A DNA stretch of 64,000 bases from an uncultured Monoglobus sp. Its GTDB lineage: Bacteria; Bacillota; Clostridia; Monoglobales; Monoglobaceae. Every line of letters starts with the position of its first letter. The first letter of the stretch is position 1. Where the stretch lies: the NCBI GenBank assembly GCA_947624305.1, contig CANQKC010000005.1:1-64000 (forward strand), in the 5' to 3' direction. Below the pieces are notes generated by a model, which searched no databases, was not told where the DNA came from, and saw only the letters and a list, made by a program, of their open reading frames with translations. A program made the translations under genes and the position numbers. This document shows positions 1 to 64,000 of the stretch, in pieces.

Positions 1-62
1 TTCCCTGTCTATCCGCTGTCCGCAAAACCATTGATTTTATTAGCTTTTTGCCGCTATCGCTA

Positions 63-346
63 TCACACCTCATTATTTTTCAAGCCGGGATATATTGTAT
101 CGGAATAATCCGAATATTCATCGTTGCTTCGGGGCAGGTAGGCAAGAACCGCATTGTAACGTATATGCGGATATTTATTTTTCAGTTCTTTTAAAACGCT
201 TCGCACCGCTGGTCAAACCCGCCCTCGCAACCCACATAAAACTCGGTCACATTTCGGTTTTCTATCAGATCTGCCAACAACTTCTTCAAGGGCTCACGCA
301 CATCGGCCGAGCGCGTGTTTCGATGTCCGAAAAATGTACACGTCAT
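63..346 (-). pseudogene. Frameshifted SLOG/DUF1273-like gene
   Basis: Reading the minus strand from an ATG at 346 gives a start of the type MTCTFFGHR, then a Glu/Leu-rich helix and FYVGCEGGFDQRC, typical of the small DUF1273/YpsA-like SLOG Rossmann family. The frame hits TAA at 191-193 after 51 residues. The other minus frame then continues the family pattern (VLKELKNKYPHIRY, then VLAYLP) to a TGA at 63-65. Joined, the two halves make a protein of about 93 residues, so a single small indel near 190-200 has broken it. The family binds nucleotide-like ligands, but its function is mostly unknown. A sequencing error in the window is an alternative to a true pseudogene. Confidence 0.75.
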
Positions 347-423
347 TTTACCCCGCCTGTTCTCTCTCAAACAAAAAAGTGTGCAGCACGAAGCCGCACA
401 CCGAAAAACGCAGCTTCTTTGTT

Positions 424-526
424 GTCACACAAATGATTTTCTCCGCAATAGAACAAGAGAATGAAGCGTGCATTTTTACCATAGGGTAAAATGCTCCATT
501 ACGGAGTTTTTATTCATTTGTGTGAC
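424..526. repeat. Nested inverted repeat upstream of XRE gene
   Basis: A perfect 13-bp inverted repeat (GTCACACAAATGA at 424-436, TCATTTGTGTGAC at 514-526) brackets a second hairpin, GCATTTTTACC (470-480) with GGTAAAATGC (484-493). A short CTCC/GGAG pairing also lies between 494 and 505. This fills most of the 365-base gap between the broken SLOG-like gene and the regulator at 712. It could be the termini of a tiny non-coding mobile repeat, a regulator operator, or an RNA structure. I see no open frame with a ribosome binding site in it. Confidence 0.6.
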
Positions 527-651
527 GTAGAAAAGTATATCACATATAATATATTTTGTCCAGCACTTTTTATGCTGATGAGTATGATCAAAATGCAAAA
601 TAAATACCATATTTTGTAAAACGATTTTTACATAAAATCAAAGCTTTAGGG

Positions 652-680
652 TTGACAATAAGTTGTTATCGGGTTATAAT
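652..680 (+). promoter_or_regulatory. Consensus sigma-A promoter of XRE/recombinase pair
   Basis: TTGACA at 652-657 and TATAAT at 675-680 are separated by 17 bp, a perfect match to the vegetative consensus. A TAGGAGGG ribosome binding site follows at 698-705, just before the ATG at 712. Such a strong promoter suggests that the regulator represses itself. Confidence 0.85.
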
Positions 681-711
681 ATAATCATCAAAATATTTAG
701 GAGGGTCGGTT

Positions 712-1068
712 ATGAAAGGTATTGGGAAAAGGTTAAGGACGCTGCGAAAAAGCACTATGATGTCTCAGGAGAAATTTGCCAAAGTTATCGGTTCGTCTCA
801 GTCGGCGATCAACAGATATGAGAACGACCAGTCCGAGCCGCCTTGTGAGATTTTCTTAAAATATGCGGATTATTTTAACGTGTCTATGGACTATCTGTTT
901 TTAAGAACAAACGTGCCGGAGGGAATAGATTATGAATTCACTCCAAGATTTGATACAGATAATAAACAGTTCAAGCAATTCATAGATATGTGCTTTGACC
1001 CGGAATCGCCATTAAACGGAAAGTTGAAAAAATCTTTATATAACTTACTTTTGGACGGTGATAAATAA
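712..1068 (+). CDS. XRE-family helix-turn-helix regulator
   Basis: This 118-residue cytoplasmic protein has an N-terminal XRE/Cro-CI helix-turn-helix (about residues 5-62: LRTLRKSTMMSQEKFAKVIG, then SSQSAINRYENDQSEP). The C-terminal part of about 50 residues is not recognised. Its TAA shares a base with the ATG of the serine recombinase (TAATG), so the two are translationally coupled. The likely role is repression of its own consensus promoter and hence of the recombinase, as in small integrative elements; that is inference. The pair is visibly richer in A and T than the genes to its right, consistent with acquisition by transfer. Confidence 0.85.
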   Translation: MKGIGKRLRTLRKSTMMSQEKFAKVIGSSQSAINRYENDQSEPPCEIFLKYADYFNVSMDYLFLRTNVPEGIDYEFTPRFDTDNKQFKQFIDMCFDPESPLNGKLKKSLYNLLLDGDK

Positions 1069-2621
1069 TGAACGCGGTAATATACGCGAGATATTCCTCG
1101 GATCATCAACGTGAGGAAAGCATAGAGGGGCAGCTCAGGGAGTGCAAGGAATATGCCGACAGGAATGATATGGTCGTTATCAAGACATACATAGACAGGG
1201 CGCTATCCGCAAAGACAGACAACAGGCCCGAGTTTCATAGAATGATCAATGACAGCACCAAAGGATTATTTGATATAGTTCTTGTATGGAAACTTGACAG
1301 ATTTGCGAGAAACAGATATGATTCAGCCCACTACAAGGCAATGCTGCGCAAGAACGGAGTTAAAGTCGTATCGGCAAAAGAGGCAATATCCGAAGGTCCG
1401 GAAGGAATAATTTTAGAATCCATGCTTGAAGGCTACGCCGAATACTACTCCGCGGAATTAGCTCAAAAAGTCACCAGAGGCATGAAAGAAAACGCGCTTA
1501 AAGGTAAATACAATGGCGGCATTGTGACGTTCGGATACGTTGTTGACGAAAATAAATGTTTTCAGGAACATCCTGTTAACGCAAAGATAGTACAAAATAT
1601 TTTTGAGCGATATTCGAGCGGTGATGGCGTAAAAGAGATTTTGCAAAGTCTCCAAGCGCAAGGTGTCAAAAACCAAACAGGCAAAATTCCGAATTATAAC
1701 TTTGTGACAGGAATACTCAAAAACAGGCGATATTTGGGCGAGTATCGCTTTCGAGACACGGTAGTTGAAAATGTTTTTCCGATTTTGGTTTCACAGGAAG
1801 TATTTGATAAATGTCAAAAACGTCTCGCATTCAACCATAAAAAACCGGCTCATTTCAAAAGTGTTAAAGAAAAATATTTGCTGACCGGTAAGATATACTG
1901 CGGACATTGCGGAGACCATATGTGCGGCGTCAGCGGTTCCGGTAAAGCCGGAGTTAAGTACAGATATTATCATTGCAACTCCGCAAAAACCAAGAAAACC
2001 TGTAACAAAAAACGAATCAAAAAGGATTTGATCGAAGAAATAGTAATCAATGCTATTTTTAAAATTCTCAATGATTCTGATTTAATCAACAATATCGTTG
2101 ACACCTGTTATGCAATGCAAACCAATGAAAATACCGAGCTTTTTATAATGGAAAACAGCCTTAGGCAGACAGAAAAGGAAATTGAAAATATAATTACCGC
2201 CATCAAGAGAGGCGTGATTTCTGACGCAATAACATCAGCACTTAAACACTCGGAGGCAGAAAGAGACAAACTTAAAAATCAAATTGCTCTCGAAGAGATT
2301 TCCCATCCAGTTTTGACAAAGGAACAAATCAGATATTGGTTAAAACAATTGAGGAACGCAAATCGGACCGACAATAAAGAAATGCAAGCGCTTATCGACA
2401 CTTTTGTAAATTCAATATATGTTTACAATGATAAGCTGCTGATTATGTTTAACTACCGCGACGGAGAACGCTGCATCACAGCCGAAGAAGTAAAAGAGTA
2501 TATGAAAAATAAAGAGAACCCCGATAATCAAAACGATTACCGGAGTTCGTCTATGTGTGTTAATGGTGGACCTTCAGGGACTCGAACCCCGGACCGACCG
2601 GTTATGAGCCGGTTGCTCTAA
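1068..2621 (+). CDS. Large serine recombinase (site-specific integrase)
   Basis: This 517-residue large serine recombinase catalyses DNA strand exchange through a covalent phosphoserine. The resolvase domain starts at once: YARYS places the likely nucleophile at Ser10 with Arg8 beside it, and LDRFARN carries further catalytic arginines. A recombinase domain follows (about 160-260), then a zinc ribbon (CGHCG near 280 and a later C...C pair), and a coiled-coil region (about 340-420). The frame does not stop before the neighbouring tRNA gene: its last 16 or so residues (GPSGTRTPDRPVMSRLL) are antisense translation of the tRNA, and the TAA lies at 2619-2621. This is expected if the attachment site overlaps the integrase 3' end. 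Start overlaps the XRE stop. Confidence 0.92.
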   Translation: MNAVIYARYSSDHQREESIEGQLRECKEYADRNDMVVIKTYIDRALSAKTDNRPEFHRMINDSTKGLFDIVLVWKLDRFARNRYDSAHYKAMLRKNGVKVVSAKEAISEGPEGIILESMLEGYAEYYSAELAQKVTRGMKENALKGKYNGGIVTFGYVVDENKCFQEHPVNAKIVQNIFERYSSGDGVKEILQSLQAQGVKNQTGKIPNYNFVTGILKNRRYLGEYRFRDTVVENVFPILVSQEVFDKCQKRLAFNHKKPAHFKSVKEKYLLTGKIYCGHCGDHMCGVSGSGKAGVKYRYYHCNSAKTKKTCNKKRIKKDLIEEIVINAIFKILNDSDLINNIVDTCYAMQTNENTELFIMENSLRQTEKEIENIITAIKRGVISDAITSALKHSEAERDKLKNQIALEEISHPVLTKEQIRYWLKQLRNANRTDNKEMQALIDTFVNSIYVYNDKLLIMFNYRDGERCITAEEVKEYMKNKENPDNQNDYRSSSMCVNGGPSGTRTPDRPVMSRLL

Positions 2622-2640
2622 CCAACTGAGCTAAAGGTCC
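2564..2640 (-). tRNA. tRNA with CAU anticodon (Met, or Ile2)
   Basis: The minus strand folds into a complete 77-nt tRNA: acceptor GGACCTT paired with AAGGTCC, D-arm GCTC...GAGC, anticodon arm CCGG-CTCATAA-CCGG with CAT at 2606-2604, T-loop TTCGAGT, and an encoded 3' CCA at 2566-2564. Elongator methionine tRNA is the usual automatic call. Because Ile2 tRNAs also carry a CAU that is modified to lysidine, and some Bacillota Ile2 tRNAs have very similar acceptor and D arms, Ile2 is a real alternative. Its 3' half overlaps the end of the serine recombinase reading frame on the other strand. Confidence 0.95.
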
Positions 2641-2821
2641 GTGTTTATACGGTTTTCTTTGGCTTCTCGACCGCAGAACTTTAAATATTATAGTACATTA
2701 TTTTTTGTTTGTCAAGACTTATTTTCAAAAAACGGATAAAAATATTTATTCCTCCATTTTAATTATTATTTTAAAACATCTTAATAATTTTTAAATTTTT
2801 CTAAATATTGTGGAAAATCAT

Positions 2822-2850
2822 TTGACTTATCTCAACAAATGGTGTAAAAT
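2822..2850 (+). promoter_or_regulatory. Promoter of the GH3 gene
   Basis: TTGACT (2822-2827) and TAAAAT (2845-2850) with a 17-bp spacer lie about 45 bases upstream of the ATG at 2896. The rest of the gap 2641-2895 is AT-rich, and I see nothing else in it. Confidence 0.7.
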
Positions 2851-2895
2851 ATAAAATAATGCAGAAATTCAACCTGTGGAAAGAGGGCTTTATAT

Positions 2896-4383
2896 ATGAA
2901 AAAATTTTTTGCTGCGATTATTTCGGCGTGTATCGCGCTCACCGCGTTTTCGGGCGCGGCATACGCGGCGGACAATAACATTGTTACGGTCTATGTGAAC
3001 GACGGCGAGCTTTCGTTTGACGCCGATCCTGTTATTCTCGAGGGCAGAGTTCTTGTTCCCATGCGGGCGATTTTTGAGGCGCTCGGTGCGGAGGTCAGCT
3101 GGGACTCGGGGACGAGGACGGCTATCGGAGCCAAGGACGGCACGACCGTGAGCCTCACGATCGGCAGCAGCACCATGTACGTCGGAAGCAAAAGCGTTCC
3201 GCTTGACGCGGCGCCGATGATCGACGCGCAGCATGGCAGGACGCTTATACCCCTTCGCGCTGTTTCGGAGGCGTTCGGATATGATGTTGAGTGGGATGAC
3301 CCCACAAAGTCGGCCTATATCGGCGCTCACGCCCGTCTTGACAGCCTGAAAAACAGAGTCGCGGGCATGACGCTTGACGAGAAGATATATCAGATGATGA
3401 TCGTGACGCCTGAGAGCATTACCGGGGTCGACACGGCTGTGTCAGCCGGTGAGACGACTCAGAACGCGCTCGCCGCGTATCCGGTCGGCGGACTTATATA
3501 TTTCGCGCAGAATATCGAGAGCGCGGATCAATTCAAGCAGATGATCTCAAACACGCAGGGCTACTCAAAGACCCCGCTGCTTATCGGAATTGACGAGGAG
3601 GGCGGCACCGTCGCGAGGCTCGGCAAGGCCGGTATCGGTTTCCCCGAGCTGCCTCCCATGAGCGACATCGGAAGCACGGGCGATCCGCAGAAGGCCGCCG
3701 AGGTCGGAACGACTCTCGGCTCAAACCTTAAAGAATACGGCGTGAACCTCGATTTCGCGCCGGTCGCGGACGTGAACGTTATAAGCTCTTCCGCGCTTGG
3801 CAGCCGCTCGTTCGGCTCTGACGCGAATGTTGTCGCGTCGATGGTCTCAAGCGAGGTCGCAGCCATGCAGGCCGCGGGCGTAAGCGCGTGCATGAAGCAT
3901 TTCCCGGGCATGGGCTCGGCGAGCGGCGACACTCATGACGGATTTGTCAAGACAAACAGGACGCTTGAGGACTTTTCGGGAACGGAGTTCCTGCCGTTCC
4001 GCGCGGGCGCAGAGGCGGACGCCGATTTCGCGATGGTCGGCCACATCTCCGTGCCGAAGGTTACGGGCTCTGATCTGCCCGCGTCGCTGTCGTCTATGAT
4101 GATCGGGCTTTTGAGGAACGACGTCGGTTTCAGCGGAGTCATTATGACCGACGCGCTCAACATGGGCGCGATAAGCAAAATATACACCACGACCGACGCT
4201 TGCGTTTCAGCCGTTCAGGCGGGCGTTGACATTCTGCTTATGCCGTCCGACATAAACGAGGCGCATTACGCGATCGGAACAGCCGTGGCAGACGGTCGTA
4301 TCCCGGTTGAGCAGATCGACGGCAGCGTGATGAGGATACTCGACGCGAAGATGTCAAGAGGATTGATCACGGTCGATGATTGA
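2896..4383 (+). CDS. Secreted GH3 beta-N-acetylhexosaminidase-like enzyme with copper-amine-oxidase-type N domain
   Basis: This 495-residue exported protein has a signal peptide (1-24), a copper amine oxidase N-terminal type domain (about 30-143, with the repeated VPMRAIFEALG / IPLRAVSEAFG pattern), then a glycoside hydrolase family 3 barrel. GH3 landmarks are DEEGG (233-237), KHFPG (334-338) with Asp345 and His347 on the NagZ-type acid/base loop, and the nucleophile region VIMTDALNMG with Asp419. NagZ-type enzymes release N-acetylglucosamine from peptidoglycan fragments, so a wall-recycling or muropeptide role is likely. The N-terminal domain usually acts as a wall-associated module rather than a copper site. 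The second GH3 domain of plant-type beta-glucosidases is absent. The gene has its own promoter. Confidence 0.88.
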   Translation: MKKFFAAIISACIALTAFSGAAYAADNNIVTVYVNDGELSFDADPVILEGRVLVPMRAIFEALGAEVSWDSGTRTAIGAKDGTTVSLTIGSSTMYVGSKSVPLDAAPMIDAQHGRTLIPLRAVSEAFGYDVEWDDPTKSAYIGAHARLDSLKNRVAGMTLDEKIYQMMIVTPESITGVDTAVSAGETTQNALAAYPVGGLIYFAQNIESADQFKQMISNTQGYSKTPLLIGIDEEGGTVARLGKAGIGFPELPPMSDIGSTGDPQKAAEVGTTLGSNLKEYGVNLDFAPVADVNVISSSALGSRSFGSDANVVASMVSSEVAAMQAAGVSACMKHFPGMGSASGDTHDGFVKTNRTLEDFSGTEFLPFRAGAEADADFAMVGHISVPKVTGSDLPASLSSMMIGLLRNDVGFSGVIMTDALNMGAISKIYTTTDACVSAVQAGVDILLMPSDINEAHYAIGTAVADGRIPVEQIDGSVMRILDAKMSRGLITVDD

Positions 4384-4423
4384 GAATAAAAAGGGTTAGG
4401 CGGTTGGAACTGGAGGCGCATTC

Positions 4424-6130
4424 TTGAAACTGTACGCGCGTTATTTCGGAAAATATAAGTATGGTTTTTTCGCGGCGGTGATCTGCGTCGCGCTGGAGGC
4501 GCTTTGCGATCTTATGGGCCCGACTCTGATGTCGCATATCATAAACGAGGGAATAGGCGGCGGCTCGGTTTCCGCGGTTTACTACTGGGGATTGAGAATG
4601 ATATTTATCACCGCCCTCGGCGCGGTGTTCGCCGTTTCGCGCAATATTCTGGCCAGCCGCACCTCGCAGAGCTTCGGCGCGGATCTGCGCTATGATCTTT
4701 TTAAAAAAATATTGAATTTGAGACAGGAGAGCTGCGACCGTTTGGAAAGCGGCTCTCTTATTATACGCATGACAAACGACGTGACGCAGCTTACGCAGTT
4801 CGCCAACGGCACCATGCGGATTTTTTTCAAAGCGCCGCTGACCTGCGTCGGCAGCATTATTCTGGCCTCAATGCTCAATTTCAGAATGAGCGTTATCGTC
4901 TATTCGCTGGTGGCGGTCGTGGGAGTGCTGCTGTTCATTAGCATGAGGCTCTCGCATCCCGCGTTCCGCAGGCTCCAGAAGTCGATGGATAAGCTCAACA
5001 CCACCGTTGAGGAATATCTGATGGGCGTTCGGCTCGTCAAGGCTTTCGGAACCTATAACGAGGAGCTTGACAGGTTCAAGGAAAAGAACGACGACCTTTA
5101 CCGAAAAGGCGTCCGCGCGCAGATAGTGATCACGCTGATCTCGCCGATACTGACGCTCGCGGTAGGGTTCGCGACCGGAGCGGCGCTGCTGCTCGGCAGC
5201 CGTCTGTTCGGCGTCGGGCTCGCGCAGCCGGGCGAAATTTCGGCTTTCATCGTTTACATGACGCAGATACTTTCGTCGCTTCTGATGATCACCAACATAT
5301 TTAACACCTTCGTCAGAACCCGCGCCTCGGTCGAGCGTGTCAGCGAGGTTATCGCGAGTGAGGATGATTTTGTGAACGCGGGTCCGGAGCCGAAGATCAA
5401 GGGCGGGATCGAGTTCCGCGACGTTACGTTTTCGTATCCGGGCGGAAGCGGTCTGCCGTCGATCAATCATCTTTCTTTTAATGTGAAGCCCGGGGAGCGG
5501 CTCGCTATAATCGGCCCGACGGGCTCGGGGAAATCGACCGTGGCGTGGCTGCTGCTGAGGCTCTATGACGTGACGGACGGAGCCGTTCTGATCGACGGCA
5601 TTGACATACGGAACATGGCTGTCGGGGCATTAAGGCGCGCGATCGCGCTCGTGCCGCAGAAAGCGACGCTGTTTTCGGGCACGGTTCGCGAAAACGTCAA
5701 CTGGAGCGATCCCGACGCGCCGGACGAGAAAACCGAGGCCGCGCTCAAAGACGCGGAGGCGGATTTTGTTTTCCGCATGAAGCGCGGCGCGGACAGTTTG
5801 CTCGGCAGCGGAGGAGTTAACGTTTCGGGCGGTCAGAAGCAGAGAATTTCTATCGCGAGAGCGCTCATGAAGGACTCGCCGATACTCGTACTTGACGACG
5901 CGACAAGCGCTCTTGACCCGATAACCGAAAAGAAGGTCAAGGCGAACATATCAAAGGAAAAGCGGACGGTGATCCTCATCACGCAGCGCTGCTCGGCGGC
6001 AATGGACGCCGATAAAATATTGGTGCTTGACGAGGGCGAGCTTGCGGGCTGGGGGAACCACGGCGAGCTGCTTGAAACCTGCCCGATTTATCGCGAGATA
6101 TATGAGTCGCAGACGGTGGAGGTGGTGTAG
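4424..6130 (+). CDS. Heterodimeric ABC exporter, subunit with degenerate ATPase site
   Basis: This 568-residue half-transporter has six membrane segments (about 12-300) followed by an ATPase domain. Walker A is GPTGSGKST (364-372), the signature NVSGGQ (466-471), and Walker B LVLDD (488-492). The catalytic Glu is replaced by Asp492, and the switch His is Gln521 (ITQR), so this is the non-catalytic partner of a BmrCD/LmrCD-type heterodimer. The start is TTG at 4424, chosen because GGAGG lies seven bases upstream and the protein begins MKLY as relatives do. The second subunit begins one base after its stop. The substrate (drug, lipid or peptide) is not readable from the sequence. Confidence 0.9.
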   Translation: MKLYARYFGKYKYGFFAAVICVALEALCDLMGPTLMSHIINEGIGGGSVSAVYYWGLRMIFITALGAVFAVSRNILASRTSQSFGADLRYDLFKKILNLRQESCDRLESGSLIIRMTNDVTQLTQFANGTMRIFFKAPLTCVGSIILASMLNFRMSVIVYSLVAVVGVLLFISMRLSHPAFRRLQKSMDKLNTTVEEYLMGVRLVKAFGTYNEELDRFKEKNDDLYRKGVRAQIVITLISPILTLAVGFATGAALLLGSRLFGVGLAQPGEISAFIVYMTQILSSLLMITNIFNTFVRTRASVERVSEVIASEDDFVNAGPEPKIKGGIEFRDVTFSYPGGSGLPSINHLSFNVKPGERLAIIGPTGSGKSTVAWLLLRLYDVTDGAVLIDGIDIRNMAVGALRRAIALVPQKATLFSGTVRENVNWSDPDAPDEKTEAALKDAEADFVFRMKRGADSLLGSGGVNVSGGQKQRISIARALMKDSPILVLDDATSALDPITEKKVKANISKEKRTVILITQRCSAAMDADKILVLDEGELAGWGNHGELLETCPIYREIYESQTVEVV

Positions 6131-6131
6131 C

Positions 6132-7961
6132 GTGGCGGACATTAACCGAAACAAAAAGATGGAAATGCCCCGAATGGGCGGCCCGAAGGTCGGCGGCGTC
6201 GCGAGGTTTTCAAATAACGAGCGCGCCAAGAACCAAAAGGGAACGCTTCTGCGCCTTATGGCGGTGTATCTGAGGTTCAAAAAACCGGTGCTTGCCGCGG
6301 TCGCGTTGACACTGATCTCGTCGGGCATCTCGGTGCTGATCCCGCTGTATGTCGGAAAGGCGTTCAACGCGTTTATTCCGGAGCTTATGAAGGTCGATCT
6401 CGGTCTGCTTTACGCGATGACGGCTGTGATCGTCGGCCTTTATGTGACCAACTGGATAATAAATACGATAAGCTCGGTGACGATACTCAAAATATCTCAG
6501 CGGCTCGTTTCGGCGCTGCGCTTTGAGCTGTTCTCAAAGCTTCAAAAGCTGCCGCTGTCGTTCTTTGACACCACACAGAGGGGCGACACAATGAGCCGCC
6601 TCACCAACGACACCGACACCATAAGCGGCACGATCGCGCAGTCGGCGACACAGCTCGCTTCGGCGGCGCTGACGCTTATCGGCTCGTTTGTGATAATGCT
6701 TTCGCTCAGCGTTCCGCTGACTCTGACCGTGCTTGTGTGCGTTCCGATGGTGTTTTTGCTGACCAATGTCATCGCCTCGCGGAGCAGAAGGTATTTTTAC
6801 AAGCAGCAGCGCGCCCTCGGCGAACTGGGCGGCGTTATCGAGGAGAGCATATACGGCCTTAAAATGATCAAGACATTCTCAAAGGAGGATGCGAAGCTCA
6901 ATGAGTTCGCCGAAATAAACGAAAATCTGCGCTCAAGCGGCACGGGCGCGCAGACATGGGCGGGATATATGATGCCGCTGATGAATATTATAAACAACCT
7001 GACGTTTGCGATAACCGCCACGGTCGGCGGAATTTTATGTGCCAAGCACGGCCTGCTTATCGGCACGGCGGTCAGCTTTATGACATACTCAAAGCAGTTC
7101 GCCACGCCGCTTAACTCGATCGCGGGACTTTTCAACAATATTCAGTCGGCGCTCGCGGGAGCCGAGCGAGTGTTTGAGGTAATGGACGAGGCGGAGGAGC
7201 CGCCCGACGGTGACGACGCGCGTTCCATGGACGATATGAAGGGCGGGATCGAGTTTAAAAACGTGTGCTTTTCATATATCCCCGGAAAGCCGGTGCTGAA
7301 AAATATCTCGTTCAAGGTGCGTCCGGGCGAGAACGTCGCGCTGGTCGGCGAGACGGGATCGGGAAAGACCACGATCATAAATCTGCTCACGAGGTTTTAT
7401 GACGCGGACAGCGGCGAAATTTTGCTTGACGGCGTGAATATCCGAGACATCCGCCGCGAAAGCCTCGAAAAATGCTTTTCGGTCGTGCTTCAGGATACCT
7501 GCCTGTTTACCGGCACAATACTTGAGAACATACGTTATTCGCGCCCCGAGGCAACGGAGGAAGAGGTCAAAAATGCCGCGAAGCTGGCGAGGGCCGACGG
7601 GTTCATCCGCCGTTTGCCGAACGGCTATAACACCGTTGTGTCGGGCAGCCGCGACAGCCTGAGCGAGGGCCAGCGGCAGCTCATCGCGATAGCCCGCGCG
7701 CTGCTCCACAGCAGCCCCGTGCTTATACTCGACGAGGCCACGGGCTCGGTCGACACCAAAACCGAGAAGGACATTCAGCGCGCGCTGCTCAATCTTATGG
7801 AGAACCGCACGGGAATAACGATCGCGCACCGCCTGTCAACGATCCGCGACGCGGACAACATAATCGTGATACATAACGGCGAGATCTGCGAGAGCGGAAA
7901 TCACGCCGAGCTTATGGCCCAAAAGGGCAGATACTACCGCGCCAACATGGCGGCCGGGTAA
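6132..7961 (+). CDS. Heterodimeric ABC exporter, catalytically complete subunit
   Basis: This 609-residue half-transporter partners the 4424 gene. I place the start at GTG 6132, one base past the upstream stop and behind GGAGGTGG, although the frame is open further back. After a polar N-terminus of about 45 residues come six membrane segments, then an ATPase domain with Walker A GETGSGKTT, an altered signature LSEGQ (normally LSGGQ), Walker B LILDEATGSVD with the catalytic Glu, and the switch His in TIAHR. Intact catalytic residues here and lost ones in the partner, together with the altered signature, give one good and one degenerate ATP site. A strong terminator follows. Confidence 0.92.
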   Translation: MADINRNKKMEMPRMGGPKVGGVARFSNNERAKNQKGTLLRLMAVYLRFKKPVLAAVALTLISSGISVLIPLYVGKAFNAFIPELMKVDLGLLYAMTAVIVGLYVTNWIINTISSVTILKISQRLVSALRFELFSKLQKLPLSFFDTTQRGDTMSRLTNDTDTISGTIAQSATQLASAALTLIGSFVIMLSLSVPLTLTVLVCVPMVFLLTNVIASRSRRYFYKQQRALGELGGVIEESIYGLKMIKTFSKEDAKLNEFAEINENLRSSGTGAQTWAGYMMPLMNIINNLTFAITATVGGILCAKHGLLIGTAVSFMTYSKQFATPLNSIAGLFNNIQSALAGAERVFEVMDEAEEPPDGDDARSMDDMKGGIEFKNVCFSYIPGKPVLKNISFKVRPGENVALVGETGSGKTTIINLLTRFYDADSGEILLDGVNIRDIRRESLEKCFSVVLQDTCLFTGTILENIRYSRPEATEEEVKNAAKLARADGFIRRLPNGYNTVVSGSRDSLSEGQRQLIAIARALLHSSPVLILDEATGSVDTKTEKDIQRALLNLMENRTGITIAHRLSTIRDADNIIVIHNGEICESGNHAELMAQKGRYYRANMAAG

Positions 7962-7962
7962 C

Positions 7963-8007
7963 AAAAAAACGCTCCGCGTTTGTCAGCGGAGCGTTTTGTG
8001 TTTTTTT
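7963..8007. terminator. Bidirectional terminator
   Basis: A perfect 10-bp stem, AACGCTCCGC (7968-7977) with GCGGAGCGTT (7986-7995), is flanked by an A-run on the left and a T-run on the right. It can therefore stop both the ABC operon and the convergent symporter gene. Confidence 0.9.
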
Positions 8008-9535
8008 AGTCGTTCATTTCGGAGACGGCTTCAAAGTCGTCTATGATCTCTTTTTCGGGGGCCTTGGTGAGAAGGCTTACGATTATGATAGCGAGAAGGC
8101 CTGTGATGAACGCGGGAAGCAGCTCATAGATCGCGAACAGACCGCCGAGCTTGGCGATACCGTACTTCCAGATGAATACCATGGCGCCGCCCGCGACCAT
8201 GCCCGCCAGCGCGCCCCATTTGGTCGTTCTCTTCCAGAACAGCGAGGCAAGCATAACCGGGCCGAATGACGCGCCGAAGCCCGCCCACGCGAACGACACG
8301 ATGCCGAATACCGAGCTTTCGGGGTCGCGCGCCAAAATTGCCGCGACGATCGCTATGGCGACAAGCGTAAATCTCGCGATGATCATTGTTGTTTCCTCGC
8401 TCATCTTGGGGAACAGTTTTTCCTTAACAATGTTCTGCGAAACGGATGAGGAAGCGGCCAGAAGCTGAGAGTCCGCGGTGGACATTGTGGCCGCCAGAAT
8501 TCCGGCAAGGATAACGCCCGCGATGAGAGCGGGGATAACGCCAAATCCGCTCAGAAGCTTTGAAATCTCGATGATAACGCGCTCAGAGTCGGCAAGCGGA
8601 GCGATAACGCCGTTTGAGACGAGGCCCATGCCTATGATGCCGATGAACACGGCGACGCCCAGCGAGATAACCACCCAGATCGAGGCGACGCGTCTTGAAA
8701 GCTTGAGCTTTTTCGCGTCCTCGATCGCCATAAACCTAAGCAGGATGTGGGGCATACCGAAGTAGCCGAGGCCCCATGCCAGCATTGAGCAGCTGCGGAA
8801 CCAGCCGTATACCTCCGAACCGCCGGTCTCTGGAACATATATATTTGTCAGACTCAGATAGCCCGGGATCTGCTTGGCGTTTTCGATAACCTGTCCGAGG
8901 CCGCCGGCCTGAACCGTTCCGAAAATCAAAACAACGATAAGCGCGATAGACATTATGACAGCCTGCAAAAAGTCGCTGGTGCTGGCCGCCAGAAATCCGC
9001 CGAGCATTGTGTAGATAATGATTATCGCCGCGCATACGATCATCGCGCCCAGATAGCTGACGCCGAACAGCGAGTTGAACAGCTTGCCGCAGGCCGCGAA
9101 GCCCGAAGCGGTGTAGGGAACGAAGAAGATGATGATAACGATCGCCGCGATAACGCTGAGCATTCTCGACTTGTCCTTAAATCTTTCGGAGAAAAACGCG
9201 GGGATCGTAGCCGCGCCTATGCGGCTCGAATAGTGGCGCAGTCTCTTGGCGACGATAAGCCAGTTCAAATATGTACCGACTATAAGTCCGATTGCTGTCC
9301 ACGACGCGTCTGCGAGACCGGTCAGATACGCGAGTCCGGGTACGCCCATAAGCAGATAGCTGCTCATGTCGGACGCCTCGGCGCTCATCGCGGTTACGAA
9401 AGGACCGAGCTTTCTGCCGCCGAGATAGAAGTCGTCGGCGGTTTTGTTTCTTCTTGAAAACCATACTCCGATACCGAGAACTATGACCATGTACAGGATT
9501 ATGGAGATCATAATACAGATGTTCTGTTGAGTCAT
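8006..9535 (-). CDS. putP: Sodium/proline symporter (PutP family)
   Basis: This 509-residue integral membrane protein of the sodium:solute symporter family has about 13 hydrophobic segments. The N-terminal region (GVWFSRRNKTADDFYLGGRK, then TAMSAEASDMSSYLLMG) is the PutP signature, including the conserved Ser/Asp region that binds sodium. It imports proline with sodium. No putA or other proline catabolic gene is near, so proline may serve as an osmolyte or for Stickland-type metabolism; that is inference. AGGAGGT precedes the ATG, and a promoter lies at 9573-9601 on the same strand. The exact substrate within the family is assigned by similarity only. Confidence 0.88.
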   Translation of the reverse strand: MTQQNICIMISIILYMVIVLGIGVWFSRRNKTADDFYLGGRKLGPFVTAMSAEASDMSSYLLMGVPGLAYLTGLADASWTAIGLIVGTYLNWLIVAKRLRHYSSRIGAATIPAFFSERFKDKSRMLSVIAAIVIIIFFVPYTASGFAACGKLFNSLFGVSYLGAMIVCAAIIIIYTMLGGFLAASTSDFLQAVIMSIALIVVLIFGTVQAGGLGQVIENAKQIPGYLSLTNIYVPETGGSEVYGWFRSCSMLAWGLGYFGMPHILLRFMAIEDAKKLKLSRRVASIWVVISLGVAVFIGIIGMGLVSNGVIAPLADSERVIIEISKLLSGFGVIPALIAGVILAGILAATMSTADSQLLAASSSVSQNIVKEKLFPKMSEETTMIIARFTLVAIAIVAAILARDPESSVFGIVSFAWAGFGASFGPVMLASLFWKRTTKWGALAGMVAGGAMVFIWKYGIAKLGGLFAIYELLPAFITGLLAIIIVSLLTKAPEKEIIDDFEAVSEMND

Positions 9536-9572
9536 TTTAAACCTCCTGAAAAATTTTTTACATATCTAAAAT

Positions 9573-9601
9573 ATTATATCACATAAATTTCCAAAATACA
9601 A
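9573..9601 (-). promoter_or_regulatory. Promoter of putP-like gene
   Basis: On the minus strand TTGTAT (9601-9596) and TATAAT (9578-9573) are 17 bp apart, close upstream of the symporter start at 9535. Confidence 0.7.
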
Positions 9602-9650
9602 GTTTTTTTCAGACAAAAATTAGTTGATTAATTTTTGCGAGCATGCAAAA

Positions 9651-9669
9651 CGCCCCGAAAACGGGGCGC
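9651..9669 (-). terminator. Terminator of rpsF-ssb-rpsR operon
   Basis: A CGCCCC/GGGGCG stem with a GAAAAC loop (9651-9668), read on the minus strand, is followed by TTTTG. It lies just past the rpsR stop. Confidence 0.8.
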
Positions 9670-9679
9670 GGTATGCGTA

Positions 9680-9928
9680 TTAGTCAGATGTGTAGGGCAT
9701 GAGGGCGATCTGTCTCGCTCTCTTGATAGCCACCGTAAGCTGTCTCTGATGCTTGGCGCAGCAGCCGCTTATTCTTCTGGGAAGAATTTTAGCGCGCTCT
9801 GTCACATATCTTCTGAGCTTAGCAACATCCTTATAGTCGATATGGTCTACCTTATCGACGCAGAACGAGCAGACTTTCCTCTTGGGGCGTCTGCCGCGGG
9901 GTCTGTCGTTTCTTCTTTCTTCAGCCAT
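9680..9928 (-). CDS. rpsR: Ribosomal protein S18
   Basis: This 82-residue small-subunit protein binds S6 on the 30S platform. The family core is clear (CSFC near residue 20, [29 protein letters not shown]). The CxxC and CC cysteines mark the zinc-type (C+) version of S18 rather than the cysteine-free paralogue. It is the last gene of the minus-strand rpsF-ssb-rpsR operon, with 26 bases between it and ssb, followed by a terminator. Confidence 0.97.
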
Positions 9929-9954
9929 TTTATAAATTCTCCTTATTCAAAATT

Positions 9955-10452
9955 TTAAAACGGAAGGTCGTCATCGACCTCGGAAATCGGCAGGAACTCG
10001 TCATCGTCAAGATTGTCGGGCATAGCGGGCTGCTGCGCGGGAGCATACTGCTGTTGAGGCGCGTACTGCTGCTGCGGGGCGGAATAGGGCTGAGAGTAAT
10101 TCTGCTGCGCCGGTGTATAGACGCCGCTTGCCTCTCTCGCCTTTTTGCTTTCGCCGAAGCTTACCTCGCTTGCGACAATCTCGGTCGTGTAGTTTTTGCG
10201 TCCGTCCTGACCTTCCCAACTTCTGGTCGAGATACGACCGATAACAATTATCATCATGCCCTTCGCGAAGTATCTGCCGACAAAGTCTGCCTGGCTCTGC
10301 CACGCGACGCAGTTGATGAATTCGGTCTGTCTGTTCTCGCCGTAACCGTTGTCAACGGCCACGGTGAAGCTGCATACGGATTTGCCCGAGTTGGTTGTTC
10401 TGACCTCGGGATCGCGAGTGAGTCTTCCCATTATAATCGCTTTGTTAATCAT
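9955..10452 (-). CDS. ssb: Single-stranded DNA-binding protein
   Basis: This 165-residue SSB protects single-stranded DNA in replication and repair. An N-terminal OB fold (about 1-105, starting MINKAIIMGRLTRDPEVR) is followed by a Gln/Pro/Tyr-rich linker with repeated QQQYAP units, and the acidic tip DDDLPF that recruits partner proteins. It sits two bases after rpsF, in the classical rpsF-ssb-rpsR order. Length and domain layout are normal. Confidence 0.97.
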   Translation of the reverse strand: MINKAIIMGRLTRDPEVRTTNSGKSVCSFTVAVDNGYGENRQTEFINCVAWQSQADFVGRYFAKGMMIIVIGRISTRSWEGQDGRKNYTTEIVASEVSFGESKKAREASGVYTPAQQNYSQPYSAPQQQYAPQQQYAPAQQPAMPDNLDDDEFLPISEVDDDLPF

Positions 10453-10454
10453 AA

Positions 10455-10754
10455 TTAATCCTCCTCACGTCTTACGACAATGCTTCTCATAACTCCGTCG
10501 GTAATCTTGTAAACACGCTCAAGCTCCTTCGGGAACTCGGGGTCCGATGTGAAGTTAACCAGCACATAGTAGCCCTCGTTCATGAAATTGATCGGATAGG
10601 CAAGCTTGCGTTTGCCCCACTCGTCGACGCTCTCAATCTCGCCGTGCTTTTCGATCAATGACGTGAACTTGGCAAGCAGAGCCGCTGTTTCCTCTTCGGT
10701 TTTGGACGCGTCCAATACCATGATTGTCTCGTACTTGTTAATGTGTTCTGCCAT
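10455..10754 (-). CDS. rpsF: Ribosomal protein S6
   Basis: This 99-residue S6 starts MAEHINKYETIMVLDAS, with the family ending YKITDGVMRSIVVRREE. I choose the ATG at 10754 because AGGAGGTGACAA precedes it; an upstream in-frame ATG at 10814 has no such site and would add a non-family leader. S6 pairs with S18, encoded two genes downstream. The operon has a consensus promoter at 10838-10866. Confidence 0.96.
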   Translation of the reverse strand: MAEHINKYETIMVLDASKTEEETAALLAKFTSLIEKHGEIESVDEWGKRKLAYPINFMNEGYYVLVNFTSDPEFPKELERVYKITDGVMRSIVVRREED

Positions 10755-10781
10755 TTTGTCACCTCCTTCTGGACTTTGACC

Positions 10782-10797
10782 CCCGATCATCGTCGGG
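10782..10797 (-). promoter_or_regulatory. Possible S6:S18 autoregulatory leader hairpin
   Basis: Between promoter and rpsF the leader RNA can fold a stem CCCGA/TCGGG (10797-10793 with 10786-10782) about 25 bases before the ribosome binding site. S6:S18 complexes bind rpsF leaders in many bacteria; here the match is by position and hairpin only. Confidence 0.35.
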
Positions 10798-10837
10798 AGT
10801 AAGGAATTGTACATAAAAGAATTTATACAACTTTGAT

Positions 10838-10866
10838 ATTATAAACTATTTTCAAAAAATTGTCAA
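10838..10866 (-). promoter_or_regulatory. Consensus promoter of rpsF-ssb-rpsR
   Basis: On the minus strand TTGACA (10866-10861) and TATAAT (10843-10838) match the sigma-A consensus exactly with a 17-bp spacer. Confidence 0.88.
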
Positions 10867-10978
10867 TAAAAATTTTTTAATGCTCGAATTAAATATAAAT
10901 TAAAAAATTTGAATTAAATTTAGTTATTTTGCACAATTTTCAGACCTCTTTTTTATGTATTAAATTTTGTATTTTTCT

Positions 10979-11007
10979 TTGCATTGCGGCGAAATATGTG
11001 ATAGAAT
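10979..11007 (+). promoter_or_regulatory. Promoter of cytidylate-kinase-like gene
   Basis: TTGCAT (10979-10984) and TAGAAT (11002-11007) with a 17-bp spacer lie close upstream of the ATG at 11036. Confidence 0.6.
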
Positions 11008-11035
11008 AAAAAAACCGAAACAGGAGGTGCTTTGC

Positions 11036-11677
11036 ATGTGCGGCGAAAATAACGAGCTCGGTAAAAAATATGTCATTACGATCGGCCGTCAGTTCGGCTC
11101 GGGCGGGCGAAAGATCGGCAGAAAGCTGGCCGATCTGCTCGGGATCGATTTTTATGACAAGGGACTTATAGCCATTGCCGCCAAGGAGAGCGGCCTTTCG
11201 GAAAATTTGTTTGACGGAATTGACGAAAAGCCCACAAACAGCCTTCTGTACTCGCTGGTTATGGGCCTTCAGTCTGACAGGCACGGGCTTTACCACTCGG
11301 GCGAAATTTTAAACTCCGACACGGTTTTCAGAATTCAGTCGCAGGTCATCGAAAATCTGGCGATCGAGCGGTCGTGCGTTATCGTCGGTCGCTGCGCGGA
11401 TTATGTGCTGCGCGACTCTCCGGGAGTTATAAATATTTTCATTCACGCGTCAGAGGAGTTTAAGCTTGAGCGCGTTATGAGGATCTACAAGCAGAAAGAG
11501 AAGGAAGCGCTCGATCTTATGCGCAAGACCGACAAAAAGCGCGCCAATTACTATAATTTCTACACCAACCGCGAATGGGGCGGCGTAAAGAGCTATCACA
11601 TAACGATCGACAGCTCTGTTTTGGGAATAGACGGCAGCGCGAAAATATTGAGCGACTTTGTGCTGTCAAAGCCTTGA
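11036..11677 (+). CDS. Cytidylate kinase-like family protein
   Basis: This 213-residue P-loop protein of the cytidylate-kinase-like (Cytidylate_kin2) family starts at ATG 11036 behind AGGAGGTG. The nucleotide-binding loop is GRQFGSGGRKIGRKLA (near residue 18-33), and VIVGRCADYVLRD is the second family motif. Relatives resemble CMP kinase, but the family's true substrate is uncertain. It is monocistronic, with its own promoter and a terminator shared with ung. Confidence 0.82.
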   Translation: MCGENNELGKKYVITIGRQFGSGGRKIGRKLADLLGIDFYDKGLIAIAAKESGLSENLFDGIDEKPTNSLLYSLVMGLQSDRHGLYHSGEILNSDTVFRIQSQVIENLAIERSCVIVGRCADYVLRDSPGVINIFIHASEEFKLERVMRIYKQKEKEALDLMRKTDKKRANYYNFYTNREWGGVKSYHITIDSSVLGIDGSAKILSDFVLSKP

Positions 11678-11693
11678 ACCGATAATAAAAACC

Positions 11694-11720
11694 GCGCGTG
11701 GAACGAACCGTTCCACGCGC
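11694..11720. terminator. Bidirectional terminator between kinase-like gene and ung
   Basis: A perfect 11-bp stem, GCGCGTGGAAC (11694-11704) with GTTCCACGCGC (11710-11720), lies between two convergent genes, with A-rich sequence to its left. Confidence 0.85.
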
Positions 11721-11739
11721 AGTTCTTATATGTCGTTTT

Positions 11740-12399
11740 TTACCATTTTATTTCGCTTTTTCCGTTATTTTCCAGAAATTCGTTGCATTTTTTAAAATGG
11801 CCGCAGCCGAAAAAGCCGTTGTAGGCCGAGAGCGGGCTCGGGTGCGCCGCGGTCAGCACAAGGTGGCGCGGGTTGGTGATAAGCGCCGTTTTCTGCCTCG
11901 CATTCGCGCCCCACAGCATGAACACGATCGGATCCTCGCGCTCGTTAAGCAGCGATATGATCTTGTCGGTGAGGATCTCCCAGCCCATGCCGCGGTGGGA
12001 ATTGGCCATGCCGGCTCTGACGGTGAGCACCGTGTTGAGCAGCAGGACCCCCTGCCTCGCCCAGCGCGTCAGCTCTCCGCCGTCCGGAGGCGGAGTTCCG
12101 TACTCGTCATATATTTCCTTGTAAATATTTTTAAGCGACGGCGGCGGCACAATCCCGGGCAGCACCGAGAAGCACAGCCCGTGCGCCTGACCCGGGCCGT
12201 GATACGGGTCCTGACCGAGTATGACCGCCTTTACGTCCTTGTACGGCGTGTATTTGAGGGCGTTGAATATATCATACATGTCGGGATACACGGTTCCGCT
12301 GCGGTATTCCTTCGCCAGAAACGCCCTCAGCCTTAGGTAGTAATCCTTTTTAAATTCGCCGCCCAGGATTTCATCCCAGTCGTTTCCGATATGTACCAT
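11740..12399 (-). CDS. ung: Uracil-DNA glycosylase, family 1
   Basis: This 219-residue enzyme removes uracil from DNA. The water-activating loop GQDPYHG (near residue 62) and the DNA-intercalating motif HPSPLSAYNGFFG near the C-terminus are both intact, and VFMLWGANA is the usual middle motif. TAGGAGGT precedes the ATG. Length is standard. Confidence 0.96.
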   Translation of the reverse strand: MVHIGNDWDEILGGEFKKDYYLRLRAFLAKEYRSGTVYPDMYDIFNALKYTPYKDVKAVILGQDPYHGPGQAHGLCFSVLPGIVPPPSLKNIYKEIYDEYGTPPPDGGELTRWARQGVLLLNTVLTVRAGMANSHRGMGWEILTDKIISLLNEREDPIVFMLWGANARQKTALITNPRHLVLTAAHPSPLSAYNGFFGCGHFKKCNEFLENNGKSEIKW

Positions 12400-12483
12400 T
12401 AAAATACCTCCTATTATGGTTAACGGTGATCAAGTTTGTATCGCGGGTACAGAGCAAAGAATTTTGCCGATTTACCCCGCGTA

Positions 12484-12520
12484 TTCGCTATTCGCTAATC
12501 ACTAATCACTAATCACTATG
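12484..12520. repeat. Dispersed ATTCGCTAATCACT-type repeat, copy 1
   Basis: Seven- to eight-base units (ATTCGCT, AATCACT) are repeated in tandem and end at ATGTT, abutting and overlapping the stop codon of the DHHW gene. The same unit order recurs at 42150-42166, 42250-42301 and 50745-50780. The remainder of the gap 12400-12515 holds nothing I recognise. Confidence 0.7.
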
Positions 12521-14141
12521 TTGCAAACGCCGCGAGTAGATTTGCCTGCGCCTCGACCGAGACGGAAACCGGATAGCTTATTATGATAAGATCGTCAAAT
12601 TTCACAAAGTCGTAAAAATCCTTGATCTTAAACGCGAGTCCGCTGCTGTCATAGCCGCCGTATGTTCCGCCGTTCCACATTCTGTAATCCACTATGTAAA
12701 TTTCCTCGTAATTATTGAGCGCCCACACCGAGAACGCGTCGCCGTATGACTCTTTTAATATGCAGAGCCTGCGTCCGTTGTTAACGTTGGTCTTGTATAC
12801 CTCAAGGGGGAAATCTCCCTGAAGGAAGCTGCTGTAATTCTGAAGCCACGGATATATAGCCCGGACGCTCTGTATGTTGGAGCTCATGAACGGGTCGGAA
12901 TACACCGCGCCCTCATATTCGGGCTTCGGATAGAAGAACTGAAGCATATCCGGGTTTTGCGAGATCAGCGCGCTGCCGTCGGTGCCGGCGGTGAAGCCGC
13001 ACAGCGAGCCGAGATAACCGTAATTGTTCTCGGTCCGGTAGGTCTGAAGCGGGTCGAGCTCGGCAATGCTTTCGTTTTGCCTCGAATATTCCGCATAGGC
13101 GTAATACGCGCCGCGCTGCGTCCAGTGGTGGTCTGTGCGGAAATATATCATTTCCCCGGCGTGTTCCGACAGTGTTGAAACGACGTTAATCGGCTTTAAA
13201 TTTGGTATCTGTTTGCTCAAAAGGTCGTCATATACCAACGATATGCCCGCCGTCTGATTGATCCGTTTTGAGTTTGGCGCGTAAAATTCCTGCGCCGTGG
13301 GGACCAGTATGTCATAGACGTCGGCGCTTGGGACGCTGAGCGCGATCTTCGCCACGGCGTCGGCATACGCTCCGCTGTCGTCGCTGAGACTCAAAAGCTC
13401 CATGCCGAAGTTTTCGCCGCCGTTTGAGAAAACGCTGACTCCGTTCCATGAGCCGAGATAATCCTCATGTCTGAAATCGTCCGTGACCGTCACGCCGTCC
13501 ATGGGATTTTTGTTCGGGGCTATCCTTTCGCCGATGTTGACCGATCTGTTGTTTTCGCTCCATTCTATCGGGTACCCGAACGCTTCGGCCAAAGCGCGCG
13601 CCGGGACCATGAGAGTGTCTTCCGAGTAATTTGCCGCGGCGCCCATTTGAACGGGAACGCCGAATTTGGTCATTTTGTCGCTGCCGACGGTGAAATAAAC
13701 CGTCACAGGGTCAATAGTAACCGCGAGAGTTTCGGACGCGTCGTTCCACTCGCAGGAGGCGCCCAGGGCTTCTGCCGCGGCGCGCGCGGGAACCATCGCG
13801 GCTCCGTTTTCGGTATAGACAGCCGCGGGGCATGGGACCTCCGCGCCTCTTACAAACAGACCGACAGAGTCCGCAGAACCGTCGTTTGAGCCGCTTAAGC
13901 CGACCGAGCATGCCGCGACAGCGGCGCAGATCAATATGATAACAGCTGCCGAGCAGGCGATGAATTTTTTGTTTTTTAATAAAGCCGCGTGTTTTTTCGG
14001 ATCGAGTTTCTTCAATAAATTTTTAAGCTTTGTTTTCAAATCCTCCGTGCCCGATTTCCGCTTGCCGGAAGCGGAACGCTTTTTGACGTCCGACGGCTTT
14101 TTATTAAACATATGCGTTTTTTCTTTTAAACTTTTTAACAT
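12516..14141 (-). CDS. Membrane-anchored DHHW/SGNH-like protein with copper-amine-oxidase-type domain
   Basis: This 541-residue protein starts at ATG 14141 behind GGAGGGTTTTT. It has a basic cytoplasmic N-terminus (about 1-55), one membrane segment (about 58-80), a copper amine oxidase N-terminal type domain (about 90-205, with paired VPARAAAEALG / VPARALAEAFG), then a C-terminal domain with FRTDHHW. That is the DHHW family motif, related to the AlgX/SGNH fold of envelope polysaccharide O-acetyl transfer or hydrolysis. LKESYGDAFSVW is the typical later motif. It probably acts outside the membrane on wall or capsule glycans; the reaction is inference. No acyltransferase partner (MBOAT) is adjacent. 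Confidence 0.82.
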   Translation of the reverse strand: MLKSLKEKTHMFNKKPSDVKKRSASGKRKSGTEDLKTKLKNLLKKLDPKKHAALLKNKKFIACSAAVIILICAAVAACSVGLSGSNDGSADSVGLFVRGAEVPCPAAVYTENGAAMVPARAAAEALGASCEWNDASETLAVTIDPVTVYFTVGSDKMTKFGVPVQMGAAANYSEDTLMVPARALAEAFGYPIEWSENNRSVNIGERIAPNKNPMDGVTVTDDFRHEDYLGSWNGVSVFSNGGENFGMELLSLSDDSGAYADAVAKIALSVPSADVYDILVPTAQEFYAPNSKRINQTAGISLVYDDLLSKQIPNLKPINVVSTLSEHAGEMIYFRTDHHWTQRGAYYAYAEYSRQNESIAELDPLQTYRTENNYGYLGSLCGFTAGTDGSALISQNPDMLQFFYPKPEYEGAVYSDPFMSSNIQSVRAIYPWLQNYSSFLQGDFPLEVYKTNVNNGRRLCILKESYGDAFSVWALNNYEEIYIVDYRMWNGGTYGGYDSSGLAFKIKDFYDFVKFDDLIIISYPVSVSVEAQANLLAAFAT

Positions 14142-14256
14142 AAAAACCCTCCGCAGCCAGTATAACATATCCGACAATCTTTGACAAGAGTTTTTTCCCG
14201 CCCGGGCAAGCGGACAAAATAAATCGGAACAATTTTGAAATTTTTTTAAAAAACCC

Positions 14257-14285
14257 TTGACATATATTTATGAATGTGCTAAAAT
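14257..14285 (+). promoter_or_regulatory. Promoter of infC-rpmI-rplT
   Basis: TTGACA (14257-14262) and TAAAAT (14280-14285) with a 17-bp spacer. The transcript would have a leader of about 145 bases. Confidence 0.8.
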
Positions 14286-14291
14286 ATCATG

Positions 14292-14430
14292 CGTTAAATA
14301 AAGCAGAAGTTGCCGCTTCTCCCCTCAGCGAACAGCGAAAGGGCCGTAAAATTAAAATTTATTTAATTTGATTTTATATCGCGGTGTGCTTTTGCGCCCC
14401 GCGTTTTTTCGCGGTAAAATACTGGGAGGT
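14292..14430 (+). promoter_or_regulatory. Structured infC leader (likely ribosomal-protein leader)
   Basis: Between promoter and infC the RNA contains a hairpin AGAAG-TTGCCG-CTTCT near 14304-14319 and later GC-rich segments (CGCGGTGTGC...GCGCCCCGCG). infC-rpmI-rplT leaders in Bacillota are often bound by L20. The assignment rests on position and hairpins only. Confidence 0.45.
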
Positions 14431-14437
14431 GTTTTGT

Positions 14438-14953
14438 ATAGCTAAGCAGGATTTGATGATTAACGACGAGATCAGAGATAAAGAGGTTCGTCTTATCGGG
14501 CCGGGCGGCGAGCAGCTCGGAATTATGTCGAGCGCGAAGGCTCAGGCCATGGCCGATGAAAAAAATCTCGATCTGGTGAAAATCGCGCCTCAGGCCAAGC
14601 CGCCGGTGTGCAAGATCATGGATTACGGCAAGCATAAGTTTGAGCTTTCAAAGCGCGAGAAGGAAAACCGCAAGAACCAGAAAGTCGTTGCCGTCAAGGA
14701 GATCAGACTGAGCCCGAATATTGACGATCATGACTTTGAGACCAAGCTCAGAGCCGGTATTAAGTTCCTTAAAAACGGCGACAAGGTCAAAGTGTCGGTA
14801 AGGTTCAGAGGTCGTGAAATCACCCATTCATCCCTGGGCAGGGATATGCTTATGAAGTTTAAGGAAGGCGCCGCCGAGTACGGCGACGTTGACAAAGGCG
14901 TCAAAATGGAAGGCAGAAACATGGCTATGTTTATCACACCCAAAAAGAAGTAG
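14438..14953 (+). CDS. infC: Translation initiation factor IF-3 (AUA start)
   Basis: This 171-residue IF-3 ensures fidelity of start-codon choice on the 30S subunit. The N-terminal domain (LMINDEIRDKEVRLIGPGGEQLG) and C-terminal domain (KEIRLSPNIDDHDFETK...VRFRGREITH) are both typical. No ATG, GTG or TTG sits at the right place: GGGAGGTG at 14424-14431 is followed after the proper spacing by ATA at 14438, giving (M)AKQDLMINDE. Rare AUU/AUA/AUC starts in infC are a known autoregulatory device, because IF-3 itself discriminates against them. The gene heads the infC-rpmI-rplT operon. Confidence 0.93.
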   Translation: MAKQDLMINDEIRDKEVRLIGPGGEQLGIMSSAKAQAMADEKNLDLVKIAPQAKPPVCKIMDYGKHKFELSKREKENRKNQKVVAVKEIRLSPNIDDHDFETKLRAGIKFLKNGDKVKVSVRFRGREITHSSLGRDMLMKFKEGAAEYGDVDKGVKMEGRNMAMFITPKKK

Positions 14954-15004
14954 CATAATTGCCAAGCGCAATAATTTAGATCAAAAACGGAAGGAGAAAA
15001 GACT

Positions 15005-15202
15005 ATGCCTAAGATTAAGACACACAGAGCCGCGGCGAAGCGTTTCAGCGTTACCAAAAACGGCAAGGTGAAGAGAGGTAAGGCTTACAGGAGCCACATT
15101 CTTAACAAGAAGTCAACCAAGAGAAAGAGAAAGCTCAGAAAGGGCGGTTATCTCGCTAAGGCCAACGAGGCCACGATCAAGGCTATGATGCCTTACAAAT
15201 AA
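15005..15202 (+). CDS. rpmI: Ribosomal protein L35
   Basis: This 65-residue basic protein has the L35 signature ([24 protein letters not shown]) and ends with the usual lysine-rich tail. A GGAAGGAG site precedes the ATG. It lies between infC and rplT. Confidence 0.97.
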
Positions 15203-15252
15203 GCCGCGAGCGGTTTGTTTGAACTCTTAGAAATTCAGAAAGGAAAATTACT

Positions 15253-15597
15253 ATGGCAAGAATAAAAGGCGCGGTTAAGACGCGCGCAAGACGCAAGAAA
15301 ATCTTAAAGCTTGCTAAGGGCTACAGAGGCGCGAAGAGCAAGCTGTTCAGAACGGCAAATCAGGCTGTTATGAAGTCTCTCGCATACGCATACAGAGACA
15401 GAAAGGCCAAAAAGAGGGAGTTCAGACAGCTCTGGATCGCTCGTATCAACGCCGCCGCGAGACAGAACGGCATAAGCTACAGCAAGTTTATGGACGGTCT
15501 TAAGAAGAACAACATAAACATCAACAGAAAGATGCTGTCAGAGATCGCAATATCCGATCCGGAAGCGTTCACTCAGCTTGTTGAGAAGGTAAAATAG
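15253..15597 (+). CDS. rplT: Ribosomal protein L20
   Basis: This 114-residue L20 starts [24 protein letters not shown] and contains the family core [21 protein letters not shown]20 is needed for early 50S assembly and commonly represses its own operon through the leader. A terminator follows. Confidence 0.97.
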
Positions 15598-15604
15598 TAT
15601 CACA

Positions 15605-15637
15605 AAGTTATACCCAAGGCATGCGGGTATAACTTTT
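15605..15637 (+). terminator. Terminator of infC operon
   Basis: An 11-bp stem, AAGTTATACCC (15605-15615) with GGGTATAACTT (15625-15635), continues into a short T-run. Confidence 0.85.
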
Positions 15638-15671
15638 GCTATATTTTGATTACGGGATTTAAGGTGAGGTT

Positions 15672-16457
15672 ATGATTTATCCGATAACTTCAAAGGACAA
15701 CAAAAAATTGAAGCTGCTCAGCGCGATCTCGACGCTAAAAGGCAGAAAAAAACACGGCCTTTTTCCGGTCGAGGGAAGGCGGATGGTAGAGGAGGCAGCG
15801 GAGTTCGCGCGGGATAAGGTAAGGTGCGTTTTCGCGTCCGAGTCGTTCGCGGCGGGCGATCCGCTGCCCGAAAGTCTCTCAAAAAGGGGCTTTGACGTTT
15901 ATGTCGTTTCGGATAAGCTTTTCCGCGCCGCCGTGAACACCGTGACGCCGCAGGGAATTGCTGCGGCGGTTGAGGTCTTTCCCGAAGAGGCCGTTATGGC
16001 CGACGGCATGACAAACGTATTGGCGCTTGACGGCGTTTCCGAGCCGGGCAATGTCGGCGCGATAATAAGGACCGCTGAGGCGGCGGGCGCCGACGCGGTG
16101 TATCTCATGAAGGGCTGCGCGGACATATACAATCCGAAATCGGTGCGCTCGACCATGGGCTCGATATTCAGAGTCAAGTTCAGAACCGGCTGCGGAATTT
16201 CGGAGCTTAAAAAGCTTAAGGCCGACGGTTTTACGGTCGCGGCGTCGGCCCTTGACGGAAGCGTTGATCTGTTTGAATATGCGAATGAGCGGAGCGGCCT
16301 AAAAACATCCGTGGTGATAGGAAGCGAGGCGCGGGGCGTTTCGCCCGAGGTCCTTGGCTTGTCGGACGTCAATGTCAGAATACCGATGAAAGGCGGGGTG
16401 GAGTCGTTAAACGCCGCCGTCGCCGCGGGAATTTTGATGTACGCGCTGTTTGAATAA
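15672..16457 (+). CDS. TrmH/SpoU-family RNA 2'-O-methyltransferase
   Basis: This 261-residue enzyme of the SPOUT class has an N-terminal substrate-binding domain (about 1-95) and a C-terminal knotted domain. All three SpoU motifs are present: VSEPGNVGAIIRTAEA, VVIGSEARGVS and IPMKGGVESLNAAVAAGI. It transfers methyl from S-adenosylmethionine to a ribose in rRNA or tRNA; the exact nucleotide is unknown. It is often the gene before or near rplT in Clostridia. It starts a tight co-directional run: dprA begins 14 bases later. Confidence 0.9.
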   Translation: MIYPITSKDNKKLKLLSAISTLKGRKKHGLFPVEGRRMVEEAAEFARDKVRCVFASESFAAGDPLPESLSKRGFDVYVVSDKLFRAAVNTVTPQGIAAAVEVFPEEAVMADGMTNVLALDGVSEPGNVGAIIRTAEAAGADAVYLMKGCADIYNPKSVRSTMGSIFRVKFRTGCGISELKKLKADGFTVAASALDGSVDLFEYANERSGLKTSVVIGSEARGVSPEVLGLSDVNVRIPMKGGVESLNAAVAAGILMYALFE

Positions 16458-16471
16458 CCGGAGGGATTGAT

Positions 16472-17644
16472 ATGGACGATGAAAAGCTGCTTAAATGCCT
16501 GTGGCTTAACTGCTTTTGCGGCCACTCTCCGCATTTTATCGACAAATGCGTGAAAAGGCTCGGCAGTGCGGAGGCGATTTTTGACGGCATGGCCGATAAG
16601 GACGCGCTCAAGGAGACACTGGGCCTCAGGCACCTTGAATACCGCCGCAGGAACCTCAAAGAGGCCGAGGAGCTGCTTGAGACCTGCCGACGGAAAAATA
16701 TACGGATAATCCACATTTCCGACCCCGAATATCCGCGGCTCTTAAAAAACACATACGCGCCGCCGCAGATACTTTACGCCAAGGGTCTTGACGTGAATTT
16801 GAACGACCTGCTGACGATCTCGGTCGTGGGCACTCGCAAAGCGAGCGGCGACGCGAAAAAGTTCACCCGAAAGCTCTGCCGCGAGATGGCAGGGGAAGGG
16901 ATCGTGGTCGTGAGCGGCATGGCAAAGGGGCTTGACGCCGAGGCGCACAAAGGCGCTCTTGACGCGGGCCAGCTCACAGTCGCGGTTCTCGCGGGAGGAG
17001 TCGATCTTGTGTATCCCCGCGAAAACGCCGAGCTGTATGAAAAGATAGCCAAGCGGGGAATGATAATCTCGGAGCGGCCTCCCGAAATGAAAGGGCGCGG
17101 CTACTTTTATCAGGAGCGCAACCGCATTATAGCCGGTCTGTCATACGGCGTTGTGATAACCGAGGGCGGCGTCAAAAGCGGCACTTCGATCACAGTGAAA
17201 TACGCGCAGGAGTATAACCGCGACATATTCGCTGTTCCGGGCAGACCCGCGGACGACAACGCCGCGCTGCCGAACGGGCTTATTCATGACGGAGCGATAA
17301 CAACGCTTTCCGCCGCCGATGTGCTCGACGAGTACGGCGAGCGGTTCGGGGACCTGCTTGAGCGCGGGATCATGGAACTGAAACCGACCGAAAAGCCAGC
17401 TTTCAAGGCCGAAAATAAAGATAGTGATGAAAAACTTGCCGAAAAACCCGATTTTAGTGACAGCCCGCCGAACGAGAGAAAAATTCTTGAATTTTTATAC
17501 AACTTCGGCGCGCCCGCGCATATTGATGAAATAATAAGAAACACGGAGCTTAAGCCTTCCGAGGTAAACAGCGCGGTCGTGCTGCTTCAGCTTAAGGGCA
17601 GGTTGAGGCAACGCGCCGGAAATATGTATTCGCTTGAAATATAA
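16472..17644 (+). CDS. dprA: DNA processing protein DprA
   Basis: This 390-residue protein loads RecA on incoming single-stranded DNA during transformation. It has an N-terminal helical domain (about 1-80), a Rossmann core with VVGTRKASG, VVSGMAKGLDAEAHKGAL and YFYQERNRIIAGLSYG...SGTSITVKYA, a charged linker of about 40 residues, and a C-terminal winged helix (about 325-388). It is followed by topA in the usual Bacillota order. DprA is widespread also in bacteria not known to be competent. Confidence 0.95.
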   Translation: MDDEKLLKCLWLNCFCGHSPHFIDKCVKRLGSAEAIFDGMADKDALKETLGLRHLEYRRRNLKEAEELLETCRRKNIRIIHISDPEYPRLLKNTYAPPQILYAKGLDVNLNDLLTISVVGTRKASGDAKKFTRKLCREMAGEGIVVVSGMAKGLDAEAHKGALDAGQLTVAVLAGGVDLVYPRENAELYEKIAKRGMIISERPPEMKGRGYFYQERNRIIAGLSYGVVITEGGVKSGTSITVKYAQEYNRDIFAVPGRPADDNAALPNGLIHDGAITTLSAADVLDEYGERFGDLLERGIMELKPTEKPAFKAENKDSDEKLAEKPDFSDSPPNERKILEFLYNFGAPAHIDEIIRNTELKPSEVNSAVVLLQLKGRLRQRAGNMYSLEI

Positions 17645-17656
17645 CGGAGGATAATT

Positions 17657-19786
17657 ATGGCTGAAAAAAGAAAGACAACAAAAAAACCTGCCGAGAGAAA
17701 AAAGAAGCTGGTAATTGTGGAGTCGCCCACAAAGGTCAGCAGCGTTAAAAAGTATCTTGGCAGCTCTTACAACATAGAGGCGACCATGGGGCATCTTCGG
17801 GACCTGCCAAAGAGCCAGCTCGGAATAGATTTTGACAACAATTTTGAGCCGAAATATATCACGATCAGGGGCAAGGGCGACGTCATCGCGAAGCTCAAAA
17901 AGAAGGCGAAATCCGCCTCGGCGGTTTATCTCGCCACCGACCCCGACCGCGAGGGTGAGGCGATCTCGTGGCACCTGGCGCATATTTTGGGAATTGACCC
18001 GAAAAGCGCCTGCCGCATAACCTTTAACGAGGTCACAAAAGACGCGGTCAAAGAGGCTGTCAAGGACGCGAGAGCCATTGATATGGATCTGGTGGACGCG
18101 CAGCAGACGCGCCGCGTGCTTGACAGAATTGTGGGCTATCAGATAAGCCCGCTGCTTTGGAAAAAGGTCAAAAAGGGCCTGAGCGCCGGCAGAGTTCAGT
18201 CGGCTGTGACCCGCATGATCGTTGACCGCGAGCGTGAGATCGACGCGTTTGTGCCGCAGGAGTACTGGTCGATCGACGCGAAGCTGACGAACGAGAAGGG
18301 CAGACTTCCGTTTATCGCAAGGTTTCACGGCACCGCCGACGGAAAAAAGCTCCCGATCGAGGACGCCGAGACCGCGTCCGCAATCGTGAAGGAGCTTAAA
18401 GCATCGGATTTTAAGGTCGCAAAAATAACCAAGAAAGAGACAAAGCGCCGTCCCGCGCCGCCGTTTACCACGAGCACCATGCAGCAGGAGGCGTCGCGCA
18501 AGCTGAACTTCACCACCCGCCGCACCATGATGGCGGCGCAGCAGCTTTACGAGATGGGCTTTATAACCTATATGAGGACCGACTCTCTGCGCATAGCCGA
18601 GGTGGCTCAAAAAGACGCCATGTCGTATATATCCGAGAAATACGGCAGGGAGTTCCTGCCGCCCAAGCCCAGAGCATATAAAGCGAAAAAATCGGCGCAG
18701 GACGCGCACGAGGCGATAAGGCCGACGTTCGCGGCTAACTATCCCGAAAAATATAAGGAAACCTTCAAGCCCGACCAGTATAAGCTCTACCGCCTTATAT
18801 GGCAGCGGTTCATGGCGAGCCAGATGGCCGACGCGGTGTTTGACACGGTAAGCGTTGACGTGGCCGCCGGCAAATATTTGCTCAAGGCGAGCGGAAGTTC
18901 GGTCAAGTTCGCGGGCTTCACCACGCTCTATGTCGAGAGCAAGGACACCGAGGAAGAAAAAATGAAAAAGCTTCCCGCCCTCACCGAGGGGCAGCCGCTC
19001 AAGCTTTCCGAGCTCAAGCCCGAGCAGCACTTCACGCAGCCGCCCCCGCGCTACACCGAGGCGTCTCTGGTCAAGGCCATGGAGGAAGAGGGCATCGGAA
19101 GGCCGAGCACCTACGCGCCCACGATCGCGACGATAACCGCGCGCGGCTATGTCGCGAGGGAGAAGCGGACGCTGTTCCCGACCGAGCTCGGATATATCGT
19201 GACCGATCTGATGAAAGAGAATTTCAAAGACATTGTCGATCTGAAATTTACCGCCAACATGGAGGACAAGATCGAGGACGTCGCCAACGGCAGCAACGAC
19301 TGGCACGAGGTCGTGCGCGGCTTTTACGGCCCGTTTGAAAAGTCTCTCAAGGAGGCCGAGGAAAAAATAGGCAGCGTTGAGATAAAGGACGAGGTTTCGG
19401 ATGTCATCTGCGAGAAATGCGGACGGCATATGGTTTATAAGCAGGGCAGATTTGGCAAGTTCTTAGCCTGCCCCGGATTTCCCGAATGCCGCAACACCAA
19501 GCCGATAACGGTCGAGCTTGACGCTCCCTGCCCCAAATGCGGCGGCAAGGTGTTTGTCCGCAAATCCCGCAAGGGCGCGACGTTCTATTCGTGCGAAAAT
19601 TCGCCCGAGTGCGATTTTATCTCATGGGATGAGCCGACAAGCGAAAAATGCCCGCAGTGCGGAAGCGTTCTGATGAAAAAACGGGCGTTCCGCAGAGGCC
19701 CGATAAGCTATGTCTGCTATAACGAGGACTGCGGCTATGTTAGAAAGCCCGAAAGCAAATCAAAGAAAAAAACCGAAGAGGAATAA
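17657..19786 (+). CDS. topA: DNA topoisomerase I
   Basis: This 709-residue type IA topoisomerase relaxes negative supercoils. The TOPRIM domain is near the N-terminus ([32 protein letters not shown]), the active-site tyrosine lies in [14 protein letters not shown], and three C4 zinc ribbons sit at the C-terminus (CEKCG..., CPKCGG..., CPQCGS...). A long open frame exists on the opposite strand, but it is only a shadow of this gene's codon bias. Between dprA and trmFO, with gaps of 12 and 1 bases. Confidence 0.97.
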
Positions 19787-19787
19787 T

Positions 19788-21083
19788 ATGAAGCTGAAGA
19801 TTATAGGAGCGGGGCTCGCGGGCTGCGAAGCCGCGTGGCAGGCGGCGGAAAGAGGGATCGACGTCACTCTTTGCGAGATGAAGCCCGAAAAATACTCTCC
19901 CGCCCACAAGAGCCCCGATTTCGCCGAGCTGGTTTGCAGCAACTCGTTAAGGGCGGACGGGATATATAACGCGGTCGGCCTGCTTAAAGAGGAAATGCGC
20001 CGTCTCGGCTCGCTGATCATGGCCTGCGCCGATGAGCATAAGGTCCCCGCCGGAAGCGCTCTGGCGGTTGACAGAGGCGGATTTTCAAAAGCCGTCACCG
20101 ACAGGATCAAGGCGCATGGCCGCATAACCGTCAAGTACGGCGAGGTCACGGAAATCGACCCCGATGAGAACGTCATAATCGCCGCGGGCCCGCTTGTTTC
20201 CGACAAGCTGGCCGAGAGCATTTCCGGGCTCGCGGGCGGAGCGTATCTCCACTTTTTTGACGCGGCCGCGCCGATAGTCAGCGCCGCGAGCATTGACATG
20301 ACAAAGGCGTTCAAGGCCGCGCGGTACGGCAAGGGCGGAGCGGATTATATCAACTGCCCCATGACCAAGGAGGAGTACCTGAAATTTTATAAAACGCTTA
20401 TTTCGGCCGAGACCGCCGAGCTTCACGAGTTTGAAAAAAACAACAAGGTTTTTGAGGGCTGCATGCCGATCGAGGTCATGGCGAAGCGCGGCGAGGACAC
20501 AATGCGCTACGGCCCGCTGAAGCCGGTCGGCCTTGATAACCCCGAGACCGGTGAAAAGTATTACGCCGTTGTTCAGCTCAGACAGGACGACGCCTCCGCG
20601 TCGATGTATAATATAGTCGGATTTCAGACCCATTTGAAATTCGGCGAGCAAAAGCGCGTTTTCGGCATGATACCGGGGCTTGAAAACGCGGAGTTCACGC
20701 GGTACGGAGTAATGCACCGGAACACTTATTTAAACTCGCCCGGGCTGCTTGCCGCGGATTACTCTCTTAAATCAAATCCGAACATATTTTTCGCGGGGCA
20801 GATCACCGGAGTCGAGGGATATGTGGAGTCCGCCTCAAGCGGCCTGCTCGCGGGGCGTTACGCAGCGGAGCGGCTAAAGGGGATGGCGCCCGATATTCTG
20901 CCGCCCGAGACCGCGATCGGCGCGCTCTCGCACTATATCTCAAACGAGGGCATAAGCGGCTTCCAGCCGATGAACGTGAATTACGGAATAATAACCCCTC
21001 TTTCCGAGAGGGTCAGAGACAAGCGCAGAAAGGCTGAGATGATAGCCGAGCGCTCGCTGAACATTATAGAAAAAATGAGGTGA
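19788..21083 (+). CDS. trmFO: Folate-dependent tRNA (uracil-5-)-methyltransferase TrmFO
   Basis: This 431-residue flavoprotein makes m5U54 in the tRNA T-loop using methylene-tetrahydrofolate. I take the ATG at 19788, one base after the topA stop, because the protein then starts with the FAD-binding loop [19 protein letters not shown]. Family motifs include [18 protein letters not shown], which carries the conserved cysteine, and [19 protein letters not shown]. The topA-trmFO order is common in Bacillota. Confidence 0.96.
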
Positions 21084-21087
21084 TAAA

Positions 21088-22011
21088 ATGCCTATTAAAA
21101 TAGCGAATGATTTGCCCGCGACGGACATATTGAATAATGAGAACATATTTGTTATGACCGAGACCCGCGCGATCACGCAGGAGATAAGGCCGCTTGAGAT
21201 TTTGATCTTAAATCTGATGCCGACCAAGATCGACACCGAAACGCAGCTTATGAGAATGCTCGGCAACACACCGCTTCAGATAAACATAAGTCTGATGAGG
21301 ACCAAAAGCTATGAGTCGAAGAACACGCCGAAGAGCCATCTGGACTCGTTTTACAACACATTCGACGCGTACAAAAACAGGAAGTTTGACGGCCTTATCA
21401 TAACCGGCGCGCCGGTTGAGCATATGCCATTTGAGGAGGTCGATTACTGGGACGAGCTCTGCGAGATCATGGAGTGGTCAAAGAGCAACGTCACGTCCAC
21501 CTTCCATATATGCTGGGGAGCGCAGGCCGCGCTTTACTACCATTACGGAATTCCGAAATATGATCTCAAGGAAAAAATGTTCGGTATCTACGAGCATTAT
21601 GTTGTTCCGGAAAAAAAGCGCAAAATTCTGCTCCGCGGCTTTGACGACAAATTTTACGCGCCGCACTCGCGGCATACCGAGGTTCGGGCTGAGGACATCG
21701 AAAAGGTGCCCGAGCTTGAGATACTTGCCGTGTCGGACGAGGCGGGAGTGTATATCGTGACCGCCAAGAGCGAGCGGCAGTTCTTTGTGACCGGTCACTC
21801 GGAATATGACAATATCACGCTTGCGAACGAGTATTTCAGAGATAAGGAAAAGGGGCTTGACATAAAGGTCCCCAAGAACTATTTCAAGAATGACGACCCG
21901 ACGACCGAGCCTAAGAACACATGGCGCGCCCACGCCAATCTGCTCTACTCGAACTGGCTGAATTATTTCGTTTACCAGACCACGCCGTATAACATCAGCG
22001 AGATCAAATAA
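21088..22011 (+). CDS. metAA: Homoserine O-acetyltransferase (MetA family)
   Basis: This 307-residue enzyme acylates homoserine, the first committed step of methionine synthesis. The nucleophile is Cys142 (ICWGAQ), with the His in SRHTEVR and Glu in GHSEYD completing the active site. Residue 111 is Glu (GAPVEH); published work on this family ties Glu111 to acetyl-CoA and Gly111 to succinyl-CoA, so acetylation is expected even though many databases label the family succinyltransferase. GAGGTG lies four to ten bases before the start, and trmFO ends four bases upstream. No other methionine gene is nearby. Confidence 0.93.
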
Positions 22012-22013
22012 CA

Positions 22014-22043
22014 AATACGCGCCCCGAAAACGGAGCGCGTATT
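22014..22043. terminator. Bidirectional terminator after metAA
   Basis: AATACGCGC pairs with GCGCGTATT around a CCG-AAAA-CGG top (one mismatch), between two convergent genes. Confidence 0.8.
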
Positions 22044-22057
22044 TATATGGGTAAGAT

Positions 22058-22756
22058 CTATTCTTCAAGCAGCACGCAGCCGCAGAAGCCTTCCTCGGGC
22101 TGGAAACATTTTATGTAAAGGTTTTTGTCGACCTCGCGGCTGTAGCAGTGCATTTCGCGCTGGCCGCCGTTCAGCGCGACATCCGCATATACGACCAGCC
22201 ACCTCTTATCGCCGTTTGTGAATACTTCATAGAACGAGCGGTCGGTCATTTCCTCTATCGTTTTGCCCTCAATCACTTCCATCTGCTTGTTGCAGTAGCG
22301 GAAGATAAAATCAACGCCGTGGCCCGCCTCGTCAAATTTAAGCTCGATAACGCAGAACGCCACCGGCAGATCGTCAAAGCAGGAAAATTTTTGGCGGATG
22401 CGCTCATAGGTCATGCGCGACTTCTCGCGCGGGCTGTTCATTATCCGCTCGGCGTTCAGCTTGTGTTCGCCGGGAGTTCGCACCCTGCCATTGAAGGAAG
22501 CGCCGTCGCTCATAGTGTAGACGCCGTTGTTGATGTTGACGATATAATTTTCGGCCAGATACACTCCCTTGTTGACATTCAGCATGACCGCGGAGTCGGC
22601 TGTTTCGGCCGCGACAGTCTTCGCGGGGATGTATGTGTGAACGACCCGCCCGTCAACAAGGTGCAGGGCGTTGTTGCGGCCGTCTCTTTTGATATAGACA
22701 ATATCTTTGGGTTCTATTCCGCTTTTTTTAAAAAGGTTTGAACATTTATTCAGCAT
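22058..22756 (-). CDS. LytTR-like plus PAS-like regulatory protein
   Basis: This 232-residue soluble protein starts at ATG 22756, with AAGGTG at proper spacing; a GTG nine bases upstream overlaps the site and is less likely. Residues about 15-100 resemble a LytTR DNA-binding domain (DIVYIKRDGRNNALHLVDGR, later VYLAENYIVNINNGVYTMSDG). Residues about 125-225 resemble a PAS fold (LPVAFCVIELKFDEAG...FIFRYCNKQMEVIEG). No receiver domain or membrane segment is present. If right, this is a one-component sensor with the DNA-binding domain first, an uncommon order. Target and ligand are unknown. It diverges from the possible structured RNA at 22.95 kb. Confidence 0.6.
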   Translation of the reverse strand: MLNKCSNLFKKSGIEPKDIVYIKRDGRNNALHLVDGRVVHTYIPAKTVAAETADSAVMLNVNKGVYLAENYIVNINNGVYTMSDGASFNGRVRTPGEHKLNAERIMNSPREKSRMTYERIRQKFSCFDDLPVAFCVIELKFDEAGHGVDFIFRYCNKQMEVIEGKTIEEMTDRSFYEVFTNGDKRWLVVYADVALNGGQREMHCYSREVDKNLYIKCFQPEEGFCGCVLLEE

Positions 22757-22913
22757 ATTGATCACCTTCTTTTTGATGTTTACAAAATTATTATAGCATA
22801 TTACAAAATAAAAGTCAAATATTTTTTTCTAAAACAAATAAAAATATTAAAAATTATTTTTAAAAGCTTTAATTTGAAATATTAAAATTGCCGAAAATTT
22901 TTAACAAAAAACC

Positions 22914-22942
22914 TTGACTTTTAAAAATTTTTATAATATAAT
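22914..22942 (+). promoter_or_regulatory. Promoter of possible noncoding RNA
   Basis: TTGACT (22914-22919) and TATAAT (22937-22942) with a 17-bp spacer. No gene with a ribosome binding site follows for about 400 bases. Confidence 0.75.
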
Positions 22943-22947
22943 ATGAT

Positions 22948-23290
22948 TAAAACTCAATAATAATTTCGCGTAAAATATTTGTAATGATTAAATACAGCGA
23001 AAGGAGGGCGGTTTTTTAACAATTCGTGTCCAAACGCGCGGAATTATTATTGGAACGATAAAACAAATCGGTTTGAATTTTGCGCGTCGGAATTATAAAG
23101 CTGCTTTGATGTGTAACAAATTCACCACAACCAAATAAGCGCGAAAGCTCGTAGGCGCGGCACATTCCGCAGGTACTTTTAACAAAAGTCTCAGCCCGCG
23201 GAGGCAGTCGATTTTCAATCAAAGGCGCATAATTTCAAATAAAGTGATTTTTAAACAAAAAACGGCGGCTGATCAACGCCGTTTTTTTGC
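22948..23290 (+). ncRNA. Candidate structured RNA of about 340 nt
   Basis: In the 588-base gap between the LytTR-like gene and 23354, a good promoter and a strong intrinsic terminator (23261-23288) bracket a segment without a credible ORF. It can form several local hairpins: CGAT/ATCG near 23056-23070 inside an outer ACGCGC/GCGCGT pairing (23034-23039 with 23082-23087), GCGG/CCGC near 23157-23169, and ACTTTT/AAAAGT near 23174-23188. I compared it by eye with tmRNA, RNase P, 6S, SRP and common riboswitch consensuses and found no match. It could be a free small RNA or a terminating leader for the gene at 23354. Confidence 0.4.
23261..23288 (+). terminator. Intrinsic terminator of candidate RNA
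   Basis: AACGGCG (23261-23267) pairs with CGCCGTT (23277-23283), and a run of seven T follows. It lies 66 bases before the next start codon. Confidence 0.85.
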
Positions 23291-23353
23291 TGCCTTAAAA
23301 TAATGTCACGAAATTAATATTCCCGAATAGAATAATTCAGGAAGGTGATTTTT

Positions 23354-24019
23354 ATGAACGGTTTTTTCAAAGGAGTAAACGCGGGCGCCGCGGATAACGA
23401 AAACGAGACAATGCGCCCCAAGGAGCCGCCGACGGTCAGAATGCAGACGGAGCCGTTTAACGCGCCGAGGTACGCTCTTCCCGAGGCGCCCGAAAGCGTG
23501 TACGCGCCGACGTTGCCCGAAAGACCCGAAACCGAGATCACGGACTCGGATTATTATGGCGAGGAGGCTGCTTTTTCAAATCCGGGCGAATCGCAGCGCG
23601 AGTCGATCGAGGGCGTGGCGGTCGATGAGATCACTCCGCCGTTTTCGGGCAAGGGCGGCATGGTGGTCCAGACGTTTCTGGCCCGCCGCGCGATCCCGCT
23701 CGAGAACGTCAAGGTGACGGTGAGCTCGGTCGAGGACTCGCCCGTTAAGGTCAGCGAGGTCAGATACACGGACTCAAGCGGCAAGACAGAAAAAATTTAT
23801 CTGCCCGCTCCCGATATGTATTTGTCAATGCAGGCGCAGGACACCATTCAGCCGTACGCGATCTATAAAATAAACGCCGAACTTGACGGATACATGGTTG
23901 AGCCCCGCATAAGCGGCGGCGGGGACGTGACCGCGCTTGTTTTTGACAATATTTGCTCAATACAGAATGTTGAGATGATACCGGTGGATGAGGACATGGG
24001 CGCGAAATCGGACGTTTAG
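23354..24019 (+). CDS. Proline-rich protein with carboxypeptidase-regulatory-like domain
   Basis: This 221-residue protein begins at ATG 23354 behind GGAAGGTG. No signal peptide is seen. The first half (about 1-105) is rich in Pro, Glu and Ala and is probably unstructured. The second half (about 105-210: GKGGMVVQTFLARRAIPLENVKV and following) looks like a carboxypeptidase-regulatory-like beta-sandwich. It is immediately followed (11 bases) by the SpoIID-fold/peptidoglycan-binding gene, so a spore or wall-surface role is likely. Function not known. Confidence 0.7.
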   Translation: MNGFFKGVNAGAADNENETMRPKEPPTVRMQTEPFNAPRYALPEAPESVYAPTLPERPETEITDSDYYGEEAAFSNPGESQRESIEGVAVDEITPPFSGKGGMVVQTFLARRAIPLENVKVTVSSVEDSPVKVSEVRYTDSSGKTEKIYLPAPDMYLSMQAQDTIQPYAIYKINAELDGYMVEPRISGGGDVTALVFDNICSIQNVEMIPVDEDMGAKSDV

Positions 24020-24030
24020 GGGGTGGCGTT

Positions 24031-25446
24031 TTGGATCTTAGAGTTAGAATTCCCGAAACGATCGTGGTTCATCTCGGCGCGCCCGAGGACACCTCGGCGC
24101 AGAATGTGACCGTTCCCTTCGCGGATTATATCAAAAATGTGGCTTCAAGCGAGATCTATCCCACATGGCCCGAAAACGCCATAATCGCCAACATACTGGC
24201 GCAGATAACCTTCGCGCTGAACCGCGTCACGACCGAGCATTACCGCAGTCAGGGATATAATTTTGACATTACAAATATCGAGGCCTACGATCAGGCGTTT
24301 AACTACGGCAGGGATTATTTTGAAAATATCGGGCAGATCGTGGATGAGATCTTTAACAGCTACATAGTGAGAGGCGACAACTTTTTCCCGATTTTTCCGA
24401 GATACTGCAACGGAACAACGTCGACCTGCCCGGGCGGACTTTCGCAGTGGGGCACGGTTGATCTGGCAAACCGCGGCTACTCGCCGATCGAAATATTAAG
24501 ATATTACTACGGTGAGGACATTAAACTGGTCGAGAACGCGCCGGTTGAGGATGTTCCCGACACTTATCCGGGTGCTGTGCTTAAGGTGGGCGATCAGGGC
24601 TTTAACGTGAAGAGGATGCAGATACAGCTTAACAGAATATCGAGAAATTATCCCGCTATTCCCAAAATCGCGTATCCCGACGGTTATTTTGATGTGATAA
24701 CCGAGGACGCGGTTAAGGCGTTTCAGCGTATCTTTAATCTGACCCCTGACGGAATTATAGGAAACGCCACTTGGTACAGGGTCAACAAGATTTACAACGC
24801 GGTTAAACGGCTGTCGGAGCTTGACGCCGAGGGACTGACGGTTGATGAGGTGAACCGCCAGTACGCGGGTGTTCTGCAAAACGGCGATCAAGGCCCGGGC
24901 GTTCAGCTTATCCAGTATTATTTAAGTTTTGTCGCCACTTTTAACGACTATATTCCGCAGACCGCCACGGACGGGATATTCGGCCCGTCGACCGAGAACG
25001 CGGTGCGGGCCTTTCAGACCGCTTACGGCGTTCCGGTGACCGGAGTTGTTGACGAGGAGACATGGAACAGGCTGTACTCAGTCTACCGCTCGATCGTGAC
25101 AGGACTGCCCGAGGACTATGCCGGAAGCAATGTTATTCCGTTTCAGGGCAATGTGCTGACCCGAGGCTCAAGCGACCCCGAGGTCCGCACTCTGCAAACG
25201 TATCTCGCCGCGATCGCGGATGTTTATAACGAAATTCCAAAGCCCGCGATAACCGGCTATTTCGGCTCGGAGACCGAGCAGGCGGTGGTCGCGTATCAAA
25301 ATTTGTTCGGACTGCCGCCGCGGGGCACGGTTGGGCCGATAACATGGGACAGCATAGCCTCGCTTTATTCGGATATTATAAACGGAAACCAGCGGTCTGC
25401 GGGCCAGTATCCCGGCTATGTCATGTCGGAGAACAGCGGAGGTTAA
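24031..25446 (+). CDS. SpoIID-fold protein with three peptidoglycan-binding domains
   Basis: This 471-residue protein uses TTG at 24031, directly behind AGGGGGTGG. Residues about 25-185 resemble the SpoIID lytic transglycosylase fold: ADYIKNVASSEIYPTWPENA carries the Glu matching the SpoIID catalytic acid, and LSQWGTVDLANRGYSPIEILRYYYG matches its C-terminal block. Three PG_binding_1 repeats follow (about 190-255, 283-350, 370-440), each with a D-G-x-F/I-G...AVxAFQ pattern. No signal peptide is evident, so the protein may act in the mother cell or leave by another route. It probably remodels or binds wall during sporulation; this is inference. Confidence 0.75.
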   Translation: MDLRVRIPETIVVHLGAPEDTSAQNVTVPFADYIKNVASSEIYPTWPENAIIANILAQITFALNRVTTEHYRSQGYNFDITNIEAYDQAFNYGRDYFENIGQIVDEIFNSYIVRGDNFFPIFPRYCNGTTSTCPGGLSQWGTVDLANRGYSPIEILRYYYGEDIKLVENAPVEDVPDTYPGAVLKVGDQGFNVKRMQIQLNRISRNYPAIPKIAYPDGYFDVITEDAVKAFQRIFNLTPDGIIGNATWYRVNKIYNAVKRLSELDAEGLTVDEVNRQYAGVLQNGDQGPGVQLIQYYLSFVATFNDYIPQTATDGIFGPSTENAVRAFQTAYGVPVTGVVDEETWNRLYSVYRSIVTGLPEDYAGSNVIPFQGNVLTRGSSDPEVRTLQTYLAAIADVYNEIPKPAITGYFGSETEQAVVAYQNLFGLPPRGTVGPITWDSIASLYSDIINGNQRSAGQYPGYVMSENSGG

Positions 25447-25447
25447 T

Positions 25448-25687
25448 ATGAGTTCGGGATTTATTTCGATCAACAACGACAGAGAAAACGTTTTTGAGCT
25501 TCAGTCGATGATAAGAGAGATAAGCAAAATCGAAAACGGCGTCAGGCTTATCAACCCGGACGGACTTTTCCTGAGCGAGACAGCCGGGGCGGTCGGCGAG
25601 ATACAAAAGCTGCTCGGGATAAGGCAAACCGGCGAGGTCGACCTTGAGACGTGGAACGGCATAGTCGGGATGCTCCGCGACGCGTAG
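25448..25687 (+). CDS. Small peptidoglycan-binding-domain protein
   Basis: This 79-residue protein begins at ATG 25448, one base after the upstream stop, with GGAGG overlapping that stop region. It is essentially a single PG_binding_1-like unit (LINPDGLFLSETAGAVGEIQKLLGIRQTGEVDLETWNGIV). It closes the three-gene locus 23354-25687. It may bind wall as an accessory to the SpoIID-like protein. No catalytic domain. Confidence 0.75.
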   Translation: MSSGFISINNDRENVFELQSMIREISKIENGVRLINPDGLFLSETAGAVGEIQKLLGIRQTGEVDLETWNGIVGMLRDA

Positions 25688-25732
25688 GGGCCGCCTTAAT
25701 AAACTCGGCGCTGATTTGGAGCTGATTGGGCC

Positions 25733-25761
25733 TTGCAAAATGTTCTTTTTTGTTATATAAT
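25733..25761 (+). promoter_or_regulatory. Promoter of larB
   Basis: TTGCAA (25733-25738) and TATAAT (25756-25761) with a 17-bp spacer, about 50 bases before the larB ATG. Confidence 0.72.
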
Positions 25762-25812
25762 AGACATAAGAAAAACTTCGCTCCGCACAAGGAGCGTTTC
25801 GGAGATGATATT

Positions 25813-26562
25813 ATGGATCAAAAGGAGCTTAAGGAGCTGCTTAAAAAGGTTGCGGAGGGCGAGCTTTCGGCGGACGAGGCCTCGCTGAAATTTCGCCTTA
25901 AGCCGTTTGAGGATCTCGGCTTTGCCAAGGTCGACCACCATCGCGCTCTCAGACAGGGCGCGGCTGAGGTCATATACGGCGCGGGCAAGACCGACGGGCA
26001 GATCATAAAAATAACCCGCAACATGCTTGAAAACGGCCAGAAAACCGTGCTTATCACGCGGATAGGGGAAGACACCGCGGACAAGCTTAGCGCGGAATTC
26101 GGCAATAAATTCATGTATAACGAGGCGGGAAGAATAGCGGTCGCGGGCGAAATGCCCCTGCCCGAGAGGGAGACCTATGTGGTTGTCGCGACAGGAGGCA
26201 CGAGCGACATTCCCGCGGCGGAGGAAGCTGCCGTTACCGCCGAGGCGCTCGGCAGCAGAGTCATCCGCCTTTATGACGTTGGCGTGTCGGGGCTGCACCG
26301 CCTTTTGAGTCACGCGCGCGAGATCATGAACGCCAAGGCGATCGTGGCGGTCGCTGGAATGGAGGGGGCTCTGGCGAGCGTTATCGGCGGCCTCGCCGAC
26401 TGTCCGGTCATCGCCGTTCCGACAAGCGTGGGATACGGCGCGGCGTTCGGCGGCGTTGCGGCGCTGCTTTCGATGCTCAATTCCTGCGCTTCGGGCGTCA
26501 GCGTCGTCAATATTGACAACGGCTTCGGCGCGGGTTATCTTGCGAATATGATCGAAAGATAG
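25813..26562 (+). CDS. larB: Nickel-pincer cofactor biosynthesis protein LarB
   Basis: This 249-residue LarB carboxylates and hydrolyses nicotinic acid adenine dinucleotide, the first step toward the nickel-pincer nucleotide of lactate racemase-type enzymes. I use the ATG at 25813 (MDQKELKELLKKVAEGELS). The C-terminal AIR-carboxylase-like core (VVATGGTSDIPAAEEAAVTAEALGS, GMEGALASVIGGL, PTSVGYGAAFGG) is typical. larA, larC and larE are not in this window, so the pathway would have to be completed elsewhere. Confidence 0.92.
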   Translation: MDQKELKELLKKVAEGELSADEASLKFRLKPFEDLGFAKVDHHRALRQGAAEVIYGAGKTDGQIIKITRNMLENGQKTVLITRIGEDTADKLSAEFGNKFMYNEAGRIAVAGEMPLPERETYVVVATGGTSDIPAAEEAAVTAEALGSRVIRLYDVGVSGLHRLLSHAREIMNAKAIVAVAGMEGALASVIGGLADCPVIAVPTSVGYGAAFGGVAALLSMLNSCASGVSVVNIDNGFGAGYLANMIER

Positions 26563-26602
26563 CCGCGGCGCGCGGTTTATAACACAAAAAGGAGGAAATG
26601 TT

Positions 26603-28198
26603 ATGAAAAAACGGTATTTGAGTCTGGGGCTGATATTTGCATTGCTCGCGTCGCTTGCGCTGCCGATCACGGCTCGGGCGGCGAGCGTTGACATAGGCTG
26701 CTATGTGCAAATGGGCGCGTACTACGGGCAGCCCATACTTTGGCGGTGTGTGGATATTGATGAAAACGGGCCGCTTATGCTTGCGGACAAAATAATTTGC
26801 ATAAAGCCCTTTGACGCGGACGGCGGCGCGAACACAAGCACGAGCTCGCACAGCAGAAATGAGGACAGACAGAGCAGCGGCTCCAACTATTGGGCCGACA
26901 GCAATATGCGTTCGTGGCTTAACTCGGGCGAGGGCGCGGGAAATGTGAATTGGCTTTGCGGGAACCCGCCCGATGAGGCGCATGTGCGGCGCGGCGATAA
27001 CGATTACGACGCCGAGGCGGGATTTTTAACCAATTTCACGCAGGCCGAGCTGAACGCCGTTAAGGATGTAAGCCAGAAGTCGCTTTTGGCTTATCCGGAG
27101 GCGGACGCGGGCATGGCGCAAACCGGCAGTGAGATCCATTCGTTTTCATATGATAACGGCACAGCCGCAGCGGCGGCGAATTATGACAGCGCGTACGCCG
27201 AATATATAACGGATAAAATGTTCCTTCTCGACGTTAAGCAGCTTAATTCGGTGTACGAGAACGGAAATATTTTGGGCGTGGATTATTACATAGGCGAGCC
27301 GACAGCGGAGTGCGTGTCGGGCAGCGAGTACAAGAACAGGGATTTTGAGTGCGGAAAGAAATGGTCATATTGGCTCCGCTCTCCGCGCGCCGACTATACC
27401 GGCGGAGTTCGTTATGTTTCGGATACGGGCTCTGTCAGCTTCGACCAGTCCGATGATTACAGTGTCGGAGTGCGCCCCGCTTTTTATTTGGATATTCAAT
27501 CCGTCAGCTTTTCCTCGGGCACCGGAAGCGCGCAATCGCCGTATATCATAGGCGAGCCGGGCGATACGACCGTTACGTCCTATAACTCCGAGGTGTCGCA
27601 GTGGTCGTCTCCCGAAATGGAAGAAGCTTACAGCGCGGGTCTGGTACCCGAAAACCTTGTTGGCGAAAATCTTACCGAGCCTGTGTCGCGCGCGGAATTT
27701 GCCGCGATTTCGGTTAAGCTTTATGAGTCTCTTGTCGGCTCGTCCGCTTCCGGGGTCAACACTCCTTTTGTAGACATCGGCTCAAACAAAAACAAGACCG
27801 ATATAGAAAAAGCCTACGCTCTTAATATAGCGATAGGAGTATCCGACAATGAGTTTGCGCCCGACGACGGGCTTACGCGCGAGCAGCTTGCGACAATGCT
27901 TTGCCGCACGATCAAGAAGTACAAATTTGAGGGCTGGTCGACCGAAACGGATTCTGAATATTATCTCGATTCGGAAGGCGTGAAGAAATTCGCGGACGAC
28001 GATTTAATATCGGACTACGCGAAGCCGTCGGTCTATTATATGGTGAAAATGGGGATCATAAAAGGAATTGACGAAAATCATTTCGCGCCGAAGAACACGA
28101 CCGCCGAAGAGGAGGCAGAGGGTTACGCCTCCGCGACAAGAGAGCAGGCGATAGCGCTGTCGCTGAGAACATATAAATTATCGGATTTATGGAAATAA
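26603..28198 (+). CDS. Secreted DUF6273 protein with C-terminal SLH domains
   Basis: This 531-residue exported protein has a signal peptide (about 1-27, ending ITARAAS). Residues about 30-300 fit the DUF6273 pattern (WADSNMRSWLNSG, YWLRSPRAD, VGVRPAFYLD). The C-terminus holds three S-layer homology repeats, so the protein is held on secondary wall polymers. DUF6273 is of unknown function. It converges on another SLH protein, with a terminator between them. Confidence 0.85.
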   Translation: MKKRYLSLGLIFALLASLALPITARAASVDIGCYVQMGAYYGQPILWRCVDIDENGPLMLADKIICIKPFDADGGANTSTSSHSRNEDRQSSGSNYWADSNMRSWLNSGEGAGNVNWLCGNPPDEAHVRRGDNDYDAEAGFLTNFTQAELNAVKDVSQKSLLAYPEADAGMAQTGSEIHSFSYDNGTAAAAANYDSAYAEYITDKMFLLDVKQLNSVYENGNILGVDYYIGEPTAECVSGSEYKNRDFECGKKWSYWLRSPRADYTGGVRYVSDTGSVSFDQSDDYSVGVRPAFYLDIQSVSFSSGTGSAQSPYIIGEPGDTTVTSYNSEVSQWSSPEMEEAYSAGLVPENLVGENLTEPVSRAEFAAISVKLYESLVGSSASGVNTPFVDIGSNKNKTDIEKAYALNIAIGVSDNEFAPDDGLTREQLATMLCRTIKKYKFEGWSTETDSEYYLDSEGVKKFADDDLISDYAKPSVYYMVKMGIIKGIDENHFAPKNTTAEEEAEGYASATREQAIALSLRTYKLSDLWK

Positions 28199-28210
28199 CA
28201 GACGTGAGAA

Positions 28211-28240
28211 ACGGGCGGCCCAGGCCGCCCGTTAATTTTG
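28211..28240. terminator. Bidirectional terminator between SLH genes
   Basis: A perfect 10-bp stem, ACGGGCGGCC (28211-28220) with GGCCGCCCGT (28223-28232), is followed by TAATTTT. Confidence 0.82.
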
Positions 28241-28249
28241 TGTTTTGAA

Positions 28250-31200
28250 TTACTTGTTATCTAAGTTTATGACTCTTTCTATTATCGTCGCGGCTTCGGC
28301 GCGGGTGAGACTGCCGTCGGGGCTGAATGAACCGTCGTCGTTGCCTGTGATCAATCCGATATTCACGCAAGCGCCTATCGGCTCCGCCGCCCACGCGGGG
28401 ATCGCCGCCGCGTCTGTGAAGCTGAGAGTTCCGCCTTTTCCGGGTGCAAGCAGCCTTCCGGTTATCGCGGCTGCCTGCGCTCTGGTTATCGGCTCGTCAA
28501 CGCCGAAATATGTGTCGGTGACGGGAATGTCGCCGCAGATCCCGATATAAACCGCTCGGCTCACATACTGCCTCGCCCATGAGGCGTTCACGTCGCTGTA
28601 TTGCGTGAAATTGTCGTCAGAGGGCTGACCCGCCGCGGCCATGAGCAGCTTGATATACTCACCTTTGGTCACGCTGAGCTCGGGTCTGAAGGTGCCGTCC
28701 TCATAACCGTTGATAACGCCGCTTGACACAAGATTATTGATCGTTTTTTCCGCCCAGTGGCCCGATATGTCGGAAAGGCCGCCGGGTTCGGGAGCTTGGG
28801 CTTCGGGAGTATAGACCGTGGTGTCATAGACCGAAACGCCGTATCCGCCGAAGCTTATGTAAGGCACGGTGAAGTCTGACACGCCCGACTCTTTTATGGT
28901 TCCCTCGTCATGACCCGCGAAGCCGATTGTTTTGTTGTCGGTTTTGGTGTTCACGCCGTAGGAGGATGTTATCTCGGCGTAGTTCATGCCCGCGAAAGCG
29001 CCTGTGTAGCTTCCGTCCTTTGTTTCTATCTCGCCGCGCGCGGCGCAGTTTTTGATCGAGGATGAATTGTCATTCCTGCCGACAAAGCCGCCCGCCGCGC
29101 TTGAGCCGCCGAGACGGCAGTCGAGCGCGTAACAGTTTCTCACGCGGCTGCCCGAGAGGCTGCCCGCGAAGCCTCCGCATATCTCGCCGCCCAGCTCGGC
29201 CTTGCGCACAACGCAGTCGCTTATCTCGCTGCCGTCTGAGATCTGCAGCGCAAATCCGCCGTTTATCCGGGGAGACACGGGACTGTATTTTCTGAATATA
29301 ACCGCGCAGCCGCTCACCGTTGAGCCCGAGATTGTGTTGGCGCATCTGCCGGGGCCTATGAAAACGCATTTTTCGATTTTCGCGTTTTGGGCGCTGTCAA
29401 AAATGCCGTTGACCACAACGGCGTTTCCAAAATATCCGCCTTTGCCAAGATCGGGCAGACTGCTGCCGGTTACGGTGATCCTGTGTCCCGCGCCGTTTAT
29501 GCTGCCGCTGAACGTTGTGCCGTGATGCAGCTCAAGATAGAGATTATTGCCTAAAACATAATAATTTCTCTCGCCCGAGGCGCTTATGCCGTCATCCGCG
29601 TCGGTAAGGTCTTCGTCGCATCTGATTATGTACGGGTTTTCACGCGTTCCGGCGCCGTTTAACGAGAGCAGCGCGGGGCCGCGCTCCGCGTCGAGCGTCC
29701 AAGTGCTTGTAAAGTCAAGCCCGGGATAGGAGGCGGGATTTTTTATGCTGTCTCCGCTCACGGCTCCGTCGGTGTTTTCGGCGCCGCCTATGGCATATGG
29801 CGCAAAGTCGGTATTGTAATAGCAGTTTTCAACCGTGCCGCTTTCGATTATGCCGCCCGCTATCGCGGATATGTTCGGAAATGACAAGTCACGGCTCTGC
29901 CAGTTTGCAAAGCAGCGGCGAATAACGCCGTTATAGAGTCTGCCAGCTATTCCGCCGACCTCGCCGCCATCCGAGCAGACATTGGCGTTATAGACCAAGC
30001 AGTTTTCGATCGTGCCGCTGCTGTTGTCGCCCGTGATGCCGCCGACGCTGTGATCCGAGCCGATGAGAGACGAGTTTTTGACCGCGCACTCGGTTATTGT
30101 ACCGAAGCTGTTGTAGCCCGCGATGCCGCCGATGCCCGACTCGGTTCCGCTTATATTGCCCCTGAAGCTTGAGCGCGTTATCGTGCCGTTGATGTTTTCG
30201 CCCGCGATGCCGCCGAGGTCTTTTGAACCGTTTAGACCGTTGCTTGTGACATGGCAGTTTTCTATCGTGCCGTAATTAACTTTTGTCACATAGCCGAAAA
30301 CGTCGGCGTTACTTATTTCGGTGGCTATGATCGTCAGATTTTTTACTGCGCCGGCCGTGTCGATCGCGCCTAACAGTGAACAGTTGAGCTCTTTTATAAC
30401 ATGGCCGTTTCCGTCGAACACTCCGCTGAAACGATTTTGATCGTCGCCGACCATGAGGAGGCTGTTGCTTGAAGCGTCCCAGTCGCTGTCCATGCGCAGA
30501 TAAACGGGGCCCAAGCCGTTTGTGCCGTTTTTCATCATCGCGTATATTTCGGAATATTGGTACGATTGACCGTGAAGTCTGTATGGCTGCGCCTCGGTGC
30601 CGCGTCCGTAGATCGAGATAAGCAGAGGCAGTGTTTCGCCCTCTATAATTGTCCAGGTCTCACCGAAGCTGAAGGCGGGATAATATGCCGCGCTGAATTT
30701 TGCCGTGTCGTCAAGAGCGGTTACAGTGTCGGCGCCGACGCCGATGCCGAAGCTCTCAAGGCCTGAGCTTGTATAGCAGCCCGACACCTGTGAGGACGAG
30801 CTGTTCCCGGCGAAGTTGCCCTTTTCGGGGGCAGAGCCGTTGACATCAATATTTGCGTAACAACGCTCGATCACGGCGTTGCTCAGCTTGCCCGCAAAGC
30901 CGCCAGCGCAGCCCGAGTCCGCGGTGACCGAGCCCTTAAACGAGCAGTCGGATATCCTTCCGCCGTCGACAATACCGGCCACTCCGCCCGAGGCGAGTGT
31001 TGAGCCGCTGACGCTGCCGTATACCGCGCAGCGCTCCATTGTGCCCTTGAACACTCCGGCGACAACGCCGCCGTATTCGTTTGAGGCGGGCTCGTCTGTC
31101 GCGAAGTACCGTTCCGCGCCGTCCGAGCGTCCAACCACGGACAGATCGGTTATCACCGCGCCGCTTTCAACGGTTTCAAACATGCGGCTCAAATTGGTCA

Positions 31201-31429
31201 TGATCTGATAACCGTTGCCGTTAAGTCTGCCCGAGAACGTCGGTATCGTGCAAAAGTCGGCGCAGTTGATGTCGCACATAAGTTCATAGCTTCCGCCGGG
31301 GTTGTCGGCTATGTAATATAAGTCCGCCTCGTTATAGATCGGGATCAAAGCGTCCGCCGCGCTTGCCGGGATAAACACCGACGGGAGTGCCAAAGCGAGG
31401 ATCATAACTAAAACTAATAATCTTTTCAT
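28250..31429 (-). CDS. Large surface protein with GLUG-like repeats and three SLH domains
   Basis: This 1059-residue exported protein starts at ATG 31429 behind AAGGCGG; the ATG 33 bases upstream lacks such a site. A signal peptide (about 1-25) is followed by many repeats of about 25-35 residues with the core GGIAG/GGFAG...IxNC, typical of GLUG beta-helix surface proteins (about 60-890). Three SLH repeats lie at the C-terminus (about 895-1055). Likely role: wall-attached adhesin or structural surface protein. The repeats contain evenly placed Cys residues (ENC, ERC, RNC) on the helix. No enzymatic motif is visible. Confidence 0.85.
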   Translation of the reverse strand: MKRLLVLVMILALALPSVFIPASAADALIPIYNEADLYYIADNPGGSYELMCDINCADFCTIPTFSGRLNGNGYQIMTNLSRMFETVESGAVITDLSVVGRSDGAERYFATDEPASNEYGGVVAGVFKGTMERCAVYGSVSGSTLASGGVAGIVDGGRISDCSFKGSVTADSGCAGGFAGKLSNAVIERCYANIDVNGSAPEKGNFAGNSSSSQVSGCYTSSGLESFGIGVGADTVTALDDTAKFSAAYYPAFSFGETWTIIEGETLPLLISIYGRGTEAQPYRLHGQSYQYSEIYAMMKNGTNGLGPVYLRMDSDWDASSNSLLMVGDDQNRFSGVFDGNGHVIKELNCSLLGAIDTAGAVKNLTIIATEISNADVFGYVTKVNYGTIENCHVTSNGLNGSKDLGGIAGENINGTITRSSFRGNISGTESGIGGIAGYNSFGTITECAVKNSSLIGSDHSVGGITGDNSSGTIENCLVYNANVCSDGGEVGGIAGRLYNGVIRRCFANWQSRDLSFPNISAIAGGIIESGTVENCYYNTDFAPYAIGGAENTDGAVSGDSIKNPASYPGLDFTSTWTLDAERGPALLSLNGAGTRENPYIIRCDEDLTDADDGISASGERNYYVLGNNLYLELHHGTTFSGSINGAGHRITVTGSSLPDLGKGGYFGNAVVVNGIFDSAQNAKIEKCVFIGPGRCANTISGSTVSGCAVIFRKYSPVSPRINGGFALQISDGSEISDCVVRKAELGGEICGGFAGSLSGSRVRNCYALDCRLGGSSAAGGFVGRNDNSSSIKNCAARGEIETKDGSYTGAFAGMNYAEITSSYGVNTKTDNKTIGFAGHDEGTIKESGVSDFTVPYISFGGYGVSVYDTTVYTPEAQAPEPGGLSDISGHWAEKTINNLVSSGVINGYEDGTFRPELSVTKGEYIKLLMAAAGQPSDDNFTQYSDVNASWARQYVSRAVYIGICGDIPVTDTYFGVDEPITRAQAAAITGRLLAPGKGGTLSFTDAAAIPAWAAEPIGACVNIGLITGNDDGSFSPDGSLTRAEAATIIERVINLDNK

Positions 31430-31530
31430 TCGGTAAAACCGCCTTTCGTATAAATCTTTCACACTTATTTAGACGATAAATTTTCAAAAAAGTTCCAATT
31501 TTTTAAATTTTTATTTAAAAAATTAATTTC

Positions 31531-31559
31531 TTGACTGCGTGGGCGCATAATGATATAAT
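31531..31559 (+). promoter_or_regulatory. Promoter of small hypothetical gene
   Basis: TTGACT (31531-31536) and TATAAT (31554-31559) with a 17-bp spacer, 28 bases before the ATG. Confidence 0.75.
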
Positions 31560-31587
31560 ATAACAAATAAATTCGGAGGAAAAGAAA

Positions 31588-31833
31588 ATGATGTATCCTT
31601 TTATGACACTTGATGACGGCACCGAGATCGTCCATTCAGAAATGAAAGCTGACGGCAGCGTTAAAGTATATATTGAAAAACCGGATGAAAAGGACTGTTT
31701 TCATCACGCGGCCTGCTATATTCCCGCTTACAAATGGGATGATGTTTTTGGCTTTTCAGAGGACGAAATCGCGGAATTTCAGAAAATCATAGAATCCGCC
31801 GCATATTCTGAAAAATATTATGAGAATAATTGA
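31588..31833 (+). CDS. Small acidic hypothetical protein
   Basis: This 81-residue soluble acidic protein was not recognised. It begins MMYPFMTLDDGTEIVHSE and contains His-His and Asp/Glu-rich stretches, with no membrane segment. GGAGGAAAAG lies before the ATG, and the gene has a clear promoter and terminator of its own, so it is very likely real and expressed alone. Confidence 0.72.
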   Translation: MMYPFMTLDDGTEIVHSEMKADGSVKVYIEKPDEKDCFHHAACYIPAYKWDDVFGFSEDEIAEFQKIIESAAYSEKYYENN

Positions 31834-31880
31834 ATCAAGAAGCGATTACGTTATTCAGAAGTGGCGCGAATATTTTGGAG

Positions 31881-31912
31881 AAATCACCTATTTTTGTTAA
31901 TGGGTGATTTTT
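31881..31912 (+). terminator. Terminator of small hypothetical gene
   Basis: AAATCACC (31881-31888) pairs with GGTGATTT (31903-31910) and runs into TTTAT. Confidence 0.78.
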
Positions 31913-31979
31913 ATGTTTATATCATAAACTCATTACCCTCAAAATAAAATGTATTATACTTTGTTTTGAGGTGATAAAA

Positions 31980-32279
31980 ATGCGTGAGAATATAAGGGAC
32001 AGCATACGGATAAGGGGCGGCGAAGCGGCGGGGATCGGAACCGATAAAAGAGACTCCGCGGGGAGAGCCGGGCTTTTAAGGTTTTTGAAGCGCTGCGCCG
32101 CGGCGGCGCTGCTTATTTGCGTAATACTGCTGATCAACCGCTCAAGCTTTGCGTTTGCGAAGAACTGCGTGGCGGCGCTCGGCAGAGCTGTTACGCACAA
32201 TTTCGACTGGGCGGGAGTTTTTAATAATATTAGGGATTATTTTATGACTGTCTGGAGGTTCTGGAGTGAGGTTTTTTAA
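31980..32279 (+). CDS. SpoIVFA-like small membrane protein
   Basis: This 99-residue protein starts at ATG 31980 behind GAGGTGATAA. A basic N-terminus (about 1-38) precedes one membrane segment (about 40-58) and a short tail ending DYFMTVWRFWSEVF. It overlaps the start of the SpoIVFB-like protease by 14 bases, which is the position of SpoIVFA, the inhibitor/anchor of SpoIVFB in Bacillus. The LytM-type domain of Bacillus SpoIVFA is missing. The assignment rests on context and topology. Confidence 0.55.
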   Translation: MRENIRDSIRIRGGEAAGIGTDKRDSAGRAGLLRFLKRCAAAALLICVILLINRSSFAFAKNCVAALGRAVTHNFDWAGVFNNIRDYFMTVWRFWSEVF

Positions 32280-33147
32280 AAGTCTGTGGCTGATACCGAT
32301 GGGAGAGCGCTTGTCGGTCAGCCCGTTTTTTCTTATTATGGCTGCGGCGGCAATGTTTTTCGGCTATGCCGACATGTTTTTTATAGCGTATCTCTCGGCT
32401 TTTTTCCACGAGTGCGCCCACATAGCGGCGGCGAGGTCGCTTCGGGTCGGTATCTCGCGGATCGAGATACTGCCGTTCGGGATTTGCGGAAAGCTCGGCG
32501 CGGGCTTTGTAAAGAACCCTTACAAGGAGATACTGATCGCGGCTGCGGGGCCGCTGTGCAGCGGTATTCTTGCCCTAAGCCTTTGCTTTGTGTCGCCGAA
32601 GGTGCCCGAGCTTAAGGCGCTTTGCGCCTACGCCGTGAACGTTAATCTGGCGCTGCTGCTGATAAACCTTGTGCCCGCCCTTCCGCTTGACGGCGGAAGG
32701 ATAGTAAAGGGGCTTATCTCGATAAACAGCGGCGCGGTGCGGGCCTACAACATAATGCTGAGAGTCAGCCGTTTCCCGATCGCCGTTATCGTAGCCGTGT
32801 CGGTCATGCTTCTGCTTATGAACGATTTTAATTTGTCACTTATCATGATCGGCGCTTTCCTTTTGGGAAATTTGAGCTTTGAGCAAAAGAACCTCAGCAT
32901 GATCTCGCTGCGTGAAATGCTGTATTACAAGGACGCGCTGCGCCGCGACAGACTGTGCCCGGTAATAAGAATGGCGGCGCACAGCGAGGCTCGTGCCGGG
33001 CTGTTTCTGCGCCGCCTTGGAAGCTATAAATATCACATAATCGACGTGATCGACGATAACGGCGAGATCATCAAAACCGTTACCGAGAGCCAGATAATCT
33101 CCGCGCTGATAAACCGCAGCGTCCGTCTGACAATGGGCGAGATCTGA
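32266..33147 (+). CDS. spoIVFB: SpoIVFB-type site-2 metalloprotease
   Basis: This 293-residue M50 intramembrane protease starts at GTG 32266, with GGAGG at 32254. HECAH (the HExxH zinc site) lies in a membrane segment near residue 48, and PLDGG near residue 139 supplies the third zinc ligand (Asp). Several further membrane segments are followed by a C-terminal CBS-like soluble domain (about 215-293). SpoIVFB cleaves pro-sigma-K in the mother cell. No sigK lies in this window, so the substrate is inferred. Confidence 0.82.
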   Translation: MRFFKSLWLIPMGERLSVSPFFLIMAAAAMFFGYADMFFIAYLSAFFHECAHIAAARSLRVGISRIEILPFGICGKLGAGFVKNPYKEILIAAAGPLCSGILALSLCFVSPKVPELKALCAYAVNVNLALLLINLVPALPLDGGRIVKGLISINSGAVRAYNIMLRVSRFPIAVIVAVSVMLLLMNDFNLSLIMIGAFLLGNLSFEQKNLSMISLREMLYYKDALRRDRLCPVIRMAAHSEARAGLFLRRLGSYKYHIIDVIDDNGEIIKTVTESQIISALINRSVRLTMGEI

Positions 33148-35457
33148 CTATTTCTTGGTCGCGACGATTATTCTTATCCTGCCGCCGTTTTCGGGCAGCT
33201 TGTCGTAATAGGCGATAAGATCATAGCCGTCGCTTCCGACGATGTCGCTTATCGGGATAAGGCTGTATTCCGCCTCAAATCTGCTTTCCTTCTCGTAAAC
33301 CTGGACGTTGGGCGAGATCGCGTAATTCCTGCCGCCGCAGCTCAGGTTGGTCTGGCTTGTCACGCCGGCGCTGCCGCGGAGCTCGGTCAGGGCCGAAATC
33401 GAATACGGATTTGCGGCCGAGGTGAGACGTATTCCCGAGCCTCCGCTGATCGAGAATATCGTGTTGCTCGTGGCGTAGCTGTATTCGGTTCCGTTTACGA
33501 TATAGGTGTAAGAGCCGTTTAAGGCAAGTCCCATGCTCACGTTCTGGACGGATTTCGCTATTCCGAAGGTATAGGAGTCGCCGGTAACATCGTTCAGTAT
33601 CAGCTCGTCGATCTCTCCCGCGCCGTTTTTGTGGAAGTACAGCACTTTGTCGGCGTTTATATTCACGTTGTCAAGCCTTGCGGGATATATCACCGCGTAA
33701 AGAGAGGGCATGGTTCGGTCGGTGGTGCCGACGTCGAGGATCTTCGCGTCGCCCGCCACCTTGTTTGAGCCCAGAGTCATGCGCTCGTACCTGAAAACTC
33801 CGCCCGCGCCCGTGGCTTTTGAAACGCGGCTGACCTTCGCCTCGCCGTTGTCGATCGAGACGCTGACCACGGAGTTAACATAATCAGCGCAGTCGCGGTC
33901 GGTTATATATTCGCGGCTTTCGCCGCCGGGGGTTATGACCGTTATATAGTTTCCGGTACGGTTCTTAAGGTCGCCCGAGGAATAGGTTTTGGTTCCCGCG
34001 GCGACTGCGTAACCCGTGATCTCGGCGGGCGCGCCCGCGGAGGTCGTGAGTATGTCGGCGACGTCATTGTTTTTGCCGAGCAGCAGCGTCACCGTGTCGC
34101 CGAAGGCCGCGCTGCCGGTTGATGACAGCTTGATAAACGCCTCGGCGCTTTCGACCTTGTATGTCGTTCCCGAGACGGTGATCTCGGTCGGGTTGTCTTT
34201 GTTTGGCGAGGCGTTTTCATAAACGCCGGTTATTTTGTTTGTGTAAACAAAAGCCATGTCAAGCTCGGGCACATAGTAGAGGATGTCGTTTGCGCGAATG
34301 TCCGAGATCGCAGCGTTTTTGCCGCCTCTGCTTATTTTTGTCGAGTCGCTCATGCCGATGCCGCTGATGTAGGAGCTGTCAGCCGTGACCGTGTAGGGGC
34401 CGAGCATTCCGCCCTTGTTTATCAGAGCGTAATCAATATCCCCGCCCGTGCGGCGGATGTTTATTACGTCGCCCATCTCAAGGCCCGCCTTGACCGCGCC
34501 GAAGGTCGAGCGCTGTGTTCCGTCATAGGCCGCGGCGCTGTCGGGAATGTCGAGAATTTCGAGGCTGCCGCCGCTATAAGCCACAACGTCGTTTCCGAGC
34601 ATGCTGTATACCACATATTTCTCATCCGGAGCGGCCTCCTTGTCGGGGAAGAACCCGAGCACCGTTTTGTTGTTTTTAAGCGCGATGTCGCCCCTCATTC
34701 CGATTTGGTCATAGTTAAAATCTGAGTTGATCTTAAAGCTGCCCGCGTCGGTGAAAACCTCGTCTCCGGGGATCGCGCTGTCCTCGCGCGATGTCGATAT
34801 AAGCGTCGCGCCCTCGACAAAGCTCACGTCAAAAATCGAGACAAGCTCGGTCTGGGCGCCCTTTTTGCGGCACCTTAAGGTGTTGTATATCAAAGCGGCG
34901 CAGTCGCCTCTGGTCATCGCGGAGCCGACCGCGGTGTTTTCGATGTTGTCGGTCATGTCAAGGCTTTCGGCCATGCCGAGCTGGCCCGCGGGCCATGCCG
35001 CTCCGAAATCCTCGTCGGTGTAGCCGAGGACGCGCAGCATTATCGTCACCGCTTCCTCGTAAGCCACGCTGTTGTCGGGGCGGAACGAGGCGTCGGGATA
35101 GCCCGAAACAAAGCCGCCGCTTACGCCGACTCTGACGTACGGCGCCGCCCAGTGGGTGTAGGGCGTGTCGTAAAACGGCGAGACCGAAAGGCTTGAGGCC
35201 GCGCTGTGGCGCAGATCGGAGCTTGCGACCGCCATTTTTGTGAACTCGGCGCGCGTCACCGTGTCGCCAAGGCGCAGGTTCCCGTCCGGGTCGCCCCGCA
35301 TGATCTCAAGCTCGTTCAAAAGCTTTAAAACCTCGTTTGTGTCAGCGCTCGTCTCGTGGGCGCGGCAGGGAAAAGCCGCGGCGCACAGCGCCGCTGCCGT
35401 GATCAATATAAGGCAGATCAGCCTTTTTGTTTTTTTGATTGATTTAGATTTGCTCAT
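33148..35457 (-). CDS. Surface protein with N-terminal SLH domains
   Basis: This 769-residue exported protein starts at ATG 35457 behind GGAGGCGG. A signal peptide (about 1-33) is followed by three SLH repeats (about 38-205: GGFVSGYPDASFRPDNSVAYEEA is the clearest), then about 560 residues of unrecognised, beta-rich sequence with many Ser, Gly, Asp and Asn. The SLH-first order fits clostridial S-layer-type proteins. It may be an S-layer or cell-surface structural protein. It abuts the protease gene on the other strand with no spacing. Confidence 0.83.
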   Translation of the reverse strand: MSKSKSIKKTKRLICLILITAAALCAAAFPCRAHETSADTNEVLKLLNELEIMRGDPDGNLRLGDTVTRAEFTKMAVASSDLRHSAASSLSVSPFYDTPYTHWAAPYVRVGVSGGFVSGYPDASFRPDNSVAYEEAVTIMLRVLGYTDEDFGAAWPAGQLGMAESLDMTDNIENTAVGSAMTRGDCAALIYNTLRCRKKGAQTELVSIFDVSFVEGATLISTSREDSAIPGDEVFTDAGSFKINSDFNYDQIGMRGDIALKNNKTVLGFFPDKEAAPDEKYVVYSMLGNDVVAYSGGSLEILDIPDSAAAYDGTQRSTFGAVKAGLEMGDVINIRRTGGDIDYALINKGGMLGPYTVTADSSYISGIGMSDSTKISRGGKNAAISDIRANDILYYVPELDMAFVYTNKITGVYENASPNKDNPTEITVSGTTYKVESAEAFIKLSSTGSAAFGDTVTLLLGKNNDVADILTTSAGAPAEITGYAVAAGTKTYSSGDLKNRTGNYITVITPGGESREYITDRDCADYVNSVVSVSIDNGEAKVSRVSKATGAGGVFRYERMTLGSNKVAGDAKILDVGTTDRTMPSLYAVIYPARLDNVNINADKVLYFHKNGAGEIDELILNDVTGDSYTFGIAKSVQNVSMGLALNGSYTYIVNGTEYSYATSNTIFSISGGSGIRLTSAANPYSISALTELRGSAGVTSQTNLSCGGRNYAISPNVQVYEKESRFEAEYSLIPISDIVGSDGYDLIAYYDKLPENGGRIRIIVATKK

Positions 35458-35472
35458 AAAACCGCCTCCGTG

Positions 35473-36651
35473 TTATTCATGTCTCAGCGCGTCGATCGGG
35501 TTAAGGTTAGCGGCGTTTTTCGCGGGCAGATAGCCGAACAGAATTCCTATCGCGACCGAAACGCCGAATGCTATTCCTATCGCTGAAAGCGACGGAACTG
35601 TTTTAAGATCGAGCAGCGACCCGAATAAGACGGCCAGGATCGACCCGACTATTATGCCGATAATTCCGCCCACGCCGCTGACCGTGCCCGCTTCGATAAC
35701 GAACTGCGATTTTATGTCGCGGTTCTTCGCGCCGAGGGATTTGCGTATGCCTATCTCCCTTGTGCGCTCGGTCACGGACACAAGCATGATATTCATTATT
35801 CCTATCCCGCCGACCAGCAGCGAAATTCCCGCTATGCACACCAGCAGCGTTTCCATAGTGCCCGTCATGGTGTTTACCATGTCCATGACCTGTTTCACGC
35901 TCAGCACCGAATAATAATCGCTGTCGCCTATTTTGTTGTCAAAATACTGTTTGATTTTTGTCACCGCGCCGTCAACGATATCGACGTTTGCCGCCTGAAC
36001 GATGTATGACGAGATAAATCCGTTCTGCGACATGGTGACCGCTACGGTGTAGGGGATATATATCGCCTCGTCGGCGGAGCCGCTTTCGGAGTCCTCTTCC
36101 TCGTTGAGCACGCCGACGACTTTGAAGCTTTTGCCGTTTATTTTGAACGTCTGCCCGAGGCCCATGCCTCTGCCGAACAGTTCTTTTTCAATATACGTTC
36201 CGATCACGCAGACCTTTTGTTTGCGCTCAACGTCGCTGTAATGCAAAAATCTGCCCTGCTCAAGCCCGTTCAGCCTTATCTCGGCGTAGCGCTCGTCGAC
36301 GCCGTTGACGCTTGTGGTCAGATCGTCGTCAGCGGTCATTACCGTGGCGGCGGGAATGGTCACATTCGGGCTCACCGCCTTTATATAGTCGGGATTTTCC
36401 TCGGCGAACTTGTACATATCATTTTCGTCAACCGTGCGTCTGCCGCCGCGGTCGGTGACGGTTATGTTGATCGAGTCGGTGCCGAGCTTTGAGAACTCGT
36501 CGTTCATCAGGCCCATCATGCCGTTCATCAGGCTGATAAGAATGATAACGGCGGCGACGCCGATAATAATTCCGAGCATGGTAAGCAGCGAGCGCATCTT
36601 GTCAAACAAAAGATTTTTGAGCGCCAGCGTGAATGATTTTTTCAGCGTCAT
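35473..36651 (-). CDS. MacB-type ABC permease
   Basis: This 392-residue membrane protein has one N-terminal membrane segment, a periplasmic-type MacB core domain (about 45-250), and three C-terminal segments of the FtsX fold (motif ERTREIGIRKSLGAKNRDI). It forms the membrane part of a MacAB-like exporter with the ATPase (ATGA overlap at 36648-36651) and the HlyD-like adaptor upstream. Such systems in Bacillota export peptides or confer resistance to envelope agents; the substrate is unknown. Confidence 0.9.
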   Translation of the reverse strand: MTLKKSFTLALKNLLFDKMRSLLTMLGIIIGVAAVIILISLMNGMMGLMNDEFSKLGTDSINITVTDRGGRRTVDENDMYKFAEENPDYIKAVSPNVTIPAATVMTADDDLTTSVNGVDERYAEIRLNGLEQGRFLHYSDVERKQKVCVIGTYIEKELFGRGMGLGQTFKINGKSFKVVGVLNEEEDSESGSADEAIYIPYTVAVTMSQNGFISSYIVQAANVDIVDGAVTKIKQYFDNKIGDSDYYSVLSVKQVMDMVNTMTGTMETLLVCIAGISLLVGGIGIMNIMLVSVTERTREIGIRKSLGAKNRDIKSQFVIEAGTVSGVGGIIGIIVGSILAVLFGSLLDLKTVPSLSAIGIAFGVSVAIGILFGYLPAKNAANLNPIDALRHE

Positions 36652-37427
36652 GCGCTCACCTCCCCGTCGCCCGCGTGAACAACCGAGGCGAATTTGCTGA
36701 TGTCGGGCTCTCCGTCATAGGTTATCCTGCCGTCCTGAATTCTTATTACCCGTTCGGCCTGCGCCGCGATCGTGTTGTCGTGGGTGATAAGAACGATGGT
36801 GTTGCCCTCGGTGTGCAGCTTTTTCAGGAACTCAAGCACGTCGCGGCCTGTTTTTGAGTCAAGTGCGCCCGTGGGCTCGTCCGCGAGGATTATAGAGGGA
36901 TTGCCCGCTAAGGCCCGCGCGATCGAGACGCGCTGCTGCTGTCCGCCCGAGAGCTGCTGCGGCATGTTCTTTGCCTTGGATCTGAGCCCCACGCGGTCGA
37001 GAGACTCAAGAGCGCGCTTTTCCTGCTCTTTTTCCGAGAGGCCCGCGTACATCAGCGGCAGCTCAACGTTTTGCTGGACGTTTATCTTGGGGATAAGGTT
37101 GTATTGCTGGAAAATAAAGCCGAGCTCCTTGTTGCGTATCTCGGCCTGCTCGTCGTCCTTCATGGTGCTGACGTCGGTGCCCCTTAAATAATATTTGCCG
37201 CTTGTCGGCACGTCAAGACAGCCGATTATGTTCATGCATGTCGATTTTCCGCTGCCCGACTGGCCCACTATGGCGACGAACTCGCCCTTATATATCTTCA
37301 TGGTTATGCCGTCAAGCGCGTGAACCTCGCTGTCACCCATGACGTATATCTTATAAATATCGTTAAACTCTATCAGCGGAACGCCGTCGTTTTGAGCGGT
37401 CGCCGCTATCGCGCGTGCCGCCGCCAT
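36648..37427 (-). CDS. MacB/LolD-type ABC ATPase
   Basis: This 259-residue ATPase powers the MacB-type permease. Walker A is GQSGSGKST, the signature LSGGQQQR, Walker [13 protein letters not shown], and the switch His is in LITHD. It carries an N-terminal extension of about 18 residues relative to LolD-type ATPases. Its ATG shares a base with the stop of the adaptor gene (TAATG), and its stop overlaps the permease start, so the three genes are translationally coupled. Confidence 0.93.
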
Positions 37428-39382
37428 TACGAGCCACCTCCGGTCACGCTGTTTGCCGCCGCGTCGTGGCCTTCCTGCATCGCGTCCATCATGTCATCCA
37501 TGACGTTGTAATCCTCGGAGTAGAGCTCATCGCCCTCGGACAAGCCGCTTAAGATCTGGATATATTCGTCGTCAGCAGCGCCGGTTCTGACGGCGACTGT
37601 ATGATAGCCCTCGGGCGCCGCGTCGCCATCCTCGGTCTTTTCGCCTTTGACATAGACCGTGTTGCCGCGGTTCAGGCAGCCCACGGGTATCGCGAGCGCG
37701 TCCTTGACGTTTTTTAGCACGATCGACGCCTCGATGTTCATTCCGGGCAGCAGATTTTCGTCAAAGTCGATTATCTCGATCGTTACGGGGAAGGTTGTGA
37801 CCCCGTTCTGGCCGACTGTTCCGCCAATTCCAACGGTGTCAACAACTCCGATGTATTCCTTGTCGGCCACGTCGGTCGTGATCGTGACCTTTTGGCCGGC
37901 GTGAACGTTTTTGATGTCGAGCTCATCAACGTTCAGAGTGCATTTAAGGCGGCTTAAGTCGTATATGACCGCCATTGCGGACGAGTCGCCCGACGCCGCG
38001 CTCATTGAGGCCGCCGACATTCCGCCCGCCGCCGAGGCGGACGATGCGCCGAGCGAGGAGGCGGAGGCAGATCCGGACATTCCCATTGCGCTGTCGCCCT
38101 TCTTTTTGTTTTTTGTCACAACCGTGCCCGAGATCGGAGCTTTGATCGTATAGTCGTCGAGCTGGCGCAGCAGGTTTTCTTTGTTTAAAACCGCGTCGTC
38201 GTATGAAAGCTTCGCGTTTTCTATCGCGGAGCTCAGCTTGCTGTCGCCGAGCTTTGTGTTCGCGTCCGTGTTGCTGTTCTGGATCTCCGCGCGGCTTAAT
38301 GCCTCGCGGGCGTCGTTTAGATTAAGCAGCGCGGTGTTTACCTGCGAGTTTACCGAGTCTCCGTCGAATGAGAATATCACGTCGCCCTGGCGGACGTATG
38401 AATTTTCAGAAATGTAAAGCCGTTCGATTTTTCCGCTTGAGGGCGCAGAGATCGTCTCCTCGGTCATGTTCTCAAAGGTTCCGATGTCGGCGCAGGCGAC
38501 GCTTCCAACCGAGGCGGAGGCCGTGTCGCCGCTTTTTACCGCGCCCGGGTTCATGACCTCGATCGTCACATAGTTATACATGGTGTAGCCCTCGCCGCCG
38601 ATTGATCTTTGACTTACGGAAGTCACCGTGCCGTTCAGGCGCGAGCCGTTTTTGGTCAGAGTCAGAACCGCCGGCGAGCCGACGCTGATGCCGGTAATAT
38701 CCGCGGTGTTAAACGGCACGTCGATTTTAAGAGACACGCTGTCAACTATGCCGCAAACAGGCGAGCCCGCGGCTATCGTGTCGCCCGCGGAGACGTGGAC
38801 CTCGGTCACATATCCTGTGTAGTTTGAAACGGCGTTCAGGTCGTCAGCCGCTCTCAAAGCGTCCTCATAAGCCTGCTGCGCCTTTGCTACCGCTATCTTC
38901 GCGCTTTCCAAGGTGCTGGCTCCGGTCTGCTTGTCGCGGACGGTCAGACTGTCCTCTTTGACCGCGTCGTCATAAGCTTTTTTTGCTTTTGCGATCGCAA
39001 TATCCGCGCTGTCTATGCTCGTTCTTATCGACTCGGAGTCGATAACGTACATAACGTCGTCCTTTTTTACGGTGTCGCCTTCATCGAAATAATCCTCAAT
39101 AATATCGCCAGAGACGTTCGCCGTTATGTAATATTCGCTGTTAGGCTCGACGACGGCGCTGTCGCTTATGCTCTCCTCGATGTCGCGCTTTTCGGCTGTA
39201 ATTTTGAGATTGTCGTTTTTGCTGTTTTTTTGCGAGGAAAAATGACCGTAGCCGATGGCTCCGGTAACGAGCAGAGCGATTATTATCAGAGCCGTTATGA
39301 CCTTATGGCGCGACAGGAACCTCATAACGGACTTCGCGCCGTTTGCCGCGGCGGCCCCGATCGATTTAAGCTTGTTTTTCAT
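37427..39382 (-). CDS. HlyD/MacA-like membrane fusion (adaptor) protein
   Basis: This 651-residue adaptor has a basic N-terminus, one membrane segment (about 28-48), a biotinyl-lipoyl-like domain, two alpha-hairpin segments (about 120-180 and 350-400), barrel-sandwich and beta-barrel domains, and a C-terminal Asp/Met/Glu-rich tail. It links the MacB-type permease to the extracellular side. An odd low-complexity insert rich in Met, Ser, Ala and Gly (about plus-strand 37972-38100) interrupts the barrel region. It heads the operon. Confidence 0.85.
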   Translation of the reverse strand: MKNKLKSIGAAAANGAKSVMRFLSRHKVITALIIIALLVTGAIGYGHFSSQKNSKNDNLKITAEKRDIEESISDSAVVEPNSEYYITANVSGDIIEDYFDEGDTVKKDDVMYVIDSESIRTSIDSADIAIAKAKKAYDDAVKEDSLTVRDKQTGASTLESAKIAVAKAQQAYEDALRAADDLNAVSNYTGYVTEVHVSAGDTIAAGSPVCGIVDSVSLKIDVPFNTADITGISVGSPAVLTLTKNGSRLNGTVTSVSQRSIGGEGYTMYNYVTIEVMNPGAVKSGDTASASVGSVACADIGTFENMTEETISAPSSGKIERLYISENSYVRQGDVIFSFDGDSVNSQVNTALLNLNDAREALSRAEIQNSNTDANTKLGDSKLSSAIENAKLSYDDAVLNKENLLRQLDDYTIKAPISGTVVTKNKKKGDSAMGMSGSASASSLGASSASAAGGMSAASMSAASGDSSAMAVIYDLSRLKCTLNVDELDIKNVHAGQKVTITTDVADKEYIGVVDTVGIGGTVGQNGVTTFPVTIEIIDFDENLLPGMNIEASIVLKNVKDALAIPVGCLNRGNTVYVKGEKTEDGDAAPEGYHTVAVRTGAADDEYIQILSGLSEGDELYSEDYNVMDDMMDAMQEGHDAAANSVTGGGS

Positions 39383-39554
39383 GTTTATCCCCGCTTTTGT
39401 TGTTTTAAAATATGCCGCTTTTCGCGGCTGAAACCGACGGTTTTGTATATTTGTTTATATTATTATACACCGCAATATATTCATCTTTTAATTATATCAG
39501 ATATATGCGGAATTGTCAATCTAATAAATATTTTTTCAAAATTTAAAAAAACAC

Positions 39555-39583
39555 TTGCAAAATGGAAGATATAGGGGTATAAT
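39555..39583 (+). promoter_or_regulatory. Promoter of yajC operon
   Basis: TTGCAA (39555-39560) and TATAAT (39578-39583) with a 17-bp spacer, upstream of the yajC start. Confidence 0.75.
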
Positions 39584-39617
39584 TAGACTGATATACTTTT
39601 TAAGGAGGTAAGAATTT

Positions 39618-39962
39618 ATGAATATGCAGGAGTTCAGTCCGCTTATTTTGCTTGTTCTGCTGCTCGTTGTTTTCTACTTTATTCTGATAAGACCTCAGAA
39701 GAAGAAGGAAAAGGCGCTTCAGGACATGATCTCAAAGCTCAAGGTTGGCGATGAGGTCGCGTCGATCGGCGGTATCCACGGCAAGATCGCGAAGGTCAGA
39801 GACAATCTTTTTGTGCTTGAGACAGGCATAGGAACCACAAAGTCCTTTATCTCGATCGAGAAGAGCGCGATAGCGCGCCTTATTTCCGAGGGTACGTCAA
39901 AAGACGCGAAGAATGACGAGGACGACGAGCCTGAAACCGAAACGGCGGCAGAAGATAAATAA
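39618..39962 (+). CDS. yajC: Preprotein translocase accessory subunit YajC
   Basis: This 114-residue protein has one N-terminal membrane segment (about 9-24, LILLVLLLVVFYFILIRPQKKKEKA is the family hallmark), a small soluble domain (KVGDEVASIGGIHGKIAKV), and an acidic tail. YajC associates with SecDF. AAGGAGG precedes the start. In Clostridia it commonly precedes the TIGR04086 gene and the SCIFF genes, as here. Confidence 0.95.
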   Translation: MNMQEFSPLILLVLLLVVFYFILIRPQKKKEKALQDMISKLKVGDEVASIGGIHGKIAKVRDNLFVLETGIGTTKSFISIEKSAIARLISEGTSKDAKNDEDDEPETETAAEDK

Positions 39963-40022
39963 GAATAATTCCGCAGCGCCCGCATATAATTTACCAATAA
40001 GTTATTGCGAGGTGTGCGCTTT

Positions 40023-40451
40023 ATGGCAAACGGAATTACTCAAAAAAAGGAAAACGCGGCGGGGGCAAACACTCCCGCGGCGGTGCTGCGCGGATTGATT
40101 TTCGGCCTTGTCGGCGCGGCGCTGGCGCTGCTGGTTATATCGGCGCTGGCGGTGTTTTACGACATTCCCGACAAGGTTATGAACATTCTGATAATTCTGA
40201 TTTCCGTGGCTTCGATGTTCGCCGCCGGCTTTACTGCCGCCGGGCGCAACGGAAAAAACGGCATGATTATCGGAATGGCCGCAGGGCTTATATACGCGGC
40301 GATAATATGCGCGGCGGGTATCTTTGTCTGCGGGGCCAAAGGGCTTTCGCCCGAAATGATAGCCGACTTCGCTATCGGCGGAGCCGTGGGCGCTCTCGGC
40401 GGCGTTGCCGGCGTTAACAGAGCAGCGGGCAAAAGAAGAAAACGCAAATAA
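40023..40451 (+). CDS. TIGR04086-family membrane protein
   Basis: This 142-residue protein has four predicted membrane segments and a basic tail (KRRKRK). I take the ATG at 40023 behind GAGGTG; an in-frame GTG 18 bases upstream overlaps that site. The family name TIGR04086 (YrzE-like) is applied from its topology, GMIIGMAAGLIYAAII region, and its place directly before the SCIFF gene. Function is unknown. Confidence 0.8.
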   Translation: MANGITQKKENAAGANTPAAVLRGLIFGLVGAALALLVISALAVFYDIPDKVMNILIILISVASMFAAGFTAAGRNGKNGMIIGMAAGLIYAAIICAAGIFVCGAKGLSPEMIADFAIGGAVGALGGVAGVNRAAGKRRKRK

Positions 40452-40479
40452 AACAAATTTTACATAAGGAGAGAATAAC

Positions 40480-40626
40480 ATGAAAAGAATTAAGACATTA
40501 AACAGCGCGACGCTTAAAAAGAGCGCGTGCAAGGGCGGCTGCGGCGAGTGCCAGACATCATGTCAGTCGGCCTGCAAGACCTCGTGCACGGTTGCGAACC
40601 AGAAGTGCGAGAACGAGGAGAGATAA
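40480..40626 (+). CDS. scfA: SCIFF ranthipeptide precursor
   Basis: This 48-residue precursor (MKRIKTLNSATLKKSA, then a Cys-rich core) is the SCIFF family: six Cys in forty-five residues. Here seven Cys can be counted: C17, C21, C24, C28, C32, C36 and C43. The radical SAM enzyme ScfB links Cys sulfur to non-alpha carbons of Thr residues in the core. AAGGAGAG precedes the ATG. The gene is too short for routine ORF calling. A hairpin with terminator character follows, which would let the peptide be made in excess of the maturase. Confidence 0.95.
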   Translation: MKRIKTLNSATLKKSACKGGCGECQTSCQSACKTSCTVANQKCENEER

Positions 40627-40644
40627 GCAAGGCTTAAAACGCCC

Positions 40645-40674
40645 GGGCGTCCACCGAGTGGGGCGCCCTTAGTT
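40645..40674 (+). terminator. Attenuator-like hairpin between scfA and scfB
   Basis: GGGCG-t-CCAC (40645-40654) pairs with GTGG-gg-CGCCC (40658-40668) around a CGA loop, with small bulges, and TTAGTTTAATTT follows. The bulges and broken T-run suggest partial rather than full termination. Confidence 0.6.
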
Positions 40675-40709
40675 TAATTTAAAAACAAATTTAAAATCAG
40701 GAGTTTTAT

Positions 40710-42086
40710 ATGATACATACGTTTGAAATGTTTGACAAATACATAGCGCTCGACGTCAACAGCGGCTGCGTCCACGAGCTGGACAAGCTGAGCTATGACG
40801 TTCTGAATTTTCTTGACATAAAGGGCCTCGACCCCGAGGATGACGAGGCTCTGTTCAAGACCGTCAGCGAGTTCAGAAGAGAGTACAGTTCCGAGGACAT
40901 CGCCGAGGTCATTGAGGATCTGGCGGAACTCAAGCGGAACGACATGCTCTGGGCCGAGGATGATTTTGTGTATAATGACGAGCTTAAGAAAAACGCGCCT
41001 GTAAAGGCGATGTGTTTACACATAAGCCACGACTGCAACTTAAGGTGCAAGTACTGCTTTGCCGATGAGGGCAAGTACCACACGGACTGCCGCGAGCTTA
41101 TGAGCGCCGAGACAGGAAAGAGAGCGATGGACTACCTTGTGTGCAATTCCGGGAGCCGGCGCAATCTTGAGGTTGACTTTTTCGGCGGCGAGCCGCTGAT
41201 GAATTTTGAGGCTGTAAAGGAGATCGTTTCCTATGCCAGAGAGCTTGAAAAAAAGCATGACAAGGTATTCCGCTTTACAATAACCACCAACGGGATTTTG
41301 CTTGACGATGATAAGCTTGAGTTCATAAACCGTGAGATGGGCAACATAGTGCTGAGCATTGACGGCAGAAAAGAGGTAAACGACAGGGTGCGCTTCCGCG
41401 CCGATGGAACGGGAAGCTATGACAGCATTGTGCCGGTGTTCCAAAAGACAGCCGAGAGCCGCGGTCAGGACAACTATTACGTTCGCGGCACGTTCACACG
41501 GTATAATCTTGATTTTTCAAAGGATGTGCTGCATCTGGCCGATCTGGGATTTAAGCAGATCTCGGTCGAGCCAGTGGTCTGCGGCGAGGAGACCGATTAT
41601 TCTCTGAGAGAGCAGGACTTGCCGAGGATCTTTGACGAGTATGAGACTTTGGTCCGGGAATATGTCGCCCGCAAAAAAGAGGGCAGGGGATTTAACTTTT
41701 TCCATTTTATGATCGACCTTGACGAGGGCCCGTGCATTATCAAGAGAGTTTCGGGCTGCGGCTGCGGCTGTGAGTATATCGCGGTCGCTCCCAACGGGGA
41801 CGTTTATCCCTGTCACCAGTTCGTGGGCAGCGAGGAGTATAAAATGGGCAGCATATACGACGAGGGCGAGCTTGACCGCGATCTCCGCAACAGGTTCGCG
41901 GCCTGCAATATTTACTCAAAGCCCGACTGCCGCGACTGTTTTGCAAAGTTTTTCTGCAGCGGCGGCTGCGTTGCCAACGCCTGCCTGATAAACGGCAGCA
42001 TCAACAAGCCCCACAAGCTGAGCTGCGAGATGATGAGGAAGCGCGTTGAGTGCAGCCTGTACGCGAAAGCGGCTTTGGCGGAATAA
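40710..42086 (+). CDS. scfB: SCIFF radical SAM maturase
   Basis: This 458-residue radical SAM enzyme forms thioether crosslinks in the SCIFF peptide. An N-terminal peptide-recognition domain (about 1-95) comes first, then the radical SAM barrel with the 4Fe-4S motif CNLRCKYCF (CxxxCxxC) near residue 110. The SPASM domain follows with auxiliary clusters: CGCGC..., then CRDCFAKFFCSGGC near the C-terminus. AGGAG precedes the ATG at 40710. Gene order yajC-TIGR04086-scfA-scfB is the clostridial arrangement. Confidence 0.96.
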   Translation: MIHTFEMFDKYIALDVNSGCVHELDKLSYDVLNFLDIKGLDPEDDEALFKTVSEFRREYSSEDIAEVIEDLAELKRNDMLWAEDDFVYNDELKKNAPVKAMCLHISHDCNLRCKYCFADEGKYHTDCRELMSAETGKRAMDYLVCNSGSRRNLEVDFFGGEPLMNFEAVKEIVSYARELEKKHDKVFRFTITTNGILLDDDKLEFINREMGNIVLSIDGRKEVNDRVRFRADGTGSYDSIVPVFQKTAESRGQDNYYVRGTFTRYNLDFSKDVLHLADLGFKQISVEPVVCGEETDYSLREQDLPRIFDEYETLVREYVARKKEGRGFNFFHFMIDLDEGPCIIKRVSGCGCGCEYIAVAPNGDVYPCHQFVGSEEYKMGSIYDEGELDRDLRNRFAACNIYSKPDCRDCFAKFFCSGGCVANACLINGSINKPHKLSCEMMRKRVECSLYAKAALAE

Positions 42087-42093
42087 TTGGTAA

Positions 42094-42239
42094 TTGACCC
42101 CTCTCCGTCGCCTGCGGCGACACCTCTCCCCAAGGGGAGAGGCTGACTCAACTATTCACTACGTTGACCCCTCTCAGTCAGGCTTGCGCCTGACAGCTCT
42201 CCCCAAGGGGAGAGCCTGATATTTGCTCCCCAAGGGGAG
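42094..42239. repeat. Palindromic repeat cluster with covarying hairpins
   Basis: Two full units TTGACCCCTCT-[hairpin]-CTCTCCCCAAGGGGAGAG-GCTGA/CCTGA and one half unit are arrayed in the gap after scfB. The first unit's hairpin is GTCGCC-TGC-GGCGAC (42107-42121), the second's GTCAGGC-TTGC-GCCTGAC (42177-42194): stems differ yet still pair, while flanks are conserved. The second palindrome CTCTCCCC/GGGGAGAG occurs at 42125-42141 and 42197-42214, with a shorter copy at 42226-42239. This is the look of a dispersed REP-like or MITE-like element. No gene is present in the gap. Confidence 0.75.
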
Positions 42240-42249
42240 AGGCTGATTT

Positions 42250-42301
42250 ACTATTCGCTATTCACTAATCGCTAATCACTATGTTCGCTAATCACTACGT
42301 T
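42250..42301. repeat. Dispersed ATTCGCTAATCACT-type repeat, copy 2
   Basis: ATTCGCT, ATTCACT and AATCACT units in tandem with ATGTT and ACGTT ends, abutting the ribosome binding site of the ABC gene at 42316. A shorter piece (AACTATTCACTACGTTG) sits at 42150-42166 between the palindrome units. Confidence 0.7.
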
Positions 42302-42315
42302 AGGAGGAATGATAA

Positions 42316-44046
42316 ATGCTGAAAACGTTGCTCCGTCTTATGTCAAAGACGGACAGAAAATACGCGCTGACAACGCCGCTGCTCATTGTGGGCGAGGTGG
42401 CTATGGAGACCACCATACCGCTTATGATGGCGCGCATTGTTGATGTCGGCATCGCCAATTCGGACATGGGCTATGTGTTCCGCTCCGGTATTATTATGAT
42501 GCTTATGGCGCTTGTGTCGCTGTTTTTCGGCGCGGGAGCCGCGAGGACCGCTTCGGTCGCCTCGACCGGCTTCGCGGCGAGTATTCGTCAGGCGGTTTTC
42601 TTTAAGATCCAGGACTTTTCGTTCGGAAATATCGACAAGTTCAGCACCTCGTCGCTGCTGACGAGACTGACCACCGATATCAACAATATCCAGATGTCCA
42701 CGATGATGGTGATAAGGACCTGCGTCCGCGCGCCGTTCATGTTCGCGATGGCGCTGTTTATGGCCGTTTCGATCAACGCGCGCCTTGCCGCTGTATTTTT
42801 GGTGGCCGTGCCGGTGATCGTCATAGTCGTGGCGATAGTCTCAAAACTTGCCATGCCCAAGTTCCGCATGCTGCTGCGCAAGATCGACGATCTGAACCGC
42901 GTTGTGCAGGAGAACCTCGCGGGAATACGCGTGGTCAAGGCGTTCGTCAGAGAACCGTTTGAGGACAAGAAATTCAACGAGACCACAACCGAGGTCAGAA
43001 ACGCGCAGCTTTCGGCCGAGCGTCTGATCATTATTAACATGCCCGTAATGCAGATGGTTATTTACGCCTGTATTGTGGCCATTTTGTGGTTCGGCGGGAA
43101 TATGATCATCGTCGGAGGCATGCAGACGGGCCAGCTTATCAGCTTTATTACATACGTTACCCAAATTCTCATGTCGCTGATGATGATCTCGATGATATTC
43201 ATTCAGCTCGTCAATTCCAAGGCCAGCGGCGACAGAGTAGTTGAAATACTGAATGAGCCCCTTGAGATCAATGATGAGAAGGCCAATCCGAAGCTTAAGC
43301 TCGACGACGGCTCGATCAGGTTCGAGGACGTAGCGTTCAGCTATCAGCATGACATAATGAACTGCGCCGTGCGGCACATCAACCTTGACATAAAGTCGGG
43401 CGAGACGGTCGGAATTATCGGCGGCACGGGCTCCTCAAAGAGTTCGCTCGTTCAGCTCATACCGAGGCTTTACGACGTGACCGCGGGCAGAGTCATCGTG
43501 GGCGGCCATGATGTGCGCGAATATAAGCTCGACGTGCTCAGAAACGACGTTTCAATGGTGCTCCAGAAAAACGTGCTGTTCAGCGGCACGATAGCCGACA
43601 ATCTGCGCTGGGGCAACGAGCACGCCACAATGGACGAGATCAAAGAGGCCTGCCGCGATGCCTGCGCGGATGAGTTTATCAGCGGCTTCCCCGACGGCTA
43701 TATGACCGATCTGGGCCAGGGCGGCGTGAATGTCTCGGGCGGCCAGAAGCAGCGACTGTGTATCGCGCGCGCTCTGCTTAAAAAGCCGAAGATAATTATT
43801 CTTGACGACAGCACAAGCGCCGTTGATACCGAGACCGACGCGAGGATCCGCGGCGCCTTCAGAAACAAGCTGAAGGACACGACCACGATCATCATCGCGC
43901 AGCGCGTAAGCTCGATCGAGGACGCTGACAAGATAATCGTTATGGACAATGGCCGTATAAGCGCTCAGGGAACCCATGACGAGCTCATGGAAACCTGCGA
44001 TATATACAGGGAGATCTATGACTCCCAGCAGAAAGGAGCTGAGTGA
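42316..44046 (+). CDS. Heterodimeric ABC exporter, degenerate-site subunit
   Basis: This 576-residue half-transporter has six membrane segments (about 15-305) and an ATPase domain. Walker A is GGTGSSKSS, which departs from the usual GxxGxGKS/T at its sixth position. The signature is NVSGGQ, Walker B IIILDDSTSAVD with Asp in place of the catalytic Glu, and the switch residue is Gln (IIAQR). It is thus the non-catalytic partner, as in the exporter at 4424. TTAGGAGG precedes the ATG. It lies 229 bases downstream of scfB, separated by repeats; whether it exports the SCIFF product is unknown. Confidence 0.9.
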   Translation: MLKTLLRLMSKTDRKYALTTPLLIVGEVAMETTIPLMMARIVDVGIANSDMGYVFRSGIIMMLMALVSLFFGAGAARTASVASTGFAASIRQAVFFKIQDFSFGNIDKFSTSSLLTRLTTDINNIQMSTMMVIRTCVRAPFMFAMALFMAVSINARLAAVFLVAVPVIVIVVAIVSKLAMPKFRMLLRKIDDLNRVVQENLAGIRVVKAFVREPFEDKKFNETTTEVRNAQLSAERLIIINMPVMQMVIYACIVAILWFGGNMIIVGGMQTGQLISFITYVTQILMSLMMISMIFIQLVNSKASGDRVVEILNEPLEINDEKANPKLKLDDGSIRFEDVAFSYQHDIMNCAVRHINLDIKSGETVGIIGGTGSSKSSLVQLIPRLYDVTAGRVIVGGHDVREYKLDVLRNDVSMVLQKNVLFSGTIADNLRWGNEHATMDEIKEACRDACADEFISGFPDGYMTDLGQGGVNVSGGQKQRLCIARALLKKPKIIILDDSTSAVDTETDARIRGAFRNKLKDTTTIIIAQRVSSIEDADKIIVMDNGRISAQGTHDELMETCDIYREIYDSQQKGAE

Positions 44047-44047
44047 T

Positions 44048-45955
44048 ATGCCTCCCACAAGACAAACAGGGTTTAAAAAACCGAAGGATACAAAAAAGAC
44101 CGCTCTGCGCCTGCTGAGCTATTTCGGAGAGTACAAGGCCCAGCTTTTCGCCGTGGTCGTCTGCGTTATTCTGTCAAGCGGAGCCAACGTTTACGGCACA
44201 TATATGCTCAAGCCCATCATCGACGATTATATTGTGCCGCTTATCGGAGCGGAAAACCCCGCGATCTCGGGATTTCTGATGAAAATCCTGCTGCTCCTCG
44301 GCGCGTATATAATCGGCGCTTTTTCGTCGTGGCTGTATAACAGGATAATGGTTACGATCTCGAGCGGAGTGCTCTATACGATCCGCAATCAGCTTTTTGT
44401 CAAGATGCAGAAGCTGCCGATCAAATATTTTGACACCCACACCCACGGCGACGTCATGAGCCGCTACACCAACGACGCGGACGCGATAAGAATGATGATG
44501 TCACAGAGCGTCCCGCAGCTCGTGTCATCGCTGCTTACCGTAGTTTCGGTGTTCGTTATGATGATTATTTTAAGCCCGCTGCTGACGATTTTGGTTATCG
44601 TTATGCTGTTTATCATTTTCGGAGTTATCAGCTTTGTCGGCAAGCGTTCGGCGCTTTACTTTAAGCGCCAGCAAAACGCGCTTGGCGCGGTCAACGGATA
44701 TGTTGAGGAAATGATCGAGGGTCAGAAGGTCGTAAAGGTTTTCTGCCATGAAGACAAATCAAAAGAAAAGTTCACGGATATAAACAACGCGCTCAGACAC
44801 GCTTCGTCAAACGCCAACACGTTCGCGAACATTCTTTTCCCGATAATGGGAAACCTTTCGTATCTGCATTACGCGCTGACCGCCATGGTCGGAGCGGCTC
44901 TGACCATACACAGCGGCAACTCGGACGCGGGATTTTTCGCGCTGACTATCGGAGCGCTGACCGCGTTTTTGCAGTATACCCGATCGTTCTCTCAGCCGAT
45001 AACCCAGATGTCGCAGCAGATCAACGCCATACTTAACGCGATGGCGGGCGCCGAGCGAATTTTCCAGGTTATCGACGAGAAGCCCGAGGTTGACGACGGC
45101 AAGGCGACGATCGCCCGCGTGGTCGTCGAGCCCGACGGCAGAATTATCGAGGTCAACCACAGAACGGGCCGCTGGGCGTGGAAACGCTTCGGCAAGAACG
45201 GCGAGATCGTGTTTAACGAGGTGAAGGGCAGGGTCGAGTTCAAAAACGTCACATTCAGTTATGACGGCAAAAAGACAATACTAAGCGATATTTCGCTGGT
45301 GGCCGAGCCCGGTAAAAAGATCGCGTTTGTCGGCTCGACCGGAGCGGGCAAGACGACTATCACGAACCTCATAAACCGCTTTTATGACGTCCCCGACGGC
45401 AAGATCACCTATGACGGAATACCTATCAATAATATAAAGAAAGACGATTTGCGCCGCTCGCTCGGCATGGTGCTCCAGGACACGCATCTGTTTACCGGCA
45501 CGGTTATGGACAATATCCGCTACGGCAAGCTCGACGCGACCGATGAGGACTGTATAGAAGCGGCGAAGATCGCCAACGCGCACTGGTTCATCACGCATCT
45601 GCCAAACGGCTATAACACCATGCTGACGGCGGACGGCGAGAACCTGAGCCAGGGTCAGCGCCAGCTCCTCGCGATTGCAAGAGCAGCGGTCGAGGATCCG
45701 CCAGCGCTCATTCTTGACGAGGCGACGAGCTCGATCGATACAAGAACCGAGAAGCTTATCGAAAAGGGCATGGACGGCCTGATGAAGGGCAGAACGGTGT
45801 TTGTTATTGCGCACCGCCTGTCGACCGTCAGAAACGCCGACATGATAATCGTGCTTGAGCACGGAAAGATAATAGAGCAGGGCAGCCACGACGAGCTTAT
45901 CGCGAAGCGCGGCAAATATTATCAGCTCTACACCGGCGCGTTTGAACTTGATTAA
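44048..45955 (+). CDS. Heterodimeric ABC exporter, catalytic subunit
   Basis: This 635-residue half-transporter starts at ATG 44048, one base after the upstream stop and behind AAAGGAG. Six membrane segments are followed by an insert of about 30 residues before the ATPase (ARVVVEPDGRIIEVNHRTG region), as seen in clostridial relatives. Walker A is GSTGAGKTT, the signature LSQGQ, Walker B LILDEATSSID, and the switch His in VIAHR. Catalytic residues are intact here and degenerate in the partner, giving the same asymmetry as the 4424-6132 pair. Confidence 0.92.
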   Translation: MPPTRQTGFKKPKDTKKTALRLLSYFGEYKAQLFAVVVCVILSSGANVYGTYMLKPIIDDYIVPLIGAENPAISGFLMKILLLLGAYIIGAFSSWLYNRIMVTISSGVLYTIRNQLFVKMQKLPIKYFDTHTHGDVMSRYTNDADAIRMMMSQSVPQLVSSLLTVVSVFVMMIILSPLLTILVIVMLFIIFGVISFVGKRSALYFKRQQNALGAVNGYVEEMIEGQKVVKVFCHEDKSKEKFTDINNALRHASSNANTFANILFPIMGNLSYLHYALTAMVGAALTIHSGNSDAGFFALTIGALTAFLQYTRSFSQPITQMSQQINAILNAMAGAERIFQVIDEKPEVDDGKATIARVVVEPDGRIIEVNHRTGRWAWKRFGKNGEIVFNEVKGRVEFKNVTFSYDGKKTILSDISLVAEPGKKIAFVGSTGAGKTTITNLINRFYDVPDGKITYDGIPINNIKKDDLRRSLGMVLQDTHLFTGTVMDNIRYGKLDATDEDCIEAAKIANAHWFITHLPNGYNTMLTADGENLSQGQRQLLAIARAAVEDPPALILDEATSSIDTRTEKLIEKGMDGLMKGRTVFVIAHRLSTVRNADMIIVLEHGKIIEQGSHDELIAKRGKYYQLYTGAFELD

Positions 45956-45972
45956 ACTTTGGAGGAAAATTT

Positions 45973-48138
45973 ATGTCTAAAATATTGGTTTTGGCCGAGA
46001 AACCCTCGGTGGGCCGCGAGCTTGCGCGGGTATTGGGCTGTAAAAGAAAAGGCGACGGCTGTCTTATCGGCGACAAATATATCGTCACATGGGCGCTCGG
46101 GCATCTGGTCGAGCTTTGCGACCCGGAATCATACGACGACCGCTACAAGACATGGAGCATGGACACTCTGCCCATGCTTCCGAAGCCTATGAAGCTTCAA
46201 GTGATACGCCAGACCTCAAAGCAGTTCAGCGCGGTGAAAAAACAGCTTCGCAGCAGCGAGGTCGCGTCTATCATAATCGCCACCGACGCGGGCCGCGAGG
46301 GCGAGCTTGTAGCGCGCTGGATCATCGCGAAGGCCGGGGTGAAAAAGCCGATAAAGCGGCTGTGGATCTCGTCCCAGACCGATAAGGCAATACGTCAGGG
46401 CTTCGCGAACCTTAAAGACGGCAGGGAATATAACAACCTTTACATGGCGGCTCAGGCGAGGGCCGAGGCGGACTGGCTGGTCGGCCTCAACGTCACCCGC
46501 GCTTTGACCTGCAAGTTCAACGCGCAGCTTTCCGCCGGCAGGGTCCAGACTCCCACCTTGGCGCTGCTTGTCCGCCGCGAGGAGGAAATAAGAAAGTTTG
46601 CGCCGAAGGAATATTACACGATCGAGGCCGATCTCGGCAAGCTGTTTGTTTCGTGGTCGGGTGACAGCGGCGCGTCCACGTTCAGCCGCGAAAAGGCGGA
46701 GCGGATCGCCAAGGATGTGAAGGGAAAGGTTTTTAAGCTCAAAAATCTCTCGGGCGCCGACAAGCAGCAGGGCGCGCCCATGCTTTACGATCTGACAGAG
46801 CTCCAGAGAGACGCCAACAAGCTCTACGGCTATTCTCCGAAACAGACGCTCAACATCATGCAGAAGCTCTATGAGCAGCACAAGGCTCTGACCTATCCGC
46901 GAACCGACTCGCGCTATCTGACTGACGATATTGTGCCCACGCTCGGCGACCGCCTGAAAGCGGTCATGAGGACCGAGGAGGCCGCGAATGAGATTTTGCG
47001 CAAAAATTATAAGATAAACAAAGCGTGTATAAACAACGCCAAGGTTTCGGACCACCATGCGATCATTCCGACCGAGGAGCGGGTGCCGATGATAAGCCTC
47101 TCGCAGGAGGAAAAGCGGATATATTCGCTGGTCGTCAAGCGGTTCTTGGCCTGCTTCATGCCGCCTTACAGATACAAACAGATCAAGGCGGAGTTTGAGT
47201 GCGGCGGCCACAAATTCAGAGCCGGGGGCCGCGAGGAGATCGACAAGGGCTGGAAGGCGGTTTATACCTCGGACTATAATTTTGACGAGGAGGACACCGC
47301 CGAGATACGCGTCGAGGAGCGCAAACAGGTTTTGCCTAAAATGAAGGCGGGCGACGAGTTTGTTTGCAAAAACGTGTTTATAAAGAGCGGCAAGACAAGG
47401 CCGCCCGCGCGCTACACCGAGGCGACCCTGCTTTCCGCGATGGAAAATCCGTCAAGGTTTTTAAGCGACAAAAATATGAAGGAATATTTGGGCGGCGGAC
47501 TCGGAACGCCCGCCACAAGAGCCGATATAATAGAGAAGCTCTACTCGGCATTTTATGTTGAAAAACAGGGAAACAGCATGGTTCCCACGTCGAAGGGAAT
47601 TCAGCTTATTGACCTTGTGCCGCCCGATCTTAAGGAGCCGCTGCTCACCGCCGAGTGGGAGCGCGAGCTTGACAAGATCGCGAAAGGCGGCGCGGACAAG
47701 AACGCCTTTATTTCAAAAATCGAGGGATACGCGTCCGATCTGGTAAAGGCCGTCAAGAACAGCAGCGCGGTCTACCGCCACGACAATATGACGAAAAAGA
47801 CCTGCCCGGAGTGCGGAAAATTCCTGCTTGAGGTGAACGGCAAGAAGGGCAAAATGCTTGTCTGTCAGGACCGCGAATGCGGCTACCGCCGCTCGGTCAG
47901 CATTGTGACGAACGCCCGCTGCCCCGAGTGCCACAAGAAAATGGAGCTGCGCGGCGAGGGTGACAAAAAAAGCTTTTACTGCGTCTGCGGCTACCGCGAG
48001 AAATACTCGGCGTTTAAGGAACGCAAAAATCAGGGCGGCGCCTCAAAACGCGATGTGCGGAACTATTTGAAGAACCAGAACAAGAACGAGGAGGCAAACA
48101 ATCCTTTCGCTGCCGCTTTCGATAAGCTTAATCTGTAA
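45973..48138 (+). CDS. topB: DNA topoisomerase III
   Basis: This 721-residue type IA topoisomerase decatenates DNA. The TOPRIM domain starts at once (ILVLAEKPSVGRELARVLG) and includes IIATDAGREGELVARWI; the active-site Tyr is in ALTYPRTDSRYLT. C-terminal zinc-ribbon-like segments (CPECGKFLLEVNGKKG..., CPECHKKMELRG...) follow. GGAGG precedes the ATG. It is 17 bases downstream of the ABC operon. Plasmid- or ICE-borne topB also exists, but no conjugation gene is here. Confidence 0.95.
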   Translation: MSKILVLAEKPSVGRELARVLGCKRKGDGCLIGDKYIVTWALGHLVELCDPESYDDRYKTWSMDTLPMLPKPMKLQVIRQTSKQFSAVKKQLRSSEVASIIIATDAGREGELVARWIIAKAGVKKPIKRLWISSQTDKAIRQGFANLKDGREYNNLYMAAQARAEADWLVGLNVTRALTCKFNAQLSAGRVQTPTLALLVRREEEIRKFAPKEYYTIEADLGKLFVSWSGDSGASTFSREKAERIAKDVKGKVFKLKNLSGADKQQGAPMLYDLTELQRDANKLYGYSPKQTLNIMQKLYEQHKALTYPRTDSRYLTDDIVPTLGDRLKAVMRTEEAANEILRKNYKINKACINNAKVSDHHAIIPTEERVPMISLSQEEKRIYSLVVKRFLACFMPPYRYKQIKAEFECGGHKFRAGGREEIDKGWKAVYTSDYNFDEEDTAEIRVEERKQVLPKMKAGDEFVCKNVFIKSGKTRPPARYTEATLLSAMENPSRFLSDKNMKEYLGGGLGTPATRADIIEKLYSAFYVEKQGNSMVPTSKGIQLIDLVPPDLKEPLLTAEWERELDKIAKGGADKNAFISKIEGYASDLVKAVKNSSAVYRHDNMTKKTCPECGKFLLEVNGKKGKMLVCQDRECGYRRSVSIVTNARCPECHKKMELRGEGDKKSFYCVCGYREKYSAFKERKNQGGASKRDVRNYLKNQNKNEEANNPFAAAFDKLNL

Positions 48139-48209
48139 AATTGATTTCGGTTTGAGGAACGGGGCGGTAAATACGAACAAAATTTTTGCATATTTAACCA
48201 AAATACCTC

Positions 48210-48238
48210 TTGAAATCAATATGATTTAGGTGTATAAT
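48210..48238 (+). promoter_or_regulatory. Promoter of pta-ackA
   Basis: TTGAAA (48210-48215) and TATAAT (48233-48238) with a 17-bp spacer, 61 bases before the pta ATG. Confidence 0.75.
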
Positions 48239-48298
48239 ATACTAAGCTGTATTTGCTGAAAAATTAACACACTATATATTACGAAAGAGGTATGAATT

Positions 48299-49294
48299 AT
48301 GTCAAATTTCATGGAAACAATTAAGGCTAAGGCCAAGGCCGACCTCAAGACGATCGTTCTCGCCGAGGGCGAGGAGCAGAGAACCATTGACGCCGCGGCG
48401 CAGGTTCTGAAAGAGGGTTACGCGAAGCTTATTCTGCTTGGCGATCCCGAGGTCATCAAGTCAAAGGCGGCTAACGTTGACATCTCGGGCGCGGAGATCA
48501 TCGATCCCGCGACAAGCGAGCTGGCTCCCGAGCTGGCGAACGGCCTGTATGAGCTGAGAAAGCACAAGGGCATGACGCCCGAGCAGGCAAGCGAGATAAT
48601 CAAGGACGTTCTGTATTTCGGCTGCATGCTGGTCAAGACCGGCAGAGCGGACGGCATGGTTGCCGGAGCGGTTCACGCCACGGCCGACGTTATGCGCTCG
48701 TCGCTCCAGACGATAAAGACCGCGCCCGGCACGAAGGTTGTTTCGGCGTTCTTCCTGATGCTGGTTCCCGACTGCGAGTACGGCAACAACGGAACGTTCG
48801 TATTCTCTGACTGCGGTCTTAACGAGTATCCGGATTCCGAGAAGCTTGCCGAAATCGCGCTCTCATCAGCCAAGTCGTATAAGGCTTTGGTTGGCGACGA
48901 GCCCAGAGTAGCGATGCTTTCGTACTCCACATACGGCAGCGCGAAGTCCGAGCAGGTAGACCTTGTGAGAAACGCGGCGGACATCGCGAAGAAGCAGGCT
49001 CCCGACGTTAAGCTTGACGGCGAGCTTCAGCTTGATGCGGCTCTGGTTCCGAGCGTTGCGGCGCTTAAGGCTCCCGAAAGCACAGTGGCGGGCAAGGCCA
49101 ACGTTCTTATATTCCCCAATCTTGACGCGGGCAATATCGGCTACAAGCTCGTTCAGAGACTGGCGAAGGCCGAGGCATACGGCCCGATGACACAGGGCAT
49201 GGCAAGACCGGTCAACGATCTGTCAAGAGGCTGCAGCGCCGAGGATATAGCGGGCGTTGTCGCTATCACAAGCGTTCAGGCGCAGAATATGTAA
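48299..49294 (+). CDS. pta: Phosphate acetyltransferase
   Basis: This 331-residue short-form Pta converts acetyl-CoA and phosphate to acetyl phosphate. Family blocks are ADGMVAGAVHATADVMRSSLQ, GTFVFSDCGLNEYPD, and MLSYSTYGSAKSE. It lacks the long N-terminal regulatory domains of enteric Pta, as usual for Bacillota. Thirty-three bases separate it from ackA; together they make ATP and acetate by substrate-level phosphorylation. It has its own promoter. Confidence 0.96.
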   Translation: MSNFMETIKAKAKADLKTIVLAEGEEQRTIDAAAQVLKEGYAKLILLGDPEVIKSKAANVDISGAEIIDPATSELAPELANGLYELRKHKGMTPEQASEIIKDVLYFGCMLVKTGRADGMVAGAVHATADVMRSSLQTIKTAPGTKVVSAFFLMLVPDCEYGNNGTFVFSDCGLNEYPDSEKLAEIALSSAKSYKALVGDEPRVAMLSYSTYGSAKSEQVDLVRNAADIAKKQAPDVKLDGELQLDAALVPSVAALKAPESTVAGKANVLIFPNLDAGNIGYKLVQRLAKAEAYGPMTQGMARPVNDLSRGCSAEDIAGVVAITSVQAQNM

Positions 49295-49327
49295 TCAAAT
49301 CAAATTAAATTTACGGAGGGTATACAT

Positions 49328-50521
49328 ATGAAAGTTTTAGTTATAAACGCGGGCAGCTCGTCGCTTAAGTACCAGCTCATCGAGACGGACACCGAGGAAG
49401 TTCTGGCAAAGGGCCTTTGCGAGAGAATAGGCCTTGAGGGCTCAAAGCTCACTCACTCGCCCGAGAATAAGGACGATTATGTTAAAGAGCAGGAGATGCC
49501 GACTCACACGACCGCTGTTCAGCTCGTGCTTGAGGCTCTGGTTGATCCCGAGCACGGCGTGATCGAGCATATCGACGAGATCTCGGCGGTAGGCCACAGA
49601 GTTCTCCATGCCGGTCAGGTTTACAGCGACTCGGTAATCGTAAACGACGACGTTAAGAAGGTCGTTAAGGACTGCTTCCCCTTGGGCCCGCTCCACAATC
49701 CGGCGAACCTTATCGGCATCGAGGCCTGCGAGGAGGCTATGCCCGGCAAGCCGCAGGTGGCGGTGTTTGACACTGCCTTCGGCCAGAGCATGCAGCCCAA
49801 GGCGTATATGTACGCGATCCCCTACAAGTTCTATGAAAAGTACGGAATTCGCAAGTACGGCTTCCACGGCACAAGCCACAAGTTCGTATCTGGCAGGACG
49901 ATCGAGTTTGCCGATCTCGATAAAAGCAGCTGCAAGGTCATCGTTTGCCACCTCGGCAACGGCGCCAGCATCTCGGCCTCGATCGGCGGAAAGTGCGTTG
50001 ACACAAGCATGGGCCTCACGCCTCTTGAGGGACTTATCATGGGCACCAGAAGCGGCGATATTGACGCGGCTGTTGTTCAGTTCCTGGCCAACAACGAGAA
50101 CCTCAGCGTTGAAGAGGTTCTGAATATTCTCAACAAGGAGTCAGGCGTTCTGGGTATCTCGGGCGTTTCAAGCGACTTCCGCGATCTCAGCGCGGCAGCC
50201 GAGGACGGCAACGAGAGAGCGCAGGTTGCGCTTGACGCGTTTATTTACAGAGTTGCCAAGTACATCGGCTCGTATGTGGCTGCGATGAACGGCGTTGACG
50301 CGATCGCGTTCACCGGCGGTATCGGCGAGAACGACTGCGCGACGCGCGGCAAGATATGCGAGTATCTGGGCTATCTCGGTGTAAATATCGACCCGGAGAA
50401 CAACTCAAAGCGCGGCGAGGAGATGTATATCTCAACTCCCGATTCCAAGGTCAAGGTTATGGTTATTCCCACCAACGAGGAGCTCGCGATCGCGAGAGAG
50501 ACTTTGGCGCTGGTAAAATAA
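49328..50521 (+). CDS. ackA: Acetate kinase
   Basis: This 397-residue enzyme transfers phosphate from acetyl phosphate to ADP. Family motifs are VLVINAGSSSLKYQL at the start, FHGTSHKFVS, the phosphate loop VCHLGNGASISA, MGLTPLEGLIMGTRSGDID, and AFTGGIGEN near the C-terminus. Length is standard. It is the second gene of pta-ackA, ending at a strong terminator. Confidence 0.97.
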   Translation: MKVLVINAGSSSLKYQLIETDTEEVLAKGLCERIGLEGSKLTHSPENKDDYVKEQEMPTHTTAVQLVLEALVDPEHGVIEHIDEISAVGHRVLHAGQVYSDSVIVNDDVKKVVKDCFPLGPLHNPANLIGIEACEEAMPGKPQVAVFDTAFGQSMQPKAYMYAIPYKFYEKYGIRKYGFHGTSHKFVSGRTIEFADLDKSSCKVIVCHLGNGASISASIGGKCVDTSMGLTPLEGLIMGTRSGDIDAAVVQFLANNENLSVEEVLNILNKESGVLGISGVSSDFRDLSAAAEDGNERAQVALDAFIYRVAKYIGSYVAAMNGVDAIAFTGGIGENDCATRGKICEYLGYLGVNIDPENNSKRGEEMYISTPDSKVKVMVIPTNEELAIARETLALVK

Positions 50522-50550
50522 CCGGTTATTTGAAATCACTATATAAGTTA

Positions 50551-50583
50551 AATAAGGCGGAGCCTGCGGCTCCGCCTTATTTG
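50551..50583 (+). terminator. Terminator of pta-ackA
   Basis: A perfect 14-bp stem, AATAAGGCGGAGCC (50551-50564) with GGCTCCGCCTTATT (50568-50581), with a TGC loop. Confidence 0.88.
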
Positions 50584-50717
50584 TCGGCTTCAATAAATAT
50601 ATGTGTAAATTTTTACTCACCCGCTTCAATCAGATTTGCGTGATTTTTTAATTATTTTCAAAGTGGGCCTCTTTGAAGAGTGTAAAATTTGATAATTATT
50701 TTGAATTATAAATAAAG

Positions 50718-50741
50718 ACCGCCGGCTAAGCCGGTGGTTTT
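50718..50741. terminator. Second hairpin, possible terminator
   Basis: ACCGCCGGC (50718-50726) pairs with GCCGGTGGT (50730-50738, one G-T pair) followed by TTTG. It could end read-through from ackA or the convergent MATE transcript. The remaining part of the gap 50522-50779 is AT-rich. Confidence 0.5.
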
Positions 50742-50744
50742 GAC

Positions 50745-50780
50745 TCTATTTGCTATTCGCTAATAACTAATTACTATGTT
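50745..50780. repeat. Dispersed ATTCGCTAATCACT-type repeat, copy 3
   Basis: CTATT-TGCTATTCGCTAATAACTAATTACT-ATGTT is a diverged copy of the units at 12484 and 42250 and again abuts a stop codon, here that of the MATE gene. Confidence 0.65.
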
Positions 50781-52180
50781 CATGCCTTTATTCTTCGTTT
50801 GCTTATGCCGAGGGTGTCTTTTTCCCAGATTCGAGTGAGGTAGAGGATGAACAAAATCAGGGCCGACAGGCCGTTGCTGACGACAACCGAGTACCAGATG
50901 CTCTCAACGCCCATGTGCAGCACTCTCTGGCAAAAAAAGATCGTCGCGAAGCGGAATATCCACAGGCGGGCCGCCTCGACGAGCATAGTTATCTTCGTCC
51001 TGCCCGAGGCGTTGAAAAGCCCCATTGTGCAGTTATAGACATTGTTGGTGAAGCACCAGAACGCCATTATCGACAGGAAATCGACCGCCATTGACAGAAC
51101 CTCATCATCGCCCGTAAGTATACCCGCGATCGCCGTGCCGATCGGGCGGTAGGAGAGGAAGCGGCCGAAAATGAACAGCATGATGACTCCGGTCAGCGTC
51201 GCGATTTGGTAACCGCGTTCCGCCCTCTTGACCTGCCCCGCGCCGAGGTTCTGGCCGACGATGGTCGACGTCGCCGAGCCGATCGCGGTCGAGGGCAGCG
51301 TGATTATGCCGTTTATTCTGTTTCCAATGCCGTAGGCCGCCATGGCAGACGAGCCGAAAACATACACATTCTTTGACATCAGCACAAAGCCGAACTGCAT
51401 TGTGCTGCTGCCTATCGCGGTCGGCAGGCCGACGGAGATGATCTGTTTTATCATTTTTCTTTGCGGCTTCAGCATCGCGCGCTCAAGATGTATGTCGTTT
51501 TTGCGGTTCAAGAGGTACCTCATGCCCACCGCAGCGCACGGGACCTTTGAAAGCAAGGTGGCTAGAGCCACGCCGCCGATCCCGAGATCAAGCGTCATCA
51601 GAAACAGCGGGTCGAGGACCATGTTGATCAGAATTCCCAGAAGGTTCAGCAGCATAGGGAACACAGTGTTGCCTTGCGACTGGTTGACCGCCGAGAACAG
51701 GTTTATTATAAACAAAAGCGGCGTGTCGAGCATGACGATCCGAAGGTATATGTTGCCAAGCGTGAATATCTCGTCCTCGGCGCCTATCCAGCCCGTGATG
51801 AACGGTGTGCACAGCACAAGCGCCGCGGTGCAGCCGAAAGAGAACACCATCGCGCACAGAAAGATCTGGTTCGCCATGTGCTTCGCCTTGAGCGGGTCGT
51901 CAGCGCCGATATACTGCGACATTAAAATAGAGCCCGCCATCGTTATTCCCTGGCCGAACGCGATGACGGTGTTCTGCACGGGCGACACCATCGAGATCGC
52001 CGCCTGCGGGCCTGTGCCTATTTTGCCGAGCCAGTAGGTGTCGGTCAGATTGTACATGTGTTGCAAAAGGTTTGTCACGATTATCGGCGCCGCGATCAGG
52101 AGCAGCGCCTTGAATATGCTGCCGCGCAGAATGAGCTCGGTGTTGTTCTTGACCAAAAATATGTTTTTTGTTTTTTTCAC
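50780..52180 (-). CDS. MATE-family efflux transporter
   Basis: This 466-residue membrane protein has 12 predicted segments in two halves, with family features PIIVTNLLQHMYNLTDTYWLG near the N-terminus and IGNRINGIITLPSTAIGSATSTIVGQNLGAG at the start of the second half. It exports drugs or small metabolites using a sodium or proton gradient. It uses GTG at 52180, with AAGGA upstream. Last gene of the minus-strand operon with the reductase and the YetA-like gene (gaps about 19 bases). Confidence 0.9.
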   Translation of the reverse strand: MKKTKNIFLVKNNTELILRGSIFKALLLIAAPIIVTNLLQHMYNLTDTYWLGKIGTGPQAAISMVSPVQNTVIAFGQGITMAGSILMSQYIGADDPLKAKHMANQIFLCAMVFSFGCTAALVLCTPFITGWIGAEDEIFTLGNIYLRIVMLDTPLLFIINLFSAVNQSQGNTVFPMLLNLLGILINMVLDPLFLMTLDLGIGGVALATLLSKVPCAAVGMRYLLNRKNDIHLERAMLKPQRKMIKQIISVGLPTAIGSSTMQFGFVLMSKNVYVFGSSAMAAYGIGNRINGIITLPSTAIGSATSTIVGQNLGAGQVKRAERGYQIATLTGVIMLFIFGRFLSYRPIGTAIAGILTGDDEVLSMAVDFLSIMAFWCFTNNVYNCTMGLFNASGRTKITMLVEAARLWIFRFATIFFCQRVLHMGVESIWYSVVVSNGLSALILFILYLTRIWEKDTLGISKRRIKA

Positions 52181-52199
52181 AAGCTTCAGTCCTTTTCTG

Positions 52200-53330
52200 T
52201 CAGTTCAAATCGCTCTCGTAAAGCTCCGCGAACTTTTCAAGCTCCCCGCGGATATGTATGTGCTGCGGGCAGGCCTTCTCGCATTTCCCGCATTTCACGC
52301 AGTCGAGCGCCCTGCCGCGCTCAAGCGAGGCGCGGCGATAGTACATGCCCGACTTTTTGCCTGTCGACGTGAACATGTTCAAAAGCCCGAGATACGAGGG
52401 AATGTTGATGTTTTTCGGACATTCCTCCACGCAGTATTTGCAGTTCGTGCAGGGCGTAATCTTATCGTTTATGACCTCGGTGACGCGGCCCAGCATTTCG
52501 CGCTCCGCGCCGCTCAAGGGTTTGAAATCGGCCATGTATGATGTGTTGTCGAGCATCTGATCCATGTCGCTCATGCCGCTTAAGACCATCGCGCAGTTAT
52601 CAAGCGACGCGGCGAAGCGGATCGCGTATGACGCGGGCGAGCCGCCCGTGCCGTGTTCCTTCATCAGCCTTTCAGCCTCGGGCGGAAGCGAGGCGAGCGA
52701 GCCGCCCTTGACGGGCTCCATGGCGATCACGGGCTTTCCGTGCCGCAGGGCCGTCTCATAGCATGCGCACGACTGTATCGCCGAACTGTTCCAGTCGAGG
52801 TAATTGAGCTGGAGCTGAACTATGTCCACCTCGGGGTGCGCGGTCAGTATCTCATCCAGAAGCTCGGCGTCGTCGTGGAACGAGAAGCCGATGTATTTCG
52901 TGAGCCCGCGCTCCTTGAGCCCGCGCAGAAACTCGAACCCACCGAATTTCTGCGTGTTTATGTACCGCTCTCTGCACATGTTGTGAAGCAGATAAATGTC
53001 AAAATAATCTACTCCGCAGCGGCGTAGCTGCTCGTCAAAATAGACGGGATACTCGTCGCCGCTTTTCACGCGTATGATCGGCATTTTGTCGCAGAGTATG
53101 TATTTATCGCGCGGGTAGCGGTCGGTCAGACAGCGCCTGACGGCCGTCTCCGAAAGCTCGCCGTGATAGCCGTACGCGGTGTCGAAATACGAAAATCCGC
53201 GCTCTATAAAGCGGTCAACCATGTCGCTGACCAAAGCGAAGTTTACGCTTTTCGTGTCCTCGCTGTCAAGCAGCGGCAGCCGCATAGTGCCGAACCCCAG
53301 CTTTTTCGCCGAATTTAATATATCAATCAT
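52200..53330 (-). CDS. Aldo/keto reductase with C-terminal ferredoxin domain
   Basis: This 376-residue protein has an aldo/keto reductase barrel (about 10-285) with the tetrad residues Asp and Tyr in FDTAYGYHG, Lys in ILCDKMP and His in IYLLHNM. Its C-terminus carries two 4Fe-4S motifs, CTNCKYCVEECP and CVKCGKCEKACP. This class is common in anaerobic Clostridia; electron donors may be ferredoxin-linked, and the substrate is unknown. AGGAGG precedes the ATG. The gene follows the YetA-like gene by 19 bases and is followed by the MATE gene. Confidence 0.88.
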   Translation of the reverse strand: MIDILNSAKKLGFGTMRLPLLDSEDTKSVNFALVSDMVDRFIERGFSYFDTAYGYHGELSETAVRRCLTDRYPRDKYILCDKMPIIRVKSGDEYPVYFDEQLRRCGVDYFDIYLLHNMCRERYINTQKFGGFEFLRGLKERGLTKYIGFSFHDDAELLDEILTAHPEVDIVQLQLNYLDWNSSAIQSCACYETALRHGKPVIAMEPVKGGSLASLPPEAERLMKEHGTGGSPASYAIRFAASLDNCAMVLSGMSDMDQMLDNTSYMADFKPLSGAEREMLGRVTEVINDKITPCTNCKYCVEECPKNINIPSYLGLLNMFTSTGKKSGMYYRRASLERGRALDCVKCGKCEKACPQHIHIRGELEKFAELYESDLN

Positions 53331-53349
53331 TTCTCAGGCCTCCTCTTTT

Positions 53350-55521
53350 TCACATAAGCCCCGCGCGGACGCAGGCGGCATGGAATGACGCAAACGGCAC
53401 GAACATTTGCGCGAAGCTTTTTGTACTTGCCGTTCCGCAAAGCACCGCGTCGCCGACGGCGGTCTTTTTGCCGCCCTGATAGCCCGAAGGCTTAAACGAC
53501 ATAACGTATTTAAACGTCGGTATGCCCGCCTCGAGGTATTTTCTGTCGCCCGTGAGCTCATACGCGGCCGCGAGCGCCTCTAAAATAAGCGGATTGTTGC
53601 CGTTCCGTTTGAGGCTCGGCAGCTCCTTATAATAAAACAGGCCGTTTTTGAGCCGCGCGTTCTCGATCAGGTCGTCGACGGCCGAGATTATCATTTCCTT
53701 TATCTCCGGGTCGGGCTTCACGCGGTAATACCTCATCAGGCTGCATGCCGCGACCGAGATCATAAACACGACTCTGATCGCGGTGTTTTCAAGATAGGGC
53801 GAGAGCCAAAGCCCGTATTCGTCCTTCCACGCCTTGAAATGCCCGACGATCCAGTCACATTTTTTGAGCCACTTCTTATCGCCCGTCTCGTTATAAAGCG
53901 CGGTCAGCGTCCTCAGGGCCCAGCCCGTTTCGCGCGCGCTTGACTGCCCGCTTTTTTCAAACACGGGCTGCTCAAGCAGGCGCAGCACGTTTTCGCCGAT
54001 CCCCACCGCCGCGTCAAGCGCGTCGCTGTTTCCGCTCAGATGATAGAGGTCAAGCAGACCCTCGACCCATTGGTGGCTGCACGCGATCTTGCCGTTTTTG
54101 CAGTGGCCGTTGGTGTGCTCCCACTGCCCGTTAAGTCGCAGCGGATCGTCGCTGAAGTGGCATATGTCCACGTCGATCTGGTGCCTCGCCGAAACGAGCA
54201 GATAATCCATGTACCGCCTTATCCCTGTCCGCGCGTACATCAGCGCGCAGGCGTGGGGATAGTCATACTCGTTGTTTGTCCAGACGAGCTCACCGCCGCC
54301 GCGCCCTTGGTTGGTGTATCCCATGTTCGGCGAGTCGCCCCAGTTGAGCATGCCGTAGCAGCGCGCGTGGTCGTCTGCCTTGTTTGTCAGAAATATCTCG
54401 GTCTCCGCGTCATATTTGTCGCAGAAAACGTCCTCAAACACGCCCGACTCTCTGAACACCCGCGGGTTTATCGCGGGCCTGTCGGGCATCTGGTATATTA
54501 TGCTCCTGTTGTTCAGCTCTTTGAGATCCTCGCCGCGGTGGAAGCGGAAGAGGAGCCTTTGCTGCCTCGCCATGCCGCTCTGCATGACTATCCCGTCCGA
54601 GCTGTCGGGCACAAGCTCCGCGCGGAAGCCGCGCCTGTCGGCTTCAAAGGCCTTCGGGAAGTTCTGGTGCGGCTGGAATACCGCGGCGCTGAGTCCGAAG
54701 TCCTCACCCGTGCAGTCGGCGAAAAGCGAGCCGTAGAACACCTCGGCGTTGTGCTCGTTCGCCTCATAGAGAAGCCGCTCCGCGTTTATCTCGCAGCGCG
54801 GGTTTTCGCCGGTGAAATACTCGGTCTCGTGGTTGGTGACAGCGACCGCGCAGCGAGAACCCATATCGGGGCAGGTGTGGGTCAGAGACAAAGATCTGAT
54901 CCGAAGCGGCTCTTCCGAGGTGTTGATCAGCGTGTGACCGATCTCGAACCAATCCTTTTCGGCGTAAAACGTCAGATCAATTTTCGCGGCGTATGATCTT
55001 CCGCCGCGTGTGTGCGCGCCCTCTCCGCGGAGCACCGTGCACAGCGGACTGTTTTCCTTGACGCGCCATTTGCTTATCTTAAAATCATAAACGTTCCCGC
55101 CGCCGTCCGTGAGAACGGGACAGGATATGCAGCCGCCAAGGTCGGCGCCCGCGTATTCTATATTTTCAAAGATACGGTTTGCATTGGTCGAGAGCATGAC
55201 TTTAAGGCCGCCCGTCTTAACGGCGCGGCCGTCGAATTTAACGGGGTCAAAGCTGCCCCTGTCGTCTTTGCCCGCGTCAAAATAATAGTCGATTGCGGCG
55301 TTTTTCGGCAGATCGACCATGCACCGCGCGAAAAGCCATTTGACGCTGCCGTCGCTCCAGCGCGCGGTCGCGCGCAGATCGGAAGGATACGCACTTCCGT
55401 CGGGGCCGATCACCGCTCCGCGCGGCTCGGGCAGAGCGCCCCGCTTAAACGGCACACCAAAAAAAACGTGCTCCCTCGTTCGTTCGCTGTTGTAAGTCTT
55501 TTCAAAATGCAGCTTTATCAT
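53350..55521 (-). CDS. YetA/PcRGLX-like protein (rhamnogalacturonan-lyase-like)
   Basis: This 723-residue protein shows the PcRGLX/YetA arrangement: an N-terminal RIFT-barrel-like region (about 1-90, with HVFFGVPFKRGALPE and ATARWSDGSVKWLFA), a central beta-rich region, and a C-terminal alpha/alpha-barrel (about 400-715, with repeated helical units such as ETGWALRTLTALYNETGDKKWL). Relatives include exo-rhamnogalacturonan lyase and Bacillus YetA. No signal peptide, so it would act on imported oligosaccharides. It is first gene of a three-gene operon. The reaction is inferred from fold resemblance and is uncertain. Confidence 0.62.
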   Translation of the reverse strand: MIKLHFEKTYNSERTREHVFFGVPFKRGALPEPRGAVIGPDGSAYPSDLRATARWSDGSVKWLFARCMVDLPKNAAIDYYFDAGKDDRGSFDPVKFDGRAVKTGGLKVMLSTNANRIFENIEYAGADLGGCISCPVLTDGGGNVYDFKISKWRVKENSPLCTVLRGEGAHTRGGRSYAAKIDLTFYAEKDWFEIGHTLINTSEEPLRIRSLSLTHTCPDMGSRCAVAVTNHETEYFTGENPRCEINAERLLYEANEHNAEVFYGSLFADCTGEDFGLSAAVFQPHQNFPKAFEADRRGFRAELVPDSSDGIVMQSGMARQQRLLFRFHRGEDLKELNNRSIIYQMPDRPAINPRVFRESGVFEDVFCDKYDAETEIFLTNKADDHARCYGMLNWGDSPNMGYTNQGRGGGELVWTNNEYDYPHACALMYARTGIRRYMDYLLVSARHQIDVDICHFSDDPLRLNGQWEHTNGHCKNGKIACSHQWVEGLLDLYHLSGNSDALDAAVGIGENVLRLLEQPVFEKSGQSSARETGWALRTLTALYNETGDKKWLKKCDWIVGHFKAWKDEYGLWLSPYLENTAIRVVFMISVAACSLMRYYRVKPDPEIKEMIISAVDDLIENARLKNGLFYYKELPSLKRNGNNPLILEALAAAYELTGDRKYLEAGIPTFKYVMSFKPSGYQGGKKTAVGDAVLCGTASTKSFAQMFVPFASFHAACVRAGLM

Positions 55522-55709
55522 AACGCGGCCTCCGGTTTTTGTTCACAATATTTATTAATCATAGTAATGTAAGCTTATTATACAACAAAAAATATAGGTT
55601 TTCTATTTAATTCTTGACATATTTAAGAAAAATCTTTGATTTTTTGCGTTCTTTTTCCTAAGTTTGTTTTGACTTCCGTTTTTTTGCGCTTTTTAAAATG
55701 CGCGCAAAA

Positions 55710-55736
55710 AACCCGTCGGCGGCTGCCGACGGGTTT
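55710..55736 (-). terminator. Terminator of PAP2 gene
   Basis: A perfect 11-bp stem, AACCCGTCGGC (55710-55720) with GCCGACGGGTT (55725-55735); on the minus strand it runs into TTTTTTG. The gap 55522-55749 otherwise holds AT-rich sequence that includes the start region of the YetA-like operon. Confidence 0.86.
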
Positions 55737-55749
55737 CGGGCGTTTTGGT

Positions 55750-56733
55750 TCACGCTTTTTTTGTTTTTTGGAATATGTTCTCAAACAGCTTGACTATAGC
55801 GGGGCCGATCGCGACGAAGTAGAAAATAAGCGCGAACTGCACAAGAGCCTTAGAGAGGCTCGAGCCGAGGCCGAGGCCCGTCAGCGCGCTCGCGGCGCTG
55901 CCCGAAAAGTTGTCAAATATCGTGTAGGTGAACACGCAGAACACGGCTCTTATGACGTTAACGACCGAACTGTTCTCGGTCGAAAATTTGATGAGCCGCC
56001 GCTCAATGAGCCAGCCGATAAAAAAGCCGATGCCCATTCCCGCGTTTTTGTAGGAATCGACAGCCATTTTTGAACCTTCAACAACGACCGAACCGTCCGC
56101 TGCGTAGTCAACGGGATAAGACTTAAGCGCGGCGTAGAGTATAAGCAGCAGGCAAAGAGCCGTTCCGCCGAGCGCAACGCACATATCCGCATTGGGCTTT
56201 TTGTCGATAAGCGGCATGAGCTTTGCGGTCAATATCAAAACAGCGATGCTTAATACCAGAGCGACAACAACGTCCTGCGGCGTGTGAACGCCCAAGTAGT
56301 TCCTTGAAAAAGCGATAAGCAGGACGAGAACCCACATAATTATTTGTAAAACTTTCGGGCACTTGGGAGATCCTTCAATGTTCATTGAGAGACCGCCCCA
56401 AACACTGACCGCGTTGGTCGTGTGCCCGCTCGGGAACGAGTATCCTGTGGCGTCGGCCTTGGCCTCGGGCACCGGCGTGATCCTTGAGTCGCGTATCCAC
56501 GGACGGTAGGCGCAGGCGGTTATTTTCACAAAGCCGTTTATTATTCTGTTGATAAACAGCGTAAACATGACAAATATGCCTTTTTTCTTGTCAACTCCCC
56601 AATAGATAATTCCGAGAGGCAACAGCAGCACCGACGTTTCACCGAGTTTTGTTATGTATTCAAAAAACGTGTTTAAAACGCCGCCGGTTGCTTCGCGAAA
56701 ATTTTGGAGCATCAGTAAATAATTAAGATCCAT
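55750..56733 (-). CDS. PAP2-family membrane phosphatase
   Basis: This 327-residue membrane protein carries all three PAP2 motifs: KITACAYRP (KxxxxxxRP), FPSGHT (PSGH), and SRNYLGVHTPQD (SRxxxxxHxxxD). Eight or so membrane segments surround them. Such enzymes dephosphorylate undecaprenyl pyrophosphate or phosphatidic acid and related lipid phosphates. It diverges from the sensor kinase gene; the shared 268-base gap has two promoters and a pair of direct repeats next to its own promoter, which suggests control by the LytTR regulator. Substrate not known. Confidence 0.9.
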   Translation of the reverse strand: MDLNYLLMLQNFREATGGVLNTFFEYITKLGETSVLLLPLGIIYWGVDKKKGIFVMFTLFINRIINGFVKITACAYRPWIRDSRITPVPEAKADATGYSFPSGHTTNAVSVWGGLSMNIEGSPKCPKVLQIIMWVLVLLIAFSRNYLGVHTPQDVVVALVLSIAVLILTAKLMPLIDKKPNADMCVALGGTALCLLLILYAALKSYPVDYAADGSVVVEGSKMAVDSYKNAGMGIGFFIGWLIERRLIKFSTENSSVVNVIRAVFCVFTYTIFDNFSGSAASALTGLGLGSSLSKALVQFALIFYFVAIGPAIVKLFENIFQKTKKA

Positions 56734-56791
56734 ACATTCTTTCCTTTCCGCCTTCCGGGCTTTGAGATATAAGTTTTATTTGTTCATTAAA

Positions 56792-56820
56792 ATTATACTA
56801 TATTTTTCCCGCGGTGTCCA
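56792..56820 (-). promoter_or_regulatory. Promoter of PAP2 gene
   Basis: On the minus strand TGGACA (56820-56815) and TATAAT (56797-56792) with a 17-bp spacer. The -35 box is off consensus, as at activator-dependent promoters. Confidence 0.7.
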
Positions 56821-56821
56821 C

Positions 56822-56860
56822 CACGTTTCGTGTTCAATTTGGCACTTTTCGTGCAAAATT
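56822..56860. promoter_or_regulatory. LytTR-type direct repeats in kinase/PAP2 gap
   Basis: CACGTTTCGTG (56822-56832) and CACTTTTCGTG (56843-56853) are direct repeats with a 21-bp centre-to-centre distance, two turns of the helix. That matches the architecture known for AgrA/LytTR regulators. The repeats begin two bases from the PAP2 -35 box. A related string ACTTTTCG-CAAAATT occurs at 59741-59755 within the nucleotidase promoter. Confidence 0.55.
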
Positions 56861-56906
56861 ACAGCGATTATTGCATAAAACGCTGCTTTTACGGCGTAAA
56901 ACGATA

Positions 56907-56935
56907 TGGACAACGCGTTCGCAGTATGATAAAAT
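56907..56935 (+). promoter_or_regulatory. Promoter of sensor kinase gene
   Basis: TGGACA (56907-56912) and TAAAAT (56930-56935) with a 17-bp spacer, with the same unusual -35 as the PAP2 promoter. Confidence 0.62.
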
Positions 56936-57001
56936 ATTCTTATCTGAAAAACAGGTTATAAACAGACATCGGCAGAATTCGGAACAAGCGGAGGCGGTAA
57001 T

Positions 57002-58891
57002 ATGAACAAGTATTCAAAAAGACAGTACATACTTGGCGGGGCTGTCATAATCGCCGTTATGTTTTTTATTGTTTTGATTTATTCTTTTATGCAGAAAACA
57101 AATTTGGTCGATATAAACATGGACCCCGCGGATGATATGGAATGGAGCTATGAAATAATTTCCGGTTCCGAGGCGAGGCCTGCGGTTCCTGTTTCGGTCG
57201 ATGAGTCAACGATCGCGTTTCCGGGAGAAAGCGGGCGCGCGGTCAAAGCGGAGAGAGTCCTGAAAGAGGAGCTAAACGGAGCGCAGATCGGAATTTTTCT
57301 TTATGACGCGGTGTGCGGCGCGGAAATTTACTTAGACGATGAGCCGCTATATACCTCGTTTGAGGGCGCGCCGAGGGACGCGGGCGGCTTTGCGGTCACT
57401 GACGGTCTTGGCCCTTCGCGCAGCGAAAAGATACAGATCTTTTTGCCCGACGACTATCTCGGACGCAGGCTTACGGTTGTGACCTACTTTACAGGGGAAA
57501 CCTCAGAGATCGTTCCCGTTTTTCCTTATCTTTGCAGCAGCGAAACATTGTTCGCCCTGACCTCGATTGAAAACGTGGCGCCGTTGACTCACACGGCGAT
57601 ATGCGCTTTGCTGGCTATTTTGACCGCTTTGGTCTATCTGCTTGATATAAAAAACGGCAGCGCGGATAAAAAGATTTTGCTCCTGACTCTGTTTTATATC
57701 ATGCTTTTCGCTAACGAAGCGATTTCCTCAAACGCAGGAACTTACAGTCTGCTGCATGAAAAGCTGGGTATGCTTAACGTTGTATGCGAGCTGCGCGTCG
57801 CGCCGCTGCTGATTTTCGCGGCGTTTTGCCTCACGTCATGGCGGCGTTGGACGCTTTTGGGCGCTGCCGGAATATGGATCGTCTGCGACACGGTGAAGAT
57901 CATACATTCAAATCTGCTTTACGGCGCGTTTATGGGGCATGTGTCCGCGCCGGCGATCCTGCTGCTGTGCCTGCTTGCCGCTGTGCTGATTTTCGCCGAG
58001 TTCAAGATAAACAAGAAAAAGAGATTAAAAAGAACATATATTATATACGCGCTCGTTATAGCGGCTGCCGCTGTTATCCGAATGTTCAGGGCCAGCGCGA
58101 AAAACGGGATGAGCGTGCGCGAGTATTTGGCGTTTCTTTTTATGACCCCCGCTCAAGGAAATTTCTATGCCCTTATGCAGTTTGTTATTTTTCTGATCGT
58201 GATAATGGTCACGGCTGTTCTGATCGTTGAGTTTGTCAGGAGAACGCTTAATTCAAAGGTTGCTATCGGTGTGCTTGAGGAGCAGAACCGCCTCGCGATG
58301 AACAGTTATAACCGCATGGCGAAATCGGAGGAGGCAACTTACTCGCTTCGGCACGAAATGCGCCACCATATGCTGGCGATCTCCGGAATGCTTGCCGGCG
58401 GCGAGACCGAGAGAGCGAGGGAATACGCTGCCGCGGTTACGAGCGAATATAACGATATGCCGCAGGGACAATACAGCAAAAACACGATGGTAAACATAAT
58501 CGCGGGCGAGTATCTCTCCCGCGCGAAGGAAAGCGGAATTAAAACGGAATACAGCTTTAGCCTGCCCGAGAGCGTTAACATGGCTGACACAGATCTCTGC
58601 GTCTTCCTGACAAACATGTTTGAAAACGCGTTGAACGCCTGTGAGCGCATCGGCGCTGACAGCGAGAGATATATATCTGTGAAGATGTATTTAAGCGGGA
58701 ATTGTCTCTACATAGGATGCAGGAACAGCGCGCGCTATGACGGCGTGGAAATACAGTCGATCAAAAAATCCCGCACCCACGGCTACGGAATGGAAAATAT
58801 GAAGAGGATAGTGGAAAAATACGGCGGAGCCATGGAAGTTGAACGCGGCGGCTCATCGTTTTCGATCAAGAGCAATTTCTATTTAAAATAA
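57002..58891 (+). CDS. GHKL-type sensor histidine kinase
   Basis: This 629-residue membrane kinase has one N-terminal membrane segment (about 10-30), an extracellular sensor domain (about 31-185), a cluster of about seven segments (about 195-420), and a cytoplasmic kinase part. The likely phospho-acceptor region is SLRHEMRHHMLAIS. The ATP-binding domain is GHKL type: FENALNAC (N box), GCRNSARYDG and GYGMENMKRIVEKYGG. The layout resembles 7TM-DISM/AgrC-like kinases that signal to LytTR regulators. GGAGGCGG precedes the ATG. The LytTR gene is convergent and ends 14 bases from its stop. Confidence 0.87.
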   Translation: MNKYSKRQYILGGAVIIAVMFFIVLIYSFMQKTNLVDINMDPADDMEWSYEIISGSEARPAVPVSVDESTIAFPGESGRAVKAERVLKEELNGAQIGIFLYDAVCGAEIYLDDEPLYTSFEGAPRDAGGFAVTDGLGPSRSEKIQIFLPDDYLGRRLTVVTYFTGETSEIVPVFPYLCSSETLFALTSIENVAPLTHTAICALLAILTALVYLLDIKNGSADKKILLLTLFYIMLFANEAISSNAGTYSLLHEKLGMLNVVCELRVAPLLIFAAFCLTSWRRWTLLGAAGIWIVCDTVKIIHSNLLYGAFMGHVSAPAILLLCLLAAVLIFAEFKINKKKRLKRTYIIYALVIAAAAVIRMFRASAKNGMSVREYLAFLFMTPAQGNFYALMQFVIFLIVIMVTAVLIVEFVRRTLNSKVAIGVLEEQNRLAMNSYNRMAKSEEATYSLRHEMRHHMLAISGMLAGGETERAREYAAAVTSEYNDMPQGQYSKNTMVNIIAGEYLSRAKESGIKTEYSFSLPESVNMADTDLCVFLTNMFENALNACERIGADSERYISVKMYLSGNCLYIGCRNSARYDGVEIQSIKKSRTHGYGMENMKRIVEKYGGAMEVERGGSSFSIKSNFYLK

Positions 58892-58926
58892 AAAAGACTT
58901 GCCGATCATATAAACAAGTCCTTTTT
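58891..58926. terminator. Bidirectional terminator between kinase and regulator
   Basis: AAAAAGACTTG (58891-58901) pairs, with one bulged base, with CAAGTCCTTTTT (58915-58926). The regulator's stop codon lies in the loop at 58906-58908. Confidence 0.65.
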
Positions 58927-59625
58927 GTCAAGATAGTTCAGGAACTTATGCTGCAGCGTTCCGAATTGAGCCTTGCTTATGGGAATAAGCGCGCCGTTGG
59001 TAAGTTTGATGTCTAGACGCGTGATCTCGCTGATAAAGTCCATGTTGACTATGTAGCTCCTGTGAGGGCGCGCAAAGAGCGTTTGCGGAAGCCGCGTCTC
59101 AACATCCTTGAGAGAGCCGTGGAAATCTGTTTTTGAACCGTCGGCTTTGTGTATTATGACGCGGTGGCCGTAGATCTCAAAATAAGTTATGTCGGAGATC
59201 TTGATTTTGATCATGCCGTTTGCCGTGTCAAAAAATAGGTTGCGCGGCATGTGCTTATCAAGAAAGCGCTCAAGAGCGGTATTGATCTTTTCGCGGTCAA
59301 GCGGCTTCAGAATATAGTAAAGCGGATTGACGTCAAAGCTTTCGATAGCATATTCTTTTGAGGTGGTTATGAAGATAATATCGGGTTTTCCGCTCCTCTC
59401 GCACAGCTTTTTGGCGTATGCCAAACCGTTGGCGTTATCGAATATTATATCAAGGAAAATCAGATCGTATTCAAATCCGCTGTCAATTGATCTGCCGAGC
59501 GACTCAACATCGCAAAATGTGCGCACGATACATTCCGGCTCTTTAGACGAAAAAAAGTCGTTCACACAATCCTTGAGAATATTGCAGAATTCAGTATCAT
59601 CGTCGCATACCGCGATCTTATACAT
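58906..59625 (-). CDS. LytTR-family response regulator
   Basis: This 239-residue regulator has an N-terminal receiver (VCDDDTEF acidic pocket, phospho-Asp in LIFLDIIF, Lys in TTSKEYA) and a C-terminal LytTR DNA-binding domain (about 140-235, ITYFEIYGHRVIIH...FARPHRSYIVNMDFI). I use the ATG at 59625 (MYKIAVCDDD); it has GAGGTG upstream, and an ATG five bases earlier is out of frame. It is the evident partner of the convergent GHKL kinase. Its own promoter (59660-59688) has a normal TTGAAA box. Confidence 0.92.
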   Translation of the reverse strand: MYKIAVCDDDTEFCNILKDCVNDFFSSKEPECIVRTFCDVESLGRSIDSGFEYDLIFLDIIFDNANGLAYAKKLCERSGKPDIIFITTSKEYAIESFDVNPLYYILKPLDREKINTALERFLDKHMPRNLFFDTANGMIKIKISDITYFEIYGHRVIIHKADGSKTDFHGSLKDVETRLPQTLFARPHRSYIVNMDFISEITRLDIKLTNGALIPISKAQFGTLQHKFLNYLDKKDLFI

Positions 59626-59659
59626 GACATACACCTCGGAATTTTTTAATATTATACAA

Positions 59660-59688
59660 ATTATAGCATTATTATTTATGAATTTCAA
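59660..59688 (-). promoter_or_regulatory. Promoter of LytTR regulator
   Basis: On the minus strand TTGAAA (59688-59683) and TATAAT (59665-59660) with a 17-bp spacer. Confidence 0.68.
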
Positions 59689-59737
59689 GCGAAAAATAAA
59701 AATATACTGAATTTGTAGGTTTATAGCATAAAATCAG

Positions 59738-59766
59738 TGGACTTTTCGCAAAATTTGTGATAAAAT
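59738..59766 (+). promoter_or_regulatory. Promoter of 5'-nucleotidase gene
   Basis: TGGACT (59738-59743) and TAAAAT (59761-59766) with a 17-bp spacer; the -35 again resembles those of the kinase and PAP2 genes. Confidence 0.6.
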
Positions 59767-59804
59767 AAACACATTAAATTATTAAACAATAGGAGGACAC
59801 ACAT

Positions 59805-61946
59805 ATGAAAAGATTACTGACACGAAAAATATCCGCCGCAATTCTTTCTGCGGTAATGCTTCTGACCTTGTCGCCCGCGTTCGCTGAGGACGCGGCGCAG
59901 GAGAGCTACATTCATTTCGCCGCCTATTACGACGGCTCGGGCGCTCTGCTTGACGCCAAGTGCATCAAAGGCGCGCTCAGTGACGATGAGCTTGACGCGC
60001 TTGTCAATATCTACGAGCCCGAGTCCGCCGAGTCGGCGAGGGTGTTCGAGTGGACGGCGGACCTTGAGCCTTTAAACGATGTCAAAGATATCGATGTATC
60101 CGACGCCTACAGGAGCGCCGTTATCCTGCACACAAACGACATGCACGGCGCGTTGGTCGGCTCGTCGTCCGCGATCGGTTCCGACAGCGTCGCGGCGCTC
60201 AAAAAGCTTGACGACGCGGTGCTCGCCGACAGCGGTGACGCGGCACAGGGACTCGCTCTGGCCTCGCAGTCAAAGGGCGAGGACGTTATAAAGATCATGA
60301 ACGCGGCGGGCTATGACGTTATGGCGCTCGGCAACCATGAGTTCGACTTTGGTTTAGACCAGCTTTCAAAGCTCCGCGGCATGGCGGATTTCCCGATAAT
60401 CTCGGCCAACACCTACGCGGGCGGCAAGCCGCTCTGCGCCTCGGACAGCACCAACGGCGAGAATGTTATAATTGACAAAAACGGCATCAAGATCGGCATC
60501 TTCGCGCTGACCACGCGCGACACCGAGGTTTCGACCAAGCCCGAAAACCTTGAGGGAATTGAGTTTAAGGACGAGGTCGAGACCGCGAAGGCGCAGACCG
60601 ACTACCTCGACAAGCAGGGCGCGGACGTGATCATCGCGCTCGCGCACATGGGCGTGACCGATCAGGGCTACTGCACAAGCGACAAGCTCGCGGCGGCCAT
60701 GGAGGGAACAGAGCTTGACGCGATCATTGACGGCCACAGCCACACGGTCATGAACGATAAGGTCGGCGGCATCACTATTGCCCAGACGGGCACCGGAAGC
60801 GTCAACGTCGGCAGAATGGAGATCGAGCTTGACGAGAACAACAACGTTACGATAAACGAGACAATGCTGTCACGCGCGTTTTTTGACAACATAACGCCCG
60901 ACCCCGACACGGCAAAGACCATAACCGACGTGAGCGCCGAACTCAACGCGACTCTGGCCAAGGTCATCGGCGTGAACCAAAACACGCTCTGGGGCGGCGG
61001 TCTTGTCAACATTCCCGGCGGCACCTCGATCGCCGAAAGCCGCGTCGGCGAGACAAACTTCGGCAGTTTGATCTGTGACGCGATGATAGCCGAGGCCGAA
61101 AACATTGCCCCCGACAAATATCGCGACAGCAGCGGAAAGGTCGCCGAGCCGATCGTCGCGGTTGAAAATGGCGGCGGCTTCCGAGCGTCGGTCCCCAACG
61201 GCCAGTTCACTATCGGAAGCATAATCAACGCCCTGCCGTACTCAAACACGGTCCGCATCAAGGAGATAACGCCGACGGTGCTCTTTAAGGCGCTTGAGGG
61301 ATATTTGTCGTCCGTCACCGCGCAGGATAAGGACACCGGCTTCCTCACCGCGGGCTATTCGGGCAGCTTCCCGCAGATCGGCGGAATGAGCGTAAGCTAC
61401 GATCCCAACAAGCCAGAGGGCGAAAAGATCACAGGAATAAAGCTCACGGGCGGCGCGGAGCTTGACAAAAACGACAGCGAAACAAAGCTGATCTTAGCCT
61501 CAAACGATTACGTTATCGAGCAGGGCGAGTTCAAGGATGTTCCTTTGATTGCCGAGGGCAGCGGCCTCACCGAGGCTGTGATAGCCCACATAAACACCTT
61601 GACGAACAACGGCGAGAAGCCCCTCGCAGTGCCCACGACATCGGGCAGGATAACCGCGGGCGGCGCTTACAGCCCGAAAAACTATACCGCGCATATAACC
61701 CTGCTTAACGCGGACGGCCTCAAGGACGGAGACGCCGTTAAATTCTATATCGACGGCGCCGAATACCCCGACGCGGGCGTCGTGAAGGGCGGCGTGCTCG
61801 ACATCACTATCCCCGACGGAGTGCATGCGGTCAAACTTTATCCCGACCAGCAAGAGGTATATGTGAACAACTACAGCGGCAACGGCGTTCTTGACGTTTA
61901 CGGAAGCCTCAACCTCGGCTATCCGCAGCTCGAATACAATAAATAA
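59805..61946 (+). CDS. Secreted 5'-nucleotidase/2',3'-cyclic phosphodiesterase-like enzyme
   Basis: This 713-residue exported protein has a signal peptide (about 1-27), a short N-terminal region (about 28-105), a calcineurin-like metallophosphatase domain, and a 5'-nucleotidase C-terminal domain. Metal motifs are HTNDMHG, DSGDAAQG, GNHEFDFG, LAHMG and GHSH. The substrate-binding domain contains NFGSLICDAMI and VENGGGFRASV. A final beta domain of about 90 residues ends the chain; no LPxTG or SLH anchor is seen, so the protein may be released. It scavenges extracellular nucleotides. AGGAGG precedes the ATG. It diverges from the LytTR gene, sharing the 59626-59804 control region. Confidence 0.9.
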   Translation: MKRLLTRKISAAILSAVMLLTLSPAFAEDAAQESYIHFAAYYDGSGALLDAKCIKGALSDDELDALVNIYEPESAESARVFEWTADLEPLNDVKDIDVSDAYRSAVILHTNDMHGALVGSSSAIGSDSVAALKKLDDAVLADSGDAAQGLALASQSKGEDVIKIMNAAGYDVMALGNHEFDFGLDQLSKLRGMADFPIISANTYAGGKPLCASDSTNGENVIIDKNGIKIGIFALTTRDTEVSTKPENLEGIEFKDEVETAKAQTDYLDKQGADVIIALAHMGVTDQGYCTSDKLAAAMEGTELDAIIDGHSHTVMNDKVGGITIAQTGTGSVNVGRMEIELDENNNVTINETMLSRAFFDNITPDPDTAKTITDVSAELNATLAKVIGVNQNTLWGGGLVNIPGGTSIAESRVGETNFGSLICDAMIAEAENIAPDKYRDSSGKVAEPIVAVENGGGFRASVPNGQFTIGSIINALPYSNTVRIKEITPTVLFKALEGYLSSVTAQDKDTGFLTAGYSGSFPQIGGMSVSYDPNKPEGEKITGIKLTGGAELDKNDSETKLILASNDYVIEQGEFKDVPLIAEGSGLTEAVIAHINTLTNNGEKPLAVPTTSGRITAGGAYSPKNYTAHITLLNADGLKDGDAVKFYIDGAEYPDAGVVKGGVLDITIPDGVHAVKLYPDQQEVYVNNYSGNGVLDVYGSLNLGYPQLEYNK

Positions 61947-61954
61947 GCAATACA

Positions 61955-61993
61955 AAAACGGAACGGCGGATATAAAGCGCCGTTCCGTTTTTT
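61955..61993. terminator. Bidirectional terminator
   Basis: AAAACGGAACGGCG (61955-61968) pairs with CGCCGTTCCGTTTT (61978-61991), flanked by A and T runs. Confidence 0.88.
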
Positions 61994-62002
61994 GGTTTAA
62001 TT

Positions 62003-62614
62003 TTAGTCAAATTTCTTTTTGATAATTATGTCGACCTTGCGTCCGACATAGCCGACGATAACGTCGTCCGCGATGTTGGCGATGACCGACTTTTCAAGCT
62101 CGTCCCAGGTGTCCTTGTCGTCGCTTTTTTCGGCGCTCAACTTGTAGCTGCTGAGCGACCACGCGCTTGCCCAGATGTCATTGTAAAGACCGCCGTTTGC
62201 CGCGCCCATGTCGTAGAACTCAAGGTTCGCGTCGCCCGAGTATCTTGAAGCCTCGGCGTATCCGTCGGCCATGCTCTCGACAACGAGCTTGATCTTGTTG
62301 ACAATTCCCTTCGCGGCCGCGTTCACGCCCGACTTTGAGAACGACATGATCTCTTCCTTTTTGTCCATGCTCATGCGCTTTGTCTTGATCGCGGCGTGGA
62401 GCTCAAAGTCGCTCCCGCTGTTCTCGATCCAGAACTCGCCGTTGCCTATCTCAAGCAGTTCGGGCATCATTCCGACCATTTCCTCGGCGAGCAGCTGAAG
62501 CTGGAGCGCCTGTTTCGGTGTGAGTTTGTTGTATTCGGCGGACTTTTCCGCCTCGTGCAGAATGCTGTCTAACGTTGATTTGTCATTGGTAAGCTTGCAA
62601 ACGTCTGTTTTCAT
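62003..62614 (-). CDS. Possible anti-sigma-like cytosolic protein
   Basis: This 203-residue soluble protein starts at ATG 62614 behind GAGGT. The region KQALQLQLLAEEMVGMMPELLEIGNGEFWIENSGSD resembles an N-box segment of GHKL/anti-sigma ATPases, but the Asn of the N box and the glycine boxes are not evident, so ATP binding is doubtful. No membrane segment. It diverges from a 5TM-LYT sensor gene at 62822 with 207 bases between them, an arrangement that would suit a signalling pair. Function not established. Confidence 0.5.
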   Translation of the reverse strand: MKTDVCKLTNDKSTLDSILHEAEKSAEYNKLTPKQALQLQLLAEEMVGMMPELLEIGNGEFWIENSGSDFELHAAIKTKRMSMDKKEEIMSFSKSGVNAAAKGIVNKIKLVVESMADGYAEASRYSGDANLEFYDMGAANGGLYNDIWASAWSLSSYKLSAEKSDDKDTWDELEKSVIANIADDVIVGYVGRKVDIIIKKKFD

Positions 62615-62759
62615 CGTTTAACCTCTTTTCGTGTGTTATTTTAATCTTACTGCTCTCTATTATATATTAATTTTTTTCAAATTGCAATAACAAGTTGAAT
62701 TTTTTGCATAAAAAGCTTGTTTTTGAGCGTAAACGGACGGCGTTTGGCCGAAAAACGTA

Positions 62760-62789
62760 TTGCGCTCCCGCAGTTTTTTATGATATAAT
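62760..62789 (+). promoter_or_regulatory. Promoter of 5TM-LYT sensor gene
   Basis: TTGCGC (62760-62765) and TATAAT (62784-62789) with an 18-bp spacer, just upstream of the ATG at 62822. Confidence 0.5.
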
Positions 62790-62821
62790 AATTAAAAATC
62801 TAATTCGGAGATGATGCGTGT

Positions 62822-64000
62822 ATGAGCTTAACACTTATTTTGCCCGTTTTGTATAACGCGGCGGCGGCGGTGATATTCTATCTGGCCGAAACGAAAACGC
62901 CTTTCGGCAAGCTGAACAAACGCGCGCGGCAGATAATTATCGGCGCGGTTTTCGGAGCGCTTGCGATTTTGTCGAGCACGAACCTTATTGGCGTTGACAT
63001 CGGCGCGGGAGTTATCATAAACGTGCGCGACGCCTCGCCGATCTGCGCTGCGCTTATTTTCGGCGGCACCGCGGGCATGACCGCGGGTCTGATCGGCGGC
63101 GTGTACCGCTTTGTCGCGCCGTTTTTCGGCCTCGCCGGAACCTATACCCAGATCGCGTGCTCGATCTCGACCGTGATGTCGAGCATTATCGCTGTGTGGC
63201 TCAGAAAGGTAATGTTTGACGATAAAAAGGCGACATGGATATACGGCCTGGGAACCGCGCTTATCTGCGAGGTATTCCATATGCTGATGATCTTTTTCAC
63301 CAACATGAACGACACCGCCACAGCGTTCTCGTTTGTGCGCGGCGCGACCGTTCCGATGATCCTTTATAACATGCTTGCGGTCGGCGCCTCGATTATATGC
63401 GTCACGCTTGTGAGCCGCGAAAGGCCGCTTGTTCCGCGCAGGTCGCTGAACGATCGGCGCATATCAAAGACGTTCCAGAAATGGCTGCTTGTCTGCGTCA
63501 TAATCGCGTACACGCTGACGAGCTTGTTCACGTTCGTCCTTCAGAACAGAATGTCCGAAACCGAGACCGAGTCGGTCATAGACACCGCCATAGCCGATGT
63601 TATCAAGGACATAAGCGACGCCTCGGATGAGAACCTTCTCGAAAAGACGCGCGCCGTCGCGGGGGATTACGAAGCCTCCGCCGACAAGAGCGCGGAGTAT
63701 CTGGCGAGCCTCAACGCGGCCTACAACACGATCGAGATAAACGTTATTGACAAAGACGGATTTATCATAACAAGCACAAACCCGGATTACATAGGATTTG
63801 ACATGAGGTCCGGTGAGCAGTCGGCCGAGTTCCTCGCGCTCAACGACGGCGAAACGCGGGAATATGTTCAGCCCTACATGCCACACACCCACAGCGACGG
63901 CGAGTACAGAAAATACGCCGGGGTCGTTTTGTCGGAGGGCGGCTTCATTCAGGTGGGCTACGATTACAAACGCTTCAAGGCCGACATAGACAGCTTTGTC
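62822..64000 (+). CDS. 5TM-LYT-type membrane sensor, cut by window end
   Basis: The frame is open from ATG 62822, behind CGGAGATG, to the last base (393 residues, no stop). Residues about 1-200 form five or six membrane segments of the 5TM-5TMR_LYT (LytS-YhcK) type: INVRDASPICAALIFGGTAGMTAGLIGGVYRF is the family core. A further membrane segment near 220-240 precedes an extracytoplasmic domain like a Cache/PAS sensor (about 245-390: IEINVIDKDGFIITSTNPDYIGFD). The output domain lies beyond the window; SpoIIE-type phosphatase, GGDEF or kinase are all possible. Confidence 0.82.
   Translation, partial: MSLTLILPVLYNAAAAVIFYLAETKTPFGKLNKRARQIIIGAVFGALAILSSTNLIGVDIGAGVIINVRDASPICAALIFGGTAGMTAGLIGGVYRFVAPFFGLAGTYTQIACSISTVMSSIIAVWLRKVMFDDKKATWIYGLGTALICEVFHMLMIFFTNMNDTATAFSFVRGATVPMILYNMLAVGASIICVTLVSRERPLVPRRSLNDRRISKTFQKWLLVCVIIAYTLTSLFTFVLQNRMSETETESVIDTAIADVIKDISDASDENLLEKTRAVAGDYEASADKSAEYLASLNAAYNTIEINVIDKDGFIITSTNPDYIGFDMRSGEQSAEFLALNDGETREYVQPYMPHTHSDGEYRKYAGVVLSEGGFIQVGYDYKRFKADIDSFV

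What the first reader, a model, noticed from the sequence alone, without database searches (positions are those of the whole stretch)
22914..23290. Promoter-to-terminator transcript of about 340 nt without an ORF
A -35/-10 pair with 17-bp spacing and a strong intrinsic terminator enclose a segment with several hairpins and no credible coding frame. It lies before a spore/wall locus. By eye it matches none of the common RNA families. It may be a new small RNA or a regulatory leader that terminates before 23354.
Basis: partly seen in the sequence, partly recalled or inferred. Interest (0 to 1): 0.65.

Follow-up and report, generated by a model that had tools for sequence, protein, structure and literature searches.

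The report
Small RNA predicted to target mgsA
A rabbit-gut Monoglobus bacterium carries a previously undescribed, roughly 340-letter regulatory RNA with its own on and off signals, and its conserved parts look built to stick to the start of the message for methylglyoxal synthase, a sugar-stress enzyme.

Summary
A -35/-10 pair (11 of 12 matches, 17-bp spacer) at 22914-22942 and an intrinsic terminator ending at about 23288 bound a transcript of about 340 nt with no conserved reading frame and no Rfam match. The unit, from -10 box to terminator, is conserved in two other Monoglobus MAGs (94% and 77% identity) and in none of the other family, order or class genomes searched. It is a standalone RNA, not a leader of the spore genes: it has its own terminator, IS200-like transposase sequence adjoins both sides of this junction in one relative, and five relatives keep the spore gene without it. 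It is divergent from a LytTR-PAS regulator gene. New here: two conserved segments (23122-23137, 23150-23161) are antisense to the 5' leader of mgsA (methylglyoxal synthase), in register, with 25-28 intermolecular pairs in all three species and one compensatory change. A blind scan of 81% of the genome ranks the mgsA leader first. Corrected for all gene starts, p is about 0.02; conservation adds to that. Most likely it is a new trans-acting antisense sRNA of mgsA. Expression and the sign of regulation are untested.

The parts
22914..22942 (+). Promoter of the RNA, TTGACT-17-TATAAT
   Evidence: 11 of 12 consensus matches; -10 and -35 kept in G010 (17-bp spacer) and G006 (18-bp spacer)
22949..23288 (+). 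Noncoding RNA of about 340 nt (ends predicted)
   Evidence: 94% and 77% identical in G010 and G006; fold z -2.4 to -2.7; no shared ORF; no Rfam match
22953..23053 (+). 5' domain closed by a long helix (22953-22971 with 23035-23053)
   Evidence: Pairs with probability near 1 in all three species
23052..23069 (+). Invariant linker GGAACGATAAAACAAATC leading into the second long-range domain
   Evidence: Invariant in three species
23122..23137 (+). Antisense segment A (TCACCACAACCAAATA), pairs with UGUUUGGUUGUGGUGA of the mgsA leader
   Evidence: Unique exact complement besides itself in each of three genomes; pair table; dimer energy
23150..23161 (+). Antisense segment B (CGTAGGCGCGGC), pairs with GCCGCGCCUAUG of the mgsA leader; one compensatory change in G006
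   Evidence: Pair table; two-helix scan
23257..23288 (+). Intrinsic terminator
   Evidence: conserved in three species; 1.0% in shuffles
22058..22765 (-). Divergent 235-aa LytTR-PAS regulator, candidate controller of the RNA (association inferred)
   Evidence: Same three genomes only within the family; homologues match Pfam LytTR
22790..22818 (-). Promoter of the divergent regulator gene (TTGACT-17-TATAAT, extended -10)
   Evidence: 11 of 12 matches

Best explanation
The segment encodes a standalone, trans-acting antisense small RNA. SHOWN by sequence: promoter, terminator, absence of a conserved ORF, a conserved body in three Monoglobus species, and 25-28 conserved intermolecular pairs with the 5' leader of mgsA. 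INFERRED: the roughly 340-nt RNA is made from its own promoter, possibly under control of the divergent LytTR-PAS protein. Its CACCAC stretch touches the conserved GUGGUG loop of the mgsA leader; pairing extends into helix A (15-16 bp) and helix B (10-12 bp), opening two leader hairpins about 90-130 nt before the start codon. This changes translation or stability of the mgsA message. Repression is the likelier sign but is not established.
For: Promoter, terminator and conservation. Standalone position. The 13-nt complement of an invariant block has exactly one other perfect match in each carrier genome, each time in the mgsA leader; mgsA identity. Second segment in the right order; pairs kept with U-A to C-G and U:G to C-G changes. 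ddG -30.7, -30.8, -27.4 kcal/mol, 0 of 1500 shuffles each, 0 of 7120 upstream windows. Blind scan of 2.18 Mb ranks the mgsA leader first; 1 of 117 shuffled RNAs does as well over 1099 gene starts. The leader core is invariant across the genus; the partner of segment B exists only in carriers.
Against: Single 13-14-nt matches are common (66 in 2.18 Mb), and a Gumbel fit allows about 3 tiles at this score by chance. Only three related sequences, so conservation is not three independent events. The leader core is conserved in species without the RNA, so it is not there because of the RNA. Segment B is partly paired inside the RNA. The site is far from the ribosome binding site and modelled SD accessibility barely changes. 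No expression data.
Confidence: 0.66

Rival explanations
1. It is a real standalone small RNA, but the mgsA match is fortuitous or secondary; it acts on other mRNAs or on a protein through its hairpin domains.
For: Other invariant blocks (5' hairpin, linker 23052-23069) are not used in the mgsA pairing; 66 chance-size complementary sites exist.
Against: Two-helix pairing ranks first genome-wide and is kept in three species with a compensatory change.
Confidence: 0.22
2. It is a cis-regulatory leader or attenuator of the downstream spore/wall operon that usually terminates before 23354.
For: Same strand, terminator 65 nt before the gene; synteny in two genomes.
Against: Relatives keep the spore gene and its upstream motif without the RNA; IS200-like sequence adjoins both sides of the junction in G006; no alternative antiterminator fold was seen, the terminator forms in all three MFE structures.
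Confidence: 0.04
3. It is a short mRNA for a small peptide.
For: G006 has a 74-codon frame, and an SD-like AAAGGAGG lies at about 23001.
Against: The frame ends after 11 and 25 codons in the other two species; 1-nt indels in all frames; no Pfam or PHROG match; start codons badly spaced from the SD.
Confidence: 0.04
4. It is a decaying or non-functional transcript.
For: Narrow distribution; overall identity to G006 (75%) only moderately above the AT-rich spacer (73%) and the 4-fold sites of the neighbouring gene (59-62%).
Against: Invariant blocks, promoter, terminator, fold and antisense pairing are all kept.
Confidence: 0.04

Closest known systems
Trans-encoded base-pairing sRNAs of Gram-positive bacteria (general class; from own knowledge, e.g. 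Bacillus subtilis SR1)
   Same: Own promoter and intrinsic terminator, structured body, conserved unpaired segment antisense to a 5' leader.
   Different: No sequence family in common (Rfam); the site is about 90 nt upstream of the start codon, not on the ribosome binding site; expression not shown.
Staphylococcus aureus RNAIII of the agr system (from own knowledge)
   Same: Long structured RNA divergent to a gene for a LytTR-type regulator, C-rich loop able to pair with leaders.
   Different: Not the Rfam family; the regulator is LytTR-PAS without a receiver domain in Pfam; no peptide quorum system examined.
Clostridial cis-regulatory leaders and riboswitches
   Same: Structured RNA with a terminator upstream of a gene.
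   Different: No Rfam match; absent from the same leader in relatives; downstream gene appears separately transcribed.

Membership tests
Trans-encoded antisense sRNA | Independent transcription unit (own promoter and terminator) | tested here: met
   (sequence signals only; no RNA data)
Trans-encoded antisense sRNA | Noncoding | tested here: met
   No frame shared by three species; no protein families
Trans-encoded antisense sRNA | Conserved complementarity to an mRNA encoded elsewhere | tested here: met
   mgsA leader, three species, 25-28 pairs, one compensatory change
Trans-encoded antisense sRNA | Changes target expression by pairing | not testable with these tools
   Needs experiment
Known Rfam RNA families (4227) | Score above a family's gathering threshold | tested here: not met
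agr RNAIII-like effector RNA | Member of the RNAIII family by sequence and structure | tested here: not met
   No RNAIII match among Rfam hits
agr RNAIII-like effector RNA | Transcription driven by a LytTR protein through LytTR sites | not tested
   Neighbour is LytTR-PAS by homology; binding sites not tested
Cis-regulatory leader of the spore operon | Transcribed into, and present with, the downstream gene in relatives | tested here: not met
   Spore gene present without the RNA in G002, G003, G004, G009, G011; IS200-like sequence at the junction in G006

The most novel reading that the evidence does not exclude
The mgsA leader of Monoglobus holds a genus-wide conserved RNA element (loop GUUGUGGU), and one rabbit-gut lineage has evolved an antisense RNA against it, with a second contact (helix B) gained in the carriers. 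If so, this is a recently formed sRNA-target pair whose birth can be placed on a species tree, perhaps driven by a divergent LytTR-PAS sensor and controlling methylglyoxal production.
Probability: 0.4. Interest if true: 0.62.

Novelty: new member of a known kind. Interest (0 to 1): 0.5.

Why it matters
No small RNA of Monoglobus, and no sRNA acting on methylglyoxal synthase, turned up in the open papers searched here. If confirmed, the pair links a probable LytTR-PAS sensor to control of a toxic metabolic by-product in gut pectin degraders. It also offers a young, lineage-specific sRNA together with its target, so the gain of RNA-RNA pairing can be followed between closely related species.

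Tried and rejected
Rfam at permissive thresholds gave only chance-level hits. The 33-nt similarity to rpsK coding sequence in another family is sense-oriented and found in one distant genus only; set aside as chance. CM hits outside the three carriers at 14-28 bits rest mostly on the terminator hairpin or AT-rich stem remnants. Pattern hits in viral contigs and in a Neomarinimicrobiota MAG did not match the model. LytTR-PAS homologues in another family are divergent to a helix-turn-helix regulator across about 290 bp, with no sign of this RNA. AlphaFold of the 235-aa protein from three sequences failed, pLDDT 34. RNAduplex on full lengths was uninformative because it forces end-to-end duplexes, and single-helix scoring alone is weak, p about 0.03 per leader. 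A complementary RNA in non-carrier Monoglobus genomes was not found at up to 1 mismatch; the hits other than mgsA lie in open frames of 80 aa or more, nearly all long. Covariation of the leader hairpin is inconclusive: 90% of cells paired, but 101 of 500 shuffles do as well.

Full report
WHAT IS THERE. The finding describes the sequence correctly. A -35/-10 pair, TTGACT-17-TATAAT (11 of 12 matches), lies at 22914-22942. The stem AAAAAACGGCG/CGCCGTTTTTT with a 9-nt loop and a T run lies at 23257-23288. Only 12 sites in the whole window match at least 11 of 12 positions. All have 17-bp spacers, and two precede the L20 leader and the tRNA that Rfam recognises, so such sites behave like real promoters here. 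Shuffled sequence gives such a promoter in 1.7% and such a terminator in 1.0% of trials, and never both in 2000. Expected transcript: about 22949-23288, 340 nt.

NOT A KNOWN FAMILY, NOT A GENE FOR A PROTEIN. Rfam 15 gives no match at gathering scores, and at E up to 10 only chance hits, mostly on the terminator region. No frame is shared between species. A 74-codon frame in one relative stops after 11 codons in the window and 25 in the other relative, with 1-nt indels throughout; Pfam finds nothing and PHROGs only a chance-level hit.

DISTRIBUTION AND CONSERVATION. The genome is a Monoglobus: the two relatives that carry the RNA are MAGs titled 'uncultured Monoglobus sp.' with 'Lapin' (rabbit) isolate names. 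The RNA with promoter and terminator is 94% identical in G010 and 77% in G006. A covariance model finds nothing else at full length among 38 family, 51 order and 391 class genomes; weaker hits of 28 bits or less are essentially terminators. One exact-pattern scan of about 85,000 species genomes returned only these two plus one unrelated hit. Conservation is blocky: 83 nt lie in invariant runs of at least 12, against 21 expected, 0 of 5000 permutations. All three RNAs fold better than shuffles (z -2.4 to -2.7), with the same long 5' hairpin and terminator and a second long-range domain. Covariation inside the RNA is nearly absent with three sequences, so the inner structure is only suggested.

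NEIGHBOURHOOD. Upstream and divergent is a 235-aa protein found, within the family, only in the same three genomes. Its 43-45% identical homologues in another family match Pfam LytTR above or near the cutoff and PAS below the cutoff, so it is a LytTR-PAS regulator by homology. Downstream is a spore/wall operon: its second gene has three peptidoglycan-binding domains and resembles SleB/SpoIID. In five relatives the spore gene follows metA and two unrelated genes without the RNA, but keeps its own upstream motif. In G006 the RNA's contig ends just downstream in an IS200-like transposase gene, and a Y1-transposase gene of the same kind precedes the spore gene on another contig. The RNA is therefore not a leader of these genes.

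A CANDIDATE TARGET. The invariant, mostly unpaired block TTCACCACAACCAAA (23121-23135) was tested for complements. In each of the three carrier genomes the 13-nt complement TTGGTTGTGGTGA has exactly one other perfect match, and in all three it lies in the 5' leader of mgsA, about 90 nt before the start codon. mgsA identity is above the NCBIfam cutoffs. A second conserved block (23150-23161) pairs just upstream in the leader, in the right antiparallel order. Both helices form in the predicted dimer of each species: 28, 28 and 25 pairs in helices A and B together, ddG -30.7, -30.8 and -27.4 kcal/mol. Between species the pairing survives U-A to C-G (both sides changed), U:G to C-G, G:U or A-U, and G-C to G:U; three outer pairs are lost in G006.

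HOW STRONG IS THAT. On its own a 13-14-nt match is not significant: the RNA has 66 such sites in the 2.18 Mb of its genome that could be read. The two-part pairing is rarer. A blind scan of the full RNA against 39,232 tiles on both strands ranks the mgsA leader first, score 60; the next are at 57.5, one in a GC-rich stretch without a sense gene start and one from the terminator. A Gumbel fit would still allow about 3 tiles at that score, so the scan alone does not prove it. Against 1099 SD-bearing gene starts, 1 of 117 shuffled RNAs reaches the score, and the real RNA's second-best start scores only 50. None of 7120 windows upstream of 1780 ORFs, and none of 1500 shuffles per species, reaches the dimer energy, though the paired stretch was chosen after the seed was known. 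So p is about 0.02, corrected, in one genome; conservation in three related species adds further weight.

A TWIST. The leader core UGGUUGUGGU is invariant in six distinct leader sequences, including Monoglobus relatives that lack the RNA, among them a single-contig genome. Those genomes show no complementary RNA within 1 mismatch. The leader element therefore probably has a role of its own; it has no Rfam match. The GC-rich stretch that pairs with segment B exists only in the leaders of the carriers. The simplest reading is that the RNA came to be directed at an existing leader element and a second contact was added. The leader hairpin itself is suggested, not proven.

MECHANISM. Inferred: transcription from its own promoter, perhaps under LytTR-PAS control; first contact CACCAC with GUGGUG; extension to helices A and B; opening of two leader hairpins; changed translation or decay of mgsA mRNA. 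Modelled SD accessibility changes little, so the sign is open; I lean to repression through the long duplex. No step has been shown experimentally.

VERDICT. A real, new, lineage-specific small RNA (about 0.9), most likely an antisense regulator of mgsA (0.66). It works like known trans-encoded sRNAs but belongs to no described family.

Noticed in passing
L113 about 1909-2070, minus strand (G000 contig C18 about 7915-8075): The mgsA 5' leader carries a genus-wide invariant core UGGUUGUGGU, with its own promoter TTTACA-17-TATAGT, also in Monoglobus relatives without the small RNA; no Rfam match. Possibly a cis-regulatory element in its own right.
   Followed up: partly
22058-22765 (-): LytTR-PAS regulator; its C-terminal PAS half (residues about 131-235) is 100% identical between species whose 4-fold sites have dropped to about 60% identity.
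   Followed up: partly
23300-23353: The spore gene's upstream motif (AC-16-AATAGAATA, CATAGTATA in relatives) looks like a mother-cell sigma (SigE/SigK) promoter and is kept across the genus.
   Followed up: no
23153-23185: Sense-strand 33-nt similarity (91%) to rpsK (ribosomal protein S11) coding sequence of another family; judged chance.
   Followed up: yes
14257-14416: Rfam L20 leader (RF00558) with an 11 of 12 promoter; used as a positive control.
   Followed up: yes
L034 and L004 (G006 contigs C23 and C17): IS200-like (Y1_Tnp) sequence next to the spore gene and, at another contig's end, next to the RNA; probably one insertion between them that split the assembly.
   Followed up: partly
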